Part shown: positions 1 through 64,000 of the stretch, piece by piece
Numbering within the stretch: position 1 is the stretch's first letter
Layout: every line of letters begins with the position of its first letter
Notes under the pieces: model-generated
What the model was told of the DNA's origin: nothing
Database searches by the model: none
The model's input: only the letters and a program-made list of their open reading frames with translations
From: Bosea sp. OAE506
GTDB lineage: Bacteria > Pseudomonadota > Alphaproteobacteria > Rhizobiales > Beijerinckiaceae
Assembly: GCF_040546595.1 (NCBI RefSeq)
Contig: NZ_JBEPOB010000001.1
Location: forward strand, 1,179,001 to 1,243,000
DNA: 64,000 nt
Direction of reading: 5' to 3'
Translations under genes and position numbers: made by a program

Positions 1-934
1 GGCGCGCATCGCCGCGCTGGAATCCCTCACCGGCAGCACGGTGGAACGGCACCGCGTCCTGATGGCGGAGGCCGGGGTCACCCATCGCCTGCGCGAGACG
101 GGCACGCTCAAGCTCTGGCGCACCGAAGCCGGCCATGCGGCCGCTCAAGCCGAGCACGATTTCCTGAAGGCACATGGCATCACCTCGCAGGTGCTCGACC
201 GGCAGGGTATTTCGGGCGTCGAACCGGCGTTGAAGCCGATCTTCCATGCCGGTCTGATCTGCCTTGAGAACGCCTCCGTTGACTCGCCGGGTGCCGTGAC
301 GCAGGCCTATGCGGAGCTCTTCCTGCAGCGCGGCGGGCGGATCGAACGGGCGGAAGCTCAGCGGCTGGAGCGCAGCGCTTCCGGCTGGCGGGTGCAGGCT
401 GGGTCTACGGTGTTCGAGGCCGATATCGCTGTCGTCGCGCTCGGGCCTTGGAGCATGGATCTGCTGGCGCCTTTGGGCCTCGACCCGAAGCTCGACGTGG
501 AGCGCGGCTATCATCGCCATCTGCGGGCGGAGCCGGGCGCGCGCCTGTCGCGGCCGGTCTATGACGTCGACGCCGCCTATTTCATGGCACCGATGGAAGA
601 GGGGTACCGCGTGACGAGCGGCGTCGATCTCAGCCGACGCGACGCGCCCGACAACCATCGCCAGATCGACCAGGTCACGGTGAGTGCGCGCGAGGCCTTC
701 CCGCTCGACGCATTCGCCGGGGACACCTGGCGTGGCGCGCGGCCGACCCTGCCGGATTCACTGCCGATGATCGGCGAGGCGCCGCGAAACCCCGGCCTCT
801 GGCTCGCCTTCGGCAACCAGCATCTGGGATTCTCGACGGGGCCGATCACGGGTGAGATCGTCGCCGCACTGGTCTGCGGAGAGACGCCGCCGGTGGACCC
901 GACGCCGTTCAGGCCGGGGCGTTATATCGGTTGA
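1..934 (+). CDS. FAD-dependent D-amino-acid oxidase/dehydrogenase-like protein, 5' end missing
   Basis: The reading frame is open from the left edge (from base 2) and stops at 934, so the N-terminus with the Rossmann FAD-binding motif lies outside the window. What remains resembles the DAO fold of DadA and glycine-oxidase-type enzymes: a middle substrate domain, the strand VVALGPWSMDLLAPLGL, and near the C-terminus GARPTLPDSLPMIGEAP followed by NQHLGFSTGPITGEIVA. That last segment is the usual FAD-closing motif of this family. It probably oxidises an amino acid and passes electrons to oxygen or the quinone pool, but the substrate cannot be read from the sequence. A family B palindromic repeat lies just downstream, facing the convergent sdhB. 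Confidence 0.8.
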   Translation, partial: ARIAALESLTGSTVERHRVLMAEAGVTHRLRETGTLKLWRTEAGHAAAQAEHDFLKAHGITSQVLDRQGISGVEPALKPIFHAGLICLENASVDSPGAVTQAYAELFLQRGGRIERAEAQRLERSASGWRVQAGSTVFEADIAVVALGPWSMDLLAPLGLDPKLDVERGYHRHLRAEPGARLSRPVYDVDAAYFMAPMEEGYRVTSGVDLSRRDAPDNHRQIDQVTVSAREAFPLDAFAGDTWRGARPTLPDSLPMIGEAPRNPGLWLAFGNQHLGFSTGPITGEIVAALVCGETPPVDPTPFRPGRYIG

Positions 935-948
935 GCGGGACGACACGC

Positions 949-1040
949 GTCATGGTCGGGCTTGACCCGACCATCTCGGAAACCAGTGTCTTTTCGTCCC
1001 GAGATTCTCGGGTCTGCGCTTCGCTCCGCCCGAGAATGAC
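949..1040. repeat. Family B intergenic palindromic repeat
   Basis: The element begins gtcatggtcgggcttgaccc and ends with a cccgagaatgac arm. It fills the gap between two convergent genes. The same outer pattern (GTCAT at one end, ATGAC at the other, with GGG/CCC-rich arms) recurs at 6657, 14140, 15823, 17234, 32210 and 36661. The copies vary in their inner sequence. It may act as a bidirectional terminator here. Confidence 0.6.
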
Positions 1041-1057
1041 GCTGTTGTCGCGTCGGC

Positions 1058-1843
1058 TCAGACCTGGCGCGCCACCATCATCTTCTTGACCTCAGCGATC
1101 GCCTTGGCCGGGTTCAGGCCCTTGGGACAGGCGTTCGCGCAGTTCATGATGGTGTGGCAGCGATAGAGCCGGAAGGGGTCCTCGAGATTGTCGAGGCGCT
1201 CGCCGGTCTGCTCGTCGCGTGAGTCGATCAGCCAGCGATAGGCCTGCAGCAGGGCGGCCGGGCCGAGATAGCGGTCGCCGTTCCACCAGTAGCTCGGGCA
1301 GGAGGTGGTGCAGCAGGCGCAGAGGATGCACTCATAGAGCCCATCGAGCTTCTCGCGGTCCTCGCGGCCCTGCTTCCACTCTTTTTCGGGCGCCGGCGTC
1401 GTGGTCTGCAGCCAGGGCTCGATCGAGGCGTGCTGGGCGTAGAACTGGGTCAGATCCGGCACCAGGTCCTTGATCACCGGCATATGCGGCAGCGGGTAGA
1501 TCGCGACCTTGCCCTTTGAGCCGCATTCGTCGATGCCGGTGGTGCAGGCGAGCCCGTTCTTGCCGTCCATGTTCATGGCGCAGGAGCCGCAGATGCCCTC
1601 GCGGCAGGAGCGGCGGAAGGTCAGCGTCGGGTCGATCTTGGACTTGATCCAGATCAGCGCGTCCAGAACCATCGGCCCGCAATCCTCGCGGTCGACGAAG
1701 TAAGTGTCGGTGCGCGGATTCTCGGTGTCGTCGGGACTCCAGCGATAGACCTTGAATTCGGTCAGCTTCGCGGCCCCGGCGGGCTTCGGCCAGGTCTTGC
1801 CCGCGACGAGGCGCGAGTTCTGCGGAAGATTGAATTCAGCCAT
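1058..1843 (-). CDS. sdhB: Succinate dehydrogenase iron-sulfur subunit
   Basis: This 261-residue protein has the length and all the cluster ligands of SdhB. The [2Fe-2S] site reads [16 protein letters not shown] with a later LAC. The C-terminal half has [16 protein letters not shown] and [17 protein letters not shown], which bind the [4Fe-4S] and [3Fe-4S] clusters. It relays electrons from SdhA flavin to ubiquinone at the SdhCD membrane anchor, in complex II of the TCA cycle. The ATG at 1843 is preceded by ACGGAAAAGC. In related operons sdhB follows sdhA directly. Here an unrelated gene (1862-2659) sits between them, 18 bp upstream of this start, so sdhB translation depends on a transcript that carries the extra gene. 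Confidence 0.97.
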
Positions 1844-1861
1844 CGGTGCTTTTCCGTCAGT

Positions 1862-2659
1862 TCAGTGTCTTGCCTGATCGATGGCAGACTTTACGATCTG
1901 GATGAGGTTATCCCGCTGCGCCGATCGTTCGTATGGGACCGACATAGCGAAAAACGATTTGTCGAACCCAACGGAATTATTTTTCGTTTCAGCCAACAAA
2001 TCAGCGTCTTTAGGTTTTTGGCCCATCAAAACGACCAAGCCATCGAAATAGAACCGAAAATAGTTGGCCGCGGGAAACGACTGGCCTGCGCCATCCGGAC
2101 GCGGGTAGGTGACCCGCCGGGGCGTATGATTGTGTGGGTCACCTTTTGTGGACATAACAATCAGTGTAGTCGGAAAGTCGTCTTCATTGCCCCGATTTCC
2201 AGACAAGCAAAGAAACCGAAGATACTCTAGGTCGTCCTCAGGTATCGATATGTCGGCAAATTCGAACTTTTGACTTGCAGCACAACGCCACAGGAGGCTC
2301 AAAAAAAACATGCGAAGGTGTTCTGGATAATCGCTCTGTAGCCGAGTGAGACCCCACCCGCTTTCAGCGTCGATTGAATCATGAACTAAGTCAGAATGCC
2401 CTTCAGAACTCCAGACGACACCTAATCGGCGTAACTCATTGACACCGCGCGTATCATAACGCGCAAGTATGCTCTCGCCTTTGTCTGTGACCAGCTCGTT
2501 GTCATACCAGCTAGTCGGACGCAGGATTACCTTATCGAGCCCTTGCCCGTACTCCAGCATCTTCTCACCGTTCGGCGAAAGTTTAGTCAAGGCTCTCGGT
2601 ATCAAATGAGATCTGACAAACTTTCCCTCCGATTTCGTAAGGCGACAACGGCCGCGCAT
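1862..2659 (-). CDS. Unknown protein inserted within the sdh operon, lower-GC
   Basis: This 265-residue protein is not one I can assign. It starts MRGRCRLTKSEGKFVRSHLI and continues PRALT, an opening I associate, without certainty, with a family of uncharacterised HNH-like or phage-linked proteins. Only one Cys is present in the N-terminal pair position, so a zinc-bound HNH is not evident. There is no signal peptide or membrane segment. The ATG at 2659 has the Shine-Dalgarno TGAGGACG, which overlaps the sdhA stop codon, and the gene ends 18 bp before sdhB, so it is neatly co-transcribed. Base composition differs sharply: a hand count over 1921-2040 gives 54 G+C of 120, against 43 of 60 for 3241-3300 in sdhA. 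An intact frame with alien composition suggests acquisition by transfer. Confidence 0.85.
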   Translation of the reverse strand: MRGRCRLTKSEGKFVRSHLIPRALTKLSPNGEKMLEYGQGLDKVILRPTSWYDNELVTDKGESILARYDTRGVNELRRLGVVWSSEGHSDLVHDSIDAESGWGLTRLQSDYPEHLRMFFLSLLWRCAASQKFEFADISIPEDDLEYLRFLCLSGNRGNEDDFPTTLIVMSTKGDPHNHTPRRVTYPRPDGAGQSFPAANYFRFYFDGLVVLMGQKPKDADLLAETKNNSVGFDKSFFAMSVPYERSAQRDNLIQIVKSAIDQARH

Positions 2660-2666
2660 ATCGTCC

Positions 2667-4499
2667 TCAGTACACCCGCGCCTTGGGCTTGATGTACTCG
2701 ATGTCGTTCGAGAGCGTGTAGGTGTGGACCGGGCGGTCGTCGAGCGAGACGGTGCGCTTCTCGTCGTCGATCCAGGCGAGCGTGTGCTTCATCCAGTCCT
2801 TGTCGTCGCGGTTCGGATAATCCTCGCGGGCATGGGCTCCGCGGCTTTCCGGACGCTGCAGTGCCGAGTCCATGGTGACGACGGCCTGGGTGATCAGGTT
2901 GTCGAACTCCAGCGTCTCGATCAGGTCCGAGTTCCAGATCAGCGAGCGGTCCTTGGTGCCGATGTCGGTGATGCCGGCCCAGACCTCGTGGATGAGCTTG
3001 TGGCCCTCTTCCAGCGTCTCGCCGGTGCGGTAGACGGCGCAGTTGTCCTGCATGGTGCGCTGCATCCGGCCGCGCAGATCCGCGGTCGGCGTGCTGCCCG
3101 AGGCGTTGCGGTACTTGTCGAGGCGCGAGAGCGAGAGGTCGGCCGAGTTCTTCGGCAGTTCGGGCTGCTTCTCGCCCGCGCTCACCGTGTCGGCGCAGCG
3201 CAGGCCGGCGGCGCGGCCGAAGACCACGAGGTCGATCAGCGAGTTCGAACCGAGGCGGTTGGCGCCGTGGACGGAAACGCAGGCCGCCTCGCCGATCGCC
3301 ATCAGGCCCGGCACCACGGTGTCGGGGTTGCCGTCGACCTTGGTCAGCACCTCGCCGTGGAAGTTCGTGGGGATGCCGCCCATGTTGTAATGGACCGTCG
3401 GCAGCACCGGGATCGGCTCGCGGGTGACGTCGACGCCGGCGAAGATCTTGGCGCTCTCGGAGATGCCGGGCAGGCGCTCGTGCAGGATCTTCGGGTCGAG
3501 ATGGTCGAGATGCAGGTAGATGTGGTCCTTGTTCTTGCCGACGCCACGGCCGCCGCGGATCTCCATCGTCATCGAGCGCGAGACGACGTCGCGCGAGGCG
3601 AGGTCCTTGGCCGAGGGGGCATAGCGCTCCATGAAGCGCTCGCCTTCCGAATTGGTCAGGTAGCCTCCCTCGCCGCGGGCGCCTTCCGTGATCAGGCAGC
3701 CGGCGCCGTAGATGCCGGTCGGGTGGAACTGCACGAACTCCATGTCCTGCAGCGGCAGGCCGGCGCGCAGCACCATGCCGCCACCGTCGCCGGTGCAGGT
3801 ATGGGCGGAGGTCGCCGAGAAATAGGCGCGGCCATAGCCGCCGGTCGCCAGAATGGTCTGCTGCGAGCGGAAGCGGTGAAGCGTGCCGTCGTCCATCTTC
3901 AGCGCGATGACGCCGCGGCAATGCCCGTCCTCATCCATGATGAGGTCGATGGCGAAATACTCGATGAAGAACTCGGTGTTGTAGCGCAGCGCCTGGCCAT
4001 AGAGCGTGTGCAGCATGGCGTGGCCGGTGCGGTCGGCGGCGGCACAGGTGCGCTGGGCGGGCGGACCTTCGCCATATTCGGTGGTCATTCCGCCGAAGGG
4101 GCGCTGATAGATCTTGCCGTCCTCGGTGCGCGAGAAGGGCACGCCCCAATGCTCGAGTTCATAGACGGCGGCCGGCGCGTTGCGGACGAGATACTCGATC
4201 GCGTCCTGGTCGCCGAGCCAGTCCGACCCCTTGACGGTGTCGTACATGTGCCACTGCCAGGTGTCCTTGCCCATGTTGCCGAGCGAGGCGGCAACGCCGC
4301 CCTGGGCCGCAACGGTGTGCGAGCGGGTCGGGAACACCTTCGAGATGCAGGCGGTGCGCAGGCCGGCCTGCGAACAGCCGACGGTGGCGCGCAGGCCGGC
4401 GCCGCCGGCGCCCACCACGACGACATCGAAGGTGTGGTCGGTGATCGGATAGGCCTGGCCGGTATAGGCGGGGGCCTGTCGGGACTTGGTGATCGCCAT
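2667..4499 (-). CDS. sdhA: Succinate dehydrogenase flavoprotein subunit
   Basis: This catalytic subunit of complex II oxidises succinate to fumarate. It has the N-terminal FAD motif [12 protein letters not shown] and the segment [16 protein letters not shown], whose His carries covalent FAD. The substrate-binding region reads [20 protein letters not shown], and [15 protein letters not shown] is the usual C-terminal FAD contact. The ATG at 4499 is chosen (610 residues, MAITKSRQ) because GGAGGC sits eight bases upstream. A TTG at 4514 would add five residues and overlap that Shine-Dalgarno. The start lies four bases past the sdhD stop region, so translation is coupled. The downstream neighbour is the foreign gene at 1862-2659 rather than sdhB. 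Confidence 0.97.
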
Positions 4500-4503
4500 C
4501 GGA

Positions 4504-4896
4504 TCAGCCTCCAAAGGACAGCTTCAGCACCGCATAGGCGCAGGCAGCGCCGACAGCGATCGCGAAGAAGGTATTGGCCATCACGGCCGCGATCTTGGCG
4601 CCCTCACCATGGACATAGTCCTCGATGATGACCTGCATGCCGATACGCATGTGTACGCAACCGGATACGACGAAGAGCAGCATCAGGATCGCCACCAGCG
4701 GGTGCGACAGAATGGCGAGCGCCGCGGGGTAGGGCTTGCCAGCGAGCGCGATGACGATGCCGAGGAAGATCAGCGTCAGGACGAGGTTCGACACCGCCGT
4801 CATGCGCTGCAGCCAGAAATGACCGGTGCCGGACTTGGCCGAGCCGAGGCCGCGGACGCGCGAGAGCGGGGTGCGGAGCGAGGAGTTGGATTGCAT
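4504..4896 (-). CDS. sdhD: Succinate dehydrogenase membrane anchor subunit
   Basis: This 130-residue hydrophobic protein has three predicted membrane helices. The segment [20 protein letters not shown] is the SdhD signature that contributes to haem b and ubiquinone binding. It anchors SdhAB to the inner membrane together with SdhC. It lies 11 bp downstream of sdhC and its stop region abuts sdhA, consistent with one sdhCDA transcript. The N-terminus ([20 protein letters not shown]) is typical of rhizobial SdhD. Confidence 0.93.
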
Positions 4897-4907
4897 CGTC
4901 TCTCTCC

Positions 4908-5303
4908 TCAGCGCACGGCCAGGGCGACGACCCAGACGAGCAGCGTCAGGCCACCCGAAAAGACGACGCTGTATTTCGCCAGGTTCATCCGGGTCTGCGG
5001 ATCGTAGCCCTTGCCCATGTCCCAGATGAAATGGCGCACACCGCCGGCCATGTGGTGCAGCAGCACGAAGGAATAGCCGAACAGCACGAGGCGGCCGAAC
5101 CAGGAGCCCGCGATCGCCTGCGCCGTGTCGAAGGCGGCGGGGCCCGAGGCCGCGGCGACGAGCCAGGCCGCGATCAGCACCGTGCCGGCATAAAGCGCGA
5201 CGCCGGTGGCACGATGGGCGATCGACATCGCCATCGTCCAGGACCAGCGATAGATCTGCAGATGCGGCGAGAGCGGACGCGCCGCCTGTTTGACCTCGGC
5301 CAA
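4908..5303 (-). CDS. sdhC: Succinate dehydrogenase cytochrome b556 subunit
   Basis: SdhC is the first gene of the operon and the second membrane anchor, with three hydrophobic helices. RPLSPHLQIYRWSW followed by SIAHRATG is the family N-terminal motif. LLHHMAGGVRHFIWDMG holds the haem-ligand His. The TTG at 5303 (MAEVKQAARPL, 131 residues) is preferred because GGAG precedes it by eight bases and the family usually begins there. An in-frame ATG at 5345 would add 14 residues with no comparable Shine-Dalgarno. Transcription presumably starts in the 5304-5457 gap. Confidence 0.93.
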   Translation of the reverse strand: MAEVKQAARPLSPHLQIYRWSWTMAMSIAHRATGVALYAGTVLIAAWLVAAASGPAAFDTAQAIAGSWFGRLVLFGYSFVLLHHMAGGVRHFIWDMGKGYDPQTRMNLAKYSVVFSGGLTLLVWVVALAVR

Positions 5304-5353
5304 GATCGTTCTCCGTGGGAAACGCCCGGGTACGGGCCTATCCATTTGGGATC

Positions 5354-5382
5354 ATTCTAGAGTGTCTGGCTGTCTATCGAAA
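5354..5382 (-). promoter_or_regulatory. Possible promoter of the sdh operon
   Basis: Read on the minus strand, TAGAAT (5359-5354) matches five of six bases of a sigma-70 -10 box, with TTTCGA 17 bp upstream as a poor -35. It is placed about 50 bases before the sdhC start. This is only a visual match. Confidence 0.3.
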
Positions 5383-5420
5383 CCGTTCCGCCGCTGCAAT
5401 GCGGCATGACGACAGCGCGG

Positions 5421-5442
5421 TGACAGAATACAGAATCTGTCA
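5421..5442. promoter_or_regulatory. Inverted repeat between the MaoC gene and sdhC
   Basis: The arms TGACAGA and TCTGTCA are perfect seven-base complements with an eight-base spacer. The element lies just after the stop of the hydratase at 5458 and upstream of the possible sdh promoter. It could be a regulator site or a weak hairpin. No T-run follows on either strand, so a Rho-independent terminator is unlikely. Confidence 0.35.
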
Positions 5443-5457
5443 GCGGTTACGGAATTG

Positions 5458-6531
5458 CTAACGCGGCAGCAGGGCCCAGTAGTCGAGATCGAGGATGACG
5501 TCGGTGTCGTAGCCCTCGCCCGCCTTCAGCGGATGGTCGGCGCAGGGTCGGTTCTTGGTCGCGACCAGCCGCAGCCGGAGCGCACCGACATCCTCGCGGC
5601 CGGGCAGTTCGGCGACTTCCAGCACCTCGCTCCAGGCGAAGACGGTGTCGCCGGCGAAGAGCGGCGCGACATGGCGGCCTCCGTTCAGCGCAGCGATGTG
5701 GAAGGCGTTGCCGAGCCCGTTGAAGGACAGTGCCCGTGCGAGGCTGATGACATGGCCGCCATAGATCAGCCGCTTGCCGAAGCGGGTGGAGCGGGCGCCA
5801 TGCCCGTCGAAATGGACCTTGGCGGTGTTCTGGTAGAGCCGGGTCGCGATCTGGTGCTCGGCTTCCTCCACCGTCATGCCGTCGACATGGTCGATACGCT
5901 CGCCCGCGGCGTAATCGCCCCAGCGGAAGGGGCTGCCGGCGAGCGCGTCGTCATAGGCTGCAAGGTCGAGCGGCGGGCAGCCTTCGCCGAGTTCCTCCGG
6001 CAGCACCGCCTTGGGAAGTTCCGGCACCTGCTCGGCATGAGCCGGCGTTCCGGGCGTCCGCTTTCGCACCAGCACCCAGCGCGCATAGCTCAGCACGATC
6101 TCACCGTGCTGGTTGCGGCCGATCGAGCGGACATAGACGATGCCGGCATCGCCGGCGGAGGTCTGCTTCAGCCCGATCACCTCCGAGGTGGTCGAGAGCG
6201 TGTCGCCCGGAAAGACCGGCTTCAGGAAGCGTCCGTCGGCATAGCCGAGATTGGCCACCGCATTGACGGAGACGTCCGGCACCGTCTTACCGAAGACGAT
6301 GTGGAAGACGAGCAGGTCGTCGACCGGTGCGGTCTGGTAGCCGATCGCCTTGGCGAAGGCGTCCGAGGACTGCACGGCGAAGCGTGGGCCGTAGAGCGCG
6401 GTGTAGAGCGAGACGTCGCCGACGGTGACCGTGCGCGGCGTCGCATGGACGATCACGTCGCCGAGGTGGAAGTCCTCAAAGAAGCGCCCGGCGCTGGTCT
6501 TCGGGACAGGATGCTGTGTCGATCCGGGCAT
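5458..6531 (-). CDS. Mesaconyl-CoA hydratase (beta-methylmalyl-CoA dehydratase), tandem MaoC
   Basis: The protein (357 residues from the ATG at 6531) has two MaoC-like hotdog halves. The N-terminal sequence SAGRFFEDFHLGDVIVHATP with TALYGPRFAVQSSDAFA closely fits the mesaconyl-C1-CoA hydratase family, which interconverts mesaconyl-CoA and beta-methylmalyl-CoA in the ethylmalonyl-CoA pathway of acetyl-CoA assimilation. The second half carries another (R)-hydratase-like segment ending in the ILDLDYWALLPR tail. A longer frame reaches 6624, but its extra residues look unrelated and the family starts near MPGSTQHP. Other pathway genes are not in this window. The Shine-Dalgarno is weak. The function is assigned by recall of the family. 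Confidence 0.83.
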   Translation of the reverse strand: MPGSTQHPVPKTSAGRFFEDFHLGDVIVHATPRTVTVGDVSLYTALYGPRFAVQSSDAFAKAIGYQTAPVDDLLVFHIVFGKTVPDVSVNAVANLGYADGRFLKPVFPGDTLSTTSEVIGLKQTSAGDAGIVYVRSIGRNQHGEIVLSYARWVLVRKRTPGTPAHAEQVPELPKAVLPEELGEGCPPLDLAAYDDALAGSPFRWGDYAAGERIDHVDGMTVEEAEHQIATRLYQNTAKVHFDGHGARSTRFGKRLIYGGHVISLARALSFNGLGNAFHIAALNGGRHVAPLFAGDTVFAWSEVLEVAELPGREDVGALRLRLVATKNRPCADHPLKAGEGYDTDVILDLDYWALLPR

Positions 6532-6656
6532 GATCCGCTCGCTGGCTGCGCGCAATTGTGCGCCGCAACGAGCGGCCGCATCAAGCCCCGGCGGATGCGA
6601 CGAAGGATGGGTGGTCGGCCGCAAAAGGTCGCCTGCATCCCCAAAACAGAACGCGA

Positions 6657-6741
6657 GTCATCCCAGACGCAGCGCAGCGGAGATCCGGGATCCATTCCGG
6701 AGCATTCTCAGCTGAGGTTCCGGAATGGGTCCCGGACGACC
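6657..6741. repeat. Family B intergenic palindromic repeat
   Basis: The sequence starts gtcatcccagacgcagcgca and contains complementary TTCCGGA-type arms around the tctcagctgag centre. It lies in the 240-bp gap between secA (minus) and the MaoC gene start (minus). No gene is apparent in that gap. Confidence 0.5.
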
Positions 6742-6771
6742 TGCGCTCTTTGGTCTAAGCGTCGGTTCGCC

Positions 6772-9540
<2,769 letters not shown>

Positions 9541-9923
9541 GGTCGGCCTTTCGGTGGTGTGGCTCCGGCGCCGCGCTGGCCTTGCGCCGCGTCCAGCCGG
9601 AACCTGAATTCTCAATGCGACGGCGTGTTTAGACGCGCGCGAAGGCGGGGTCCAGCATTGCCTTGCTGCGTGCCGCGCCGGAGCGGGCGACGCGGCGAGA
9701 GCGCGCGCGGATCGGCCGCATGTAGGGTCGCGGGGCCCCGCTTCCAAGTCCGGCGCACGGGCAGCCGGCGGCGCGCCGGAGCGCCACCGCGCGCAGGCGG
9801 CTCCGCAAAGCTTCGTGAAGCGGCGCCCGCGGCGCTTTTCGTGCCTTGCCTTTGCCGCGTTCAACTGGCAGTGCACCGGCGAACGCAAGGTTCGCCCCCA
9901 ATCCCCGCAAGAAGGCAGTTCCC
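9541..9923. other. Intergenic region between divergent secA and parvulin gene
   Basis: This 383-bp stretch must hold promoters for both flanking genes. It is very GC-rich from about 9650 to 9830. I see no convincing -35/-10 pair, RNA gene or repeat of either family in it. Confidence 0.5.
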
Positions 9924-10763
9924 ATGAAGGTGTCTCGTCTCGGCATGGTTTCGCTCGGCCTCGTACTGCTGGCGACACCGGTCTTCGCGCAGGCGGACAA
10001 GGTCGTCGCCAAGGTCGACGGCATTGCCATCACCGAGCGCGAGATCGGCCTCGCCACGGAGGATCTCGGCGACCGCCTGGCGCAGCTCCCCGACGACCGT
10101 CGGCGCGACGAGGTGATCAACTACCTCGTCGACCTCAAGCTCGGCGCGAAGGCGGCCATCGCGGCCAAGACGGCTGACGGCCCTGACTTCGCCGCCCGCC
10201 TCGCCTATTTCCGCGAGAAGGTGCTGCTCGACCAGTATCTGACGGCCGAGGCCAAGAAGGCTGCGACGCCGGAGGCGGCCAAGAAGCTGTATGACGAGAC
10301 CACCAAGGCGATGGCGCCCGAGGAAGAGGTCAACGCGCGCCACATCCTCGTCGAGGACGAGGCCCAGGCCAAGGCCGTCGCCGAGCGCCTGAAGAAGGGC
10401 GAGGATTTCGCCAAGGTCGCCGCCGAGCTCTCCAAGGATCCCGGCTCCGGCAAGGAAGGCGGCTCGCTCGGCTGGTTCACCAAGGACCGAATGGTGCCGG
10501 AATTCGCCGAGGTCGCTTTCAAGCTCGCCAAGGGCCAGGTCTCCGATCCGGTGAAGAGCCAGTTCGGCTGGCACGTCATCAAGCTCGAGGACAAGCGCAG
10601 CAAGCCGCTGCCGGACTTCGCGATGGTGAAGCCGCAGATCGACCAGTATCTCGAGCGCAAAGCCCAGCAGGACATCATCCTGGCCCTGCGCGAGAAGGCC
10701 AAGGTCGAGCGCCTCGACCAGCCGGCCGCCCCCGCTGCGCCGGCGGAGCCGAAGAAGCCCTGA
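9924..10763 (+). CDS. Parvulin-type peptidylprolyl cis-trans isomerase, exported
   Basis: This 279-residue protein starts at the ATG at 9924 (MKVSRLGMV) after AAGGCAG and has a Sec signal peptide cleaved after PVFA-Q. A SurA/PrsA-like N-terminal helical region (residues 20-115) precedes a rotamase domain beginning [20 protein letters not shown] and containing [16 protein letters not shown] and [11 protein letters not shown], all parvulin hallmarks. It is a periplasmic folding helper for envelope proteins. The tail is rich in Pro and Ala. A strong terminator hairpin follows. The divergent partner secA supplies its own export route. Confidence 0.92.
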
Positions 10764-10796
10764 GCGGCCGACACCACATCCGATCATGGACCGATC

Positions 10797-10828
10797 AAGG
10801 GCGGCTTCTCAGCCGCCCTTCTTGTTTT
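10797..10828 (+). terminator. Rho-independent terminator after the parvulin gene
   Basis: The stem AAGGGCGGC pairs with GCCGCCCTT around a short ttctca loop, followed by cttgtttt. Confidence 0.8.
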
Positions 10829-10875
10829 CGTCACCCACCTGCGGCACACGGGCCTCCCGCACAGGAGACGCCATC

Positions 10876-12126
10876 ATGGCCGGCAAGGATGTTCCCGTTT
10901 CCCCGCTCGCGCCGAAGCGCCAGCCCAAGGTTCCGCCGGTTCCCGGCGTGCGCTTCGCCACCGCCGAAGCGGGCATCAAGTACAAGGGCCGCACCGATGT
11001 CTGGCTTGCCTTGCTCGACGAGGGCACGCAGGTCGCCGGCGTCTTCACCCGCTCGAAATGCCCCTCCGCACCGGTCGACTGGTGCCGCGAGAATTTGAAG
11101 CAGGGGTCGGCGCGGGCCGTCGTCGTCAATTCCGGCAACGCCAACGCCTTCACCGGGCTGAAGGGCCGCGATTCCGTCGCGCTGACGGCCAAGATCGCGG
11201 CCAAGGCGGCGGGCTGCAAGCCGCAGGAAGTCTTCATCGCCTCGACCGGGGTGATCGGCGAGCCGCTCGATGCGAGCAAGTTCGAGGGCGTGCTGGAAGC
11301 CTGCGCCAAGCGCGTCGCGGATGGTCCCTGGATCGACGCCGCCAAGGCGATCATGACGACCGACACCTTCCCCAAGGCGCTGTCGCGCAAGGCGAAGATC
11401 GACGGTCACGAGGTCGTTCTCGCCGGCATCGCCAAGGGCGCCGGCATGATCGCGCCCGATATGGCGACGATGCTCTCCTTCGTCTTCACGGATGCGCCGA
11501 TCGCCGCGCCCGTGCTGCAGGCGCTGCTGTCGAAGGGCGTGAAGGGCTCCTTCAACGCCGTCACCGTCGACAGCGACACCTCGACCTCCGATACGCTGAT
11601 GCTGTTCGCGACGGGCAAGGCCGCGGCACGCGGTGTACCGGCGATCACCGAGATCGGCGATGCCCGGCTATCGGGCTTCAAGCGGGCGCTGAACTCGCTG
11701 CTGCTCGAGCTCGCCCATCTCGTCTGCAAGGACGGCGAGGGCGCCCGCAAATTCGTCGAGGTGCGCGTCGCGGGCGCAGCCTCCTCGCGCTCGGCCAAGC
11801 GTGTCGCGCTCTCGATCGCCAATTCGCCGCTGGTCAAGACCGCCATTGCCGGCGAGGACGCCAATTGGGGCCGCGTCGTCATGGCCGTCGGCAAGGCCGG
11901 CGAGCCCGCTGATCGCGATAGGCTCGACATCTCCTTCGGCGACATCATGGTGGCGCAGCAGGGTGCCCGCGCACCGTCCTATGACGAGGCGGCCGTCTCC
12001 GCCTACATGAAGGGCGAGCACATCGTGATCACCGCCGATCTCGGGCTGGGCCGCGGCAAGTCCACGGTCTGGACCTGCGACCTGACCAAGGCCTATGTCG
12101 AGATCAACGGCGACTACCGGTCCTGA
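10876..12126 (+). CDS. argJ: Bifunctional glutamate N-acetyltransferase / amino-acid acetyltransferase
   Basis: ArgJ transfers the acetyl group from N-acetylornithine to glutamate, and also acetylates glutamate from acetyl-CoA, in arginine biosynthesis. The ATG at 10876 has AGGAG upstream (CAGGAGACGCC), giving 416 residues. The autocleavage site lies in [14 protein letters not shown], where the Thr of ATML becomes the nucleophilic N-terminus of the beta chain. The C-terminal half has the family signature around [19 protein letters not shown], ending [15 protein letters not shown]. It is probably transcribed on its own, with a terminator upstream and a family A repeat downstream. Confidence 0.96.
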
Positions 12127-12145
12127 TTGCCGGGATTGCAGCTCA

Positions 12146-12259
12146 AGCCCTCATCCTGAGGAGCCGCGAAGCGGCGTCTCGAAGGATGCTCCAGGAGGCG
12201 CCGGTGACATCTGGACCATCCTTCGAGACGGCCCTGCGGGCCTCCTCAGGATGAGGGCT
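12146..12259. repeat. Family A intergenic palindromic repeat, copy 1
   Basis: The outer arms agccctcatcctgaggag and cctcctcaggatgagggct are complementary. The inner arms cgtctcgaaggatg and catccttcgagacg nest inside them, so the 114-bp unit can fold into one long hairpin. Other copies lie at 18386, 20388, 30377 and 47884. Confidence 0.85.
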
Positions 12260-12267
12260 CAACTGAT

Positions 12268-13191
12268 ATGACGCCGGGGCTCGCAGGTTCATCCACCAGC
12301 CCCAGCCGCGCCTTCGTCGTCGGACATCTGCTCGTCTGCTCCTGTTTCTGGGGTTCGAGCTTCCTGTTCATCAAGCTGACGGGCGGCGCGATCTCGCCGC
12401 TCGCGCTCGCCGCGGGGCGCGGGCTGATCGGGGCTGCGGCGTTGGCGGCCTATGTCGTCTGGCTCGGCCAGAGCCCGATCCCGCGCCGTGACGAGATCCG
12501 GCATTGGCTCGTGCTCGGCACGACCAATGGCTGGGTGCCGAACGTGCTGGTGGCTTATGCGCTGGTGCAGCTGGCGAGCGGCCCGGCCGCGATGATCCAG
12601 GCCGGCGGGCCGCTGGTGACGGCGGTGTTCGCGCATTTCCTTTTCGCCGAGGAGCGGATGGGTCCGCGCCGTCTGATCGGCATCCTGCTCGGCATGGCCG
12701 GCGTCGCGCTGCTGATCGGCCCACGTCTGGTCGAGGGCGGCGGCACGGCGCTCGGCGTGCTCGCCATGGTTGGCGTCATGCTCGGCTACAGCATCGGCAA
12801 TCTCTATGCCCGCGCCATCCCCGCCTCGGCGGGCGATCCGGCGCGGCTCGCGCTCGGCCAGCAGGTCGTCTCCGGCCTCGTCGCGCTGGCGCTGACGCTG
12901 GTCTTCGCCGGCCCCGCCGCCTTCGCGCCGATGGCGGAGCATGTGCCGGCCATGCTGGCGCTCGGCCTGCTCGCCACCGCCGTGCCTATGGCCGTGTTCA
13001 TGCGGCTGATCCGGGCTGCGGGACCGACGCGAGCGGCGATGACGGGCTATCTCGTGCCGACCGTTGCGACGATCCTCGGCATCGTCGTGCTCGGGGAAAC
13101 GCTGGAGTTGCGGCAGATCATCGGCGGTTGCATCATCCTCGCCGGCGTCTTCCTGGTGACGACGTCGCAGCGCGCGGCCAGGTCTGCTTGA
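12268..13191 (+). CDS. EamA/DMT-family transporter
   Basis: This 307-residue membrane protein has about ten hydrophobic helices in two EamA repeats (residues roughly 15-145 and 155-300). The N-terminal motif CFWGSSFLFIKL and the second-half VFMRLIRAAGPTRAAMTGYL are typical of drug/metabolite exporters. The substrate is unknown. The gene is followed after 13 bp by a small lipoprotein gene and then a NUDIX gene, which may form one transcript. The start is the ATG at 12268, immediately after the family A repeat. Confidence 0.9.
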   Translation: MTPGLAGSSTSPSRAFVVGHLLVCSCFWGSSFLFIKLTGGAISPLALAAGRGLIGAAALAAYVVWLGQSPIPRRDEIRHWLVLGTTNGWVPNVLVAYALVQLASGPAAMIQAGGPLVTAVFAHFLFAEERMGPRRLIGILLGMAGVALLIGPRLVEGGGTALGVLAMVGVMLGYSIGNLYARAIPASAGDPARLALGQQVVSGLVALALTLVFAGPAAFAPMAEHVPAMLALGLLATAVPMAVFMRLIRAAGPTRAAMTGYLVPTVATILGIVVLGETLELRQIIGGCIILAGVFLVTTSQRAARSA

Positions 13192-13204
13192 GAGGACGAG
13201 CGGC

Positions 13205-13711
13205 ATGAGGATGGGGTTGGGGGTCGTTCTCGCCTTGGCGTTGTCGGGGTGCGTCGAGCGCAAGCCGGCGACCGTCGCGTTTTCGGTCGAGGAAGCGGCC
13301 TTCATCAAGAAGACCGGCACGACCACGATCACCGGCCATGCCTTCCGCACCAAGCCGAGCGCCGTCGTCGTGAACGCGGCCGGACAGCTGGTGCGCCTCG
13401 TGCCGGCCACGGCCTATGCTCGCGAGCGCTTCGCCAATTTCTACGGTACGCGCAAATTCGTGCCGCATCGCGACTATCCCCGCGACGACAATCCCGACCC
13501 CGCCTATGGCGAATACAGCCGCACCACCAAGGCGGAATCGAACGGACGCTTCGTCTTCGAGAAGGTCGCGCCGGGCGATTACTTCGTCACCACCCAAGTG
13601 ATCTGGGGTGACGAGGACGCGCTCTCGCGCGAGGGCGGCTCGGTCTATGACAGCGTCACCGTGACGGGTAAGGAGACGCAACCCCTGCACGTCATCCTCT
13701 CCGGCTACTGA
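13205..13711 (+). CDS. Putative lipoprotein with carboxypeptidase-regulatory-like fold
   Basis: This 168-residue protein begins with a short hydrophobic signal ending in the lipobox LALSGC, predicting lipidation of Cys17 or nearby. The body contains GHAFRTKPSAVVVNAAGQLV and later NGRFVFEKVAPGDYFVTTQ, which resembles the beta-sandwich of carboxypeptidase-regulatory-like domains (a G-x-F-x-F-x-x-V-x-x-G-x-Y pattern). No catalytic residues are apparent. It is probably an envelope protein of unknown role, co-transcribed with the transporter before it and the NUDIX hydrolase after it. Confidence 0.8.
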   Translation: MRMGLGVVLALALSGCVERKPATVAFSVEEAAFIKKTGTTTITGHAFRTKPSAVVVNAAGQLVRLVPATAYARERFANFYGTRKFVPHRDYPRDDNPDPAYGEYSRTTKAESNGRFVFEKVAPGDYFVTTQVIWGDEDALSREGGSVYDSVTVTGKETQPLHVILSGY

Positions 13712-13719
13712 GTCCCCCC

Positions 13720-14124
13720 GTGAAGCTTCTCCTCGTCGTCGCCTGCGCCCTGATCGATTCCGACAACCGCGTGCTGGTGGCGCAGCGGCCGGAGGGCAAG
13801 GCGCTGGCCGGGCTGTGGGAGTTTCCCGGCGGCAAGCTGGAGGCGGGCGAGCGGCCCGAGCCGGCGCTGATCCGCGAGCTGTCCGAGGAGCTCGGCATCA
13901 CGGTCAAGGAGGAGTGCCTGGCGCCGCTGACCTTCGCAAGCTTCGCCTATCCCGAGTTCCACCTGCTGATGCCGCTCTATATCTGCCGGCGCTGGGAGGG
14001 GCAGGTCGCCTCCCGCGAGGCGCAGGCCCTGAAATGGGTCCGCCCCGGCAAGCTGCGGGAACTCGCCATGCCGCCCGCCGACGAGCCGCTGATCCCGCAT
14101 CTGATCGATCTGCTGGGGGCGTGA
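13720..14124 (+). CDS. mutT: (Deoxy)nucleoside triphosphate pyrophosphohydrolase, MutT/NUDIX family
   Basis: This 134-residue protein has a complete Nudix box, GGKLEAGERPEPALIRELSE followed by ELGI, matching GX5EX7REUXEEXGU. The N-terminus (VVACALIDSDNRVLVAQRPE) and the C-terminal WVRPGKLRELAMPPAD are those of MutT-like enzymes that remove 8-oxo-dGTP from the nucleotide pool. It starts with GTG at 13720, eight bases after the previous stop, so translation is likely coupled. MutT is the closest fit, although the exact substrate in this genome is inferred. Confidence 0.88.
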   Translation: MKLLLVVACALIDSDNRVLVAQRPEGKALAGLWEFPGGKLEAGERPEPALIRELSEELGITVKEECLAPLTFASFAYPEFHLLMPLYICRRWEGQVASREAQALKWVRPGKLRELAMPPADEPLIPHLIDLLGA

Positions 14125-14139
14125 GGAGGCAACGCCTCC

Positions 14140-14218
14140 GTCATTGCGAGCGCAGCGAAGCAATCCAGACGTTCTCGCTCGACGCCTCCTGGATTGCTTC
14201 GATGCGCTCGCAATGACG
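14140..14218. repeat. Family B-type palindrome
   Basis: The ends cgtcattgcgagcgcagcga and gcgctcgcaatgacg are complementary, as are the inner gcaatccaga and tggattgc segments. It lies between two convergent genes and may terminate both. Confidence 0.65.
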
Positions 14219-14219
14219 C

Positions 14220-15404
14220 TCAGGCGTCGTCTGGTGTGACTGGGACGGCCACATCTCTCGCCAGCTGAAACCGCTCGAACCGCTCCAGCTCCGCCTCGAT
14301 CAGCGCCTTCCTCCCCGGGCTCTCCTGCCCGTCGAGCCATGTCCATTGCTGGATCAGGAGCCGCCCCGCCTGGCGGTCGGTCTTCAGGTCGAGCACGGCC
14401 ACGACCGTGTCGCTGATCAGCACGGGCAGGCCGAAATAGCCGAAGACCCGCTTTTCCTTCGGCAGATAGGCCTCGAAAGCGTGGGCATAGCCAAAGAACA
14501 GCTTCAGCCGCTTGCGCTGGATGACCAGCGGGTCGAAGGGCGAGAGGATGTGGACGAGATCGGGCTGCGGCGCCGCGACTTCCATCCCCTCGCGCGGCAT
14601 CCAGTGCGCCACGGTCGAGTCTTCGATTGCGATCGGCATCAGTTCGCGACGCTTGACGCGGACCTCGATCAGCTCCGCCACCGCCGCCTTGGCGGGCGCA
14701 TCGAGATGGCAGATCGAGTCGAGGCTGACGACGCCTTGTGCGCGCAGCGCCCTGTCGAGCCTGTAGGCCGTGACCTGCCGCTCCGAGGCCGGTGTCGGCC
14801 GCTTCTCCCAGCCGAAATGCCGGTCCGTGAGCTCATAGGTCTTGAGCATGCCGGCGCGCGCCGAGATCACCAGGTCGCCATCGTAGAAGGCGCGCTCCAG
14901 CAGCCCCTTGGAGGGCTTCTTGCTCGCCCAGAGATGTGCCTTCTCGACCAGCACGTCGCTGTCGATGTCGCGGATGGTGAGCGGCCCGTCCTTGCGGATG
15001 CGGGCGAGCAGCTTGCGCGCCTCGTCGCGCCCGCCGACGGCCGACCAACGCTTCGGCTCATCGCGATGCGCCTTCATCGCCCCGAGGAAGAAGCGGATAT
15101 CGCGCGCCGGCACATAGGAGAGCGCATGGGTCCAGTATTCGAAGACGCTCTTCTCGGCGGACTGCGCCTGCGCCAGATGGCCCCGCTCATAGGAGGGGAT
15201 GCGGCTGAACAGGATGTGGTGGTGGCAGCGCTCGATCACGTTGATCGTGTCGATCTGGACATAGCCGAGATGCTCGACCGCTGCCTTCGTCGCTTGCGCC
15301 CCCGCACCGAAGGGCTCGCGGGTGTCGAGCCGCTGCGCCTGCAGCCAGAACCGTCGCGCCTGCTCGCGCGCGAGGGTGATTGTCTTGGGCGGGCGGGGTG
15401 GCAT
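14220..15404 (-). CDS. Winged-helix DNA glycosylase-like protein, AlkX/YcaQ family
   Basis: This 394-residue protein belongs to the HTH_42 family, whose studied members (AlkZ, AlkX/YcaQ) unhook DNA interstrand crosslinks or excise bulky N-alkyl purines. The segment HLGYVQIDTINVIERCHHHI contains QID, matching the Q-x-D catalytic motif I recall for the AlkX branch, rather than the HxQ of AlkZ. EYWTHALSYVP and ILSPFDPLVIQRKRLKLFFG are further family motifs. It starts at the ATG at 15404 (MPPRPPKTITLA). It is convergent with the NUDIX gene. A DNA repair role is inferred from the family. Confidence 0.85.
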   Translation of the reverse strand: MPPRPPKTITLAREQARRFWLQAQRLDTREPFGAGAQATKAAVEHLGYVQIDTINVIERCHHHILFSRIPSYERGHLAQAQSAEKSVFEYWTHALSYVPARDIRFFLGAMKAHRDEPKRWSAVGGRDEARKLLARIRKDGPLTIRDIDSDVLVEKAHLWASKKPSKGLLERAFYDGDLVISARAGMLKTYELTDRHFGWEKRPTPASERQVTAYRLDRALRAQGVVSLDSICHLDAPAKAAVAELIEVRVKRRELMPIAIEDSTVAHWMPREGMEVAAPQPDLVHILSPFDPLVIQRKRLKLFFGYAHAFEAYLPKEKRVFGYFGLPVLISDTVVAVLDLKTDRQAGRLLIQQWTWLDGQESPGRKALIEAELERFERFQLARDVAVPVTPDDA

Positions 15405-15584
15405 GGCGGGCCTGTGCTGCGGCGTTCGGGGAATGCTGACGGAGTTTAGACCGCACCGTCCAGCCTTCTGTCAGCAGGCGCGCAGCCCCGGCGGCTGTCA
15501 CGGCGGGAACAGCGGCAATGCGCCAGCCTCCCTACAGCTTGCATCCATCGGCGAGACGGGCTCGCCGGCCGCCAGGATGCCGCC

Positions 15585-15806
15585 ATGTTCCGCAAGACCG
15601 TCATCACGGCCCTGATCGTTCTGGTCTCTGGCGGCACGGTGCTGGCGAAGGCCCCTCTGGACCCTGGCCGCAGCAAGACCTCCACCCTGCGCCATGGTCT
15701 CGCCGAACAGACGGCACCCCAGCGGCTGATCCGCTTCAAGGCGACGCGTGCGGTCCATCTGCGAAAGGGGACGATCGAGCGGACGCAGCGTGTGGCGAGG
15801 GGGTGA
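15585..15806 (+). CDS. Small putative secreted protein
   Basis: The frame encodes 73 residues beginning MFRKTVITALIVLVSGGTVL followed by AKA, a plausible signal peptide with cleavage after LAKA. The mature part is short, basic and without recognised motifs. CCAGGATG lies upstream at weak Shine-Dalgarno distance. It is flanked by a divergent glycosylase gene and a family B repeat. The signal-like N-terminus supports it, but it could be spurious. Confidence 0.45.
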   Translation: MFRKTVITALIVLVSGGTVLAKAPLDPGRSKTSTLRHGLAEQTAPQRLIRFKATRAVHLRKGTIERTQRVARG

Positions 15807-15822
15807 CACCAGCAATCTGCGC

Positions 15823-15861
15823 CGTCATCCCGGACGCAGCGAAGCGGAGACCCGGGATGAC
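15823..15861. repeat. Short family B palindrome
   Basis: The 39-bp element runs from gtcatcccgg to cccgggatgac with complementary ends. It lies between the small secreted gene and the convergent hypothetical gene at 15875. Confidence 0.6.
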
Positions 15862-15874
15862 CAACTCGGTGCTG

Positions 15875-16171
15875 TCAGGCTGAACCCTGCGGCGACCCTT
15901 CTCCCGACAACGCCTCCCGCAGCGCCTCCGGCGTCACCTCCGCCATCGCCATGGCCAGCTTGAAGGCTTTCGTCTTCTCGCCGGGGTTCATCAGCAGGAT
16001 CACCGTCTCGGTGCCGGGGCATGCGGGGTCGGCGCAGAGGATTTCATTGACCGCAACCGCAGCCTCTTCCGGGAGGCTGGCGATCTGGCGCAGCAGCTCT
16101 TTGACGCGGTTGGCCTGTGCCGCCGCTTCGCTCTTGTCGGGCCCGCCCTTGCCGAAGAGACCGAAGCGCAT
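15875..16171 (-). CDS. Conserved hypothetical protein, nitrate-reductase-like length unknown family
   Basis: This 98-residue protein (from the ATG at 16171, MRFGLFGKGGPDKSEAAAQA) is soluble, with a helical N-terminal half (VKELLRQIASLPEEAAVAVN) and a segment CADPACPGTETVILLMNPGE containing two Cys five residues apart. The C-terminus EVTPEALREALSGEG is acidic. I do not recognise its function. An ATG two codons upstream at 16177 is equally possible. It lies nine bases after the WD40 gene on the same strand, so the two are probably co-transcribed with the zinc-linked GTPase region upstream. Confidence 0.75.
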   Translation of the reverse strand: MRFGLFGKGGPDKSEAAAQANRVKELLRQIASLPEEAAVAVNEILCADPACPGTETVILLMNPGEKTKAFKLAMAMAEVTPEALREALSGEGSPQGSA

Positions 16172-16180
16172 CGGCAAGCC

Positions 16181-17191
16181 CTAGGCCGCCGGCAGCGTCA
16201 GCACGCCGGCCGCGCCGTCTTCCGTGCCGAAGGCCAGCCGCTTGCCGCCCTTGTCCCAGGCGAAGGCGGTGATGCCGCTGTCGCGCAGCGCCGGGCGCAC
16301 CAGGAGTTCCGAGGCGTCGGTCAGGCGGATCATCAGGATGCAGCCATCGTCATAGCCGACCGCAAGCACCAGCGCCTTGGGATGGAAGGCAACACGGGTG
16401 ACCTTGGCGTGGCGGGCGCCGCATTCGCGCGGCGCCTTGCCCTGCGGGCCTTCGCCCTGGAAGGGCCAGACGATCGCGGCATCCGCCCCGCTCGAGGCCA
16501 GCCAGAGCCCGTCATGTGACCAGGACAGCGAGCGCGGCTTGGCCGGATAGCCGGTCATCCGCATATGGCTCGGCTTCTCGCCCAGCCGCCAGCCATGCAG
16601 CGCGTTTTCCGGCATCGAGGAGACGACGAAGCGCCCATCCGGCGACCAGACGACGTCGAGATGGGCACCCTTCCATTCGAGGAATTCGGGCTTGGCCTCG
16701 GTTGCCGGATACCAGAGGCTGACCCCGTTCATCTGGCCGATCGCGAGGCGGTAGCCCTTGGGCGCGAAGACGAGGCCCTGCGGCGTCGTGCCGACATCGA
16801 GCGAACGCACTTTGCCCTTGTCGTCGCGGGCATGGACGGTCTTGGCCGTGTTCCAGGCGATGCTGCCGGAGCCAGAGACCGTCACCGCGTCGACCCAGCG
16901 GCGCTTCTCGTCGCGGGCGATCTCGGTGGTGGCCCCGTCGGCGGAGGTCGCAACCACGCGGCCGTCATCGCCGCCGGTGATCAGGCGCTCGCCGTCGCTG
17001 CAGGTGCACAGGATGCCGCCGGCATGGACTTCGGCCGAGTCGAGGGCGCCGTCGGACCAGCGCAGCACGCGCCCGTCGGCGAGCGCCAGCGCCAGCGTCG
17101 ATTTGAGCCAATGGGCACCGACGACATGCGCGCCGGCCTCGACGGGAACGACATGCTCGCGCAGCGAGACGGGGGCGGTGGTCGTGTTCAT
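16181..17191 (-). CDS. WD40-repeat protein near the zinc-uptake genes
   Basis: This 336-residue protein has recurrent 40-residue blades with ends such as GRVLRWSDG, GRVVATSADG, GVSLWYPA, HDGLWLASSGADAAIVWPF and DGCILMIRL, which form a beta-propeller of about seven blades. There is no signal peptide, so it is likely cytosolic and a protein-binding scaffold. It lies downstream of the COG0523 GTPase on the same strand, separated by a family B repeat, and is followed directly by the 98-residue unknown gene. The position suggests a role linked to metal handling, but that is inference. Confidence 0.85.
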   Translation of the reverse strand: MNTTTAPVSLREHVVPVEAGAHVVGAHWLKSTLALALADGRVLRWSDGALDSAEVHAGGILCTCSDGERLITGGDDGRVVATSADGATTEIARDEKRRWVDAVTVSGSGSIAWNTAKTVHARDDKGKVRSLDVGTTPQGLVFAPKGYRLAIGQMNGVSLWYPATEAKPEFLEWKGAHLDVVWSPDGRFVVSSMPENALHGWRLGEKPSHMRMTGYPAKPRSLSWSHDGLWLASSGADAAIVWPFQGEGPQGKAPRECGARHAKVTRVAFHPKALVLAVGYDDGCILMIRLTDASELLVRPALRDSGITAFAWDKGGKRLAFGTEDGAAGVLTLPAA

Positions 17192-17233
17192 GGGCGGGGT
17201 CTAGCGCAGCCTGTTTGTCATGGGAACCGCACC

Positions 17234-17344
17234 GTCATTCTCGGGCGCAGCCCTCGGTTCCGATCTTTGATCGGCCCAAGGATTAACTTCGCGCAGACCC
17301 GAGAATCTCTGGCAGGAGATGCTCGGGTCAAGCCCGAGCATGAC
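17234..17344. repeat. Family B intergenic palindromic repeat
   Basis: The ends cgtcattctcgggc and gctcgggtcaagcccgagca (then tgacg) are related arms. It fills most of the 162-bp gap between the GTPase gene and the WD40 gene. Confidence 0.55.
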
Positions 17345-17353
17345 GTGAAGGCT

Positions 17354-18316
17354 TTAGGCCGCGCAGGCCTCGAAACCTTGGCGCAACTCGTTCTCGTTCA
17401 GATCGCGCCCGATGATGACGAGGCGCGAGGAGCGCGTTTCGTCAGCCTTCCAGTCGCGCTGGAGGTCACCGTCCAGGATCATGTGGACGCCCTGGAAGAC
17501 GAAGCGGCGCGGCTCGCCCTTGAAGGCGAGGATGCCCTTGGAGCGCAGGATGTTGGGCCCCTGTGCCTGGCTGATGTCGTTGATCCAGGGCATGAACTTC
17601 TCGGGATCGACATCGCCAGGGATCGTGAAGGACATCGAGCGGACCTCGTCCGAATGATGGTGGTGATGGCCGGATTCGAGGAAATCCGGCTCGATATCGA
17701 GGATGCGGTCGAGGTCGAAGGCGTTGCGGTCGAGCAGCTGGTCGATCGGCAGCGCGCAACGCTCCGTCCTGTGCAGCTTGGCATAGGGGTTGATGGCGCG
17801 GATCGCGGATTCGACCGAGGCGAGTTCCTCCGCTGTCACCAGGTCGACCTTGTTCAGCACGATCACGTCGGCGAAGGCGATCTGGTTCTTGGCCTCCGGC
17901 GCATCCTTGAGCCGGTCCTTGAGCCATTTCGCGTCGGTCACGGTGATCACCGCGTCGAGCTTGGTGGCATCGCCGACATCCTGGTCGACGAAGAAGGTCT
18001 GCGCGACGGGGGCGGGATCGGCCAGGCCCGTCGTCTCGACGATGATCGCGTCGAACTTGCCCTTGCGCTTCATCAGCCCGTCGAGAATGCGGATCAGATC
18101 GCCGCGAACGGTGCAGCAGATGCAGCCGTTGTTCATCTCGAAGACCTCCTCGTCGGCGCCGACGACGAGGTCGCCATCGATGCCGGCCTCGCCGAACTCG
18201 TTGACGATGACGGCGAACTTCTTGCCGTGGTCCTCGGTGAGGATGCGGTTCAGAAGCGTGGTCTTGCCGGCGCCCAGATAGCCGGTGAGCACCGTGACGG
18301 GAATTTTCTCGGACAT
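17354..18316 (-). CDS. COG0523 (CobW/ZigA-like) GTPase, probable zinc metallochaperone
   Basis: This 320-residue GTPase starts at the ATG at 18316 ([20 protein letters not shown]) after AAGGG. The P-loop is [12 protein letters not shown]. The metal-binding GCICC (C-x-C-C) motif follows in [12 protein letters not shown], then [10 protein letters not shown] and NKVDLVT. A His-rich loop, [10 protein letters not shown], precedes the C-terminal CobW_C domain. Proteins of this family deliver zinc, cobalt or iron to target enzymes. Placement immediately downstream of znuA points to zinc. It might instead serve the nitrile hydratase at 30.5 kb, as iron-type P47K activators do, but that enzyme is cobalt-type and has its own accessory gene. 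Confidence 0.93.
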
Positions 18317-18385
18317 GGGTGTGACCCTTGGTTCTTCAAACGGCGGTGCCGGAGCGCTCGTCGCGCCCCGGCTTGAGACACTTCC

Positions 18386-18492
18386 AGCCCTCATCCTGAG
18401 GAGAAGCCGCAAGGCTTCGTCTCGAAGGATGCTCCAGCGCGCTCTGGACCATCCGTCGAGACGCCGCTCCGCGGCTCCTCAGGATGAGGGCT
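18386..18492. repeat. Family A intergenic palindromic repeat, copy 2
   Basis: It begins agccctcatcctgaggagaa and ends ctcctcaggatgagggct, with tctcgaaggatg and ccatccgtcgaga as the inner arms. It separates znuA from the GTPase gene, both on the minus strand. Confidence 0.85.
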
Positions 18493-18511
18493 GGAATGTG
18501 AGGGCCGACGA

Positions 18512-19450
18512 TCAGGCCGGGCCGGCGGCGAGCGCCTTTTCGATCTGGCTTATATTGTGTTTCATCATCGCGATGTAAGTCCCGGCCGGACCGGCGGCGT
18601 CGGACAGCGCGTCGGAGAAAATGCGTCCGCCGATCCGGGCGCCGCTCTCCTTGGCGATCCGCTCGACGAGGCGTGGATTGGTGACGTTTTCGAGGAAGAC
18701 GGCCGGGATCTTCTCCGCCTTGATCTGCCGGATGATGCGGCCGACATCCTTCGCCGAAGCCTCGGCCTCGGTGGAGACGCCCTGCGGCGCGATGAACTCG
18801 ATGCCATAGGCCTTCACAAAATATCCGAAGGCGTCGTGCGAGGTGATCGCCTTGCGCCGGTCGGCCGGAATGCGTGCGATCGCCGCCTTGACCTCGGCCT
18901 CGACCGCATCGAGCTGGGCGAGATAGCGCGTCGCATTGGCCTCGTAGTTCGCCTGGCCGGCCGGATCGGCCTTCACCAGGGCATCGCGGATGTTGGCGAC
19001 GTAGATCCTGGCGTTGGCGACATTCTGCCAGGCATGCGGATCGACGCCGCCATGGTCGTGACCATGGCCCTTCTTGTCGTGATCATGATCGTCGTCGGCC
19101 TCCAGCGGGGTGATGCCCGTGGTGGCGGTCGCGACCGTCGCCTTCGCGCCGGATGACTTGATCAGCCGGGTCATCCAGCCTTCGAATTTGAGGCCGTTGA
19201 TGACGATGAGTTTCGCTCCGGCCATCGCTTTCGCATCGGCCGGCGTCGGCGAGTAGACGTGGGCGTCGCCATTGGGGCCGACGAGCGTGGTGAGCGCGAT
19301 GCGGTCGCCGCCGACCTCCTTCACGAAGTCGCCGAGGATCGAGAAGCTCGCGACGACGGGCAGTTTCTCCTGTGCGGTGGCGGCCATCGGCGCATGGGCG
19401 AGGATCAGCCCGGCGGCGAGGGCGCCGAGAAGGGCGCGACGGTTCGGCAT
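18512..19450 (-). CDS. znuA: Zinc ABC transporter periplasmic zinc-binding protein
   Basis: The 312-residue protein starts at the ATG at 19450 (MPNRRALLGALAAG) after a strong GGAGG and has a signal peptide. It is a cluster A-I binding protein. The VASFSILGDFVKEVGGDRI N-terminus and GDAHVYSPTPADAKAM supply the first His ligand. An acidic, His-rich loop, DDDHDHDKKGHGHDHGG, precedes VDPHAWQNV (second His), ITSHDAFGYF gives the third, and a C-terminal Asp or Glu completes the site. The His-rich loop favours zinc over manganese. Unlike in many operons, it is the last znu gene, and it has its own Zur-box-like site directly upstream. Confidence 0.95.
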   Translation of the reverse strand: MPNRRALLGALAAGLILAHAPMAATAQEKLPVVASFSILGDFVKEVGGDRIALTTLVGPNGDAHVYSPTPADAKAMAGAKLIVINGLKFEGWMTRLIKSSGAKATVATATTGITPLEADDDHDHDKKGHGHDHGGVDPHAWQNVANARIYVANIRDALVKADPAGQANYEANATRYLAQLDAVEAEVKAAIARIPADRRKAITSHDAFGYFVKAYGIEFIAPQGVSTEAEASAKDVGRIIRQIKAEKIPAVFLENVTNPRLVERIAKESGARIGGRIFSDALSDAAGPAGTYIAMMKHNISQIEKALAAGPA

Positions 19451-19470
19451 GGAAGCCTCCAGATAGCGAT

Positions 19471-19488
19471 GCAACACTATAACATCAC
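19471..19488 (-). promoter_or_regulatory. Zur-box-like operator upstream of znuA
   Basis: The minus strand reads GTGATGTTATAGTGTTGC, an imperfect palindrome around TATA. It matches 14 of 18 bases of the element at 21437-21454. It overlaps a -10-like TATAGT and the last base of znuB, 21 bases before the znuA start codon. No zur gene is present in the window. Confidence 0.6.
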
Positions 19489-20363
19489 TACGCCCGAAGA
19501 TGGCGCCGCGGCAAGAGCCGACGGGCGAGCCCGCCCTGCGTGCCGAGCAGGAGCGAGCCGAGATAGAGCGCGCCCGCCGCCAGGATGATCGCCGGCCCCG
19601 CCGGCAGATTGCTGCCCGCCGAATAGGACATCACCAGCCCGGCATAGCCCGCGACCATGCCGAAGCCGCTGGCGAGCAGGATCAGGCGGGTGATGTCGGC
19701 GGTCCAGAAGAGGGCGGCCGCCGCCGGCAGCATCATCAGCCCGACCGCCAGCAGCGTGCCCAGCGCATGGAAGCCGGCCACCAGATTGAGCACGACGAGG
19801 CCGAGGAAGGTGAGATGGACGAGGCCGCCGGAGCGGCTGACCGAGCGCAGGAAGCCCGGATCGACGCATTCCATCACCAGCGGGCGATAGAGCGCCGCAA
19901 GGGTCATCAGGGAGACCGTCGCCACTCCCGAGAGCAGGATCAGCACATCGTCGTCGAGCGCCAGCACATTGCCGAACAGGACATGGAACAGGTCGACCGC
20001 CGAGCCGCGCAGCGAGACGATGGTGACGCCGAGCGCCAGCGAGATCAGGTAAAAGGCGGCGAGCGAGGCATCCTCCTTGATCACCGTGACGCGCGCCACG
20101 GCGCCGGCCGCGAGCGCCACCGCAAAACCCGCCGCGAGCCCGCCCAGCGTCATCGCCGGCAGCGAGAAGCCGGCGACGAGATAGCCGATCGCGGCGCCGG
20201 GCAGGATGGCATGGGCCATGGCGTCGCCGGTCAGGCTCATCCGCCTGAGCATCAGGAACACGCCGATCGCGCCGCCCGACACCGACAGCGCGACCACGCC
20301 GACCAGCGCCCGGCGCATGAAGTCGAACTCGGCGAAGGGGCCGATGAAGAGGTCGTAAAGCAT
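19488..20363 (-). CDS. znuB: Zinc ABC transporter permease
   Basis: This 291-residue permease of the ABC-3 family has about eight membrane helices. It starts MLYDLFIGPFAEFDFMRRAL, and the segment MLRRMSLTGDAMAHAILPG is the family cytoplasmic motif that contacts the ATPase. It moves zinc delivered by ZnuA across the inner membrane using ZnuC. The ATG at 20363 is chosen because GAGAAG lies upstream. Another ATG at 20396 sits within the palindromic repeat and has no Shine-Dalgarno, so an 11-residue longer form would begin in repeat DNA. Confidence 0.95.
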   Translation of the reverse strand: MLYDLFIGPFAEFDFMRRALVGVVALSVSGGAIGVFLMLRRMSLTGDAMAHAILPGAAIGYLVAGFSLPAMTLGGLAAGFAVALAAGAVARVTVIKEDASLAAFYLISLALGVTIVSLRGSAVDLFHVLFGNVLALDDDVLILLSGVATVSLMTLAALYRPLVMECVDPGFLRSVSRSGGLVHLTFLGLVVLNLVAGFHALGTLLAVGLMMLPAAAALFWTADITRLILLASGFGMVAGYAGLVMSYSAGSNLPAGPAIILAAGALYLGSLLLGTQGGLARRLLPRRHLRA

Positions 20364-20387
20364 CGGCTTTTTCTTCTCAGCCTTCTC

Positions 20388-20505
20388 AGCGCTCATCCTG
20401 AGGAGCCGCGAAGCGGCGTCTCGAAGGATGCTCCAGGAGGCTCCCGCACAAACTGGAGCATCCTTCGAGACGCGCTCCCGTGGAGCGCTCCTCAGGATGA
20501 GGGCT
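20388..20505. repeat. Family A intergenic palindromic repeat, copy 3, inside the znu operon
   Basis: It runs from agcgctcatcctgaggagcc to ctcctcaggatgagggct, with inner arms tctcgaaggatgctcc and ggagcatccttcgaga. It lies between znuC and znuB, both on the minus strand, and contains an in-frame ATG for znuB at 20396. Confidence 0.85.
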
Positions 20506-20532
20506 GAGGGGACGTCACGGCATGGGTCGGCT

Positions 20533-21267
20533 TCACGCCGCGTCGCGCTCGCACGGCGCCGCGTGGTTGTCGAAGGCCTCGACCATGCGGCGCGCCTTGA
20601 GCAGGTTGGCGGGGGTCAGCACCTCCGCCGTTGCGCCCCAGGCGACGCTCTCGCGCGCCAGTAGCAGCGTCTGCGGGAAGGCGCGGCGCACCGTCTCGAT
20701 GTCGTGGAGGACCGCGATGACGGTCCGGCTTTCGCCATGCCAGCGCTGGACCAGCGCCAGGAGGTCGGCGGTCGTGCGAGCGTCGATGGCGGTGAAGGGC
20801 TCGTCGAGCAGGATGATGTCGGCGTCCTGCAGCAGCAGCCGCGCGAAGAGCGCGCGCTGCATCTGGCCGCCGGAAAGCGCGCCGATCGGCCGACGCTCGA
20901 AGCCGGCGAGCCCGACGGCGGCGATCGCCGCCTCGATCTTGGCGGCGGCCCCGCCCCCGATGCGCCCAAAGATGCCGGCGCGGTTCCACAGACCCATCGC
21001 CACGAGATCATAGACGTGGATCGGGAAGGACCGGTCGAGCTCCGCCTGCTGCGGCAGATAGGCCAGGCGCCGGCCGCGGGCCAGCGCGATGTCGCCATCA
21101 AGCGGAGACAGCGCGCCGGCGATGCCCTTGAGCAGGGTCGACTTGCCGGCGCCATTGGGGCCGACGATGGCCGTCAGGCTGCCCGTGGCGATCTCGCCCG
21201 AGAGATGATGCACGGCCGGGTGCCGGTCATAGCCTAGCGTCAGATCGGTCAGGCGGATGGCAGACAT
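20533..21267 (-). CDS. znuC: Zinc ABC transporter ATP-binding protein
   Basis: This 244-residue ABC ATPase starts MSAIRLTDLTLGYDRHPAV. Walker A is GPNGAGKSTLLKGI, the Q-loop region includes AYLPQQAELDR, the signature is LSGGQMQRALFARLL, Walker B is IILLDEPFTAID, and the switch His lies in VLHDIETV. It energises ZnuB. A GTG at 21288, overlapping the stop of the small upstream ORF as GTGA, would add seven residues and is the alternative start. Neither site has a clear Shine-Dalgarno, which fits translation coupled to the small ORF. Confidence 0.94.
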   Translation of the reverse strand: MSAIRLTDLTLGYDRHPAVHHLSGEIATGSLTAIVGPNGAGKSTLLKGIAGALSPLDGDIALARGRRLAYLPQQAELDRSFPIHVYDLVAMGLWNRAGIFGRIGGGAAAKIEAAIAAVGLAGFERRPIGALSGGQMQRALFARLLLQDADIILLDEPFTAIDARTTADLLALVQRWHGESRTVIAVLHDIETVRRAFPQTLLLARESVAWGATAEVLTPANLLKARRMVEAFDNHAAPCERDAA

Positions 21268-21284
21268 GGCGGCGGTTCCCGGTG

Positions 21285-21434
21285 TCACGCGATCACCGCG
21301 AAGGTCGCGATCCAGAGCAGCACGACGACACCGGCCGCGAGGCCCATGCGCCCCAGCGCGGAGAGGCGCAGCAGCGACCAGCCCGGAGCCTGCGGGACAG
21401 CGTGGGAAACAAGATGGGCGTGCCGATCAGCCAT
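21285..21434 (-). CDS. 49-residue single-helix membrane protein heading the znu operon
   Basis: From the ATG at 21434 the frame encodes MADRHAHLVSHAVPQAPGW and then a hydrophobic helix GLAAGVVVLLWIATFAVIA at the very C-terminus. The N-terminal part has three His residues (RHAHLVSH), which could bind metal. Its stop overlaps a GTG start for znuC. The ATG lies three bases from the Zur-box-like site and seven bases from a -10-like TATATC, so the mRNA may be leaderless. No Shine-Dalgarno is present. I do not recognise the family. It could be a tail-anchored accessory factor or only a translational lead for znuC. Confidence 0.55.
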   Translation of the reverse strand: MADRHAHLVSHAVPQAPGWSLLRLSALGRMGLAAGVVVLLWIATFAVIA

Positions 21435-21436
21435 AT

Positions 21437-21454
21437 GAGATGATATAATGTTAC
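21437..21454 (+). promoter_or_regulatory. Zur-box-like operator upstream of the znuCB segment
   Basis: The plus strand reads GAGATGATATAATGTTAC. It shares 14 of 18 bases with the znuA element read on the opposite strand, and resembles the AT-rich Zur boxes known in rhizobia. It directly precedes the small ORF start at 21434. Confidence 0.65.
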
Positions 21455-21521
21455 GGCGCGGCAGAGGCAAGGATGGTCGCCAGCCCGGCCGATCGCTGGA
21501 GCGGGCTTGGCGTCTGCCGCC

Positions 21522-23141
21522 TCAGAACGGCAGGTACTGATACAGCCAGGTCTCGGTCAGCACCTTGTCGCCCGCCTTCAGGAAGCAGCGCATCTCGACA
21601 GGGTCGGTGCCATCCACCGTGAGGTCGAACTGGGCGCGCCAATGGCCTGCCACGTCGTTGGGCACGGCCTCGGCGAAGACGTAGGAATAGCTGCCGCGCG
21701 AGGCCGAAAGCACGACCTCGGGCTTCACGCCGAAGGGGATGGCCTCCAGCGCCGGGCCCTTGAACTCGACCATGAACTTGCGCACGCCCTTCGGCCGGGT
21801 CGTGCCTGGCTGGCCGCCATTGCCAAGGCGTGTCGCGACGACGCGGCCGAGATCGCCCTGGAAGGGCTCGTCGGCCAGCCAGTGCAGCTTGTAGCGCAGG
21901 CCATAGGACGCGCCCGCCTTCGCGGGGCCGGCGGGCACCCACATGGCGACGATGTTGTCGTGGATCTCGTCGTCGGTCGGGATCTCGATGAGCTGGACCG
22001 CGCCCTTCCCCCAGTTCCCTTGCGTCTCGACCCAAAGGCTCGGCCGGCGCTCGTAGAAGACGCCGTCGAGGTAATGCCCGACCTCGCGGTCGCGCTGCAC
22101 CAGGCCGAAGCCGCGCGGGTTCTCGTCCATGAAGGAGGAGGCCATGGTGCGCGGCGGGTTGTTCAGCGGGCGCAGCGCCCGCTCGCCCGCGCCCGTCCAG
22201 AGCGCCAAACCGTCGGAGTCGTGAACCTCTGGGCGCCAGTCGACGGCGGTGGTCTTGGCCTTCTCGGAGTACCAGTACATCGAGGTCAGCGGCGCGATGC
22301 CGAGCCGCTCGACATCCTTTCGCAGATGGATCTCGGTCTCGATCTCCATCGTCACGCCCTTGCCGCGGTGCATCCGGAATCGGTAGGCGCCCGCCACGCT
22401 GGGGCCCGACAGCAGAGCATAGACGACGACAAACTCGGCGCCGGGCTGCGGCGTCTCGAGCCATATATGGGTGAAATCGGGAAATTCCTCAGGCTTGCCG
22501 CCGACAGCGGGGTCGATGGCGAGGCCGCGCGCCGAGAGGCCGTACTGGTAGAGCTCGCCGATGGCGCGGAAATAGGAGGCGCCGAGGAACGCGACCCAGT
22601 CGTTCTTCTGCCAATCGAGCTTCTCGCCCTTGCGGCCAGGATGCCCGGTGCGGCTCTCCTGGAAGCGGAAGCCGGCGAAGCCCGCCCCGCGCGGCAGTTC
22701 GCGTGCCGGCGAATCCGCCGGCATCTCGAAATAGCTCTCGTCATAGACGATCTCGCGGGCGCGGCCCGCATCGACGACATGCATCCGCACCGGCTTCTGG
22801 AAGTAGCGGCCGAGATGGAAGAAGGTCACCGGCCAGGCGGACGGGCCCTCGGCCCAGAGCGCCATCTCCGGCTTGAAGCGGATCTTGCCATGGGCGTCGT
22901 AGTCGATCCGCTCCAGCACGTCGGGGCGTGGGCTCGGCGGCGCCTGATAGGGGCGCGACGCCATCTCGCGTGCCCGCTGCTTCAGCGCATCGAAGCCGAA
23001 GTTCTCGGCCTCGCCCAGCCGCAGCCCCTGCTGGGCCAGGGCCTCCGGCGCAAAGCCGAGCGCGGCGAGCGCCGCCGTCGCACTGGCTCCGGCCAACAGC
23101 ATGCGGCGGTCGGGACGGGGCGGACGGGCGCTCTCTTGCAT
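21522..23141 (-). CDS. Periplasmic glucan biosynthesis protein, OpgG/OpgD family
   Basis: This 539-residue protein has a twin-arginine-like signal (RPDRRMLLAGASATAAL with cleavage near ALAQQ). The mature part matches the MdoG family: FGFDALKQRAREMASRPYQ at its start, IDYDAHGKIRFKPEMALW, then the long beta-sandwich and a C-terminal Ig-like domain ending TETWLYQYLPF. Members help assemble or modify osmoregulated periplasmic glucans. The Tat-type signal favours the OpgD branch, but the family assignment is safer than the paralogue. It is transcribed away from the TRAP transporter region and stands alone. Confidence 0.92.
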   Translation of the reverse strand: MQESARPPRPDRRMLLAGASATAALAALGFAPEALAQQGLRLGEAENFGFDALKQRAREMASRPYQAPPSPRPDVLERIDYDAHGKIRFKPEMALWAEGPSAWPVTFFHLGRYFQKPVRMHVVDAGRAREIVYDESYFEMPADSPARELPRGAGFAGFRFQESRTGHPGRKGEKLDWQKNDWVAFLGASYFRAIGELYQYGLSARGLAIDPAVGGKPEEFPDFTHIWLETPQPGAEFVVVYALLSGPSVAGAYRFRMHRGKGVTMEIETEIHLRKDVERLGIAPLTSMYWYSEKAKTTAVDWRPEVHDSDGLALWTGAGERALRPLNNPPRTMASSFMDENPRGFGLVQRDREVGHYLDGVFYERRPSLWVETQGNWGKGAVQLIEIPTDDEIHDNIVAMWVPAGPAKAGASYGLRYKLHWLADEPFQGDLGRVVATRLGNGGQPGTTRPKGVRKFMVEFKGPALEAIPFGVKPEVVLSASRGSYSYVFAEAVPNDVAGHWRAQFDLTVDGTDPVEMRCFLKAGDKVLTETWLYQYLPF

Positions 23142-23380
23142 GGCGGGCGGGCTCGCTGGGCTGGAGGGAAACGATCGATGCAGTTGGGGCTAGCCCGTCC
23201 CGGCCGCAAGGGCAACCGTACCGGCACCTGGTTTCGAATGCCGGCCAATCATGGCGAAAACACCGCTCGGGGACCCGGATGTCCACCCGGATCGGCTTCC
23301 CGCCTTTCATTCTGGAGAGGGTCTGATCTACAAGGGATGCAAGACCAGCCTTGAGACCGGGTGTCCATTGGGAGGTTAAT

Positions 23381-24349
23381 ATGCAGCAGATCACGTCCCG
23401 CCGGCGTCTCGCCGGCATCGCCACCGCGGCCCTCATCGCGCTCGCTCCCGCCAGCGCGCGGGCTCAGGACTTCATCAACGTCCTCACGGGCGGCACCTCG
23501 GGCGTCTACTACCCACTCGGCGTCGCGCTCTCGAAGATCTATGGCGACAAGATCAAGAATGTCCGCCCGACGGTGCAGGCCACCAAGGCCTCGGTCGAGA
23601 ACCTGCAGCTGCTGCAGCAAGCCAAGGGCGAGATCGCCTTCACGCTCGGCGACTCTCTCGCCGCGGCCTGGAAGGGCGACGAGGAGGCCGGCTTCAAGTC
23701 GCCGCTCAAGAAGCTGCGCGGCATCACCGCCATCTATCCGAACTACGTCCAGATCGTCGCGTCCAAGGACAGCGGCATCAAGACGCTGGCCGATCTCCGG
23801 GGCAAGCGCCTCTCGGTCGGCGCGCCGAAATCGGGCACCGAGCTGAACGCCCGGGCGATCCTGGCCGCGGCCGGCATGAGCTACAAGGATCTCGGCAAGA
23901 TCGAGTATCTGCCCTTCGCCGAATCCGTCGAGCTGATGAAGAACCGCCAGCTCGACGCCACGCTGCAGTCGGCCGGCCTTGGCGTCGCCTCGCTGCGTGA
24001 CCTCGCGACCTCGGTCGAGATCGTCGTCGTCGAAGTGCCGGAGGCGGCCGTCGACAAGGCCGGCGCGCCCTTCGTCAAGGCGAGCATCCCCGCCAACACC
24101 TATACCGGCCAGACGGCTGCGGTTCCCGCGGCGGCGGTGATGAACTACCTCGTGACCCATGAGGGCATGAAGGAAGAGACGGTCTACGAGATGACCAAGG
24201 CCATCTACGACAATCTGGGCGACCTCGGCGCCGCCCATGCCGCCGCGCGCTCGATCAAGCTCGAGGGCGCGCTGGAGGGCATGCCGATCCCGCTGCATCC
24301 CGGCGCGGCGCGCTACTTCAAGGAAAAGGGCCTGAAGGTCGGCTCCTGA
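23381..24349 (+). CDS. TAXI-family TRAP transporter solute-binding protein
   Basis: The 322-residue protein starts at the ATG at 23381 after GGGAGG and has a signal peptide ending ARA-QDF. The TAXI hallmark is the mature start FINVLTGGTSGVYYPLGVAL. LRGKRLSVGAPKSGTELNAR is the ligand-domain segment found across the family. It captures a substrate, often a small carboxylate or amino acid, in the periplasm and hands it to the fused permease encoded next. A hairpin lies between the two genes, which could lower permease expression relative to the binding protein. Confidence 0.95.
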   Translation: MQQITSRRRLAGIATAALIALAPASARAQDFINVLTGGTSGVYYPLGVALSKIYGDKIKNVRPTVQATKASVENLQLLQQAKGEIAFTLGDSLAAAWKGDEEAGFKSPLKKLRGITAIYPNYVQIVASKDSGIKTLADLRGKRLSVGAPKSGTELNARAILAAAGMSYKDLGKIEYLPFAESVELMKNRQLDATLQSAGLGVASLRDLATSVEIVVVEVPEAAVDKAGAPFVKASIPANTYTGQTAAVPAAAVMNYLVTHEGMKEETVYEMTKAIYDNLGDLGAAHAAARSIKLEGALEGMPIPLHPGAARYFKEKGLKVGS

Positions 24350-24373
24350 GCCGATCCCGCGGCTGACGTGACA

Positions 24374-24408
24374 GGCGAGGCCGGGTCATCCGGCCTCGCC
24401 TTGTCTTT
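24374..24408 (+). terminator. Partial terminator/attenuator between TAXI binding protein and permease
   Basis: A perfect 11-bp stem, GGCGAGGCCGG with CCGGCCTCGCC, encloses a five-base loop and is followed by ttgtcttt. The downstream permease has no obvious separate promoter, so read-through is expected. Confidence 0.65.
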
Positions 24409-24485
24409 GGCGTCGCTGTCCGGGTCTTCTCCCCCATGCGCGCAAAGAGCGCCGGTCGCCGCCGGCATCGAACCGGAATGTCCAG

Positions 24486-26801
24486 ATGAGCCAGACCGAT
24501 ACCCGACCGCTCGCGGTTCCCGACATTGCCGGGGCGCAGGGCCACGCAGCAGCGCCCTACGATCCCGAGCACGGCCTGCCCGCCACCTTCGGCACAGGCT
24601 GGAAGGGCCGGTTGCTGTTCTGGATCGCGGTCGCCTTTTCGTGCTTCCAGATCGTCACCGCCTTCGGCATCCCGCTCGATACGCGGCTGGTCGGCTCGGC
24701 GAACTGGCTGACGCCGATCGCGCTGATCCGGGCGGCCTTCGCTGTCTGGCTGGTCTGGATCGTGGTCGGCGCGGCGCGCGGTCGCGTCATGGGCGACGCG
24801 ATGCTGGCCCTGCTGATCCTGTTTGGCGCGTTCGAACTGGTTTCGCTCTACACGGGCACGCTGCCCAACCAGGTCGTCCGCACACTTCATGTCGGCTTCC
24901 TGTGTCTGACAGCCTGCGGGCTGCTCGCCAATGCCGAGGAGACGTCGCCGGTCGGCCGAATCTTCTGGTGGGCGGTCGGGATCGCGGGCTTCGTGGTCGG
25001 GCTTTACCATTGGTGGAACTATGTCGAGCTGGTGAACCGGGCCGGCGAGGTCACCACAGCCGACGCGGTGGTTGGCCTGACGGCGCTGGCCGTGCTGTTC
25101 CTGCTGGTCTGGCGGGCCATGGGCGTCGCGCTGCCGCTCGTCGCCGGCACCTTTCTCGCCTATTGCTTCTTCGGCCAGTATCTGCCCGCGCCCTACAACC
25201 ACCGCGGCTATGGTCTCGATCAGGTCATCGAGCAGATGGGCTTCGGGACGGAGGGCATCTACGCGACGCCAACTGCTGTGTCCGCGACCTTCATCTTCCT
25301 GTTCATCCTGTTTGGCGCCTTCATGGAGCGCGCAGGCGTCATCGACTTCTTCAACGACATCTCGATGGCGATGTTCGGCGGCAAGCAGGGCGGGCCGGGC
25401 AAGGTCTGCGTCGCCTCGTCGGGCCTGATGGGCATGGTCTCCGGCTCGGGCGTCGCCAATGTCGTGGCGTCCGGCCAGTTCACCATTCCCCTGATGAAAC
25501 GCTCCGGCTTCAAGGGCGCCTTCGCCGGCGGCGTCGAGGCGACATCCTCCATGGGCGGTCAGATCATGCCTCCGGTAATGGGGGCAGTCGCCTTCATCAT
25601 GGCCGAGACGATCGACGTGCCCTATTCCAAGATCGTCGAGGCGGCGATCATCCCGGCGGTGCTGTATTTCGCCGCCTGCTACTGGGCCGTCCATCTCGAG
25701 GCCGGCAAGCTCGGCCTGACCGGCCTGCCGAAATCGGAACTGCCGAGCCTTCGCGCCGAACTGCGTAAGAACTGGTACCTGATCGCCCCGCTGCTGGTGC
25801 TGATCTATCTGCTGTTCGCGGGCTTCACGCCCCTGTTCGCGGGCGCGGTCGGGCTCGCCCTCACCGTCGCCCTGATCCTCGGCCTCGCGATCTCGGCCGG
25901 GCTCGGCACCACGGCGCTGCGCATCGTCTTCTGGGTCGGCTTCGCGCTGATCTCGGCCGCATCGATGACGGTCAGCATCGCCACCGTGCTGATGGTCGTT
26001 CTGGCCCTGGTGGTCTGGAACATGATGCGCGGCGCGTCGGGGCGCGAGGTGCTTCAGTCCTGCATCGAGGCGCTGGCCGACGGCGCGCGCCAGGCCCTGC
26101 CGGTCGGCCTCGCCTGCGCGCTGGTCGGCATCGTCATCGGCACGATGACGCTGACCGGCATCGGAACGATCTTCGGGTCCTGGCTGATCGGCATCGGCAA
26201 GGAGAGCATGTTCCTGGCGCTGGTGTTGACGATGGTCTTCAGCCTGATCCTCGGCATGGGCATCCCCACCATCCCCAACTACATCATCACCTCGTCGCTG
26301 GCGGCGCCGATCCTGCTGCAGCTCGATGTGCCGCTGATCGTCAGCCACATGTTCGTGTTCTATTTCGGCATCATGGCCGACCTGACGCCGCCGGTCGCGC
26401 TGGCGGCCTTCGCGGCGGCTCCGATGGCCAAGGAATCGGGCATGAAGATCGGTGTCCAGGCGGTCAAGATCGCCCTGCCGGGCTTCGTCATCCCCTATAT
26501 GGCCGTCTACGATCCGACGCTGATGCTCCAGCCGGTGCCGGGGCTGGAGGGCGCGAGCTACTGGCTCGCTGTGGTCTACATCGTCGCGAAGGCGACGCTG
26601 GCGATGATCCTCTGGGGCGCGGCCTTCGTCGGGCAGCTGACGCGGCCGCTCAGCCTTTGGGAGCGTATCCTCGCCGCTGTCGCGGCCGGCTTCCTCGTCG
26701 CGGCGGTGCCGCTGACCGACGAGATCGGCTTTGCTCTCGCCGCCGTTATGATCGGCCAGCATCTGTGGCGGGCCCGCGCGGCCCGGCGCGCTCTGGCATG
26801 A
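24486..26801 (+). CDS. TRAP transporter fused permease (small and large subunits)
   Basis: The 771-residue protein fuses the four-helix DctQ-like part (residues about 30-180) to the large DctM-like part. The latter has FGAFMERAGVIDFFNDI, SGVANVVASGQFTIPLMKR, GGQIMPPVMGAVAFIMAE and a long C-terminal GMGIPTIPNYIITSSLAAP, all signatures of the 4TM/12TM TAXI-TRAP permease. It imports the ligand of the preceding binding protein using a sodium or proton gradient. The ATG at 24486 (MSQTDTRPLAVPDIAG) fits the family. The next gene encodes a DUF1850 protein, a frequent companion of such permeases. Confidence 0.95.
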   Translation: MSQTDTRPLAVPDIAGAQGHAAAPYDPEHGLPATFGTGWKGRLLFWIAVAFSCFQIVTAFGIPLDTRLVGSANWLTPIALIRAAFAVWLVWIVVGAARGRVMGDAMLALLILFGAFELVSLYTGTLPNQVVRTLHVGFLCLTACGLLANAEETSPVGRIFWWAVGIAGFVVGLYHWWNYVELVNRAGEVTTADAVVGLTALAVLFLLVWRAMGVALPLVAGTFLAYCFFGQYLPAPYNHRGYGLDQVIEQMGFGTEGIYATPTAVSATFIFLFILFGAFMERAGVIDFFNDISMAMFGGKQGGPGKVCVASSGLMGMVSGSGVANVVASGQFTIPLMKRSGFKGAFAGGVEATSSMGGQIMPPVMGAVAFIMAETIDVPYSKIVEAAIIPAVLYFAACYWAVHLEAGKLGLTGLPKSELPSLRAELRKNWYLIAPLLVLIYLLFAGFTPLFAGAVGLALTVALILGLAISAGLGTTALRIVFWVGFALISAASMTVSIATVLMVVLALVVWNMMRGASGREVLQSCIEALADGARQALPVGLACALVGIVIGTMTLTGIGTIFGSWLIGIGKESMFLALVLTMVFSLILGMGIPTIPNYIITSSLAAPILLQLDVPLIVSHMFVFYFGIMADLTPPVALAAFAAAPMAKESGMKIGVQAVKIALPGFVIPYMAVYDPTLMLQPVPGLEGASYWLAVVYIVAKATLAMILWGAAFVGQLTRPLSLWERILAAVAAGFLVAAVPLTDEIGFALAAVMIGQHLWRARAARRALA

Positions 26802-26814
26802 GCGCGTCGCGGAC

Positions 26815-27180
26815 ATGAACCTCTGCCTGGCGGCGGGCGCCTTCGCGGTCTCGCTCGGCTCGGGCGAGATCACGCTCGCCTGGCGCCATTCGGTGCAGAA
26901 GACGTTGTGGGAGGAGGTCTGGCGCGCCGGCTCCGACGGCGTGACGCTGGTCGAGGCGCGGATCCAGGGCTCGGGCGCGGGCATGGAGGCGCCGCCGGAA
27001 GCGAGCTTCGTCGATGGGTTCTGGCGCTGGCGGCCGCAACTGCCGGCGCAGCGGGAGATCGCGATGCGACGATCGGGGGCGACGGCGGACTGGCAGATCT
27101 GCACCGCCGGACGATGCCGGCCGATGGGCGATTACCTGCCGCCCGAAGCGGACCCGGTGGTCCTCAGCGCCTGTCCGTAA
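26815..27180 (+). CDS. DUF1850 protein linked to TAXI-TRAP permease
   Basis: This 121-residue protein starts MNLCLAAGAFAVSLGSGEI with a hydrophobic leader. ITLAWRHSVQKTLWEEVW is the typical DUF1850 H-S-V-x-K motif, and a later GMEAPPEASFVDGFWRW fits the same family. Such proteins are found beside fused TRAP permeases. Their function is unknown to me; a periplasmic accessory role is inferred from position. It lies 13 bp after the permease stop and shares its transcript. Confidence 0.85.
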   Translation: MNLCLAAGAFAVSLGSGEITLAWRHSVQKTLWEEVWRAGSDGVTLVEARIQGSGAGMEAPPEASFVDGFWRWRPQLPAQREIAMRRSGATADWQICTAGRCRPMGDYLPPEADPVVLSACP

Positions 27181-27187
27181 GGTGGCC

Positions 27188-27427
27188 TCAGCCGCCTTCG
27201 CTCAGCCGCTCGACCTTGAGCACGCGGCGCATCAGATTGACCATGGCGTAGCCGGCCAGCACCGAGAACAGGGCCATCAGCACATAGCTGACGATGGCGC
27301 CGAGCTCGAACAGCCCCGCCAGCGCCCAGCCCGAGGCCAGTGCCACGCCGAACAGCTCGACCGCGATCAGGATCCCGAGCGAGATCACCATGATCAGGTT
27401 GCGCCAGTTGGTGCGCCTTGCGGCCAT
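27188..27427 (-). CDS. Small two-helix membrane protein
   Basis: The 79-residue frame from the ATG at 27427 (MAARRTNWRNLIMVISLGIL) has two hydrophobic segments, about residues 9-35 and 42-62, and a basic C-terminus (MRRVLKVERLSEGG). GAGG lies nine bases before the ATG, which decides this start over the ATG at 27436 and the frame opening at 27511. No function can be assigned. It is convergent with the TRAP genes and divergent from the gamma-glutamyltransferase homologue. Confidence 0.7.
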   Translation of the reverse strand: MAARRTNWRNLIMVISLGILIAVELFGVALASGWALAGLFELGAIVSYVLMALFSVLAGYAMVNLMRRVLKVERLSEGG

Positions 27428-27564
27428 GCTGTCCATCCTCGGTGGCGGCGCACGGAGACGCCCCTGTTTTCGGGCGCAAGCTCTAGCGAAGCCGGCGTTG
27501 GCATGCAACAAAATCGCGCCCTCCGCCCGAGATGGTCCGTCCTGCAGAGCTTGAAAAGACCCCG

Positions 27565-29154
27565 ATGATCGATACGCCTGTCTTCGGTTCGGCCGCCGCT
27601 GCCGCGCCCCACCACCTCGCCTCCGAAGCCGGCCGCGCCATTCTCGCCGAAGGCGGCAATGCCATCGAGGCCATGGTCGCCATGGCCGCGACCATCTCGG
27701 TCGTCTACCCGCATATGAACGCGATCGGCGGCGACGGCTTCTGGCTGATCCACGAGCCCGGCGGCAAGGTCCATGCGGTCGAGGCCTGCGGCCCGGCCGG
27801 AGCTCTCGCCACCATCGCGCGCTATCGCGACAAGGGCCATGACGTCATCCCCTCGCGCGGGCCCGATTCCGCCGTCACGGTCGCTGGCGCGATCGGCGGC
27901 TGGGAGGCCGCGCTGTCGCTGTCGAAGAGCCTGGGCGGGAAGATGCCGCTGAAGGACCTGCTGGCGGATGCGATCCGCCATTGCAGCGAGGGCTACGAGA
28001 TTTCGGCCTCCGAATTGCGGACCTGGCCGCAGCAGGTCGAGGCCGTGAAGGAGGCGATCGGCTTCAGCGAGTTCTTCTGGCCGGGCGGCGAGCAGCCCAA
28101 GGCCGGCGCCCGCCGCAAGCCAGACGCGCTGGGCCAGACCTTCCGCCAGCTCGCGGAGGCCGGCCTGTCGGATTTCTACCGCGGCGATGTCGGCCGCGAG
28201 ATCGCAACCGATCTCGACGCGATCGGCGCGCCCGTCACCCGCGCCGACCTGGAGGCCTACAAGGCCCGCTTCGTCGCGCCGCTCTCGGTCAAGCTGCCGG
28301 GGCTGACCGTCTACAACTGCCCGCCGCCGACGCAGGGCGTCGCCTCGCTCCTGATCCTCGGCATCTTCGAGAAGCTCGGCGTCGCCCGGGCCGACGGCTT
28401 CGACTATCATCACGGGCTGGTCGAGGCGACCAAGCGGGCCTTCGCGATCCGCGACCGCATCGTCACCGACCCTGCCTTCGCCACGGTCGACCCCGCGAGC
28501 GTCTTGGACGAGACGGTCTTCGCCCGCGAGGCGGCGGCCATCGACAAGAGGCGCGCCGCCGCCTGGCCGTTCAAGACCGGCGATGGCGACACCGTCTGGA
28601 TGGGCGCGATCGACGGCTCGGGGCTGGCCGTCTCCTACATCCAGTCGATCTACTGGGAGTACGGTTCGGGCTGCATTCTGCCGCGCACCGGCATCAACTG
28701 GCAGAACCGCGGCGTTTCCTTCTCGCTCGACGCCAAGGCGGTGAACCCGCTGCAGCCGGGTCGCAAGCCCTTCCACACGCTGAACCCCGCCCTTGCGCGC
28801 TTCGACGACGGGCGGATCAATTCCTATGGCGCGATGGGCGGGGACGGCCAGCCGCAGTTCCAGGCCCAGATCCTGACGCGCTACCGCTTCGGCGCGGGGC
28901 CGGCGGCGGCGGTGGATGCGCCGCGCTGGCTCTTCGGCCGGACCTGGGGGGCGGGTTCGATCTCGCTCAAGCTCGAAAGCCGCTTCGACCCGATGCTGCT
29001 TGCCCGCCTGACCGGCGCCGGACACCCGGTCGAGGAGTATTCGGAAGCCTATTCCGACCAGTTCGGTCACGCGGGCATGCTGGTGAAGCACCCCAAGGGC
29101 CATGTCGAGGCGACGCATGATCCGCGTTCCGACGGCGACGCCAAAGGCTGCTAG
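27565..29154 (+). CDS. Gamma-glutamyltransferase-family Ntn hydrolase, first copy
   Basis: The 529-residue protein starts at the ATG at 27565 (MIDTPVFGSAAAAAPHHLAS); an in-frame ATG at 27532 is possible. AGRAILAEGGNAIEAMVAMA and NAIGGDGFWLIHEPGG are the family N-terminal motifs. The nucleophilic Thr of autocatalytic cleavage is likely Thr343 in GDGDTVWMGAIDGSG, in place of the usual TTHxSVVD. ARFDDGRINSYGAMGGDGQP fits the C-terminal small subunit. There is no signal peptide, so it is likely cytosolic. It sits between the TRAP system and an amidase/nitrile hydratase cluster and may cleave a gamma-glutamyl or related amide substrate. Confidence 0.9.
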   Translation: MIDTPVFGSAAAAAPHHLASEAGRAILAEGGNAIEAMVAMAATISVVYPHMNAIGGDGFWLIHEPGGKVHAVEACGPAGALATIARYRDKGHDVIPSRGPDSAVTVAGAIGGWEAALSLSKSLGGKMPLKDLLADAIRHCSEGYEISASELRTWPQQVEAVKEAIGFSEFFWPGGEQPKAGARRKPDALGQTFRQLAEAGLSDFYRGDVGREIATDLDAIGAPVTRADLEAYKARFVAPLSVKLPGLTVYNCPPPTQGVASLLILGIFEKLGVARADGFDYHHGLVEATKRAFAIRDRIVTDPAFATVDPASVLDETVFAREAAAIDKRRAAAWPFKTGDGDTVWMGAIDGSGLAVSYIQSIYWEYGSGCILPRTGINWQNRGVSFSLDAKAVNPLQPGRKPFHTLNPALARFDDGRINSYGAMGGDGQPQFQAQILTRYRFGAGPAAAVDAPRWLFGRTWGAGSISLKLESRFDPMLLARLTGAGHPVEEYSEAYSDQFGHAGMLVKHPKGHVEATHDPRSDGDAKGC

Positions 29155-29166
29155 GGGGTGACCACG

Positions 29167-30363
29167 ATGCTTGTCGACGATCCGTTCCGCTGCTTCGTTC
29201 CCTACCCGCAGGCGCCCGTGAAAAACGCGCCGACCGGCCCTCTCGCGGGGCTGACGCTGGCGGTGAAGGACCTTTACGACGTCAAGGGCTACCCGACGGG
29301 GGCCGGCTCGCCGCTGGTTCTGGCCCAGTCGGGCATCAAGACCAAGACCGCGCCGGTGGTGAAGGCGTTGCTCGAAGCCGGCGCCCGCTTCGTCGGCAAG
29401 ACCCATACCGACGAGCTCGCCTTCTCGCTCAACGGCAAGAACGCGCATTTCGGCTCCCCCATCAACCCGGCGGCGCCCGACCGCATCACCGGCGGCTCTT
29501 CGTCCGGTTCGGCGGCGGCTGTCGCCGGGCGGCTCACCGATATCGGGCTCGGCTCCGATACGGGCGGCTCGGTGCGGGCGCCGGCGAGCTATTGCGGCCT
29601 GTTCGGCATCCGCCCCAGCCATGGCCGGATCTCGCTGAAGCGGGCCTGGCCGCTGGCGGATAGCTTCGACACGGCCGGCTGGTTCGCGCGGGACGGCGAG
29701 GTCTTCGCCCGCGTCGGCGAGGTGCTGCTCGGCACGGACAAGGTCTCCCTGCCGGTGAAGCCGCGGCTGCTGCTGGCCGACGATCTCTTCGCCCAGGCGG
29801 TGCCGGAGGCCGAGACGATCCTGCGCAATGTCGTCCAGCGCATCGTGCCGCAGCTCGGTGAGCCCGAGACGGTGAAGGCGGTGCGCGATCTCGATGCGCT
29901 TTACTGGGCCTTCCGCTGGCTGCAGGGCCGCGAGGCCTGGGCCGCCGATGGCGCGCTGATCGAGCGCCTCGCCATGCCGCTGGGGCCCGGCGTCGCCGAG
30001 CGCTTTGCCTTCTCCAAGGCGATCACCGATGCCGACCACGCCAAGGGCGAGGCCGTGCGCAAGGCCTTCCGGACGCGGCTGGCGAAGCTGCTCGGTCAGG
30101 ATGGCGTGCTGATCCTGCCGACGGTGCCCGACATCGCGCCGCTGGTCAGCGCGCCCGAGGACCAGCTCGACGATTTCCGCAACCGGGCGCTGCGCCTGCT
30201 TTGCCTCGGTGGCCTTTCCGGCTTCCCGCAGGTGAGTGTGCCGGTGGCGCGCCGCGAGGGTGCACCGCTCGGCCTGTCGCTGCTCGGGCCGAAGGGCTCG
30301 GACAAGTCGCTGATCGCCTTTGCCACGACCTTCGAGCGCGCTGCGCGGGTGCGGATCGCGTGA
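29167..30363 (+). CDS. Amidase signature family hydrolase, nitrile cluster
   Basis: This 398-residue amidase has the Ser-cisSer-Lys triad: Lys34 in TLAVKDLYDVKG, the Ser in GGSSSGSAAAVAG, and the nucleophilic Ser in GSDTGGSVRAPASY. It hydrolyses carboxamides to acids and ammonia. Placed just before nitrile hydratase, it can use the amide that enzyme makes. The ATG at 29167 is chosen because AGGGGG overlaps the end of the preceding gene at the right distance; a GTG at 29158 is the alternative. At 398 residues it is shorter than many amidases (about 460-500), with a compact C-terminal half. Confidence 0.92.
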   Translation: MLVDDPFRCFVPYPQAPVKNAPTGPLAGLTLAVKDLYDVKGYPTGAGSPLVLAQSGIKTKTAPVVKALLEAGARFVGKTHTDELAFSLNGKNAHFGSPINPAAPDRITGGSSSGSAAAVAGRLTDIGLGSDTGGSVRAPASYCGLFGIRPSHGRISLKRAWPLADSFDTAGWFARDGEVFARVGEVLLGTDKVSLPVKPRLLLADDLFAQAVPEAETILRNVVQRIVPQLGEPETVKAVRDLDALYWAFRWLQGREAWAADGALIERLAMPLGPGVAERFAFSKAITDADHAKGEAVRKAFRTRLAKLLGQDGVLILPTVPDIAPLVSAPEDQLDDFRNRALRLLCLGGLSGFPQVSVPVARREGAPLGLSLLGPKGSDKSLIAFATTFERAARVRIA

Positions 30364-30376
30364 ACCGGCCCCTCTT

Positions 30377-30483
30377 AGCCCTCATCCTGAGGAGCTGCGA
30401 AGCCGCGTCTCGAAGGATGGTCCAGAGCGCGCTGGAGCCTCCTTCGAGACGCGGGCTTGCGCCCGCTCCTCAGGATGAGGGCT
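30377..30483. repeat. Family A intergenic palindromic repeat, copy 4
   Basis: It runs from agccctcatcctgaggagct to gctcctcaggatgagggct, with cgtctcgaaggatgg and ctccttcgagacg as the inner arms. It separates the amidase gene from nitrile hydratase alpha, all on the plus strand. Confidence 0.85.
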
Positions 30484-30512
30484 GAGGTCTTAAAGTCCGA
30501 AGGGAGAGCGGC

Positions 30513-31154
30513 ATGAGCGGCCACCACCACCATCACGACCACGATCACGACAACCACTTCACGCCGATCGAGGCGCGGGTGAAGGCGCTGGAATCGCTGA
30601 TGGTGGCGAAGGGCTATGTCGACCCCGCTGCGCTCGACGCCATCGTCGACACCTATGAGACGAAGATCGGCCCGCGCAACGGCGCCCGCGTCGTGGCCCG
30701 CGCCTGGGTCGATCCTGATTTCGCGGCGCGGCTGAAGGCCGACGGCACGGCCGCTGTCGCCGAACTGGGCTTCGGCGGGCGCGGCGGCGAGCACACCGTC
30801 GCCTGCTTCAATACGCCCGACGAGCACAACCTGATCGTCTGCACGCTGTGCTCCTGCTATCCGTGGCCGCTGCTCGGCCTGCCGCCGGTCTGGTACAAAT
30901 CGCCGCCCTATCGATCCAAGGCGGTGCTCGATCCGCGCGGCACGCTCGCCGATTTCGGCCTGACGCTGCCGGAAGGCCAGCGCATCCGCGTCTGGGATTC
31001 GACCGCCGAGACGCGCTTCCTCATCATTCCGATGCGCCCGGCCGGGACGGAAGGCTGGTCCGAGGAAAAGCTCGCTTCCATCGTCAACCGCGATGCGATG
31101 ATCGGCACCGGGCTGCCCCGCGTGGAGGATGCCGACAGGGGGACTGCGTCATGA
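30513..31154 (+). CDS. nthA: Nitrile hydratase alpha subunit, cobalt-type, with His-rich N-terminus
   Basis: Nitrile hydratase adds water to a nitrile to give an amide. The 213-residue alpha subunit carries the metal centre [11 protein letters not shown], with Cys110, Cys113, Ser114 and Cys115 as ligands. Thr in the CTLCSC motif is characteristic of cobalt enzymes, while iron enzymes have Ser. The N-terminus is unusual: [16 protein letters not shown] contains eight His in the first 15 residues. AGGGAG precedes the ATG. The stop overlaps the beta-subunit start (ATGA), which ensures coupled, equal synthesis. Confidence 0.97.
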
Positions 31155-31810
31155 ACGGCGCCCAGGATCTCGGCGGGCAGATGGGTTTCGGCCCGGTGCG
31201 GCCGGAAACCGACGAGCCGATCTTCCATGCCGAATGGGAGAAGCGCGTGCTGGCGATCAATGTCGCCGCCGGTGCCATGGGCGTCTGGACGATCGACGGC
31301 ATCCGCGCCGCCCGCGAGAGCCTGCCTCCGGCGCAGTATCTCTCCTCCTCCTATTACGAGATCTGGCTCGCCGGACTGAACCGGATGCTGGTCGAAAAGG
31401 GCTTCGTCACGCCCGCGGAACTGGAGCAGGGCCAGCCGCTCGCGCCGGCGAAGGCGCCCAAGCGCGTCCTCAAGGGCGATGAGGTCGCCAGCGTTCTGCG
31501 CCGCGGCTTCCCCTATGAGCGCGAGGCGGAGGCCCCGGCGCGCTTTGCCGTCGGCGACGCGGTCCGCACCATCATGATGCACCCGCAACACCACACCCGC
31601 TTGCCGCGCTATGCCCGCGGCAAGCAGGGCGTGATCGAGCGGATCACCGGCTGCCATGTTTTCCCCGATACCGGCGCGCAGGGGCTGCCGGAGACGGCGC
31701 AATGGCTCTACACGGTCGTCTTTACCGGTCCCGAACTTTGGGGGCGCGACGCCGACCCGACATCGACCGTCTCGATCGAGGCCTGGGAGAGCTATCTTGA
31801 ATCCGCGTGA
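31151..31810 (+). CDS. nthB: Nitrile hydratase beta subunit
   Basis: The 219-residue subunit starts [20 protein letters not shown], the invariant beta N-terminus that wraps around alpha. [20 protein letters not shown] is the shared helical segment and [20 protein letters not shown] lies in the SH3-like C-terminal domain. Together with alpha it forms the (alpha-beta)2 enzyme. It overlaps the alpha gene by four bases, and the accessory gene begins inside its 3' end. Confidence 0.97.
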
Positions 31811-32180
31811 CCTCGCGACGCTGGCCGGCGACACCCCCATCCCGCGCGACGCCGGGGGCCCGGTCTTCGCCGAGCCCTGGCAGGCGATGGTCTTCGCTCT
31901 CGTCGTGCAGCTGCAGGAGCGCGGCGTCTTCACGGCGGACGAATGGGCGCAGGCGCTGGGTGCGGAAATCCGCGAGGCGCTGGCCAAGGGGGGCTGCCGC
32001 GACGGCTCGGATTATTACGAGCGCTGGTGCGAGGCGCTGGAGCACCTGCTCATCGAGAAGGGGCTGGCCTCGCATGACGGCGTCGATGCCCTCGCCGCCT
32101 CCTGGGCACGCGCCGCGGAAGCGACGCCGCATGGCACGCCGATCCTGCTCGAGAACGACCCGCAGCGGCGGATCGCCTAA
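31797..32180 (+). CDS. Nitrile hydratase accessory protein (p14K/NthE-like cobalt loading)
   Basis: This 127-residue protein resembles the N-terminal half of the beta subunit (FAEPWQAMVFALVVQLQERG, then YYERWCEALEHLLIEKG), as do the small activators that insert cobalt into alpha by subunit exchange. The probable start is TTG at 31797, inside nthB, because GGGAG lies seven bases before it and the frame overlaps the beta stop by 14 bases. The frame is open further upstream to 31656, but that portion is only a shadow of nthB. A family B repeat follows. Confidence 0.88.
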   Translation: MNPRDLATLAGDTPIPRDAGGPVFAEPWQAMVFALVVQLQERGVFTADEWAQALGAEIREALAKGGCRDGSDYYERWCEALEHLLIEKGLASHDGVDALAASWARAAEATPHGTPILLENDPQRRIA

Positions 32181-32209
32181 AGCACGCTGACTTTAGCCGG
32201 AAACGCACC

Positions 32210-32303
32210 GTCATCCCGGACAAGCTGCGAAGCAGCGCCGCTCCGGGATCCATCGTAGCGCTCCGGAGCCCTCCGATGGATCCCGGGTCAAGCCCGGGAT
32301 GAC
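32210..32303. repeat. Family B intergenic palindromic repeat
   Basis: It starts gtcatcccggacaagctgcg and ends tcaagcccgggatgac, with inner complementary tccgggatcc and ggatcccgg segments. It lies between the convergent nitrile hydratase accessory gene and the aminopeptidase gene. Confidence 0.65.
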
Positions 32304-32350
32304 GGCGTGGTTTCCGAGAAAACGCCGCACGTCCGGCGATTAGCCTCGCC

Positions 32351-33607
32351 TCAGGCCCATTCGCCCTTGCGGAAGACCGGGACGCGGCGGCCGTCGGCGT
32401 GGACGCCGTCGATGTCGACGAGGTTCGAGCCGATCATCCAGTCGATATGGATGAAGCTCTTGTTGCCGCCCTGGGCCGCGACCTGCTCGGGCGTCAGCTT
32501 GCCGCCGTCGAGGAAGCACTTCGAATAGCACTGGCCGAGCGCGATGTGGCAGGAGGCGTTCTCGTCGAAGAGCGTGTTCAGGAACAGGATGCCGCTCTTC
32601 GAGATCGGGGAGGAATGCGGCACCAGCGCCACCTCACCAAGGCGCCGCGCGCCCTCGTCGGTGTCGAGCACCTTGGCGAGCACATCGGCACCGCGGCTCG
32701 CCTTCGACTCGACGATACGGCCGCCTTCGAAGCGGACCTGGATCTCGTCGATCAGCGAGCCCTGATAGGAGAGCGGCTTGGTCGAGGAGACGTGCCCCTC
32801 CACCCGCAGCGCATGCGGCGTGGTGAAGACCTCCTCGGTCGGGATGTTGGGATTGCAGGTCACGCCGTTCTTGGCGGTCGAGGCGCCGCCCTGCCATTCA
32901 TGCCCGTCGGCGAGCCCAACGGTCAGATCGGTGCCCGGCCCGGTGAAGTGCAGGGCGTGGAAGCGCTGGCCGTTGAGCCATTGCGTGCGGCTGCGCAGCG
33001 TCGCGTTATGCGTGGCCCAGGCCGCGACAGGGTCCCCGCTCTCGACGCGCGAGGCAGCGAAGATCGCATCCGCGAGCTTGCCGACCGCCACCTCCTCGGC
33101 GTCGCCGGGGAAGACGCGCCGGGCCCAGGCGGCCGTCGGATAGGCCAGGATGTTCCAGTTGATGTCGAAGCCGGCGATCTTCTCCAGCGCCGGCTGATAG
33201 GCGACCGAGTTCGCCTTGCTGGCGCGCGAGACCTTGGCCGGGTCCTGCTCCGCCATCATCATCGGGTCGTCGCCGACGATGGCCAGCCGCGCGGTGTTGT
33301 TGGCGAAGGCCTTGGCGACGCCCTCATGCAGCCAGCCGGCGGCGCGGTCGAAACTGTCGTCCCGGGCATAGCGGTAGCGCGCCAGCGTCAACTCCTCGTC
33401 GGAGAGGATCGGCGTCACCAGCCCGGCGCCGGCCTTGTAGGCGTGCTCGGCGATCTTTCGCACCAGCGGCAGCGCCGTGACGGGGGCGGTGAGAAACAGG
33501 TCCTGCCCGGGCTGGAGGTTGAGCCCGACACGCACGGCGGCCTGGGCCAGCCGGTCGAGCTTCTCGGGGTCGATCGAAATGGGAAGGCCGCGCTGATGAA
33601 TGGTCAT
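32351..33607 (-). CDS. M29-family aminopeptidase
   Basis: The 418-residue protein starts at the ATG at 33607 (MTIHQRGLPISIDPEKLDRL). It is a leucyl/thermophilic aminopeptidase of the AmpS/PepS type: GLNLQPGQDLFLTAP at the N-terminus, and the metal site made by GGRIVESKASRGADVL, FLNTLFDENASCHIALGQ and FIHIDWMIGS near the C-terminus, where Glu, His and Asp bind two metal ions. It removes N-terminal residues from peptides in the cytosol. It is divergent from the diaminopropionate ammonia-lyase gene. The frame extends to 33769 without support. Confidence 0.94.
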   Translation of the reverse strand: MTIHQRGLPISIDPEKLDRLAQAAVRVGLNLQPGQDLFLTAPVTALPLVRKIAEHAYKAGAGLVTPILSDEELTLARYRYARDDSFDRAAGWLHEGVAKAFANNTARLAIVGDDPMMMAEQDPAKVSRASKANSVAYQPALEKIAGFDINWNILAYPTAAWARRVFPGDAEEVAVGKLADAIFAASRVESGDPVAAWATHNATLRSRTQWLNGQRFHALHFTGPGTDLTVGLADGHEWQGGASTAKNGVTCNPNIPTEEVFTTPHALRVEGHVSSTKPLSYQGSLIDEIQVRFEGGRIVESKASRGADVLAKVLDTDEGARRLGEVALVPHSSPISKSGILFLNTLFDENASCHIALGQCYSKCFLDGGKLTPEQVAAQGGNKSFIHIDWMIGSNLVDIDGVHADGRRVPVFRKGEWA

Positions 33608-33734
33608 GGGGACGCCTGGTCTGGTGATGTCGGGCGAATCTAGTGCAGGGCTGAGCATCCGCCAATGGACCGGCCCGCCCCGCGGATGCAGGATGGCGCC
33701 GCACTGCCCTCGCGTCGACGACCCAGAGATCCCG

Positions 33735-34910
33735 ATGTTCCTGCTCAACACCCATCCCGACCATCGCAAGCCGCTCCTGCCGGAGGATGCCGAGGTCCTC
33801 GGCGCCGCGGGCGCCCTCTTAGTCGAGGCCCAGCTCCGTCACCGGGCGAACTACGCGGTGACGCCGCTGCACGACCTGCCGGGCCTGGCGGCGCAGCTCG
33901 GCGTGGGCGCGATCCAGGTCAAGGATGAGGGGCACCGGCTCGGTCTCGGCAGCTTCAAGGCGCTGGGCGGATCCTATGTCGTCGTCAGGCTGGTGCTGGA
34001 GGAGGCCGCGCGCCGGCTCGGGCGGCCGGTCGAGATCGGCGAGCTGCAGTCACCGGCCGTGAGGGAGGTCGCGGCCTCGCTGACCTTCTCCTGCGCCACC
34101 GACGGCAATCATGGCCGCTCGGTCGCGCAGGGCGCGCAGCTCGTCGGCGCACGCGCCGCGATCTTCGTCCATTCCGGCGTCAGCGAGGAGCGGATCGCTG
34201 CCATCGCCCGCTTCGGCGCGACGATGATCCGGGCGGAGGGCACCTATGACGATTCGGTGGCGGGGGCCGCGCGCGTCTCGGCCGAGAAGGGCTGGACGGT
34301 GGTCTCCGATACCTCCTGGCCGGGTTATGAGCGCATCCCCGGGCTGGTGATGCAGGGCTATACGGCGCTCGTCGCGGAGTCGCTGCGCCAGATGAAGGAG
34401 CCGCCGACGCATGTCTTCGTGCAGGTCGGCGTCGGCGGCATCGCCGCGGCGGTGGCAGCGCATTTCGCGCTGGTGCTGGGCGAGGCACGACCGGTTTTCG
34501 TCGCGGTCGATCCGGCGCGGGCGGCCTGCATGTTCGCCAGCGCGCAGGCGGGAGCGCCGGTGAAGGCGGATGTCGGCGAGCCGACGGTGATGGCGATGCT
34601 CGACTGCTACGAGCCTTCGCTCGTCGCCTGGCGCATCCTGTCGCGGGTGGCGGACGCCTTCATGACGGTCGAGGACGAGGATGCGGTGGCGGTGATGAAC
34701 CGGCTGGCGCGCCCCGTGGGCGACGATCCGGTCGTGGTTGCCGGAGAGAGCGGCGGGGCGGGGCTCGCCGGGCTGATCCGGGCGGCCGGCGATCCGGCTG
34801 TCCGGGCGCAGCTGAAGCTCGACGCGACCTCGCGCGTCTTCGTCGTCAACACCGAGGGCGCGACCGATCCGGCGCGCTATGCCGAACTGGTCCACGGCCT
34901 GGCCGCCTGA
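33735..34910 (+). CDS. dpaL: Diaminopropionate ammonia-lyase
   Basis: The 391-residue PLP enzyme converts 2,3-diaminopropionate to pyruvate and two ammonium ions. Lys75 in GLGSFKALGGSY is the Schiff-base Lys. CATDGNHGRSVAQGAQLVG is the phosphate and substrate loop shared with threonine dehydratases, and DTSWPGYERIPGLVMQGY is characteristic of the ammonia-lyase subgroup. The C-terminal GESGGAGLAGLI binds the cofactor phosphate. The start is the ATG at 33735 (MFLLNTHPDHRK). Neighbours (aminopeptidase, gamma-glutamyltransferase, peptide-binding protein) suggest degradation of peptides or conjugates containing this unusual amino acid. Confidence 0.9.
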   Translation: MFLLNTHPDHRKPLLPEDAEVLGAAGALLVEAQLRHRANYAVTPLHDLPGLAAQLGVGAIQVKDEGHRLGLGSFKALGGSYVVVRLVLEEAARRLGRPVEIGELQSPAVREVAASLTFSCATDGNHGRSVAQGAQLVGARAAIFVHSGVSEERIAAIARFGATMIRAEGTYDDSVAGAARVSAEKGWTVVSDTSWPGYERIPGLVMQGYTALVAESLRQMKEPPTHVFVQVGVGGIAAAVAAHFALVLGEARPVFVAVDPARAACMFASAQAGAPVKADVGEPTVMAMLDCYEPSLVAWRILSRVADAFMTVEDEDAVAVMNRLARPVGDDPVVVAGESGGAGLAGLIRAAGDPAVRAQLKLDATSRVFVVNTEGATDPARYAELVHGLAA

Positions 34911-35050
34911 TCTCTTTTATCCGGCATGACTTGCCGTCATGGCGCCCGCACGGTTGGCGCACGGGGCGGGCTTGTTCGCTCTGGCCTAAGCTCCCGCCGC
35001 GCGCCGGCCTGCAGGGCGGGCGCAACCTGGCCTTCGAGGGGAATTTAAAG

Positions 35051-36649
35051 ATGACCGTTGCCGCAGAAGTGCCTTACCGTACGCAGAACTGGACGCTGGG
35101 CAAGCCGATGGCGAGCGGGCGCAACGGCGTCGTCGTCTCGCAGAACCGCGAGGCGGCCGAGGCCGGCGCCGCGATCCTGGAGGCCGGTGGCAATGCGGCG
35201 GATGCGGCGGTGGCGGCCTGTTTCGCGCTGGCCGCGGTCGAGCCCTGGAACAGCGGGCTTGGGGGCATCGGCTTTGCGGTCGTGCTCAAGGCCAATGAGA
35301 CCACGGCGAAGGTCGTTGATTTCGGCCCTGTCGCGCCGCGGCGCGCCGATCCGTCGTCCTACCCGCTGACGGGCGCGATGAAGAACGACCTCTTCACCTG
35401 GCCCGAGGTGGTGGGCGACGTGAATATCCACGGCCCGCTGTCCTTCGTGATTCCGTCCTCCGTCGCCGGCTACGCCAAGCTGAAGGAGAGCTTCGGGACG
35501 GCGATGCCGGTCGCCGATCTGCTGGCGCCGGCGATCACGCTCGCCAAGCGCGGTCTGGCGCAGGACTGGTACACGACGCTCAAGGTTTCCTCCTCGGCCG
35601 CCGTGCTGCGGCTCTACGCGGAAAGCGCGCGGATCTATCTGCCCAACGGCCTGCCGCCGGTGCCGCCCTATCAGGGCAAGCCGGGTTTCTTCCGTCTCGG
35701 CAACCTTGCCTCGACGCTGGAGCGGCTGGCTTCGGCCGGGCTCGACGATTTCTACAAGGGCGAGATCGCCGGCCGGCTCGTCGCCGACATCAAGGCGCTG
35801 GGCGGCGTCGTCGATGCGCAGGACCTCGCGGCGTGCCGGGCGATCGTGCGGGACGCGCCGACGATCGACTGGCGCGGCACCCATCTCGTCCACACCGCCG
35901 GCGGGCTGACGGCTGCGCCGACGCTGGAAGCGGTGGTGGAGGGCATGGACGCGACGCGGCCCGGTCCCGGGGGGCCCGACGCGGCCTGGTTCGCCAGTCT
36001 GTCGCGGGTGATGCGCGAGGCCTATGCGAGCCGGCTCGAAGGGCTGGGAGCCGCGAAGGCGGCTACGGAGCCCGGCGACACCTGCACCACCCATCTGACG
36101 GTGGTCGATGGCGAGGGCACGCTGGTCACGGTGACGACGACGCTGCTCTCCTCGATGGGCAGCCGCGTCGTGCTGCCCGACACCGGCGTGCTGATGAACA
36201 ACGGCATGATGTGGTTCGATCCGCGCCCCGGCAGCGCCAATGCGATCGCGCCCGGCGCCCGGCCGCTCTGCAACATGTGTCCGGTGATCGTGACGCCGAA
36301 GGCGGGCTCCGGCCCGCGCTTCGCCGGCGGCGCCTCGGGCGGGCGACGCATTCTTGCCAGCGTCTACCAGATGCTGGCCTGGACGGTGGATTTCGGCATG
36401 GGGCTGGAGGAAGCCGCGCATCGGCCGCGCATCGACGTCTCGGGTCCGGACCAGACCAGCGCCGATCTGCGCCTGCCGGCGGACACGCTGGCGGCGCTGG
36501 AGGCGGCCGGGCCGGTCGTTGTGGTCGAGCACGGCGTGCTGCCGATCAACTTCGCCTGCCCCAACCTCATCCGCGTCGATGCGGATGGGGCGGAAGGGGT
36601 CAGCGACGTGATCTCGCCCTGGTCGGCTGCGGTCGCGGCGAAGGGCTGA
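35051..36649 (+). CDS. Gamma-glutamyltransferase-family Ntn hydrolase, second copy
   Basis: This 532-residue protein starts at the ATG at 35051 (MTVAAEVPYRTQNWTLGKPM) after GAGGGGAAT. It has the GGT N-terminal motif AILEAGGNAADAAVAACFAL with GLGGIGFAVVL, and the self-cleavage site TCTTHLTVVDGEGT, where Thr346 should be the nucleophile. The Ser-Ser-Met stretch TLLSSMGSRVVLPDTGVLMN completes the active site. No signal peptide is evident, so it is probably cytosolic, unlike classical periplasmic GGT. It differs clearly from the first copy at 27.6 kb, which has a divergent nucleophile context, so the two likely have different substrates. Confidence 0.92.
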   Translation: MTVAAEVPYRTQNWTLGKPMASGRNGVVVSQNREAAEAGAAILEAGGNAADAAVAACFALAAVEPWNSGLGGIGFAVVLKANETTAKVVDFGPVAPRRADPSSYPLTGAMKNDLFTWPEVVGDVNIHGPLSFVIPSSVAGYAKLKESFGTAMPVADLLAPAITLAKRGLAQDWYTTLKVSSSAAVLRLYAESARIYLPNGLPPVPPYQGKPGFFRLGNLASTLERLASAGLDDFYKGEIAGRLVADIKALGGVVDAQDLAACRAIVRDAPTIDWRGTHLVHTAGGLTAAPTLEAVVEGMDATRPGPGGPDAAWFASLSRVMREAYASRLEGLGAAKAATEPGDTCTTHLTVVDGEGTLVTVTTTLLSSMGSRVVLPDTGVLMNNGMMWFDPRPGSANAIAPGARPLCNMCPVIVTPKAGSGPRFAGGASGGRRILASVYQMLAWTVDFGMGLEEAAHRPRIDVSGPDQTSADLRLPADTLAALEAAGPVVVVEHGVLPINFACPNLIRVDADGAEGVSDVISPWSAAVAAKG

Positions 36650-36660
36650 CCGGCAATAGC

Positions 36661-36741
36661 GTCATGATCGGGCTTGACCCGACCATCTCGAAAACCAGCG
36701 CCATCTGGTCATGAGATTCCCGGGTCAAGCCCGGGAATGAC
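36661..36741. repeat. Family B intergenic palindromic repeat
   Basis: It starts gtcatgatcgggcttgaccc and ends gtcaagcccgggaatgac. It is closely similar to the copy at 949 and lies between two convergent genes. Confidence 0.65.
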
Positions 36742-36759
36742 ACTGTCTGCTAGCGCCCG

Positions 36760-38340
36760 TCACACCCGCTTCAGACCCCAGGGATAGGGCGCCGAGCCCT
36801 TCTGCATGCCGGTCAGGGTCTTGCGATAGGCGGTGCGGATCATGAAGACGCCGAGCGGGATCGTCGCGGTGTCCTCGAGTGCGAGGCGCCCCAGTGCCGA
36901 CGCGGCCTTCTTCTGGCCGGCCTCGTCGGGCGCGTAGAGCCATTCTTCGGCCAGCGCTTCCGCCTTGGCGCTGTCGTACCAACCGAACCAGCCCTTCGCG
37001 CCCTGGCCGCGCACCAAATAGGACAAGGCCGGGTTGCTCCAGCCCATCGCCGAGCCGGTGGTGTGGAAGATGCTCCAACCGCCCTTTTCGACCGGCTCGC
37101 GGCTGTTGCGGCGCTGGATCACCGTGCCCCAGTCGCTGGCGACGAAATCGACATTCATGCCGATGCTCTTGAGCAGTTCGTAGGTCACGTCGCCGAGCGG
37201 GCCGATGTCGGGGAAGTCGGTCGGGCTGATGATGACGACCTTCTCGCCCTTGTAGCCGGAGTCCTTGAGGGCCGCCTTCGCCTTCTCGACGCTCTGGGGC
37301 ATCAGGTCTTCCTGCTCGCCGTCATAATAGGGCGTGCCGCGGAACCAGAGATTGCGCGAGGTCTTCCAGACCGAGGTGTCGTCGCCCTGGGTGGCGCGCA
37401 TATAGTCTTCCTGGTTCACCGCCATGCGCACGGCGGCGCGCACCTTCGGATTGTCGAAGGGCGGTTGCAGGTGGTTCAGCCGCATGATCGCGCCGCGGCC
37501 AGCCTCGTCGGTGACCTCGCGGGTGATGTCGGCGCTCTTGGCGAGCATCGGCTGGAGATCGCTGAGCGGCCTCTCCCACCAGTCGACCTCGCCTTTGATC
37601 AGGGCGTTCGCGGCGGTGGCCGGATCGGGCAGGATCTGCCATTCGACGCGCTTGAAATTCGCGACCTTGCCGCCGGCATTGCGGCTGGGGGGCTCGGCGC
37701 GAGGCTTGTAGGCCTCGAACTTCTCATAGGCGACCTTGCTGCCCGAGACATATTCTGCGGGCAGGAACCGATAGGGGCCGGAGCCGACGACCTCGGTGAT
37801 CTGCTTGGTCGCTTCGGTGGTGGCCAGGCGCTCGGGCATGATGAACAGGGGCGAATCCGCCTTGGCGAGCACGTCGAGCATCATCGGGAAGGCGCGGGTG
37901 AGCTTCAGCTCGAAGGTGCGGTCGTCGATCGCTGCCGAGGACTCGATCACCTTCGCCAGGAGCTGTCCGTAGGGGTCGCGCTGGACCCAGCGCTTCAGGC
38001 TCTGCAGGCAGTCGGCCGGCTTGACCGGGACGCCGTCATGGAAGGAAAGCCCGTCGCGCAGCTTGAAGCGCCAGCTTTTTCCGTCGGGTCCAACCTCGTG
38101 GCTCTCGACCATCTGCGGCTGCGGCTTGCCGGCCAGATCGAGCCCATAGAGCGTGTCGTAGACATAGTAGCCGTGGTTGCTGGTCACGGTCGCCGTCGTC
38201 CAGACCGGATCGAGCGCCGTCAAATTCGCCTGCGGCACGAACTTCAGCGTGGTCGCCGACTGGGCCGCGGCGCGGCCGATGGCGGCGGGACCGGCGAGCG
38301 TCAGGGCGGTCGCGCCCTTCAGGAATGTGCGGCGTCTCAT
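36760..38340 (-). CDS. Peptide/oligopeptide ABC transporter substrate-binding protein (orphan)
   Basis: This 526-residue family-5 solute-binding protein starts at the ATG at 38340 after GAGGGGGA. The signal MRRRTFLKGATALTLAG has the twin-arginine pattern RRxFLK. The mature part shows LTALDPVWTTATVTSNHGYY, GLSFHDGVPVKPADCLQSLK and the usual long C-terminal lobe with MPQSVEKAKAALKDSGYKGE. It binds a peptide, opine or nickel-like ligand in the periplasm. No permease or ATPase gene is adjacent, so it must share components encoded elsewhere. The neighbouring amidase on the same strand upstream suggests a linked amide substrate. Confidence 0.92.
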   Translation of the reverse strand: MRRRTFLKGATALTLAGPAAIGRAAAQSATTLKFVPQANLTALDPVWTTATVTSNHGYYVYDTLYGLDLAGKPQPQMVESHEVGPDGKSWRFKLRDGLSFHDGVPVKPADCLQSLKRWVQRDPYGQLLAKVIESSAAIDDRTFELKLTRAFPMMLDVLAKADSPLFIMPERLATTEATKQITEVVGSGPYRFLPAEYVSGSKVAYEKFEAYKPRAEPPSRNAGGKVANFKRVEWQILPDPATAANALIKGEVDWWERPLSDLQPMLAKSADITREVTDEAGRGAIMRLNHLQPPFDNPKVRAAVRMAVNQEDYMRATQGDDTSVWKTSRNLWFRGTPYYDGEQEDLMPQSVEKAKAALKDSGYKGEKVVIISPTDFPDIGPLGDVTYELLKSIGMNVDFVASDWGTVIQRRNSREPVEKGGWSIFHTTGSAMGWSNPALSYLVRGQGAKGWFGWYDSAKAEALAEEWLYAPDEAGQKKAASALGRLALEDTATIPLGVFMIRTAYRKTLTGMQKGSAPYPWGLKRV

Positions 38341-38451
38341 GGGAGTCCCCCTCGGTCGATGGGTCGGTGGCGGCATCGGACACGGGCGTGGCGAGGCCTG
38401 TCTTGGACGTTCCTGCCCCTCCCGGGGCAGGCTGACGGATCGGCTTTGGTC

Positions 38452-39945
38452 TCAGTCGAAACCGAGGAAGCCGGGCGTGTCGGCGATGCGCGGGCCGGCC
38501 GCGAGTTTCGCGATGTCGGGCACGGGGCGCGCCGTCAGCGTGTCGCCAGCGAGCGCCGCCTCGAGCGCGGCGGCCACCGCCAGCACCTTGGCGTCGCCGC
38601 CGCGCGGGCCGACGATCTGCAGGCCAAAGGGCATGCCGGCATCGTCCAGGCCGACCGGCAGGGAGATCGCGGGGTGGCCGACCGTGGTGGCGGCATAGGC
38701 CAGCGCCAGCCAGTGGAAATAGGTTCGCGTCGGCTGGCCATCGATCTCGGCCGGGTAGAGCTCCGACCAGGGGCGGGGGCTCAGCGTCACCGCCGGAGAG
38801 AGGATGACGTCATAATCCGCGAAGAAATGCTGCCAGCGCTGGTAGATCGCGGTCTGCTGCTTCAGCGCGCGGGTGATGTCGAGCGCGCCGTAGCGCAGCC
38901 CTTCCTCGACATTGGCGCGGACATTGGGGCCGACGAGCTCGGGCGTGTCGCGGACGCGCTCATACATGCCGGCAAGGAAGGAGACCGAGCGCAGCACCTC
39001 GAAGGTTTCGTCGGTGCCAGAGCAGTCCGGCGTCGCCTCGTCGGCGGTGGCGAATAGCGAGGAGAAGGCGCCGACCTTCTGCGCGAAGACCTTGCGGATG
39101 TGCTTCTCGGTCGGCGCGAAGCCGAAATCGGGTGTCACCGCGACCCTGAGCGAGGCGAGGTCGATCGCCGCCGGCCTGGCGAAATCCTCCAGGCGGCGGA
39201 TCGTCTGGCCGTGGATCGTGGTCGCCAACGGGTCGGCGGCATCGTCGCCGATCATGGTCGAGAGCAAGAGGCAGAGATCGGGAACGGTGCGCGCCATCGG
39301 CCCGAGCACGGAGAGCGGGTTCCAACCGAGCGGGCGCTTCTCGCTCGGCACCAGCCCGGGGGAGGGCCGGAAGCCGACGATGCCGTTATAGGCGGCGGGG
39401 TTGCGCAGCGAGCCGCCGGTATCGGAGCCTGTCGCGATCGGCACCATGCCGGTGGCGAGCGCGACGCCCGATCCGCCAGAGGAGCCTGCCGCGCATTTCA
39501 TCGGGTCGAAGGGGTTGCCGGTCGCGCCATAGACGGCGTTGCGGGTGTTGGCGCCCGCGCCCCATTCGGGCGTATTGGTCTTGCCGATCACGATCGCACC
39601 CGCCTTGCGGGTCTTGGCGACGATCAGCTGGTCCTCGGCGGGGACGTGGTCGCGATAAAGCTGGCTGCCATAGGTCGTGCGCAGGCCGGCGACGTTTTCG
39701 AGATCCTTCACGCCGAGCGGCAGGCCGTGCAGCGCGGGCAGGGCGTCGCCGCGCATGGTCGCGGCATCGGCGGCCTTGGCGGCCGTGCGGGCGCGCTCGT
39801 CGTCGCGGGCGACCATGGCGTTCACGGCGGGATCGACGGCGTCGATGCGGGCGATGCAGCTTTCGAGCAGCTCGGTCGCCGAGAGCTTCTTGGCGCCGAT
39901 CAGGGCACGCGCCTCGACGGCGGTGAGGTCGCAGGGATTGGTCAA
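38452..39945 (-). CDS. Amidase signature family hydrolase, second copy
   Basis: This 497-residue amidase has the full triad: Lys in LPLGVKDLENVAGLRTT, Ser in AGSSGGSGVALATGM, and the nucleophile in GSDTGGSLRNPAAYN. The start is set at TTG 39945 (TNPCDLTAVEARALIGAKKL) because GAGAGG lies nine bases upstream and the sequence from there matches the family N-terminus; the frame is open to 40131 with no homology. It probably hydrolyses a small amide or carbamate. It lies 111 bp upstream of, and on the same strand as, the orphan peptide-binding protein, so the pair may be one operon for amide use. Confidence 0.91.
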   Translation of the reverse strand: MTNPCDLTAVEARALIGAKKLSATELLESCIARIDAVDPAVNAMVARDDERARTAAKAADAATMRGDALPALHGLPLGVKDLENVAGLRTTYGSQLYRDHVPAEDQLIVAKTRKAGAIVIGKTNTPEWGAGANTRNAVYGATGNPFDPMKCAAGSSGGSGVALATGMVPIATGSDTGGSLRNPAAYNGIVGFRPSPGLVPSEKRPLGWNPLSVLGPMARTVPDLCLLLSTMIGDDAADPLATTIHGQTIRRLEDFARPAAIDLASLRVAVTPDFGFAPTEKHIRKVFAQKVGAFSSLFATADEATPDCSGTDETFEVLRSVSFLAGMYERVRDTPELVGPNVRANVEEGLRYGALDITRALKQQTAIYQRWQHFFADYDVILSPAVTLSPRPWSELYPAEIDGQPTRTYFHWLALAYAATTVGHPAISLPVGLDDAGMPFGLQIVGPRGGDAKVLAVAAALEAALAGDTLTARPVPDIAKLAAGPRIADTPGFLGFD

Positions 39946-40141
39946 GTGGTCAGGCCTCTCGTTGAGGACCGCGCGACGCAAAAGGCGTGCCTGAGGTCCG
40001 GCGAGGGGCAGTCTACGGCAAAGGCGCGGGGCGTGAAGTGCGGCCGGCGCAGGTCGCGGGCTTGCGGGATGCGCGCTCGCCACCGAAGATGATCCAGCGG
40101 TCCTTCGCGGGACGGATGCCATTGCGCCCATGGAGGGTCCG

Positions 40142-41011
40142 GTGAGCTACTTCGCGTCTTTTGTCGCCTATGTGAAAGCCAAGGACTGGAAACAGGCCTA
40201 CGATCAGATCAACGGCTACAACATGGCCGGAATGCTGAGCGCCCTGAGGGAGATTGGCCCATTGGCGCTGCGCGACATGCGCGCTCAGATGGCGATCTAC
40301 GATGTCTGGGGCGGACCGAACATGGAGCGGATCCGCTTTGCTATGGATGTCGTCGCCACCCTGAAGGTGCCGGCGCCGCCCTCATGGCTGCCCCCTGACC
40401 AGGTCCAGGACGCGCGCGACTTCCTGAAGCGAAACGCCGGCAGCAAGCCTGCGGGCGCCGCCCAGAAGACGATCCACCTGACCTTGTACTGGACCAGGGC
40501 TGCGCTCGGCGAGACGATCTCGAGTCGCCTGATCCAGCGGGCCCGCGAAATCCTCCGTGACAATCTGCCAACGCATGAGCTCTCGGTCCTGCCGAAGCGC
40601 TACGAGATCGCCTTCGACGGCGAGGTGCTGGGACAGCCGGATGTCGAGAATGCGATCGGCATGGCGGAGGCGCTTGTGCCGCAGTCGGCGAACCGCTTGA
40701 GCGTCTTCTTCTGCAGGACGACCGCCGCCGAGTGCTCACCCGGCCAGACCTGCGCGAGTGCGCCCCATGGCACGACTCCCCAGATCAGGGGCCGGCCCTA
40801 CATCTTCATCAACGTCGCCAATCCCAAATCGGATTCGGGCACGCTCCTGCACGAGATCGGCCATGCGGCCGGCGTTCAGGTTCGTGACAGCGACGAAAAT
40901 CTGAAGGATCTCGACGACATCATGAGCTACGGGGCCAACCGCTCCAAAATCGGCTTCAACATGACGAACAAGCTGAACGCCAAAGGGCTTTTTTTCGTCA
41001 CGGCGAGCTAG
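40142..41011 (+). CDS. Putative zinc metallopeptidase-like protein with HExxH and Met-turn
   Basis: From GTG at 40142 (289 residues), preceded by GGAGGG, the protein has a helical N-terminal domain (YVKAKDWKQAYDQINGYNMA followed by GMLSALREIGPLAL). The C-terminal part has LLHEIGHAAGVQ (His237, Glu238, His241) followed 20 residues later by LDDIMSYG with Met261, an arrangement like the zinc site and Met-turn of metzincins. The usual third His or Asp, expected 10 residues after the first His, is not there. Asp residues just beyond may replace it. No signal peptide is seen. An ATG at 40130 is possible. Not assigned to a named family. Confidence 0.8.
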   Translation: MSYFASFVAYVKAKDWKQAYDQINGYNMAGMLSALREIGPLALRDMRAQMAIYDVWGGPNMERIRFAMDVVATLKVPAPPSWLPPDQVQDARDFLKRNAGSKPAGAAQKTIHLTLYWTRAALGETISSRLIQRAREILRDNLPTHELSVLPKRYEIAFDGEVLGQPDVENAIGMAEALVPQSANRLSVFFCRTTAAECSPGQTCASAPHGTTPQIRGRPYIFINVANPKSDSGTLLHEIGHAAGVQVRDSDENLKDLDDIMSYGANRSKIGFNMTNKLNAKGLFFVTAS

Positions 41012-42030
41012 CTGCCGGCTCCGCCCGCGGCGAGGCCGAGATAGAGCGCCGCCCCCAGCACGGCGACGAAGGCGGCGGCCAGCAGTTCCAGCACAGCGAG
41101 CGTGCGGGCGGCCCGCAGCGACCCGCCACCGGCCAGTTTCAGCGCCGCGAACTTGAAGAAGACGGCGAGGGCGGCGAGCGCCCCCGTCGTCAGGGCGGTC
41201 CCCAGCGCCATGGCGAAGGCAGCGGCGATGCCGGCCCAGAATAGGCCGGCGGAGGCGGCGAAGACGAGGATGATGATGGCGCCGGCGCAGGGCCGCAAAC
41301 CGGCTGCCAGCACGACACCGGCCATCTCGCGCCAGTTTCGCAGCCGGGCGATCTCGTCGGGCGTCGGCATATGGACATGGTCGCAGGAGGGGTCATGCAC
41401 CTGCGCGCCGCGGCCGAGCGTCAGCAGCGCGCCGGCCTTGCGCCAGAGCACCCATGTTCCGACGAGAGCGACGAGGGCGAAGCTCGCGCGCTCGACCCAG
41501 TCGGTGGCGACCGCCATCGTCTGCGCGGTCTGGCGCAGGGCGATGGTGAGAGTGCCGACCAGCGCGATCGCGACCAGCGCCTGCAGGATCGCCGCTGCGA
41601 AACTCAGGCCCAGGCCGCGCCGCAGGCTGCGGTCGTCGGCGACGATGTAGCCCGAGATCACTGCCTTGCCATGGCCCGGCCCGGCCGCGTGGAAGACGCC
41701 ATAGGCGAAAGCGAGGCCGAGCAGGCCCCAGATCGCCGTGGTACTCCCCGCCACCGCCTTCAGTGCGGCGGTAAGGTCCCGGTAGAAAGCGGACTGCCAG
41801 GCGAGGATGATGCCGAAGAGCCCCGTTGTGGCGGGGGGCGCCTCGCGCGGCAGCGGCACGCCGAAGGGGTTGCGCGGTGGCGGGGGCGGCGGCGGGCTCC
41901 AGGCCGAGAGCAGGGCCGCCAGCAGAGCGAGGCCGGCGGCGACGACCGCCAGCGCCAGCACGATGACGATCAGGCGCCGCGACAGGGCGGGCCAGGGCAT
42001 CCAGGCGAGGCGCGGGGTTTCGAGCGACAT
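41008..42030 (-). CDS. NicO-family nickel/cobalt transporter, ZevB-like
   Basis: This 340-residue membrane protein starts at the ATG at 42030 (MSLETPRLAWMPWPALSRRL). It has a Pro-rich periplasmic loop (SAWSPPPPPPPRNPFG) after the first helix, then the NicO signature FHAAGPGHGKAVISGYIVAD, a cytoplasmic-loop His pair in DPSCDHVHMP, and GLRPCAGAIIILVFA. NicO proteins move nickel or cobalt. The pairing with a DUF1007 protein eight bases upstream matches the ZevAB zinc-acquisition pair of Haemophilus, so zinc is a possible substrate. The frame is open far upstream, but that part shadows the neighbouring gene. Confidence 0.9.
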   Translation of the reverse strand: MSLETPRLAWMPWPALSRRLIVIVLALAVVAAGLALLAALLSAWSPPPPPPPRNPFGVPLPREAPPATTGLFGIILAWQSAFYRDLTAALKAVAGSTTAIWGLLGLAFAYGVFHAAGPGHGKAVISGYIVADDRSLRRGLGLSFAAAILQALVAIALVGTLTIALRQTAQTMAVATDWVERASFALVALVGTWVLWRKAGALLTLGRGAQVHDPSCDHVHMPTPDEIARLRNWREMAGVVLAAGLRPCAGAIIILVFAASAGLFWAGIAAAFAMALGTALTTGALAALAVFFKFAALKLAGGGSLRAARTLAVLELLAAAFVAVLGAALYLGLAAGGAGS

Positions 42031-42038
42031 CGGGCCGG

Positions 42039-42704
42039 TCAGGGGCAGGCGACGAGCGCGCGGGTCGTGACCTGAAGCCCGCTGGTGTCGGGCGTGGCGG
42101 TGATGTCCTCCTGCGCCAGCTTCTGCTGGATCGCGGGATCGAGCTTGGGGGGACGGGCCACGCGCACGATGCAGCCCTTCGGTGCGTCGCGGGCGACCAC
42201 CGCATCGGGCGCATCGACGATCTCGAAGGCGACGAAATAGGAGGGGTCGCCGATCTCGATCCCGAAGGAGCGGCTGGCATGGGCCGGCACCTTGAGCGGC
42301 AGCGTGTAGGTGAGCGTCAGGATCTTGTTCTCGAAGACGAGACCGGCGCCGGTCGGCGTGCCGAACTCCTGCGGCTTGCCGTTGGCCTTGGCGGTGGTGA
42401 AGAAGCCGACATCGGGCAGGGATTCGACGTTGACCTTGGCGAGTTCGGCCAGCTCGTCCGGAGTCAGCTTGCCGTCGCCATTCTTGTCGAGCCCTTGGGT
42501 GATATAGGCCGAATACGCCTCGTCGAAGCTCCAGATGTGCTTGAGCGCGCGTACCGCGCCATCGGGCGCATAGAGGATCTCGGCGCGGGCGGTGACGAAG
42601 ACATGCGGATGCGCCGCAGCCGGAGCGCCCGACCCCGCCCAGGCGGCGACGGCGAGCAGGGCGGCGAGAGCGGGTCGGCGTGCCACGGGCAATGTCCTCG
42701 GCAT
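42039..42704 (-). CDS. DUF1007 periplasmic protein with EF-hand, ZevA-like
   Basis: The 221-residue protein starts at the ATG at 42704 (MPRTLPVARRPALAALLAVA) and has a signal peptide ending APAAA-HPHVF. The mature N-terminal HPHVFVTARAE is the DUF1007 hallmark, with two His that may bind metal. Residues about 75-90 hold a canonical EF-hand loop, DKNGDGKLTPDEL, which should bind calcium. It is the partner of the NicO transporter that follows. In Haemophilus the homologous pair supports growth on scarce zinc. The gene is divergent from the Crp/Fnr regulator. Confidence 0.9.
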   Translation of the reverse strand: MPRTLPVARRPALAALLAVAAWAGSGAPAAAHPHVFVTARAEILYAPDGAVRALKHIWSFDEAYSAYITQGLDKNGDGKLTPDELAELAKVNVESLPDVGFFTTAKANGKPQEFGTPTGAGLVFENKILTLTYTLPLKVPAHASRSFGIEIGDPSYFVAFEIVDAPDAVVARDAPKGCIVRVARPPKLDPAIQQKLAQEDITATPDTSGLQVTTRALVACP

Positions 42705-42901
42705 GGGCGCAAGCTGGCGCAGCAGGGTTAACGATGCGTGAATCGGGCGCAGGCGTCCAGCCGCCCGTGCCGGCAGCGGATCGCCCAGAAAGGCGGCCGA
42801 ATCGCGGCGTCCCGACGCGCCCGGCAAGGCGGGCCGCGCTTGAGTTCGGTGGCGCGCCCGCCCCATAGTGCGGCTGCCCGCCACCAGGGAGAGCCGGCCC
42901 C

Positions 42902-43576
42902 GTGATCCTGCCCGACGAACTGAAGCGCATCGCCGCCTGGTCGCGCGATCTGCGCGAGGAGGAGTTCGAGGAGGCACGGCGCGGCATCTCCTTCCGCAGC
43001 TATGGCAAGGGCGCCCATATCTGCCATGTCGGCGACCGGATGGAGGCCTGGACCGGCGTCGCCGAGGGGCTGGTCAAGATGTCGACGACCTCGAAGACAG
43101 GGAAGGCCGCGACGCTCGCCGGCATGCGGGCCGGAGCCTGGTTCGGCGAGGGCACGGTGATCAAGGGCGAGCTGCGGCGCTACGAGCTGGTGGCGCTGCG
43201 GGAAACCAAGCTCGCCTTGATGCGACGCCAGACCTTCCTCTGGCTGTTCGAGCATTCCGCCGCCTTCAACCGCTTCCTCGTCCACCAGTTCAACGAGCGC
43301 CTCGCCCAGTTCATCGCGCTGGCGGAGACGGAACGGACGCTGGATTCGACCGGGCGGCTGGCGCGCAACCTCGCCTGGCTGTTCAACCCGACCCTCTATC
43401 CCGACGAGGACCGCACGCTCGAGGTCAGCCAGGAGGAGCTGGGTCTGCTCGCCGGCATGTCGCGACAGGTCGCCAATCAGGGCCTCTCGCGCCTCGCCGC
43501 GCTCGGCCTGCTCGAGATCGGACACGGCAGCGTAACCATCCTCGATGTCGAGGGCCTGGCGCGTTACGAGGGGTAA
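42902..43576 (+). CDS. Crp/Fnr-family transcriptional regulator
   Basis: The 224-residue protein starts at GTG 42902 after GGGAGAG. The N-terminal cyclic-nucleotide-binding-like domain (GISFRSYGKGAHICHVGDRM, then VKMSTTSKTGKAATLAGMRA) lacks the RxS phosphate-binding motif of CRP, and no Fnr-type Cys cluster is seen. The C-terminal helix-turn-helix is in EVSQEELGLLAGMSRQVANQ followed by GLSRLAALGLL, the typical Crp recognition helix pattern. The effector is unknown. It is divergent from the NicO/DUF1007 pair and upstream of an amino-acid-binding protein gene, either of which it might control. Confidence 0.9.
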   Translation: MILPDELKRIAAWSRDLREEEFEEARRGISFRSYGKGAHICHVGDRMEAWTGVAEGLVKMSTTSKTGKAATLAGMRAGAWFGEGTVIKGELRRYELVALRETKLALMRRQTFLWLFEHSAAFNRFLVHQFNERLAQFIALAETERTLDSTGRLARNLAWLFNPTLYPDEDRTLEVSQEELGLLAGMSRQVANQGLSRLAALGLLEIGHGSVTILDVEGLARYEG

Positions 43577-43725
43577 TTCGTCAGGACCCGACCCGCATGC
43601 AAGCCGTTTCGAGGCGGCGATGGCGACGGCGCGCTGCCAAATCCGCGCCGACAACGGCACAAAGTTGGGACGACGGTGAGCCATCTTCCGCGCGGGCAGA
43701 GGAACTGCCCTGAAGAGGGTTCACC

Positions 43726-44745
43726 ATGAAAATCGCCTTCGCAGCCATGCTCGCCTGTGCGGCCACCGCTTTGGCGCCCGCCGTCCACGCCCAGACCCCA
43801 CTGCTGACGACCGTGAAGAGCCGCGGCCATCTCATCTGCGGCGTGAGCCCCGGTCTCGCCGGCTTCGGATTGCCGGATGCGCAGGGACAATGGGCCGGCC
43901 TCGACGTCGACCTGTGCCGCGGCATCGCCGCCGCTGTCTTCGACGATCCGGCCAAGGTCAAGTTCACGCCGCTGTCGTCGAAGGACCGCTTCACGGCGCT
44001 CCAGTCCGGCGAGGTCGACCTGTTGTCGCGCACCAGCACCTGGACGATGGCGCGCGACACCTCGCTGGGCTTGAGCTTCGCGGGCGTCAACTACTATGAC
44101 GGCCAAGCCTTCCTGGTGAAGAAGACACTGGGCGTCGACAGCGCGCTGAAGCTCAACGGTGCCTCGATCTGCCTGCAGCAGGGCACGACGACCGAGCTCA
44201 ACGTCGCCGACTATTTCCGCAAGAACGGCATCAAGTACGAGCCGGTGACCTTCGACAAGGGCGACGAGGCGATCACCGCCTTCCAGTCCGGCCGCTGCGA
44301 CGCGCTGACCGACGATGCCTCGGCGCTCTACGCGCTCCGGCTCAAGCTGGTGAAGCCGGAGGAGGCGGTCGTCCTGCCCGAGATCATTTCCAAGGAGCCG
44401 CTCGGCCCGGTCGTGCGCAGCAGCGACATGTCCTGGTTCAACCTGGTCAAATGGGTGCATTTCGCCATGCTGAACGCCGAGGAACTCGGTGTGACCCAGG
44501 CCAATGTCGACCAGCAGAAGTCTTCGACCAATCCCGAGATCCGGCGCCTGCTCGGCGTCGAGGGCAAGTTCGGCGAGGCGATCGGCCTGACGCCGGACTG
44601 GGCCTACCGGGTCGTCATGCATGTCGGGAATTATGGCGAAGCCTTCGAGCGCAATGTCGGCGCCGCATCGGTCCTGAAGATCGCGCGTGGCAAGAACGAC
44701 CTCTGGACCAGGGGCGGCCTGCAATACGCGCCGCCGATCCGCTGA
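43726..44745 (+). CDS. Amino-acid ABC transporter substrate-binding protein (AapJ-like, orphan)
   Basis: The 339-residue periplasmic binding protein starts at the ATG at 43726 after AGAGGG and has a signal peptide ending AVHA-QTP. The mature part matches the general L-amino-acid binding protein AapJ/BztA: TVKSRGHLICGVSPGLAGFG, DLLSRTSTWTMARDTSLGL, VDQQKSSTNPEIRRLLGVEG and the C-terminal LWTRGGLQYAPPIR. No permease or ATPase genes flank it. A strong terminator follows. Confidence 0.93.
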   Translation: MKIAFAAMLACAATALAPAVHAQTPLLTTVKSRGHLICGVSPGLAGFGLPDAQGQWAGLDVDLCRGIAAAVFDDPAKVKFTPLSSKDRFTALQSGEVDLLSRTSTWTMARDTSLGLSFAGVNYYDGQAFLVKKTLGVDSALKLNGASICLQQGTTTELNVADYFRKNGIKYEPVTFDKGDEAITAFQSGRCDALTDDASALYALRLKLVKPEEAVVLPEIISKEPLGPVVRSSDMSWFNLVKWVHFAMLNAEELGVTQANVDQQKSSTNPEIRRLLGVEGKFGEAIGLTPDWAYRVVMHVGNYGEAFERNVGAASVLKIARGKNDLWTRGGLQYAPPIR

Positions 44746-44780
44746 TCTGCCTCCGAGCGGGAACCGACCCCGTCATTGCG

Positions 44781-44817
44781 GCCGCGCCGGTTCCACCGGC
44801 GCGGCTTCGTCGTTCTT
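44781..44817 (+). terminator. Rho-independent terminator after the amino-acid-binding protein gene
   Basis: A perfect 10-bp stem, GCCGCGCCGG with CCGGCGCGGC, encloses ttcca and is followed by ttcgtcgttctt. Confidence 0.7.
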
Positions 44818-45068
44818 GAGCGATCGAAACTGGAGTGAAAGCGGGGCATCAGGGCGCCCATTCGGGCCATCGGCCGCATGGTCGACCGCCCGATCCGCCT
44901 CGCGCAAACAATAACCCAAGACAATAGCGACCAAAACGCGATCCGTCTGTCAAGCCCCCCCTTGCAAAGCGCATGCGCCGCTGCGAGGCTTGCATCCAAC
45001 GAGGCCCGAAGCGGCCCGAACGAAGGCTGGTGCGATGTACGCCAGCCTGCTCAGGGTGGAGACGGACG
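44818..45068 (+). other. Intergenic region upstream of the Liv/acyl-CoA ligase cluster
   Basis: Together with the preceding terminator this is a gap of 323 bp. It should hold the promoter for the large plus-strand cluster. An AT-richer stretch around 44905-44940 (caaacaataacccaagac) is the likeliest place. I see no clear operator or RNA gene. Confidence 0.35.
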
Positions 45069-47057
45069 ATGGCAAGCGCGAGCGCCGGCCAGGCGGATAC
45101 CTTTCCGAAATTGCTGCTGCGCAATGCGCGCGAGCGGGGCGGGCGCATCGCGTTCCGCCACAAGGATCTCGGCATCTGGCAGTCCTGGAACTGGGCTGAA
45201 GTGACCGAGCAGGTGCGCGGCTTCGCGCGCGGCCTGCAGAATCTCGGGCTGAAGCGCGGCGAGAAGGTTGCGATCGTTGGCTACAATCGGCCGCGGCTCT
45301 ATTGGGCGATGGCCGCCGCGCAGTGGCTCGGCGCCGTGCCGGTGCCGGTTTATGCCGACAGCGTCGCCGACGAGATGGCCTATGTCCTCGACCATGCCGA
45401 GGCCGTCTTCGCCGTGGTTCAGGACCAGGAGCAGGTCGACAAGATTCTCTCCATCGCCGAGCGCCTGCCGAGCCTGCGGCACATGCTCTATGACGAGCCC
45501 CGCGGCCTGCGCGACTACGACCACGGCACGCTGCACCCGATCGACGATGTGATCGCGGGCGGCCTGAAGGACCTCGCCGGCACCGCGGAGGCGACAACCG
45601 CTCTCGAGCGCGAGATGCTGGCGGGCTCGGGCGCCGATCTCGGCATCATCCTCTACACCTCCGGCACGACCGGGCGGCCCAAGGGCGTGATGCTCAGCCA
45701 TACCAATGTGATCGCGGCGGCCGAGATCGGCTGCCAGTTCGACGGGCTGAACGAGAGCGACGAGATCATCGCCTATCTGCCGATCGCCTGGGTCGGCGAC
45801 CACATCTTCTCCTATGCGCAGGCGATCGTCGCCGGCTTCTGCGTCAACTGTCCGGAAGGGCCGGAGACGGTGATCGAGGACCGCCGCGAGGTCGGCACCA
45901 CCTATGCCTTCGCGCCGCCGCGCGTCTTCGAGACGATGCTGACCCTGACGATGGTGCGGATGGAGGATGCCGGCGCGCTGAAGCGGAAGATGTTCCACTA
46001 CTTCCTCGGCGTGGCCAAGGAGCATGGCGAGAAGATCCTGAACGGCGAGAGCGTCCCGCTGGGCGCGCGCCTGCTCTACGGGCTCGGCGACATGCTGGTC
46101 TACGGCCCCTTGCGCAACCGTTTCGGCCTGACGCGGATCAAGGTCGGCTATACCGCGGGCGAGGCGATCGGCCCCGAGCTGTTCCGCTTCTACCGCTCGA
46201 TCGGCGTCAACCTGAAGCAGCTCTACGGACAGACGGAAGCCGGCGTCTACATCACCATGCAGCCCAATGGCGAGATCCGGGCCGACACGGTCGGCCGGCC
46301 GGCGCCGCTGGTCGAGATCCGGATCGACGACAATGGCGAGGTGCTCTACCGCTCGCCCTCGATCTTCGGCGGCTACTACAAGGATCCCGAGAAGACCGCC
46401 GAGACGATGACGGCGGACGGCTATGTCCGCTCCGGCGATGCCGGCTTCTTCGACGAGGAAGGCCATCTCAAGATCATCGACCGGGCCAAGGATGTCGGCA
46501 AGCTCTGCAACGGGGAGCTGTTCCCGCCGAAATACATCGAGAACAAGCTGAAGTTCTTCCCCAACATCAAGGAGGCGGTCGCCTTCGGGCAGGACCGCGA
46601 CTACGCCACCGTGGCGGTGAACATCGACCTGACGGCGGTGGGCAACTGGGCCGAGCGCAACAACGTCGTCTACGCCTCCTATCAGGAGCTGGCCGGGCAC
46701 GATCTCGTCTACGACATGATCGCCCAGCATGTGGACGAGGTGAACCGCTCGCTCGCGTCCGAGCCGCTGATGGGGGGCGCCCAGATCAAGCGCTTCCTGA
46801 TCCTGCACAAGGAGCTCGACGCCGACGATGGCGAGCTGACGCGGACCCAGAAGGTCCGGCGCGGCTTCATCGCCGATCGCTACGCGCCGCTCGTCAACGC
46901 GCTCTATGACGGCTCGAACGAGGCGGACATCTCCACCGAGGTCACCTTCGAGGATGGCCGCAAGGGCGTGATCTCGGCCCGCGTCAAGGTGCGCGACGCG
47001 ACGATCTATCCCTCGACCGCCGCCGAGCGGCCGGCACCGGCGAGGGCTGCGGCATGA
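45069..47057 (+). CDS. Long-chain-type acyl-CoA synthetase (AMP-forming)
   Basis: The 662-residue ligase starts at the ATG at 45069 (MASASAGQADTFPKLLLRNA) after GGAG. Motifs: the P-loop LYTSGTTGRPKGVMLSH, the A-core YGQTEAGVYITM, DGYVRSGDAGFFDEEGHLKI and IDRAKDVGKLCNGELFPPKY. It adenylates a carboxylic acid and forms its CoA thioester. It is the first gene of a cluster with a full Liv-type ABC transporter and a second ligase. This arrangement recalls transporters for aromatic or long-chain acids, where the substrate is trapped as CoA ester after import. The exact substrate is unknown. The stop overlaps the next start (ATGA). Confidence 0.93.
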   Translation: MASASAGQADTFPKLLLRNARERGGRIAFRHKDLGIWQSWNWAEVTEQVRGFARGLQNLGLKRGEKVAIVGYNRPRLYWAMAAAQWLGAVPVPVYADSVADEMAYVLDHAEAVFAVVQDQEQVDKILSIAERLPSLRHMLYDEPRGLRDYDHGTLHPIDDVIAGGLKDLAGTAEATTALEREMLAGSGADLGIILYTSGTTGRPKGVMLSHTNVIAAAEIGCQFDGLNESDEIIAYLPIAWVGDHIFSYAQAIVAGFCVNCPEGPETVIEDRREVGTTYAFAPPRVFETMLTLTMVRMEDAGALKRKMFHYFLGVAKEHGEKILNGESVPLGARLLYGLGDMLVYGPLRNRFGLTRIKVGYTAGEAIGPELFRFYRSIGVNLKQLYGQTEAGVYITMQPNGEIRADTVGRPAPLVEIRIDDNGEVLYRSPSIFGGYYKDPEKTAETMTADGYVRSGDAGFFDEEGHLKIIDRAKDVGKLCNGELFPPKYIENKLKFFPNIKEAVAFGQDRDYATVAVNIDLTAVGNWAERNNVVYASYQELAGHDLVYDMIAQHVDEVNRSLASEPLMGGAQIKRFLILHKELDADDGELTRTQKVRRGFIADRYAPLVNALYDGSNEADISTEVTFEDGRKGVISARVKVRDATIYPSTAAERPAPARAAA

Positions 47058-47860
47058 ATGCGGAACCGATGACCATGACGGGTGCGCCGGTGCGCGAGGT
47101 GCTGCTCTCGGTGGAGAACGTGTCGCTGCGTTTCGGCGGAGTAAAGGCGATCACGGACGTCTCCTTCGACATCCGCAAGGGCGAGGTGCGCGCCATCATC
47201 GGCCCCAACGGAGCCGGAAAGACCTCGATGCTCAACTGCATCAATGGCTTCTACCAGCCGCAGGAAGGGCAGATCACCTTCAAGGGCGAGCGCCGCCACA
47301 AGATGCGGCCGCATCGCGCCGCGGCGGCCGGCATCGCCCGCACCTTCCAGAACGTCGCCCTGTTCAAGGGCATGTCGACGCTCGACAACATCATGACCGG
47401 CCGCACGCTCAAGATGAACCGCGGCTTCTTCTGGCAGGTGCTGCGCCACGGGCCGGCGATGACGGAGGAGATCGCGCATCGCAAGGTCGTCGAGGACATC
47501 ATCGACTTCCTGCAGATCGAGCACATCCGCAAGCTGCCCGTCGGCAAGCTGCCCTATGGGCTGCAGAAGCGCGTCGAGCTCGGCCGGGCGCTGGCGATGG
47601 AGCCGGAGCTGCTGCTGCTGGACGAGCCGATGGCCGGCATGAACCTCGAGGAGAAGGAGGACATGTGCCGCTTCATCCTCGACGTGAACCAGCAGTTCGG
47701 CACCACGATCGCGCTGATCGAGCACGACATGGGCGTGGTCATGGACCTCTCCGATCGCGTTGTCGTGCTCGAATACGGCCGCAAGATCGCCGACGGCACG
47801 CCGGCCGAGGTCAAGGCCGACCAGAAGGTGATCGATGCCTATCTGGGAGTGGCGCATTGA
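47054..47860 (+). CDS. livG: Liv-type ABC transporter ATP-binding protein (LivG-like)
   Basis: The 268-residue ATPase has Walker A GPNGAGKTSMLNCI, signature LPYGLQKRVELGRAL (the variant LSxG of LivG), Walker B LLLLDEPMAGMN, and the switch His in IEHDMGVVMDL. LivG-type proteins begin with a motif like SLRFGGVKAITDVSFD, seen here. The gene overlaps the ligase gene by four bases and is followed by a family A repeat and the two permeases. Confidence 0.93.
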   Translation: MNAEPMTMTGAPVREVLLSVENVSLRFGGVKAITDVSFDIRKGEVRAIIGPNGAGKTSMLNCINGFYQPQEGQITFKGERRHKMRPHRAAAAGIARTFQNVALFKGMSTLDNIMTGRTLKMNRGFFWQVLRHGPAMTEEIAHRKVVEDIIDFLQIEHIRKLPVGKLPYGLQKRVELGRALAMEPELLLLDEPMAGMNLEEKEDMCRFILDVNQQFGTTIALIEHDMGVVMDLSDRVVVLEYGRKIADGTPAEVKADQKVIDAYLGVAH

Positions 47861-47883
47861 TGAACCACAGCCCTCTCACTCTC

Positions 47884-48004
47884 AGCCCTCATCCTGAGGA
47901 GTGCTCCACAGGAGCACGTCTCGAAGGATGCTCCGGAGGGCTCCTCACCCGCGAGCTGGTCCATCCTTCGAGACGCCGCTGCGCGGCTCCTCAGGATGAG
48001 GGCT
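47884..48004. repeat. Family A intergenic palindromic repeat, copy 5, inside the Liv operon
   Basis: It runs from agccctcatcctgaggagtg to gctcctcaggatgagggct, with tctcgaaggatgctcc and ccatccttcgaga as the inner arms. It lies between the ATPase and first permease genes, both on the plus strand. Confidence 0.85.
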
Positions 48005-48038
48005 CGTTTCAGGGTCCATTGAACTGGAAGGCGCAGCC

Positions 48039-49112
48039 ATGAGCGACGTCGCCGCACGGCCCGCGCCGAACCTTCTCGCCAATGGCTGGGTCAAGGCTGC
48101 CCTGATCCTGGCCGCCATCGTTGCCTTCGCGCTCGTCGGCGCGCGCCTCGACGGATCGGGGACGCTCTACAAGATCTTCATCGACCCCTTCGCGCAGATG
48201 GCGTCGGCGCCGGACCTGCTGGCCCAGACCGTCTGGGAGGGGCTGGTCTCGGGCGTGCTCTACGCGCTGATCGCGCTCGGCTTCGTGCTGATCTTCAAGG
48301 CGTCGGGCGTGTTCAACTTCGCCCAGGGCATCATGGTGGTGTTCGCCGCGCTGACGCTGGTCGGGCTCTACGAAAAGGGGGTGCCGGCCTTCCTGGCGGT
48401 GATCCTGACGCTGGGCGTGATGTTCGTGCTGGCGGTGGCGATTGAGCGCGTGGTGCTGCGGCCGCTGGTCAACCAGCCCGACATCATCCTGTTCATGGCG
48501 ACCTTCGGGATCACCTATTTCCTGATCGGGCTCGGCGAATCCGTTTTCGGTGGCAATCCCAAGCAGATGATCGCCGAGCAGCTCTATCTGCCCAAGGGCG
48601 CGATCGACCTGAAGATCCTCGGCGGGCTGGTTTCGCTGCAGAAGATCGACATTGCCGCCGCGGTGATCGCCTCGGTGATGATCGCGGCGCTGGCGCTGTT
48701 CTTCCAGTACACCCGCATCGGGCGGGCGCTGCGCGCGGTCGCCGACAGCCACAAGGCGGCGCTCTCGGTTGGCATCTCGCTGAACCAGATCTGGGTCATC
48801 GTCTGGTTCACCGCCGGCATCGTCGCGCTGATCACCGGCATCATGTGGGGCGCTCGCTCGGACGTGTCCTTCGCGCTCGAGATCGTGGCGCTGAAGGCCC
48901 TGCCGGTGCTGATCCTCGGCGGCTTCACCTCGATCCCCGGCGCGATCATCGGCGGGCTGATCATCGGCATCGGCGAGAAGATGGGCGAGTTCTACTGGGG
49001 GCCGCTGATCGGCGGCGGCATCGAGAGCTGGCTCGCTTATTTCATCGCGCTGGGCTTCCTGCTGTTCCGGCCGCAGGGCCTGTTCGGCGACAAGATCATC
49101 GAGCGGATTTGA
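48039..49112 (+). CDS. livH: Liv-type ABC transporter permease (LivH-like)
   Basis: The 357-residue membrane protein has a long N-terminal extension (MSDVAARPAPNLLANGWVKA and one extra helix) before the LivH core. GLVSGVLYALIALGFVLIFK and SGVFNFAQGIMVVFAALT are the family opening, and RALRAVADSHKAALSVGI is the EAA-like loop that contacts the ATPase. Eight to nine helices are predicted. It forms the channel with the LivM-like protein. Confidence 0.94.
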   Translation: MSDVAARPAPNLLANGWVKAALILAAIVAFALVGARLDGSGTLYKIFIDPFAQMASAPDLLAQTVWEGLVSGVLYALIALGFVLIFKASGVFNFAQGIMVVFAALTLVGLYEKGVPAFLAVILTLGVMFVLAVAIERVVLRPLVNQPDIILFMATFGITYFLIGLGESVFGGNPKQMIAEQLYLPKGAIDLKILGGLVSLQKIDIAAAVIASVMIAALALFFQYTRIGRALRAVADSHKAALSVGISLNQIWVIVWFTAGIVALITGIMWGARSDVSFALEIVALKALPVLILGGFTSIPGAIIGGLIIGIGEKMGEFYWGPLIGGGIESWLAYFIALGFLLFRPQGLFGDKIIERI

Positions 49113-49122
49113 GGGCCGGGAC

Positions 49123-50202
49123 ATGTTTTACCGCGAGGCCGGCCAGTTCAAATCCACTTACCAGGCCGATATGGCCGTGTTCCCGATCCGGCAGGACCGG
49201 ATCGGGCTGGCGATCATTCTCGCCATCGCCTTCGTCGTGATTCCCTATTTCGGGGACGACTTCTTCATTACCTCGGTGATGATCCCCTTCCTCGTCTTCT
49301 CGCTGGCGGCGATCGGGCTCAACATCCTCACCGGCTATACCGGGCTGATCTCGCTGGGCACGGCGGCGTTCATGGGGGTGGGAGCCTATGCCTGCTACAA
49401 GCTGACGACGATGTTCCCGAACGTGAACATCATCGTGCTGATCCTGGCCTCGGGGCTGTTCTCGGCGGCGATCGGCGTGCTCTTCGGCCTGCCCTCGCTG
49501 CGGATCAAGGGCTTCTACCTCGCGGTGGCGACGCTGGCGGCGCAGTTCTTCCTGCAATGGGCCTTCGTGCGCGTGCCCTGGCTGTTCAACTACAATGCCT
49601 CGGGCGCCATCGAGGTGCCGCAGCGCCTGCTGTTCGGGATTCCGGTGACGGGCGCCTCGGCCGCGCCGGAGACGCGCTATTTTGTCTGCCTCGTGCTGGT
49701 GGTGGGGCTGACCTGGTTTGCCTCGAACCTCGTCCACGGCAAGATCGGCCGCTCCTGGATGGCGGTGCGCGACATGGACATCGCCGCAGAGCTGATGGGC
49801 ATCAAGCTGCTCAACGCCAAGCTCCTCGCCTTCGCGGTGTCGTCCTTCTATGCGGGCGTCGCCGGGGCGATGATGATCTTCCTCTGGTATGGCGGCGGCG
49901 AAGCGGCCGACGTGTTCGGCATCCGGCTGTCGTTCAACATCCTGTTCATGGTCATCATCGGCGGGCTGGGCTCGCTGATCGGCTCCTTCTTCGGGGCCGC
50001 CTTCCTCTCGATCCTGCCCACCGCGATGAAGTTCGGCCTGCCGGCGCTGGGCGTGCCGATGGCCGGCGCGACGGCCGAGCACGTCACCTTCATGCTGATC
50101 GGCGGGCTGATCATCCTGTTCCTGATCGTCGAGCCGCACGGGCTCGCGCGGCTCTGGCAGATCGGGAAGCAGAAACTGCGGACATGGCCGTTCCCCTACT
50201 GA
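49123..50202 (+). CDS. livM: Liv-type ABC transporter permease (LivM-like)
   Basis: The 359-residue permease has LNILTGYTGLISLGTAAFMG, the LivM signature, and WMAVRDMDIAAELMGIKLLN, the cytoplasmic coupling loop. About nine helices follow a hydrophilic N-terminus (MFYREAGQFKSTYQADMAVF). It starts 10 bp after livH, with GGGCCGGGAC upstream of the ATG. Confidence 0.94.
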   Translation: MFYREAGQFKSTYQADMAVFPIRQDRIGLAIILAIAFVVIPYFGDDFFITSVMIPFLVFSLAAIGLNILTGYTGLISLGTAAFMGVGAYACYKLTTMFPNVNIIVLILASGLFSAAIGVLFGLPSLRIKGFYLAVATLAAQFFLQWAFVRVPWLFNYNASGAIEVPQRLLFGIPVTGASAAPETRYFVCLVLVVGLTWFASNLVHGKIGRSWMAVRDMDIAAELMGIKLLNAKLLAFAVSSFYAGVAGAMMIFLWYGGGEAADVFGIRLSFNILFMVIIGGLGSLIGSFFGAAFLSILPTAMKFGLPALGVPMAGATAEHVTFMLIGGLIILFLIVEPHGLARLWQIGKQKLRTWPFPY

Positions 50203-50310
50203 GGGGGCGGACCGGACGACGACCCGCATCGGCCTTCAAGGATGCGGGCGGACAAAAGACCGGCGGGGTCTCGACACCACCGCCGGAGGGAAACGAACGG
50301 AGGACGACCG

Positions 50311-51642
50311 ATGAAGACACAGCATCTGATGAAGGGCGCCGCACTCGGCGCATTGCTGGCCGCGGCCGGCTTCGCGGCCCCCGCCGCCGCGCAGGACTCG
50401 ATCTACGTCTCCAACAACGCCTATCGTACCGGGCCCTTCGCCGGCTCGGGCATCCCGATCGGCGACGGCATGCGCGACTACATGACGATGATCAACGAGC
50501 GCGACGGCGGCGTGAACGGCGTCAAGATCGTCTATGAGGAGTGCGAGACCGGCTACGACACCAAGAAGTCGATCGAGTGCTACGAGCAGGCGAAGGCGAA
50601 GAACACGGTCGTCTATTCGCCGTGGTCGACGGGTGCGACGCTGGCCGCGATCCCGCGCGCCCATATCGACAAGATCCCGATCCTGTCGATGGCCTACGGC
50701 CTCTCGGCCTCGGCCGACGGCACCAATTTCCCCTGGGTCTTCATCCCGCCCTTCACCTACTGGGACGGCGCGTCCCTGATGGTGAAGCACATGGCCGCCG
50801 AGCTCGGCGGCATGGACAAGCTCAAGGGCAAGAAGCTCGGCCTGATCCATCTCGATGCGCCCTTCGGCAAAGAGCCGATCCCGGTGCTCGAGAACCTCGC
50901 CAAGAAATACGGCTTCGAGGTCAAGCTCTATCCGGTCGCCGCGGCCGACATGCAGAACCAGGGCTCGCTCTGGCTCTCGATCCGGCGTGACCGGCCCGAC
51001 TACCTCTACAACCAGGGCTGGGGCGCGATGAACCCGACCGCGGTCAAGGAGGCGATCAAGAACAACTTCCCGATCAACAAGCTGGTCGGCGTCTGGTGGG
51101 CTGGCGGCGACGACGATGCGCGCGCCGGCGGGCCGGAGGCGAAGGGCTACAAGTCGCTCAACCTGAATGCGGCCGGCACCAATTTCCCGGTCATCCAGGA
51201 CATCCAGAAGTTCGTCGTCGAGAAGGGCAAGAGCCTCGCGCCGAAGGAGAAGGTCGGCGAGAACCTCTACAATCGCGGCGTCTACAACTCGATGCTGCTG
51301 GTCGAGGGCATCCGCAACGCCCAGCGCATCACCGGCAAGAAGGTGATCACGGGCGAGGACATGCGCCGCGGGCTCGAGTCGCTGAACATCACCGAGGCGC
51401 GCCTGAAGGAGATCGGCATGGAAGGCTTCGCCACGCCGACCACGATCTCCTGCACCGACCATTCCGGCCACAGCAAGGCCTATGTGGCCGAGTGGGACGG
51501 CACGAAATGGACCAAGAAGGGCGACTGGCTCGAGCCGATGAAGGAAGAGGTCCGGCCGCTGATCGAGGCCGCCGCCAAGGATTACACCGAGAAGGCCGGC
51601 AACTGGCCGAAGCGGACGGAGTCCTGCGAGAAGTCGTCTTGA
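50311..51642 (+). CDS. Liv-type ABC transporter substrate-binding protein
   Basis: The 443-residue protein starts at the ATG at 50311 after CGGAGGACGACC and has a signal peptide ending AAA-QDS. The mature protein has a type-I periplasmic-binding fold: SGIPIGDGMRDYMTMINERD, NGVKIVYEECETGYDTKKSI and PTAVKEAIKNNFPINKLVGV. It is longer than leucine-binding proteins (about 370), resembling the subgroup that binds aromatic or other carboxylates rather than plain branched-chain amino acids. It lies within the transporter operon and is followed by a stable hairpin before the second ATPase gene. Confidence 0.93.
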   Translation: MKTQHLMKGAALGALLAAAGFAAPAAAQDSIYVSNNAYRTGPFAGSGIPIGDGMRDYMTMINERDGGVNGVKIVYEECETGYDTKKSIECYEQAKAKNTVVYSPWSTGATLAAIPRAHIDKIPILSMAYGLSASADGTNFPWVFIPPFTYWDGASLMVKHMAAELGGMDKLKGKKLGLIHLDAPFGKEPIPVLENLAKKYGFEVKLYPVAAADMQNQGSLWLSIRRDRPDYLYNQGWGAMNPTAVKEAIKNNFPINKLVGVWWAGGDDDARAGGPEAKGYKSLNLNAAGTNFPVIQDIQKFVVEKGKSLAPKEKVGENLYNRGVYNSMLLVEGIRNAQRITGKKVITGEDMRRGLESLNITEARLKEIGMEGFATPTTISCTDHSGHSKAYVAEWDGTKWTKKGDWLEPMKEEVRPLIEAAAKDYTEKAGNWPKRTESCEKSS

Positions 51643-51650
51643 GCTGAAGC

Positions 51651-51674
51651 GGCGGCCGGATCGCTCCGGCCGCC
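51651..51674 (+). terminator. Hairpin after the Liv-type binding protein gene (attenuator or mRNA stabiliser)
   Basis: A 10-bp stem, GGCGGCCGGA with TCCGGCCGCC, has a tcgc loop. No T-run follows, so it may protect the 3' end of the upstream message rather than end transcription. Confidence 0.45.
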
Positions 51675-51759
51675 GCCGCCTCGCCGTCGTCCCGGGTCCG
51701 AGCCGGGATGATGCGGGGCTTGTCCAGGCCAGCATGCTGGCCGCCGCCGGGAGACCGCC

Positions 51760-52608
51760 ATGTCCACCGCCACCCTCGCCCAGCCGACCGCCACGACCCC
51801 CGCAGCGGACACGATCCTGTCGCTGAACAACATCGAGGTGATCTACGACCACGTCATCCTCGTGCTGAAGGGGGTGTCGCTGCAGGTGCCGCGCAAGGGC
51901 ATCGTCGCGATCCTCGGCGCCAATGGCGCGGGCAAGACGACGACGCTGAAGGCGATCTCGAACCTGCTCAAGGCCGAGCGCGGGGAGGTCACCAAGGGCT
52001 CGATCACCTTCGAGGGCGAGCGCGTCGACAAGATGTCGCCCAACGAGCTGGTGCGGCGCGGCTGCATCCAGGTGATGGAGGGGCGCCACTGCTTCGGCCA
52101 TCTCTCGATCGAGGAGAACCTGCTGACCGGCGCCTTCACCCGTCGCGACGGCAATGCCGCGATCAAGCGTGATCTCGAGAAGATCTACGAGCTGTTCCCC
52201 CGGCTGAAGCAGCGCCGCAACTCGCAGGCCGGCTACACCTCGGGCGGCGAGCAGCAGATGTGCGCGGTCGGCCGCGCAATGATGTCGAAGCCCAAGATGA
52301 TCCTGCTCGACGAACCCTCGATGGGGCTGGCGCCGCAGATCGTCGAGGAGATCTTCGAGATCGTGCGCCGTCTCAATGCCGAGGAGGGCGTGTCCTTCCT
52401 CGTCGCCGAGCAGAACACCAACATGGCCCTGCGCTACGCGACCTATGGCTACATCATGGAGACCGGCCGCATCGTCATGGACGGCGAGGCCAAGATGCTG
52501 CGCGAGAACGAGGACGTGAAGGAGTTCTATCTCGGCGTATCCGAGGGCGACAAGAAGTCCTTCCGCGAGGTGAAGAGCTACAAGCGCCGCAAGCGGTGGC
52601 TGTCGTGA
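51760..52608 (+). CDS. livF: Liv-type ABC transporter ATP-binding protein (LivF-like)
   Basis: The 282-residue ATPase starts MSTATLAQPTATTPAADTIL. Walker A is GANGAGKTTTLKAI, signature YTSGGEQQMCAVGRAM, and Walker B ILLDEPSMGLAPQIVEEIF, which is the LivF pattern. The switch region VAEQNTNMALRYA has Gln in place of His, as is common in LivF proteins. The C-terminal tail is longer than usual and basic (KSFREVKSYKRRKRWLS). It works with the LivG-like ATPase as a heterodimer. Confidence 0.94.
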   Translation: MSTATLAQPTATTPAADTILSLNNIEVIYDHVILVLKGVSLQVPRKGIVAILGANGAGKTTTLKAISNLLKAERGEVTKGSITFEGERVDKMSPNELVRRGCIQVMEGRHCFGHLSIEENLLTGAFTRRDGNAAIKRDLEKIYELFPRLKQRRNSQAGYTSGGEQQMCAVGRAMMSKPKMILLDEPSMGLAPQIVEEIFEIVRRLNAEEGVSFLVAEQNTNMALRYATYGYIMETGRIVMDGEAKMLRENEDVKEFYLGVSEGDKKSFREVKSYKRRKRWLS

Positions 52609-52687
52609 GCGGGACGCTCCCGCGCAATGACGAACCGGCCAGGCCTGCCAGACGGCGCCGAGCCATCGTGACGGAAGGGACCGCGCC

Positions 52688-53920
52688 ATGACCGAGCATC
52701 ACGACGCTCTCGAAACCCGCGCGGCCGACGCCCGCGAGGCGGATCTGTTCGCGCGGCTCCCGGCTGTGCTGGCGGCTGCGATGCAGGCGCCTGCCTATGC
52801 ACGGCATCTCGGCGCCATCGATCCCGCCGCCATCACGGACCGCAATGCGTTGTCCACCCTGCCGGTGCTGCGCAAGGCGGATCTGCCGGCGTTGCAGAAG
52901 GAGGCCTGGCCCTTCGGCGGCTTCGTGTCCGTTTCGCCCGGCGGCTTCGGCCGGCTCTTCACCTCGCCGGGGCCGATCTTCGAGCCGGAAGGGACGGGGG
53001 CCGATCCCTGGGGTTCGGCGCGCGGGCTGTTCGCGGCCGGCTTCCGGCCCGGCGACATCGTGCTCAACACCTTCGGCTACCATCTGACGCCGGGCGGTTT
53101 CATCATGGATTCCGGTGCGCGCGCACTGGGCTGTGCCGTCATTCCCGCGGGGCCGGGCAATACCGAGCAGCAGATGGAGGTGATCGCCGCCTACCGGCCG
53201 ACGGCTTATGCCGGCACGCCTGATTTCCTGAAGATCCTGGTCGAGGCCGCCGAGACCCGTGGCGTCGACATCTCCTGCATCAAGCGCGCGGTGGTCTCGG
53301 GCGCCGCCTTCCCGCCCTCGCTGCAGGCCTGGGTCCGCGAGCGCGGGATCGACGCCTATCAGCTCTACGCCACGGCCGATGTCGGCATCATCGCCTACGA
53401 AACCTCGGCGCGCGAGGGGATGGTGCTGAACGAAAACCTGATCGTCGAGATCGTCCGCCCGGGCACGGGAAATCCCGTGGCGGAAGGCGAAGTCGGCGAG
53501 ATCGTCGTCACCAATCTCGACCCGCACCACCCCCAGATCCGCCTCGCAGTCGGCGACCTCACGGCGCTGATGCCGGGGGCAAGCGCCTGCGGGCGCACGA
53601 ATGCCCGCATCAAGGGCTGGATGGGCCGCGCCGATCAGACGGCGAAGATCAAGGGCATGTTCGTGCGGCCCGAGCAGGTCGCCGAGATCGCGCGCCGTCA
53701 CAGCGAGGTGCACAAGCTGCGCCTCGTCGTCGGCCGCGCCAATGAGGCCGACACGATGACGCTGAAGGCCGAGATTTACGCCCAGCCGGCGGGGCTGATC
53801 GATGCGATGTCGTCGACCCTGCAGCAGGTCACCAAGCTCAAAGGCTTGGTCGAAATCCTGCCGCTGGGCTCGCTGCCGAATGACGGCAAGGTCATCGCGG
53901 ACGAGCGCCCCGTCGGCTGA
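52688..53920 (+). CDS. Phenylacetate-CoA ligase-like AMP-forming ligase
   Basis: This 410-residue protein belongs to the PaaK-like branch of adenylate-forming ligases. Its features are FTSPGPIFEPEG in place of the usual SSGTTG P-loop, NTFGYHLTPGGFIMDSGARA, AYQLYATADVGIIAYETS as the A-core, and the C-terminal GRADQTAKIKGMFVRPEQVA with the conserved Lys. It probably activates an aromatic or small organic acid imported by the adjacent Liv-type transporter. The altered P-loop (Ser and Pro where Thr-Gly are expected) is typical of a PaaK subgroup but may change activity. Confidence 0.9.
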   Translation: MTEHHDALETRAADAREADLFARLPAVLAAAMQAPAYARHLGAIDPAAITDRNALSTLPVLRKADLPALQKEAWPFGGFVSVSPGGFGRLFTSPGPIFEPEGTGADPWGSARGLFAAGFRPGDIVLNTFGYHLTPGGFIMDSGARALGCAVIPAGPGNTEQQMEVIAAYRPTAYAGTPDFLKILVEAAETRGVDISCIKRAVVSGAAFPPSLQAWVRERGIDAYQLYATADVGIIAYETSAREGMVLNENLIVEIVRPGTGNPVAEGEVGEIVVTNLDPHHPQIRLAVGDLTALMPGASACGRTNARIKGWMGRADQTAKIKGMFVRPEQVAEIARRHSEVHKLRLVVGRANEADTMTLKAEIYAQPAGLIDAMSSTLQQVTKLKGLVEILPLGSLPNDGKVIADERPVG

Positions 53921-53938
53921 GGCGCCCGGCTGACGCCA

Positions 53939-54130
53939 TTACTGCTGGGGCGCACCTGGGGGCGGGGGAGCGCCGGTGGGAGCCTTGGCGGGATCCGGCT
54001 GGATCAGGTCCGTACGGGCCTTGTGCTGCAGCTCGGGCAAATCCGCACTGAAAACCGCAGCGGCAAGCGGCGACAGCATCATTACGGCGATCAGGCCGAA
54101 TGCGACATATTCCTTGGCTTCCAAACGCAT
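53939..54130 (-). CDS. Small single-helix membrane protein
   Basis: The 63-residue frame starts at the ATG at 54130 after a strong AGGAGG. MRLEAKEYVAFGLIAVMMLS begins a hydrophobic helix, followed by a polar segment and a Pro-rich tail (GAPPPPGAPQQ). No function is recognised. It is convergent with the ligase gene. The Shine-Dalgarno and the composition make it credible. Confidence 0.7.
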   Translation of the reverse strand: MRLEAKEYVAFGLIAVMMLSPLAAAVFSADLPELQHKARTDLIQPDPAKAPTGAPPPPGAPQQ

Positions 54131-54219
54131 GGCGTCCTCCTGAAGGTCTGACAGCCCCTGCCGTTCGTGCAAGCAACGTCGCTCGACCTACGGAGGTTCC
54201 TTGGCCCAGGAGGAGGCGC

Positions 54220-54918
54220 TTACCAGCGGATCGGCGCCTCGCCCTGCCGCTCCAGCCAGGCATTGGCACGGGAGAAGGGCCGGGAGCCGAAGAAGCCGCG
54301 GCTGGCGGACAGCGGCGACGGATGGGGGCTTTCCAGCACCTGGTGGCGGCTCTCGTCGACGAGGGTGCGCTTGGCCTGAGCGGGCTTGCCCCAGAGGATG
54401 AAGACGACATGCGGCCGCGTCGCGGAAACGGCGGCAATCAGCGCATCGGTCACCGCGCCCCAGCCGAGCAGCAGGTGTGAACCGGCTTTCGAGGCCCCCT
54501 CGCGCACGGTCAGCGCCGTGTTGAGCAGCAGCACGCCCTGACGTGCCCATGGGGTGAGGTCGCCATCGGCGGGTGGAACGAGGCCGAGATCGTCGCGGCG
54601 CTCGCGGAAGATGTTGACCAGCGAGCGCGGCAGCGGCGGGGGCCCGACATAGGAGAAGGCCAGCCCGTTGGCATGGCCCGGCGTCGGATAGGGGTCCTGG
54701 CCGAGAATGACGACGCGCACGCTCTCCAGCGGCGTCAGCGCCAATGCCGCAAAAACCCGCTCCGGCGCCGGCGCCACGACATGGCCGGCCTCGCGCTCGG
54801 CATCGACGGCCGTGCAGGCGCGCTCCGCCGCTCCGCCGGGGGCAAAGACCGGCAGCGCGCCCCAGCCCGCCGCTCCTGCGCTCGCGCGAAAAGCGGCGAG
54901 CGCAGCAAGGCAGCTCAC
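54220..54918 (-). CDS. ung: Uracil-DNA glycosylase, family 1
   Basis: The 232-residue enzyme removes uracil from DNA. VVILGQDPYPTPGHANGLAF contains the water-activating Asp of GQDPY, LLLNTALTVREGASKAGSH the uracil-binding Asn, and ESPHPSPLSASRGFFGS the catalytic His and the DNA-intercalation loop. The start is GTG at 54918, overlapping the stop of the upstream 5'-nucleotidase gene as GTGA, so the two are co-translated. The N-terminus is short and Ala-rich. Confidence 0.95.
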   Translation of the reverse strand: MSCLAALAAFRASAGAAGWGALPVFAPGGAAERACTAVDAEREAGHVVAPAPERVFAALALTPLESVRVVILGQDPYPTPGHANGLAFSYVGPPPLPRSLVNIFRERRDDLGLVPPADGDLTPWARQGVLLLNTALTVREGASKAGSHLLLGWGAVTDALIAAVSATRPHVVFILWGKPAQAKRTLVDESRHQVLESPHPSPLSASRGFFGSRPFSRANAWLERQGEAPIRW

Positions 54919-56435
54919 TTCAGGACGACCCGGCCCTCGACCTTGGCATCGATCGTGCCGAGCTTGCGCAGATAGACCATCACCTCATTGGCCATCAGCT
55001 TGCCGTCGGTCAGGCCGATCAGCGTCTTGCCGCGCCCCAGCGCCGTGTAGCCGTCGCCACCCTCCAGCATGAAGTTGTTCGAGGCGACGGTGTATTTGCC
55101 GGCCGGGTCGATCGGCTGGCCGTCGACCGTGACGGCGATGACCCGCGAGCCCTGCGGCTGCTTCAGATCCGCCTCGAATTTCAGGCCGGAGACGACCGGG
55201 AAGCGGCCGGCGCCCTGGGGCGCGTCGCGCAGGCCGTTCTCGAGCGCGTCCTTCACGTCCTTGCCGGTGATCTCGACCATTACGGTGGCATTGCCGAAGG
55301 GCAGCTCGCTCAGCACGTCGCGGCGGGTCAGCTTGTGGCCGGCCGGATATTGCTTGTTGGCGCGAATGCCGCCGGCATTGGTGATGGCTAGCTTGGCCCC
55401 CGTGGCGGCGCGGATGGCGTCGGCGATGAGGTTGCCCATCGCCGCCTCCTGGGTCCGGATGACGCCGGTGCGGGAATCGAGCGGAGAGGCCAGCACGGCG
55501 ACGTCGATGTCGAGCTCCTTCGAGAGCTCGGATTCGTAGCCCTTCACCAGGGCGGCGACCTCGGGATCGGGCGTCGCGGCGCGGGAATCGTTGACGCGGA
55601 AGGTCGGCGTCCAGGAGACCTGACGGGCCGCGCCCTCGCCGCGCACGCTGACGGCGACGTCGATGGCGGTGACGTAGTTGCCCTCCTCGTTGGACTCCAC
55701 CATCACGACCTTGCCGTCATAGGCGATGGCGAGGTCATGATCGTGGCCGGTCAGCAGGATGTCGACGACGCGCGAGCGGACGATCTCGTTGTCCATGGCC
55801 CGGTCGGCATGGACGACCGCGACCAGCACGTCGGCGCCCTGGCTCTTCAGCACCTTGGCCTCGCGGCGCAGCGCCTCCATGGTGGAGGAGAATTTCAGGT
55901 CGCCGGTGTTCGAGATCTGGGGCGTGGGGTCGTAGGTCGTGCCGATGACGCCAACCTTGATGCCGCCGAGTTCGAAGAGCTGCGAATCCTTGTGGCCGGG
56001 CAGCGGCTGGCCGGCGGCGTCGCGCAGGTTCGCGGCGAAGGTGGGATAGGTCTGTGCGGCGGTGAGCTTGAGATAGTTCTCCTTGCCGAAGTCGAATTCG
56101 TGATTGCCCGGCACGAAGACGTCGAGCCCCATCTTGTTCTGCATCGCGACGATATGGGCGCCCTGGTCGAAGCCCGACATCAGCGAGGGCGAGTAGCAGT
56201 CACCGGCATGGCAGAAGAGCAGCGGCACGCCCTTGGCGCGCTCGGCCCTGGCGATGCCCGCCGCCCGGGCGAAGCCGCCGCGGCCCTTGTCGTCGCTCAT
56301 CTTGTAGATGTCGTTGACCAGCAGCAGGGTGAAGGCCGGCGCAGGAGTCTGGGCGATCGCGGCCGGGGCGGTGGCGGCGAGCGCGGCCGGGGCGGCGAGG
56401 ACGCCGAGCGCGTTGCGGCGGGTAAGCTTGGTCAT
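54915..56435 (-). CDS. Bifunctional metallophosphatase / 5'-nucleotidase
   Basis: The 506-residue protein starts at the ATG at 56435 (MTKLTRRNALGVLAAPAALA), a signal peptide ending AIA-QTP. The calcineurin-like domain has LLVNDIYKM, CHAGDCYSPSLMSG, VPGNHEFDFGKENY and LLTGHDHDL, which bind two metal ions. The C-terminal 5'-nucleotidase domain has ITNAGGIRANKQYPAG and FNFMLEGGDGYTAL-like ASNNFMLEGGDGYTALG. It hydrolyses nucleotides in the periplasm. The first motif has Asn-Asp-Ile rather than Asn-Asp-x-H. It is co-transcribed with ung through the GTGA overlap. Confidence 0.93.
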   Translation of the reverse strand: MTKLTRRNALGVLAAPAALAATAPAAIAQTPAPAFTLLLVNDIYKMSDDKGRGGFARAAGIARAERAKGVPLLFCHAGDCYSPSLMSGFDQGAHIVAMQNKMGLDVFVPGNHEFDFGKENYLKLTAAQTYPTFAANLRDAAGQPLPGHKDSQLFELGGIKVGVIGTTYDPTPQISNTGDLKFSSTMEALRREAKVLKSQGADVLVAVVHADRAMDNEIVRSRVVDILLTGHDHDLAIAYDGKVVMVESNEEGNYVTAIDVAVSVRGEGAARQVSWTPTFRVNDSRAATPDPEVAALVKGYESELSKELDIDVAVLASPLDSRTGVIRTQEAAMGNLIADAIRAATGAKLAITNAGGIRANKQYPAGHKLTRRDVLSELPFGNATVMVEITGKDVKDALENGLRDAPQGAGRFPVVSGLKFEADLKQPQGSRVIAVTVDGQPIDPAGKYTVASNNFMLEGGDGYTALGRGKTLIGLTDGKLMANEVMVYLRKLGTIDAKVEGRVVLK

Positions 56436-56709
56436 GCGAGGGAGCCTCTGCTTGAGAACGCCTCCAGAGTAGCAAAGCCTGAGCCATGCTGACCAGCGGA
56501 ACCGGGTGCCGCGCCGCGGCCTCCGCGGCGTCATGTGATGTCGCACCCCTTTGCGCGACACTGGACGAAACTGGTAACTCGTCTAAATCACGGCTGCGGC
56601 GGAGGCGACCGCCCGGGCGATCCGTCGCCACGGGCGTGAATTTCGCATCCGGCCTTGCCGCAAGCCGCGTTCCCGGTCCCCGGCCGGTGCCTGAAGGACA
56701 TCCGCGATC

Positions 56710-57774
56710 ATGACAGTCCAGACCAAGCCGGCCGCCGACATGAGAGCCGTCATGCTCCCGCCCGACCATCCGCCGGTTCGCACCGGGCGCATCGGCGTGC
56801 TGCTGATGAATCTCGGCACGCCCGAGGGCACGACCTACTGGCCGATGCGGGCCTATCTCAAGGAATTCCTCTCGGACCGCCGCGTGATCGAGACCTCGCG
56901 CTGGCTGTGGTGGCCGCTGCTCAACCTCGTGATCCTGACGACGCGCCCCAGCCGCAAGGGCAAGGACTACGCCTCGGTCTGGAACAACGAGCGCGACGAG
57001 GGGCCGCTGAAGACGATCACCCGCTCGCAGACCGAACAGCTCGCGGCGCGCCTCTCTGCCGAGCATGGCGAGCGCCTCGTGTTCGACTGGGCGATGCGCT
57101 ACGGCCTGCCCGACGTGAAGAGCCGGCTGGAGGCGCTGCTGGCCCAGGGCTGCGACCGCATCCTGATGGTGCCGCTCTATCCGCAATATGCGGCGCCGAC
57201 CTCGGCCACGGCCTGCGACCAGGCTTTCCGCGCGCTGATGACGATGCGCTGGCAGCCGGCGGTTCGCGTGGCGCCGCCCTATCACGACGACCCGGCCTAC
57301 ATCAAAGCCTTGGCCGATTCGATGCGTGCCTCGCTGGCCAAGCTCGACTTCGACCCCGAGGTCATCCTCTGCTCCTTCCACGGGATGCCGAAGGACTACC
57401 TGCTCAAGGGCGACCCGTATCACTGCCACTGCGCCAAGACCTGGCGGCTGCTGCGCGAGGAGCTGGGCTACAGCCGCGAGCGCTTCAAGATGACCTTCCA
57501 GTCGCGCTTCGGACCGGACGAGTGGCTGAAGCCCTATACCGACGAGACGGTGAAGAGCCTGGCCTCGTCGGGCGTCAAGTCGATGGCGATCGTGGCGCCG
57601 GGCTTCTCGGCGGATTGTCTGGAGACACTGGAAGAGCTCGATGTCGAGAACCGCGAGATCTTCATGCACAATGGCGGCCAGCAGTTCGCCTATCTGCCCT
57701 GCCTGAACGATTCACCCGCGGGCGTCGACGCGATCGAGGCCGTGGTGCGCCGCGAATTGATGGGCTGGGTCTGA
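56710..57774 (+). CDS. hemH: Ferrochelatase
   Basis: This 354-residue enzyme inserts ferrous iron into protoporphyrin IX, the last step of haem synthesis. RIGVLLMNLGTPEGTTYWPM and RAYLKEFLSDRRVIE form the N-terminal region, SFHGMPKDYLLKGDPYHCHC holds the catalytic His, and APGFSADCLETLEELDVENR the catalytic Glu. FQSRFGPDEWLKPYTDET is also conserved. The 3' end overlaps the convergent hydrolase gene by 85 bases. Confidence 0.97.
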   Translation: MTVQTKPAADMRAVMLPPDHPPVRTGRIGVLLMNLGTPEGTTYWPMRAYLKEFLSDRRVIETSRWLWWPLLNLVILTTRPSRKGKDYASVWNNERDEGPLKTITRSQTEQLAARLSAEHGERLVFDWAMRYGLPDVKSRLEALLAQGCDRILMVPLYPQYAAPTSATACDQAFRALMTMRWQPAVRVAPPYHDDPAYIKALADSMRASLAKLDFDPEVILCSFHGMPKDYLLKGDPYHCHCAKTWRLLREELGYSRERFKMTFQSRFGPDEWLKPYTDETVKSLASSGVKSMAIVAPGFSADCLETLEELDVENREIFMHNGGQQFAYLPCLNDSPAGVDAIEAVVRRELMGWV

Positions 57775-58682
57775 TCCAGGGCAGGTTCCGCCCGGCCGGT
57801 CACGAAATCCGCGACCAGCGCCACAACCCGCGGCGCCGTCAGGATGCGCCGGTGCCCGAGACCATTCTGGGCCTCCAGCCGAACGAAGGGCCCGGCATCC
57901 GCCAGCGCCTGTGCATGGGCGAAAGGCACCTCGCGGTCGTCCCGGCAATGCAGCAGCAGTGTCGGCCCGCCGTAACGCTGCAACTGGGCAGCGCCTGCGA
58001 AGGCGGTGACCGGCACGCCCGCGACCGTATGGATGCGCGCCTCCAGCGCCTGCAGACCGCGCGGGCCGAGCCCGATGCGCGCACCGAACCAGCCCGCGAC
58101 TTCCCGCATCGAGGAAGGCGGCGCGATCAGCACCAGGCGCCTGGCGACAATACGGGGCTGGGCCGGCAGCGTTCCGGCAAGCGCGGCCAGTGCGATCGAA
58201 CCACCGAAGGAGTGGGCGACGATCGCCTCGACCGGGCCGACCGCGCGCGCCACCGCCGCCAGGCTCGCGACCCCGGTGGGCAGGTCGAGGGTCGCGCCGG
58301 TCGAGTCCCCATGTGCCGGCAGGTCGAAGGCGACGACCCTCAAGCCGGCCTTCAGCAAAGGCTTGATGAACGCCGCCATCACCGCCGCCTGCCCGGTCCA
58401 GCCATGCAGCAGGATCACGCAGGGCAACGTGCCGACGCCGTCGCGTTGCGGCGGTTCGAACAGACGCGCGGCGACCGAGCTGCAGGGAAAAGGGACCGAA
58501 AGGGGCGTGCCGGCTTCGAGCCGCGTTGCGAGGGACTTGACCGAGGCGGCCCGATGGTTGCCCTGCTTGGGGCGTGGCGGGGTGCAGAACAGGCGAAACG
58601 CGATCCGGCCGGTCAAGCCGGGGGCCAGGTTTTCGCCGAGGCGGGCCAGAGGCCGCATGAGACGCAGGAGCAAGTCCGACAT
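57690..58682 (-). CDS. Alpha/beta hydrolase
   Basis: The 330-residue protein has an alpha/beta-hydrolase fold: the oxyanion strand CVILLHGWTGQAAVMAAFIK, FDLPAHGDSTG, the nucleophile elbow AHSFGGS (Ser in G-x-S-x-G-like HSFGG), the acid residue near LLLHCRDDREVPF and the His in NGLGHRRILTA. The substrate is unknown, most likely an ester. The start at 58682 is divergent from the marR gene, and operators for that regulator lie 18 bases away, so it is likely under MarR control. The last 28 codons overlap hemH on the other strand, so the C-terminal tail may be recently extended. Confidence 0.88.
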   Translation of the reverse strand: MSDLLLRLMRPLARLGENLAPGLTGRIAFRLFCTPPRPKQGNHRAASVKSLATRLEAGTPLSVPFPCSSVAARLFEPPQRDGVGTLPCVILLHGWTGQAAVMAAFIKPLLKAGLRVVAFDLPAHGDSTGATLDLPTGVASLAAVARAVGPVEAIVAHSFGGSIALAALAGTLPAQPRIVARRLVLIAPPSSMREVAGWFGARIGLGPRGLQALEARIHTVAGVPVTAFAGAAQLQRYGGPTLLLHCRDDREVPFAHAQALADAGPFVRLEAQNGLGHRRILTAPRVVALVADFVTGRAEPALDQTQPINSRRTTASIASTPAGESFRQGR

Positions 58683-58699
58683 GATGCTGACCTCGATTT

Positions 58700-58713
58700 G
58701 TTCAATGCTGAAC
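58700..58713. promoter_or_regulatory. MarR-type operator, first palindrome
   Basis: GTTCAATGCTGAAC is a palindrome (GTTCA-N4-TGAAC). It lies in the intergenic region between the hydrolase gene and marR. Confidence 0.7.
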
Positions 58714-58719
58714 GAGTAT

Positions 58720-58733
58720 GTTCAATGGTGAAC
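58720..58733. promoter_or_regulatory. MarR-type operator, second palindrome, overlapping the marR start
   Basis: GTTCAATGGTGAAC repeats the first palindrome, exactly 20 bp downstream, or about two helical turns. It covers the marR ATG at 58725. Confidence 0.7.
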
Positions 58734-59207
58734 AAAAAGCAAGAGGTCGTCGCGGTCGAGACGGCCGGCCCGGTTCGCCCCTGGGATCTGCCGCGTTTCC
58801 GCAACTGGATCGCCGTCGCGCGCGTGCACCAGCTCTGGAAGAAGGTGTTTGGGGAGGCGCTGGCGCCGCTCGGCATCCAGGTCGCGCATTACGACGTGCT
58901 GGCCAATATCGCCCATGTGCCGGGCCTGACGCAGCAGGCGCTGGCGGAGAAGCTGCTGGTCGGGCGCAGCGCGATGAGCATGCTGCTGCCGGAGCTGGAG
59001 CGGCGCGGGCTGATCGAGCGGCGGGCCGACGAGGCCGACCGTCGGCTGCGCCGGCTCTGGCTGACGCCCGAAGGGCAGGCGCTGACCGACCGGGCCATGG
59101 CGATCCATGTCGAGCGGCTGGAGGCGATGATGACCGTTCTCAGCGATGCCGAATGCGATGCCGTCGGCGAGATGATGCGCCGGATCGCGGCCTCCATGGC
59201 CCGCTAG
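58725..59207 (+). CDS. MarR-family transcriptional regulator
   Basis: The 160-residue protein starts at the ATG at 58725 (MVNKKQEVVAVETAGPVRPW). The winged helix-turn-helix spans VPGLTQQALAEKLLVGRSAM followed by SMLLPELERRGLIERRADEA, with the wing DEADRRLRRLWLTPEG. It presumably binds the two palindromes around its own start and controls both itself and the divergent hydrolase gene. The start codon lies within the second palindrome, so repression by blocking the promoter is likely. No ligand is evident. Confidence 0.92.
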   Translation: MVNKKQEVVAVETAGPVRPWDLPRFRNWIAVARVHQLWKKVFGEALAPLGIQVAHYDVLANIAHVPGLTQQALAEKLLVGRSAMSMLLPELERRGLIERRADEADRRLRRLWLTPEGQALTDRAMAIHVERLEAMMTVLSDAECDAVGEMMRRIAASMAR

Positions 59208-59226
59208 GCAGAGCGCGGGGCACGAG

Positions 59227-59254
59227 AAAGGGCCGCTCTCGCGAGCGGCCCTTC
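59227..59254 (-). terminator. Hairpin terminating the porin gene (possibly also marR)
   Basis: The stem AAGGGCCGCTC with GAGCGGCCCTT surrounds a tcgc-type loop. Reading the minus strand, it is followed by TCTCGTG with a short T-run at its base. Confidence 0.65.
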
Positions 59255-59276
59255 GGGGTAGACGGTAGGAGGCGGC

Positions 59277-60194
59277 TTACTTCGCCGGGGCGAAGATGCC
59301 GAGGCTGCTCGCCGTGATGTCGAAGGAGAGCGTGCCGACGACGGTCGGGCCGCACCATTTCGAGCTGGCCGAGCCGCTGATCACGCCGCGCGGGTCGGTC
59401 GTGTTCAGGAAGCACTCGCGCTTCGACAGGTTGGTGTCGTGGTAGCGAACGTCGGCCGTCAGGTTCTTGTAGGTGTAGGAGACACCCGCGTTCCAGTAGA
59501 GATAGTCGGGCAGGTTGGTCGGCGGCGTCGTCGACCAGATCGCCTGGTTGGTGCGGCCGAGCCAGTAATGGCCGAACTCGCCGGAGACCGAGAGGCCCTC
59601 GAGGAAGGGCAGGGCGTATTTTGCGGTGATCGAGGCGTAGGTGCCGCTCGCGCCGGTGCCGAGCCAGTCCCAGGCGTAGAAGACGTTGGCGCCGACGGTC
59701 AGGCTGTCCTTGTAGGTGTAGGAGACCTTGCCGTAGACCTCGGTGTAGTCGGTGTTCTTCGGGGTCCAGAACACGCCGGCGGGGAAGATGAACTGCTTCT
59801 CGCCGGGGTAGTAGTACTGCCACACGCCGAAGTCGAAGGTCAGGTCGCCGAACTTCGGACGGATACCGGCGTAGAAGTCGATCTCGGCGTCTGGACGGGT
59901 CACCAGGTCGAGGTTCGAGGCGTAGACGCCGGCATAGACCAGGTTGTTGTAGAACTGCAGCTCGACGCCGCCCTGGATGGCGGGCTTGCGGTCGGTCTGC
60001 GAAATGCCGCGGAAGTTGTAGTCCGTCATCGCCTTCACGCTGATGGCGGCGTCGATCCAGGTGATGCTCGGCGGGATCGGGGCGACGGGGGCAGCCTTCC
60101 GGCTCGGCAGATCCGCAGCCTGCGCGGCGCCCGCGAAGGCGGCGAGGGACAGGGACAGACCCGTGACCGAAGACCTCAGGATATCAAAGACCAT
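59277..60194 (-). CDS. TorF-family putative outer-membrane porin
   Basis: The 305-residue protein starts at the ATG at 60194 with GGAG six bases away (an adjacent ATG at 60197 is too close). The signal peptide ends AAQA-ADLPSRKAAPVAP, the usual opening of rhizobial outer-membrane proteins. It has many amphipathic beta-strands with aromatic girdles, such as TDYNFRGISQTDRKPAIQGG, VYAGVYASNLDL and SYTYKDSLTVGANVFYAWDW. It has two Cys near the C-terminus (KRECFLN and KWCGPT) that could form a disulphide. The substrate is unknown. A terminator follows. Confidence 0.88.
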   Translation of the reverse strand: MVFDILRSSVTGLSLSLAAFAGAAQAADLPSRKAAPVAPIPPSITWIDAAISVKAMTDYNFRGISQTDRKPAIQGGVELQFYNNLVYAGVYASNLDLVTRPDAEIDFYAGIRPKFGDLTFDFGVWQYYYPGEKQFIFPAGVFWTPKNTDYTEVYGKVSYTYKDSLTVGANVFYAWDWLGTGASGTYASITAKYALPFLEGLSVSGEFGHYWLGRTNQAIWSTTPPTNLPDYLYWNAGVSYTYKNLTADVRYHDTNLSKRECFLNTTDPRGVISGSASSKWCGPTVVGTLSFDITASSLGIFAPAK

Positions 60195-60304
60195 CATCTG
60201 CTCCGTGCGCGTCGGCGCGCCCCTTTGCGCGCTTTCGTCACAATGAAGCCGCTTACTCGCCATTTTGGGCAAGACGAGCTTTTCGCCACCTTGCCTGCCG
60301 AATA

Positions 60305-60331
60305 AGCAAAAGCCCCGCGAAGCGGGGCTTT
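60305..60331 (-). terminator. Rho-independent terminator after the L,D-transpeptidase gene
   Basis: On the minus strand AAAGCCCCGC pairs with GCGGGGCTTT around a tcgc-type loop, then TTGCTTATT follows. It serves the gene ending at 60404. Confidence 0.75.
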
Positions 60332-60403
60332 CATGCCTTCGAAATCGACGAAGCCGACGAAGCATCCGCCGGTGTGGCTTTCAAGCCACGCCGGCAGCGT
60401 CGC

Positions 60404-61843
60404 TCAGCGCGTCGTCGGCTGGCTGGCGAAGGCCGCGGCCGGCTGGTCGAGCTGGCTGGTGCGCAGCTTGTCGGCGCGGCGCGGCGGCAGCGGTGCAACG
60501 ACCTCGGTCGGCGACGCGGGCACCACGGAGGCGACAGGCGCCGCGGCGCTCGCCTCGGCGGGCCTTGCGCCGATCACCGGCACGAAGCTCAGCGCACGGC
60601 GGTAGAAGGGCTCGCTCTCGGCCGAGGCCGTGCCGAAGGAGCCGGTGGTGACGGGTTCCGGGGCGGCGGCGCCCGGCTGGACGCGGGCGAGCTGCGTGGT
60701 GGCCGCAGCAGCCGGCGCGACGCGGGGCGCCTCGGCGCGGGCCGGCTCGGCCCTGGCGGTTTCGGGCTTCGCCTGTTCGGGCTTGGCCGCCGGCTCGGCG
60801 CCGGCTGCGGCGACCGCGGCCAGCACGACCTCGTTGTCGGCCGATTCCGCCCGGATCGTCGCCTTCGGCTTGCCCTTGTCGTCGAGCACGACGACGCGCG
60901 GACCGGTCGTCAGAGCATCCGGCCGGCTGACGCCGACGTCGCGCGAGGCCCAGGAGACGGAGCGGTTCAGCGAGTCCGAGCCGTTGGCGACGAGCGTGCG
61001 CTTGAAGGAGCCGTGCTGGTCGCCGTCGTCATAGATCAGCTTGATCGCCGGCGTGCCCTTGGCGACGAGGGCCGCGACCTGCGTCTCGTCCTGCTGGCGC
61101 TTGCGCTGCACGGCCTGGACGACGCTGGGATCGCCATTGCCGTTGAAGACATAGCGGCCGCCATTGACGCCGACCTGCGGCTCGTCGCCCGTGACCTCGA
61201 AATAGTCGGTGCCTTCCTTCAGGTTCTTCCAGAAGGCGATGTTGGAATCGAGCCGGTGCTTGGCGAGGTTCTCCGGCGTCATGCGGAAGGGCAGGGCCTG
61301 CATCTGCACCGCCCTCTGCCCGGCGTTATGCGCCTCGCGGACGAGGGCGTAGATCTCGCCGATCTGGTCGTCCGTCATCGAATAGCAGCCGGCCGAGGAG
61401 CAGGCGCCGTGCACCATCAGGTGCGAGCCGGTGCGGCCATGGGCCCGGTCGAAAGCGTTCGGATAGCCCATGTTGAAGGAGACGTAATAGGAAGAGTTCG
61501 GGTTCATCTGCGCCGGCGAGATGGCGTAGAACCCTTCGGGTGCCATGCGGTCGCCCTCGCGGACCTTCGGGCCGAGCTGGCCGGACCAGCGGCACATCGG
61601 ATAGGTCTTGAGCAGGGCGTACTGGCCGTTGGCCTTGCGCTTCCAGATCTCGAGCTCCGACTCCTTCTTGTAGGAGCGGATCAGGATGGGCTGGTCCTTG
61701 CTCATGCCCTTCTCGGACATCAGCGTGTAGGTCGCGGACGGGATCGGAATGTTGTGCCGGGCGGAGCCGCGGTAACGGTCTTCCTCGCAGGCCGCCAGGG
61801 ACAGTGCAACGAAAGCTACGAGCGCGAATTGCTTCAATGCCAC
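60404..61843 (-). CDS. Murein L,D-transpeptidase family protein (YafK-like), lipoprotein
   Basis: The 479-residue protein has a lipoprotein signal with lipobox LSLAAC (Cys19). The YkuD-type catalytic domain (about residues 40-190) shows IRSYKKESELEIWKRKANGQ, GFYAISPAQMNPNSSYYVSF and the active site HLMVHGACSSAGCYSMTD with the nucleophilic Cys in SAGC. This variant of the motif is found in the YafK/DpaA branch, which cuts or makes links to meso-diaminopimelate in peptidoglycan. The C-terminal third is rich in Ala, Pro and Glu and probably unstructured. No tail motif is recognised. Confidence 0.9.
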   Translation of the reverse strand: MALKQFALVAFVALSLAACEEDRYRGSARHNIPIPSATYTLMSEKGMSKDQPILIRSYKKESELEIWKRKANGQYALLKTYPMCRWSGQLGPKVREGDRMAPEGFYAISPAQMNPNSSYYVSFNMGYPNAFDRAHGRTGSHLMVHGACSSAGCYSMTDDQIGEIYALVREAHNAGQRAVQMQALPFRMTPENLAKHRLDSNIAFWKNLKEGTDYFEVTGDEPQVGVNGGRYVFNGNGDPSVVQAVQRKRQQDETQVAALVAKGTPAIKLIYDDGDQHGSFKRTLVANGSDSLNRSVSWASRDVGVSRPDALTTGPRVVVLDDKGKPKATIRAESADNEVVLAAVAAAGAEPAAKPEQAKPETARAEPARAEAPRVAPAAAATTQLARVQPGAAAPEPVTTGSFGTASAESEPFYRRALSFVPVIGARPAEASAAAPVASVVPASPTEVVAPLPPRRADKLRTSQLDQPAAAFASQPTTR

Positions 61844-62017
61844 GTCGTCATATCCTCGAAGGGCCGGCCAGGGCCTGACCTCTGACTTCGCAAGGCGGCC
61901 AAATTGTGCCCGCCAACGTGTTGTAGAAGCGTTAGCCTTGAAGCTTCCTTACCACAACGGGCGGCCACAAGGCCATGGTCAAGACGAGGTTAAGGGCCGC
62001 ATCGCCGGCCTGGCCCC

Positions 62018-62971
62018 TCAGAGATTGCGGCCGATGGCGAGAAACTTCTCGGCGCGGCGCTCGACGAGTTCGTCCTGGGACAGCCCCGCCATCTCCTGCA
62101 GGGCCGAGGCGAGCGCATCGCCGGCACGGCCGATCACGGCCTCGCGGTCGCGATGGGCGCCGCCGGTCGGCTCGCTGACGATCCGGTCGATGATGCCGAA
62201 TTTCAGCAGGTCCTGCGCAGTGATCTTCATGCCGGTGGCGGCGTCCTGGGCGCGCGCGGTGTCGCGCCAAAGGATCGAGGCCGCGCCTTCCGGCGAGATC
62301 ACCGAGTAGATCGCATGTTCCAGCATCATCACGCGGCTGGCGGCCGCGATCGCGATGGCGCCGCCCGAGCCGCCCTCGCCGATGACGAGCGCGATGCTGG
62401 GCGTGCGCAGGCCAAGCCAGGTCTCCGTGGAGCGGGCGATGGCCTCGGCCTGGCCGCGTTCCTCCGCCTCGATGCCCGGATAGGCGCCGGCCGTGTCGAC
62501 GAAGCTCAGCACCGGGAGGCCAAAGCGGTCGGCCAGCTCGACCAGGCGCACCGCCTTGCGATAGCCCTCGGGCTTGGCCATGCCGAAATTGTGCCGGATG
62601 CGGGTCTCGGTCGAATCACCCTTCTCCTGCCCGATGACGCAGACGGGCTCGCCCCGGAAGCGGCCGAAGCCGCCGACGATGGCCTCGTCCTCGCCAAAGG
62701 CGCGGTCACCGGCGAGAGGCGTGAACTCCTCGATCAGCGCGGCGCAGTAATCCTTGAAATGCGGGCGCTGCGGATGGCGGGCAACCAGCGTCTTCTGCCA
62801 GGGCGTCAGCGCGGCATAGAGTTCCTTCAGCGCCTGGCCGGCCTTGGCGTCGAGCCGGCCGATCTCGTCAGCCAGCGCGTAGCCTTCGCCCTTGGCCTGG
62901 AGAACCCGCAATTCGTCGGCCTTCGCCTCCAGTTCGGCGACCGGTTTTTCGAAATCGAGATAGCTTCGCAT
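62018..62971 (-). CDS. accA: Acetyl-CoA carboxylase carboxyltransferase alpha subunit
   Basis: The 317-residue protein starts at the ATG at 62971 (MRSYLDFEKPVAELEAKADE). AccA transfers the carboxyl group from carboxybiotin to acetyl-CoA, making malonyl-CoA for fatty-acid synthesis, as an alpha2-beta2 tetramer with AccD. The crotonase fold is shown by GQEKGDSTETRIRHNFGMAK, VDTAGAYPGIEAEERGQAEA and GEGGSGGAIAIAAASRVMML, where the Gly pairs form the oxyanion hole. The frame is open to 63013 without support. AccD is not in the window. Confidence 0.96.
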   Translation of the reverse strand: MRSYLDFEKPVAELEAKADELRVLQAKGEGYALADEIGRLDAKAGQALKELYAALTPWQKTLVARHPQRPHFKDYCAALIEEFTPLAGDRAFGEDEAIVGGFGRFRGEPVCVIGQEKGDSTETRIRHNFGMAKPEGYRKAVRLVELADRFGLPVLSFVDTAGAYPGIEAEERGQAEAIARSTETWLGLRTPSIALVIGEGGSGGAIAIAAASRVMMLEHAIYSVISPEGAASILWRDTARAQDAATGMKITAQDLLKFGIIDRIVSEPTGGAHRDREAVIGRAGDALASALQEMAGLSQDELVERRAEKFLAIGRNL

Positions 62972-63077
62972 CGTGGTCCAGTTCAGGTTCCGCGCCGGGA
63001 GGTCCCTGCGCATCGAGCGTCATGCGGAACCGGGCTCGCGAAAAGCGGCGGACCTTGGTCGCGCGGCGGGTTCTTTG

Positions 63078-63845
63078 TCAACCCGGCGGGAGGCGGTCCG
63101 GATCCCTGCCGATGCGCGGGGCCGGGGTGGGCTGCGGCAGCAGGATCGGGCGGAAGGCGAAGCTGCGCCGCGTCGCCCGCAGCGGCACGCGGCGATAGAC
63201 CTGCTTGGTCGCGTCGATGACGTGGACGCCCGCGAAGGGCAGCGCGAGGCTCGCGCCGAGACGCTCCCAGGCGGCTGCCGAGCGCATCAGGAGCCGCCGG
63301 CGCAAGGGCGGAACATAAAGCGCCTCGCGCCAGCCCTCGGGCGAAAACTCGGCCGAGCGCATCAGCGCTTCGATCTGGGAGCGACTGAAGGGACGTCCCT
63401 GGCCGAAGGGTGTGCCGTCCATGCGCGCCCAGAGCCCGCGCCGGTTGGGCACGACGAGCATCAGCCGACCGCCCGGCGACAGCACGCGGCCGACCTCCTC
63501 GATCAGGTCGTCGGGGCTTTCGGTCTCCTCCAGCGCATGGACGAGCACGACACGGTCGATCGAGGCCGTGGGCAGCGGCAGCAGCGTCGGCTCGACCAGA
63601 GCGGAGGCCGAGAGGCCCTGATGGGGCCAGTTCACCACGCCCTGCGCCGCCGGCATGAAGGCGATCACCCGCTCGGCATCCATGCCGAGCACCGAGAGAT
63701 AGGGGGTGGCGTAGCCCAGCCCGAGCACGCGCTGGCGGGTGCAGTCGGGCCAGAAGCGCAGCATGGCCGTGCCGATGAAGCGCCGCGCGACATGGCCGAG
63801 CGGGCTGGCGTAGAAGCTGCGCAGATCGGCGACGTCGAGCGGCAT
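63078..63845 (-). CDS. Class I SAM-dependent methyltransferase
   Basis: The 255-residue protein starts at the ATG at 63845 (MPLDVADLRSFYASPLGHVA). A Rossmann-like methyltransferase core is shown by RVLGLGYATPYLSVLG (SAM-binding motif I), IDRVVLVHALEETESPDDLI (motif II/III) and VLSPGGRLMLVVPNRRGLWA. It resembles methyltransferases that lie beside gloB in this order. The substrate is unknown. The C-terminal tail (RIGRDPDRLPPG) is basic. It is divergent from the gene starting at 63974. Confidence 0.88.
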   Translation of the reverse strand: MPLDVADLRSFYASPLGHVARRFIGTAMLRFWPDCTRQRVLGLGYATPYLSVLGMDAERVIAFMPAAQGVVNWPHQGLSASALVEPTLLPLPTASIDRVVLVHALEETESPDDLIEEVGRVLSPGGRLMLVVPNRRGLWARMDGTPFGQGRPFSRSQIEALMRSAEFSPEGWREALYVPPLRRRLLMRSAAAWERLGASLALPFAGVHVIDATKQVYRRVPLRATRRSFAFRPILLPQPTPAPRIGRDPDRLPPG

Positions 63846-63973
63846 GCGTCGCTGAGATGTGATGTCGCCGCGGGCTCCGCAAGGGCAGGGATGCCGCCGC
63901 GCGTGCCGGCGGGCTGGTGCCGGGCGGCGGCATTGGGTATGCGCGACAGGCAAACGGCTTTCCGGAGGCCCCG

Positions 63974-64000
63974 ATGGCACTCGATCTCCACGTCTTCCGC
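63974..64000 (+). CDS. gloB: Start of probable hydroxyacylglutathione hydrolase (3' end outside window)
   Basis: The ATG at 63974 follows CCGGAGGCCCCG and opens a frame reading MALDLHVFR up to the window edge. This matches the usual start of glyoxalase II. Only nine codons are visible, so this rests on the N-terminus, Shine-Dalgarno and position beside the methyltransferase gene. Confidence 0.5.

Follow-up and report, generated by a model that had tools for sequence, protein, structure and literature searches.

The window, a 64-kb stretch of the Bosea sp. OAE506 genome, carries an sdhCDAB operon in which an additional gene lies between sdhA and sdhB. The identities of sdhA, sdhB, sdhC and sdhD were confirmed by NCBIfam. 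The features of the locus are listed below.

1058-1843, reverse strand: sdhB, the downstream flank of the site
1844-1861, reverse strand: 18-bp spacer between the stop of the inserted gene and the sdhB ATG; its GGAAAAG may act as a new ribosome site for sdhB
1848-2656, reverse strand: 809-bp segment absent from the closest relatives, as placed by alignment, with ends uncertain by a few bases
1862-2659, reverse strand: inserted gene of 265 codons, a member of an orphan family, with the motif C-x-L-T ... S-H-L-I-P-R-A-L-T
2664-2668, reverse strand: GAGGA, a Shine-Dalgarno-like putative ribosome site overlapping the stop codon of sdhA (2667-2669)
2667-4514, reverse strand: sdhA, the upstream flank of the site; the listed start is TTG and an ATG follows at 4499
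4504-4896, reverse strand: sdhD, whose junction with sdhA served as a control
4908-5345, reverse strand: sdhC, whose junction with sdhD served as a second control

The inserted open reading frame (ORF) is intact, starts at ATG and encodes 265 amino acids. The junction of the sdhA stop, GAGGA and the start codon of the inserted gene reads TGAGGACGATATG. The G+C content of the gene is 50.5% (0.505) overall and 0.45 over positions 1921-2040, and its GC3 is 0.54 as compared with 0.86–0.92 in sdhA-D. Along the 64-kb window, 800-bp stretches taken in steps of 100 bp had a mean G+C of 67.5% (0.675; sd 0.028), and the two lowest of them fall on the inserted gene, at a z of about −6. The first-pass annotation had described an intact 265-codon frame between sdhA and sdhB with 0.45 G+C over 1921-2040, a Shine-Dalgarno sequence overlapping the sdhA stop and a gene end 18 bp before sdhB; all of this was borne out, GAGGA being present over TGA and the spacer occupying 1844-1861. 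The ORF is more than a chance reading frame, because 251 sequences (its own included; 247 distinct) align with it along the same frame with invariant residues present.

A scan of positions 900-5600 for the sigma-70 consensus revealed no promoter-like site, with 0.8 expected by chance; this fits, without demonstrating, read-through transcription of the inserted gene. On the strand opposite to the operon, the window also holds a 1490-codon open frame (5455-9927, forward strand), which is most likely a GC-rich antisense artefact.

Empty and occupied sdhA-sdhB junctions

In G009 and G032, which are the closest relatives (SdhB 98% identical), the gap after the sdhA stop is empty and measures 14 bp. 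Read from the stop codon of sdhA as far as the start of sdhB, the sequence is TGAGGACGATCTGACAG in G009 and TGAGGACGATTTGACAG in G032, and in these empty sites the same GAGGA precedes sdhB. A protein search of 60 other relatives (36 congeners and 24 genomes from the order's other families) found the inserted gene in none of them. Its family was present in three of 397 genomes sampled from the order and in two of 385 sampled from the class (E 1e-10), its own genome being counted each time. The gene is an insertion that is absent from close relatives; neither a target-site duplication nor a recombinase gene was seen in the insert.

The first-pass annotation had suggested that the sdh operons of related genomes be compared, reasoning that a gene found in most relatives with normal composition would be an ordinary operon member. 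The comparison gave the opposite picture, with the gene in 0/60 other relatives, a 14-bp empty gap in the closest two, and a foreign composition. Its proposal that a transferred gene exploits the operon for its expression is supported to the extent that sequence can show it, because the insertion is clean when set against the empty sites, the composition is foreign and the start lies right behind the sdhA stop. The occurrence of family members in viral contigs and on plasmids, described below, supports transfer as well.

The natural G009 sequence was then used as an empty-site probe over 67 congeners. It matched contiguously in 50 and was split in 14, while three were uninformative and left uncounted (G084 and G089, with no match, and G034, with a 30-bp chance match). 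When the split regions were read individually, the 14 inserts among 64 informative congeners proved to be of several kinds. One (G000) is the window's own gene, and this genome is the only one of the 64 to carry that gene at the junction. Four inserts (G019, G026, G065 and G073) encode VapD-like proteins; with the NCBIfam VapD model, the G073 protein reached 70.6 bits and the G019 protein 65.8 bits, below the cut-off of 100, and all four matched Pfam Cas2 at 21.3–22.9 bits, below the cut-off of 23.8. The G020 insert (L081) encodes a PIN-DUF3775 fusion protein with a short antitoxin-like ORF upstream of it, and that of G004 a DUF433/DUF5615 pair behind an exported-looking protein. The G033 insert encodes a lipoprotein-like and a membrane-like protein, the latter with relatives at 45–50% identity in the inserts of G064 and G086; other membrane-like proteins are encoded in G062 and G074. 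The labels exported, membrane and lipoprotein were assigned by eye, and five such proteins tested had no Pfam match above cut-off. No convincing gene was found in the inserts of G013 and G068.

The 12 gene-bearing inserts have a G+C content of 0.47–0.61 as compared with 0.64–0.66 in their flanks. On a tree of the sdhA/sdhB flanks covering 38 of the 64 informative genomes, inserts were scattered among empty sites. The VapD-like proteins of G065 and G073, whose hosts lie far apart on this tree, are 77% identical, suggesting transfer. Independent arrivals number fewer than 14, as two inserts are gene-less, a single membrane-protein family accounts for three and VapD-like proteins for four. A literature search, judged by titles and abstract openings, showed nothing on an sdhA-sdhB insertion site.

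The two other junctions of the operon were free of inserts. None was found between sdhD and sdhA in the 65/65 congeners that the probe truly matched (G089 was left uncounted, as was G084, where the match spanned 32 bp), and none between sdhC and sdhD in 64/64 congeners where the match crosses the junction (G084 and G089 were uncounted, as was G065, whose match ends at the junction edge). The difference between 14/64 and 0/65 gave p 2.5e-5 in Fisher's exact test, a value for related, non-independent genomes and for junctions of one operon only. The sdhD-sdhA gap is 4 bp if sdhA starts at ATG, and the genes overlap if it starts at TTG. The sdhC-sdhD gap of 11 bp, with TGAGGAG over the stop, is much like the empty sdhA-sdhB gap. 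Since sdhC-sdhD has the same layout and is nevertheless insert-free, spacing and an overlapping ribosome site alone do not make a docking site.

Long gaps at sdhA-sdhB also occur across the class, the Alphaproteobacteria. Among 104 genomes, about one per family, SdhB was found in 89; of the 88 other than the window's, 80 were fetched and 77 measured, for gap lengths and at this junction only (L147 and L174 dropped out for lack of sdhA in the fetched stretch, and L177 because its contig ended too early). The gap was at most 131 bp in 62/77 and 187–2473 bp in 15/77. That of L137 contains a YgiT/MqsA-like and DUF4258 pair, and that of L168 a DUF1902 ORF together with one that weakly resembles HicA (16.5 bits against a HicA cut-off of 27).

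Short gaps between core genes might simply collect inserts in this genus at about such a rate, with nothing special to sdhA-sdhB. Transferred genes are known in general to insert into existing operons (as outlined in PMC2259305), and there were just two control junctions, both in the same operon and one of them a gap of 4 bp or an overlap. We nevertheless consider chance unlikely: inserts were found in 14/64 genomes at one junction and in 0/65 and 0/64 at the others, the unused sdhC-sdhD gap is close in length to the empty sdhA-sdhB gap, and long sdhA-sdhB gaps recur class-wide (15/77). The situation resembles the phenomenon as PMC2259305 outlines it in that a foreign gene joins a resident operon, and differs in that various single genes and toxin-antitoxin-like pairs have repeatedly filled sdhA-sdhB, with the two neighbouring junctions staying unused.

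The occupants of the junction (VapD-like, PIN, DUF433-DUF5615, MqsA/YgiT-like with DUF4258, DUF1902 with the weak HicA) are akin to chromosomal cassettes of toxin-antitoxin type. The window's gene differs from these in that it stands alone, belongs to another family and lacks an antitoxin-like partner; one long ORF fills the insert and no small antitoxin gene is adjacent.

The encoded protein

The first-pass annotation had proposed sensitive profile and structure searches with the protein, and these placed it in a sequence family without assigning it to a named one. No family match was obtained in Pfam, NCBIfam or PADLOC (PADLOC-DB 2.0.0 of 2023), and a Pfam scan of 25 family members gave four weak matches, no HNH model among them. 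Database searches returned 176 relatives with the single sequence and 550 with a profile. Among the 120 matches listed per search there were no Pfam domains, and the names were mostly 'hypothetical protein', with 'HNH endonuclease' and 'putative transposase' appearing once each.

In the alignment of 251 sequences, which excludes one short protein and any locus of odd length or with an internal stop, W51, D53, E62, D69, W124 and R125 are invariant; C5 is present in 242/251, and H18 and P21 each in 247/251. The order C-x-L-T ... S-H-L-I-P at the N-terminus resembles that of HNH-like zinc proteins, in which H18 would correspond to the catalytic histidine. HNH-type proteins have a Cys-x-x-Cys ribbon and S-H-I-I-P, an order that C-x-L-T and S/A-H-L-I-P reproduce; the family departs from them in having Thr for the second Cys (239/251), no second Cys pair and no profile match.

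The full AlphaFold model had a pLDDT of 87.7 and a pTM of 0.87. Neither this model nor one of the N-terminal part (pLDDT 74.4) had a confident match in structure searches of the PDB. Against viral models, Foldseek gave one match at E <0.001, the uncharacterised Myoviridae protein A0A8S5THI9 (E 5.7e-9, TM 0.62, 13% identity). The window's protein matched PHROG 19960 at E 1.3e-4 and PHROG 7075 at E 7.2e-3, and 23 of 25 family members matched each of the two at E up to 1. PHROGs 19960 and 7075 and A0A8S5THI9 are relatives in sequence and fold, with functions likewise uncharacterised.

Family members elsewhere

Family members were located at 45 loci in named genomes and 22 in viral contigs. Eleven plasmid records typed as conjugative carry the family, ten from Agrobacterium (the same match) and one from Cereibacter. 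No member turned up at E 0.1 when 50,697 phage records were searched with the protein. In several of the viral contigs the neighbours look, by eye, like lysis, tail, terminase and integrase genes.

Ten neighbours that appeared defence-like by eye, from eight of the 45 genome loci, were scanned with PADLOC. Strong matches were obtained for ThsA and ThsB (L061) and for an OLD/PtuA-like ATPase (L045), and an ATPase match in L071; six of the ten had no match or an E above 1e-3. At L061 (5978-8857, Cupriavidus sp. LEh25) the Thoeris pair, ThsA and ThsB by PADLOC, lies directly upstream of the family member, which appears split over two frames. At L043 (6422-8780, Microvirga lupini) the family gene follows 13 bp behind a HerA-like ATPase, for which NCBIfam matches were weak and far below cut-off; the two may form a two-gene unit. 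The copy at L068 holds an in-frame stop.

The first-pass annotation had raised a defence or nuclease-like function. The company kept at some loci and the HNH-style motif suggest it, while no defence or nuclease profile matched. The viral and partly defence-like company, the lack of an antitoxin and the HNH-style motif are the reasons for a first guess, tentative and somewhat short of even odds, that the protein is a nuclease-like defence or prophage protein.

Its other suggestion, an accessory factor of complex II, is not supported. A factor of this kind, recruited to the operon to serve complex II or its assembly, would sit where this gene does, inside sdhCDAB and probably co-expressed with it. 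Relatives that have the operon nevertheless lack the gene (it is absent in 36/36 other congeners searched, and present at sdhA-sdhB in 0/63 other informative congeners), and neither sdhA nor sdhB was detected within the stretch examined at any of the 45 genome loci of the family (tblastn 1e-10). The protein has no Pfam match, and its relatives occur in viral contigs and on plasmids. We regard a role in complex II as very improbable.

At four loci (L060, L070, L074 and L076), which from their genus names we take to be Rhodobacteraceae, the family gene lies directly behind parE. The ParE of L070 was named by NCBIfam and those of the parE-linked loci are 80–84% identical to it. With start codons taken as the most upstream that the script allowed, the start overlaps the parE stop at three of the four, with GAGGAG just before it, and lies 37 bp beyond the stop at L076. 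Together with copies from Actibacterium and Paracoccus, the four form one clade (support 0.86); a family member was found in only four of 325 genomes of Rhodobacteraceae. The 3' end of parE may be another docking site. Near a lepA-like gene in Qipengyuania algicida (L073, 8001-8249) only a C-terminal piece of the family is present, which points to decay once the gene had inserted.

A general targeting of core-gene ends by the family was considered, and the survey of upstream neighbours weakens it. A same-strand ORF lies within 60 bp upstream at 17/45 genome loci, as judged with a crude gene caller. Five of these ORFs are recognised core genes (four parE and one enoyl-CoA hydratase), and the seven others that were scanned had no or weak matches; a recognised core gene was seen directly upstream at just 5/45.

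A related explanation is that the gene encodes a free-standing HNH-type homing endonuclease, which cuts conserved gene ends (sdhA-sdhB, parE) and copies its own gene there. We judge this improbable, as no HNH profile of Pfam or NCBIfam matched, the gene occurs at sdhA-sdhB in the window's genome alone among 64 informative congeners, the junction takes other cargo without it, and only five of 45 genome copies stand directly behind a recognised core gene. Consistent with homing are the strongly conserved H18 and C5 in their S-H-x-I-P context, the one relative labelled 'HNH endonuclease', and the position of a lone gene at gene ends, including four parE-linked copies within one clade of six.

Proposed origin and significance

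We propose, with a probability of roughly 0.75, that the inserted gene is mobile accessory cargo of prophage or defence type, perhaps nuclease-like, at a repeatedly used sdhA-sdhB site. The cargo landed in the gap between sdhA and sdhB, a junction that inserts occupy repeatedly, both within the genus and across further families of the class. Entry was presumably by illegitimate or homologous recombination, neither a recombinase gene nor a target duplication having been seen. In relatives, the GAGGA over the sdhA stop lies ahead of sdhB; here it lies ahead of the cargo and may serve as the cargo's ribosome site, while the end of the insert would supply a new leader for sdhB. Judging from the sequence, the gene is probably co-transcribed with sdh and carried on its transcript. 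The protein is most likely a prophage- or defence-type accessory protein; it may be a divergent HNH-like nuclease in which most of the zinc cysteines have been lost.

A stronger version of this proposal is that sdhA-sdhB is a true docking site for promoterless genes and toxin-antitoxin pairs, which live off the operon without disabling it and are exchanged between strains via the conserved flanking genes, with the same layout recurring behind parE. This is possible, and we lean against it, the insert-free sdhC-sdhD gap with its like layout having lowered its odds. If it is true, core operons would store mobile defence cargo that is overlooked by searches directed at islands.

Searches for mobile defence and toxin-antitoxin genes usually turn to islands, prophages and tRNA genes. 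In the present case, such single genes and pairs lodge in an operon of central metabolism, and of its three junctions they use one, where cargo could obtain expression for free. If this is general, the gaps of core operons would be an overlooked place to seek new defence genes, and the orphan family and the small membrane proteins at sdhA-sdhB would become candidates to test. The inserts are also a natural experiment on the tolerance of an operon to insertions.

In the class survey, L119 and L157, from two families, have long sdhA-sdhB gaps with ORF translations that resemble, by eye, the inner-membrane protein CreD.
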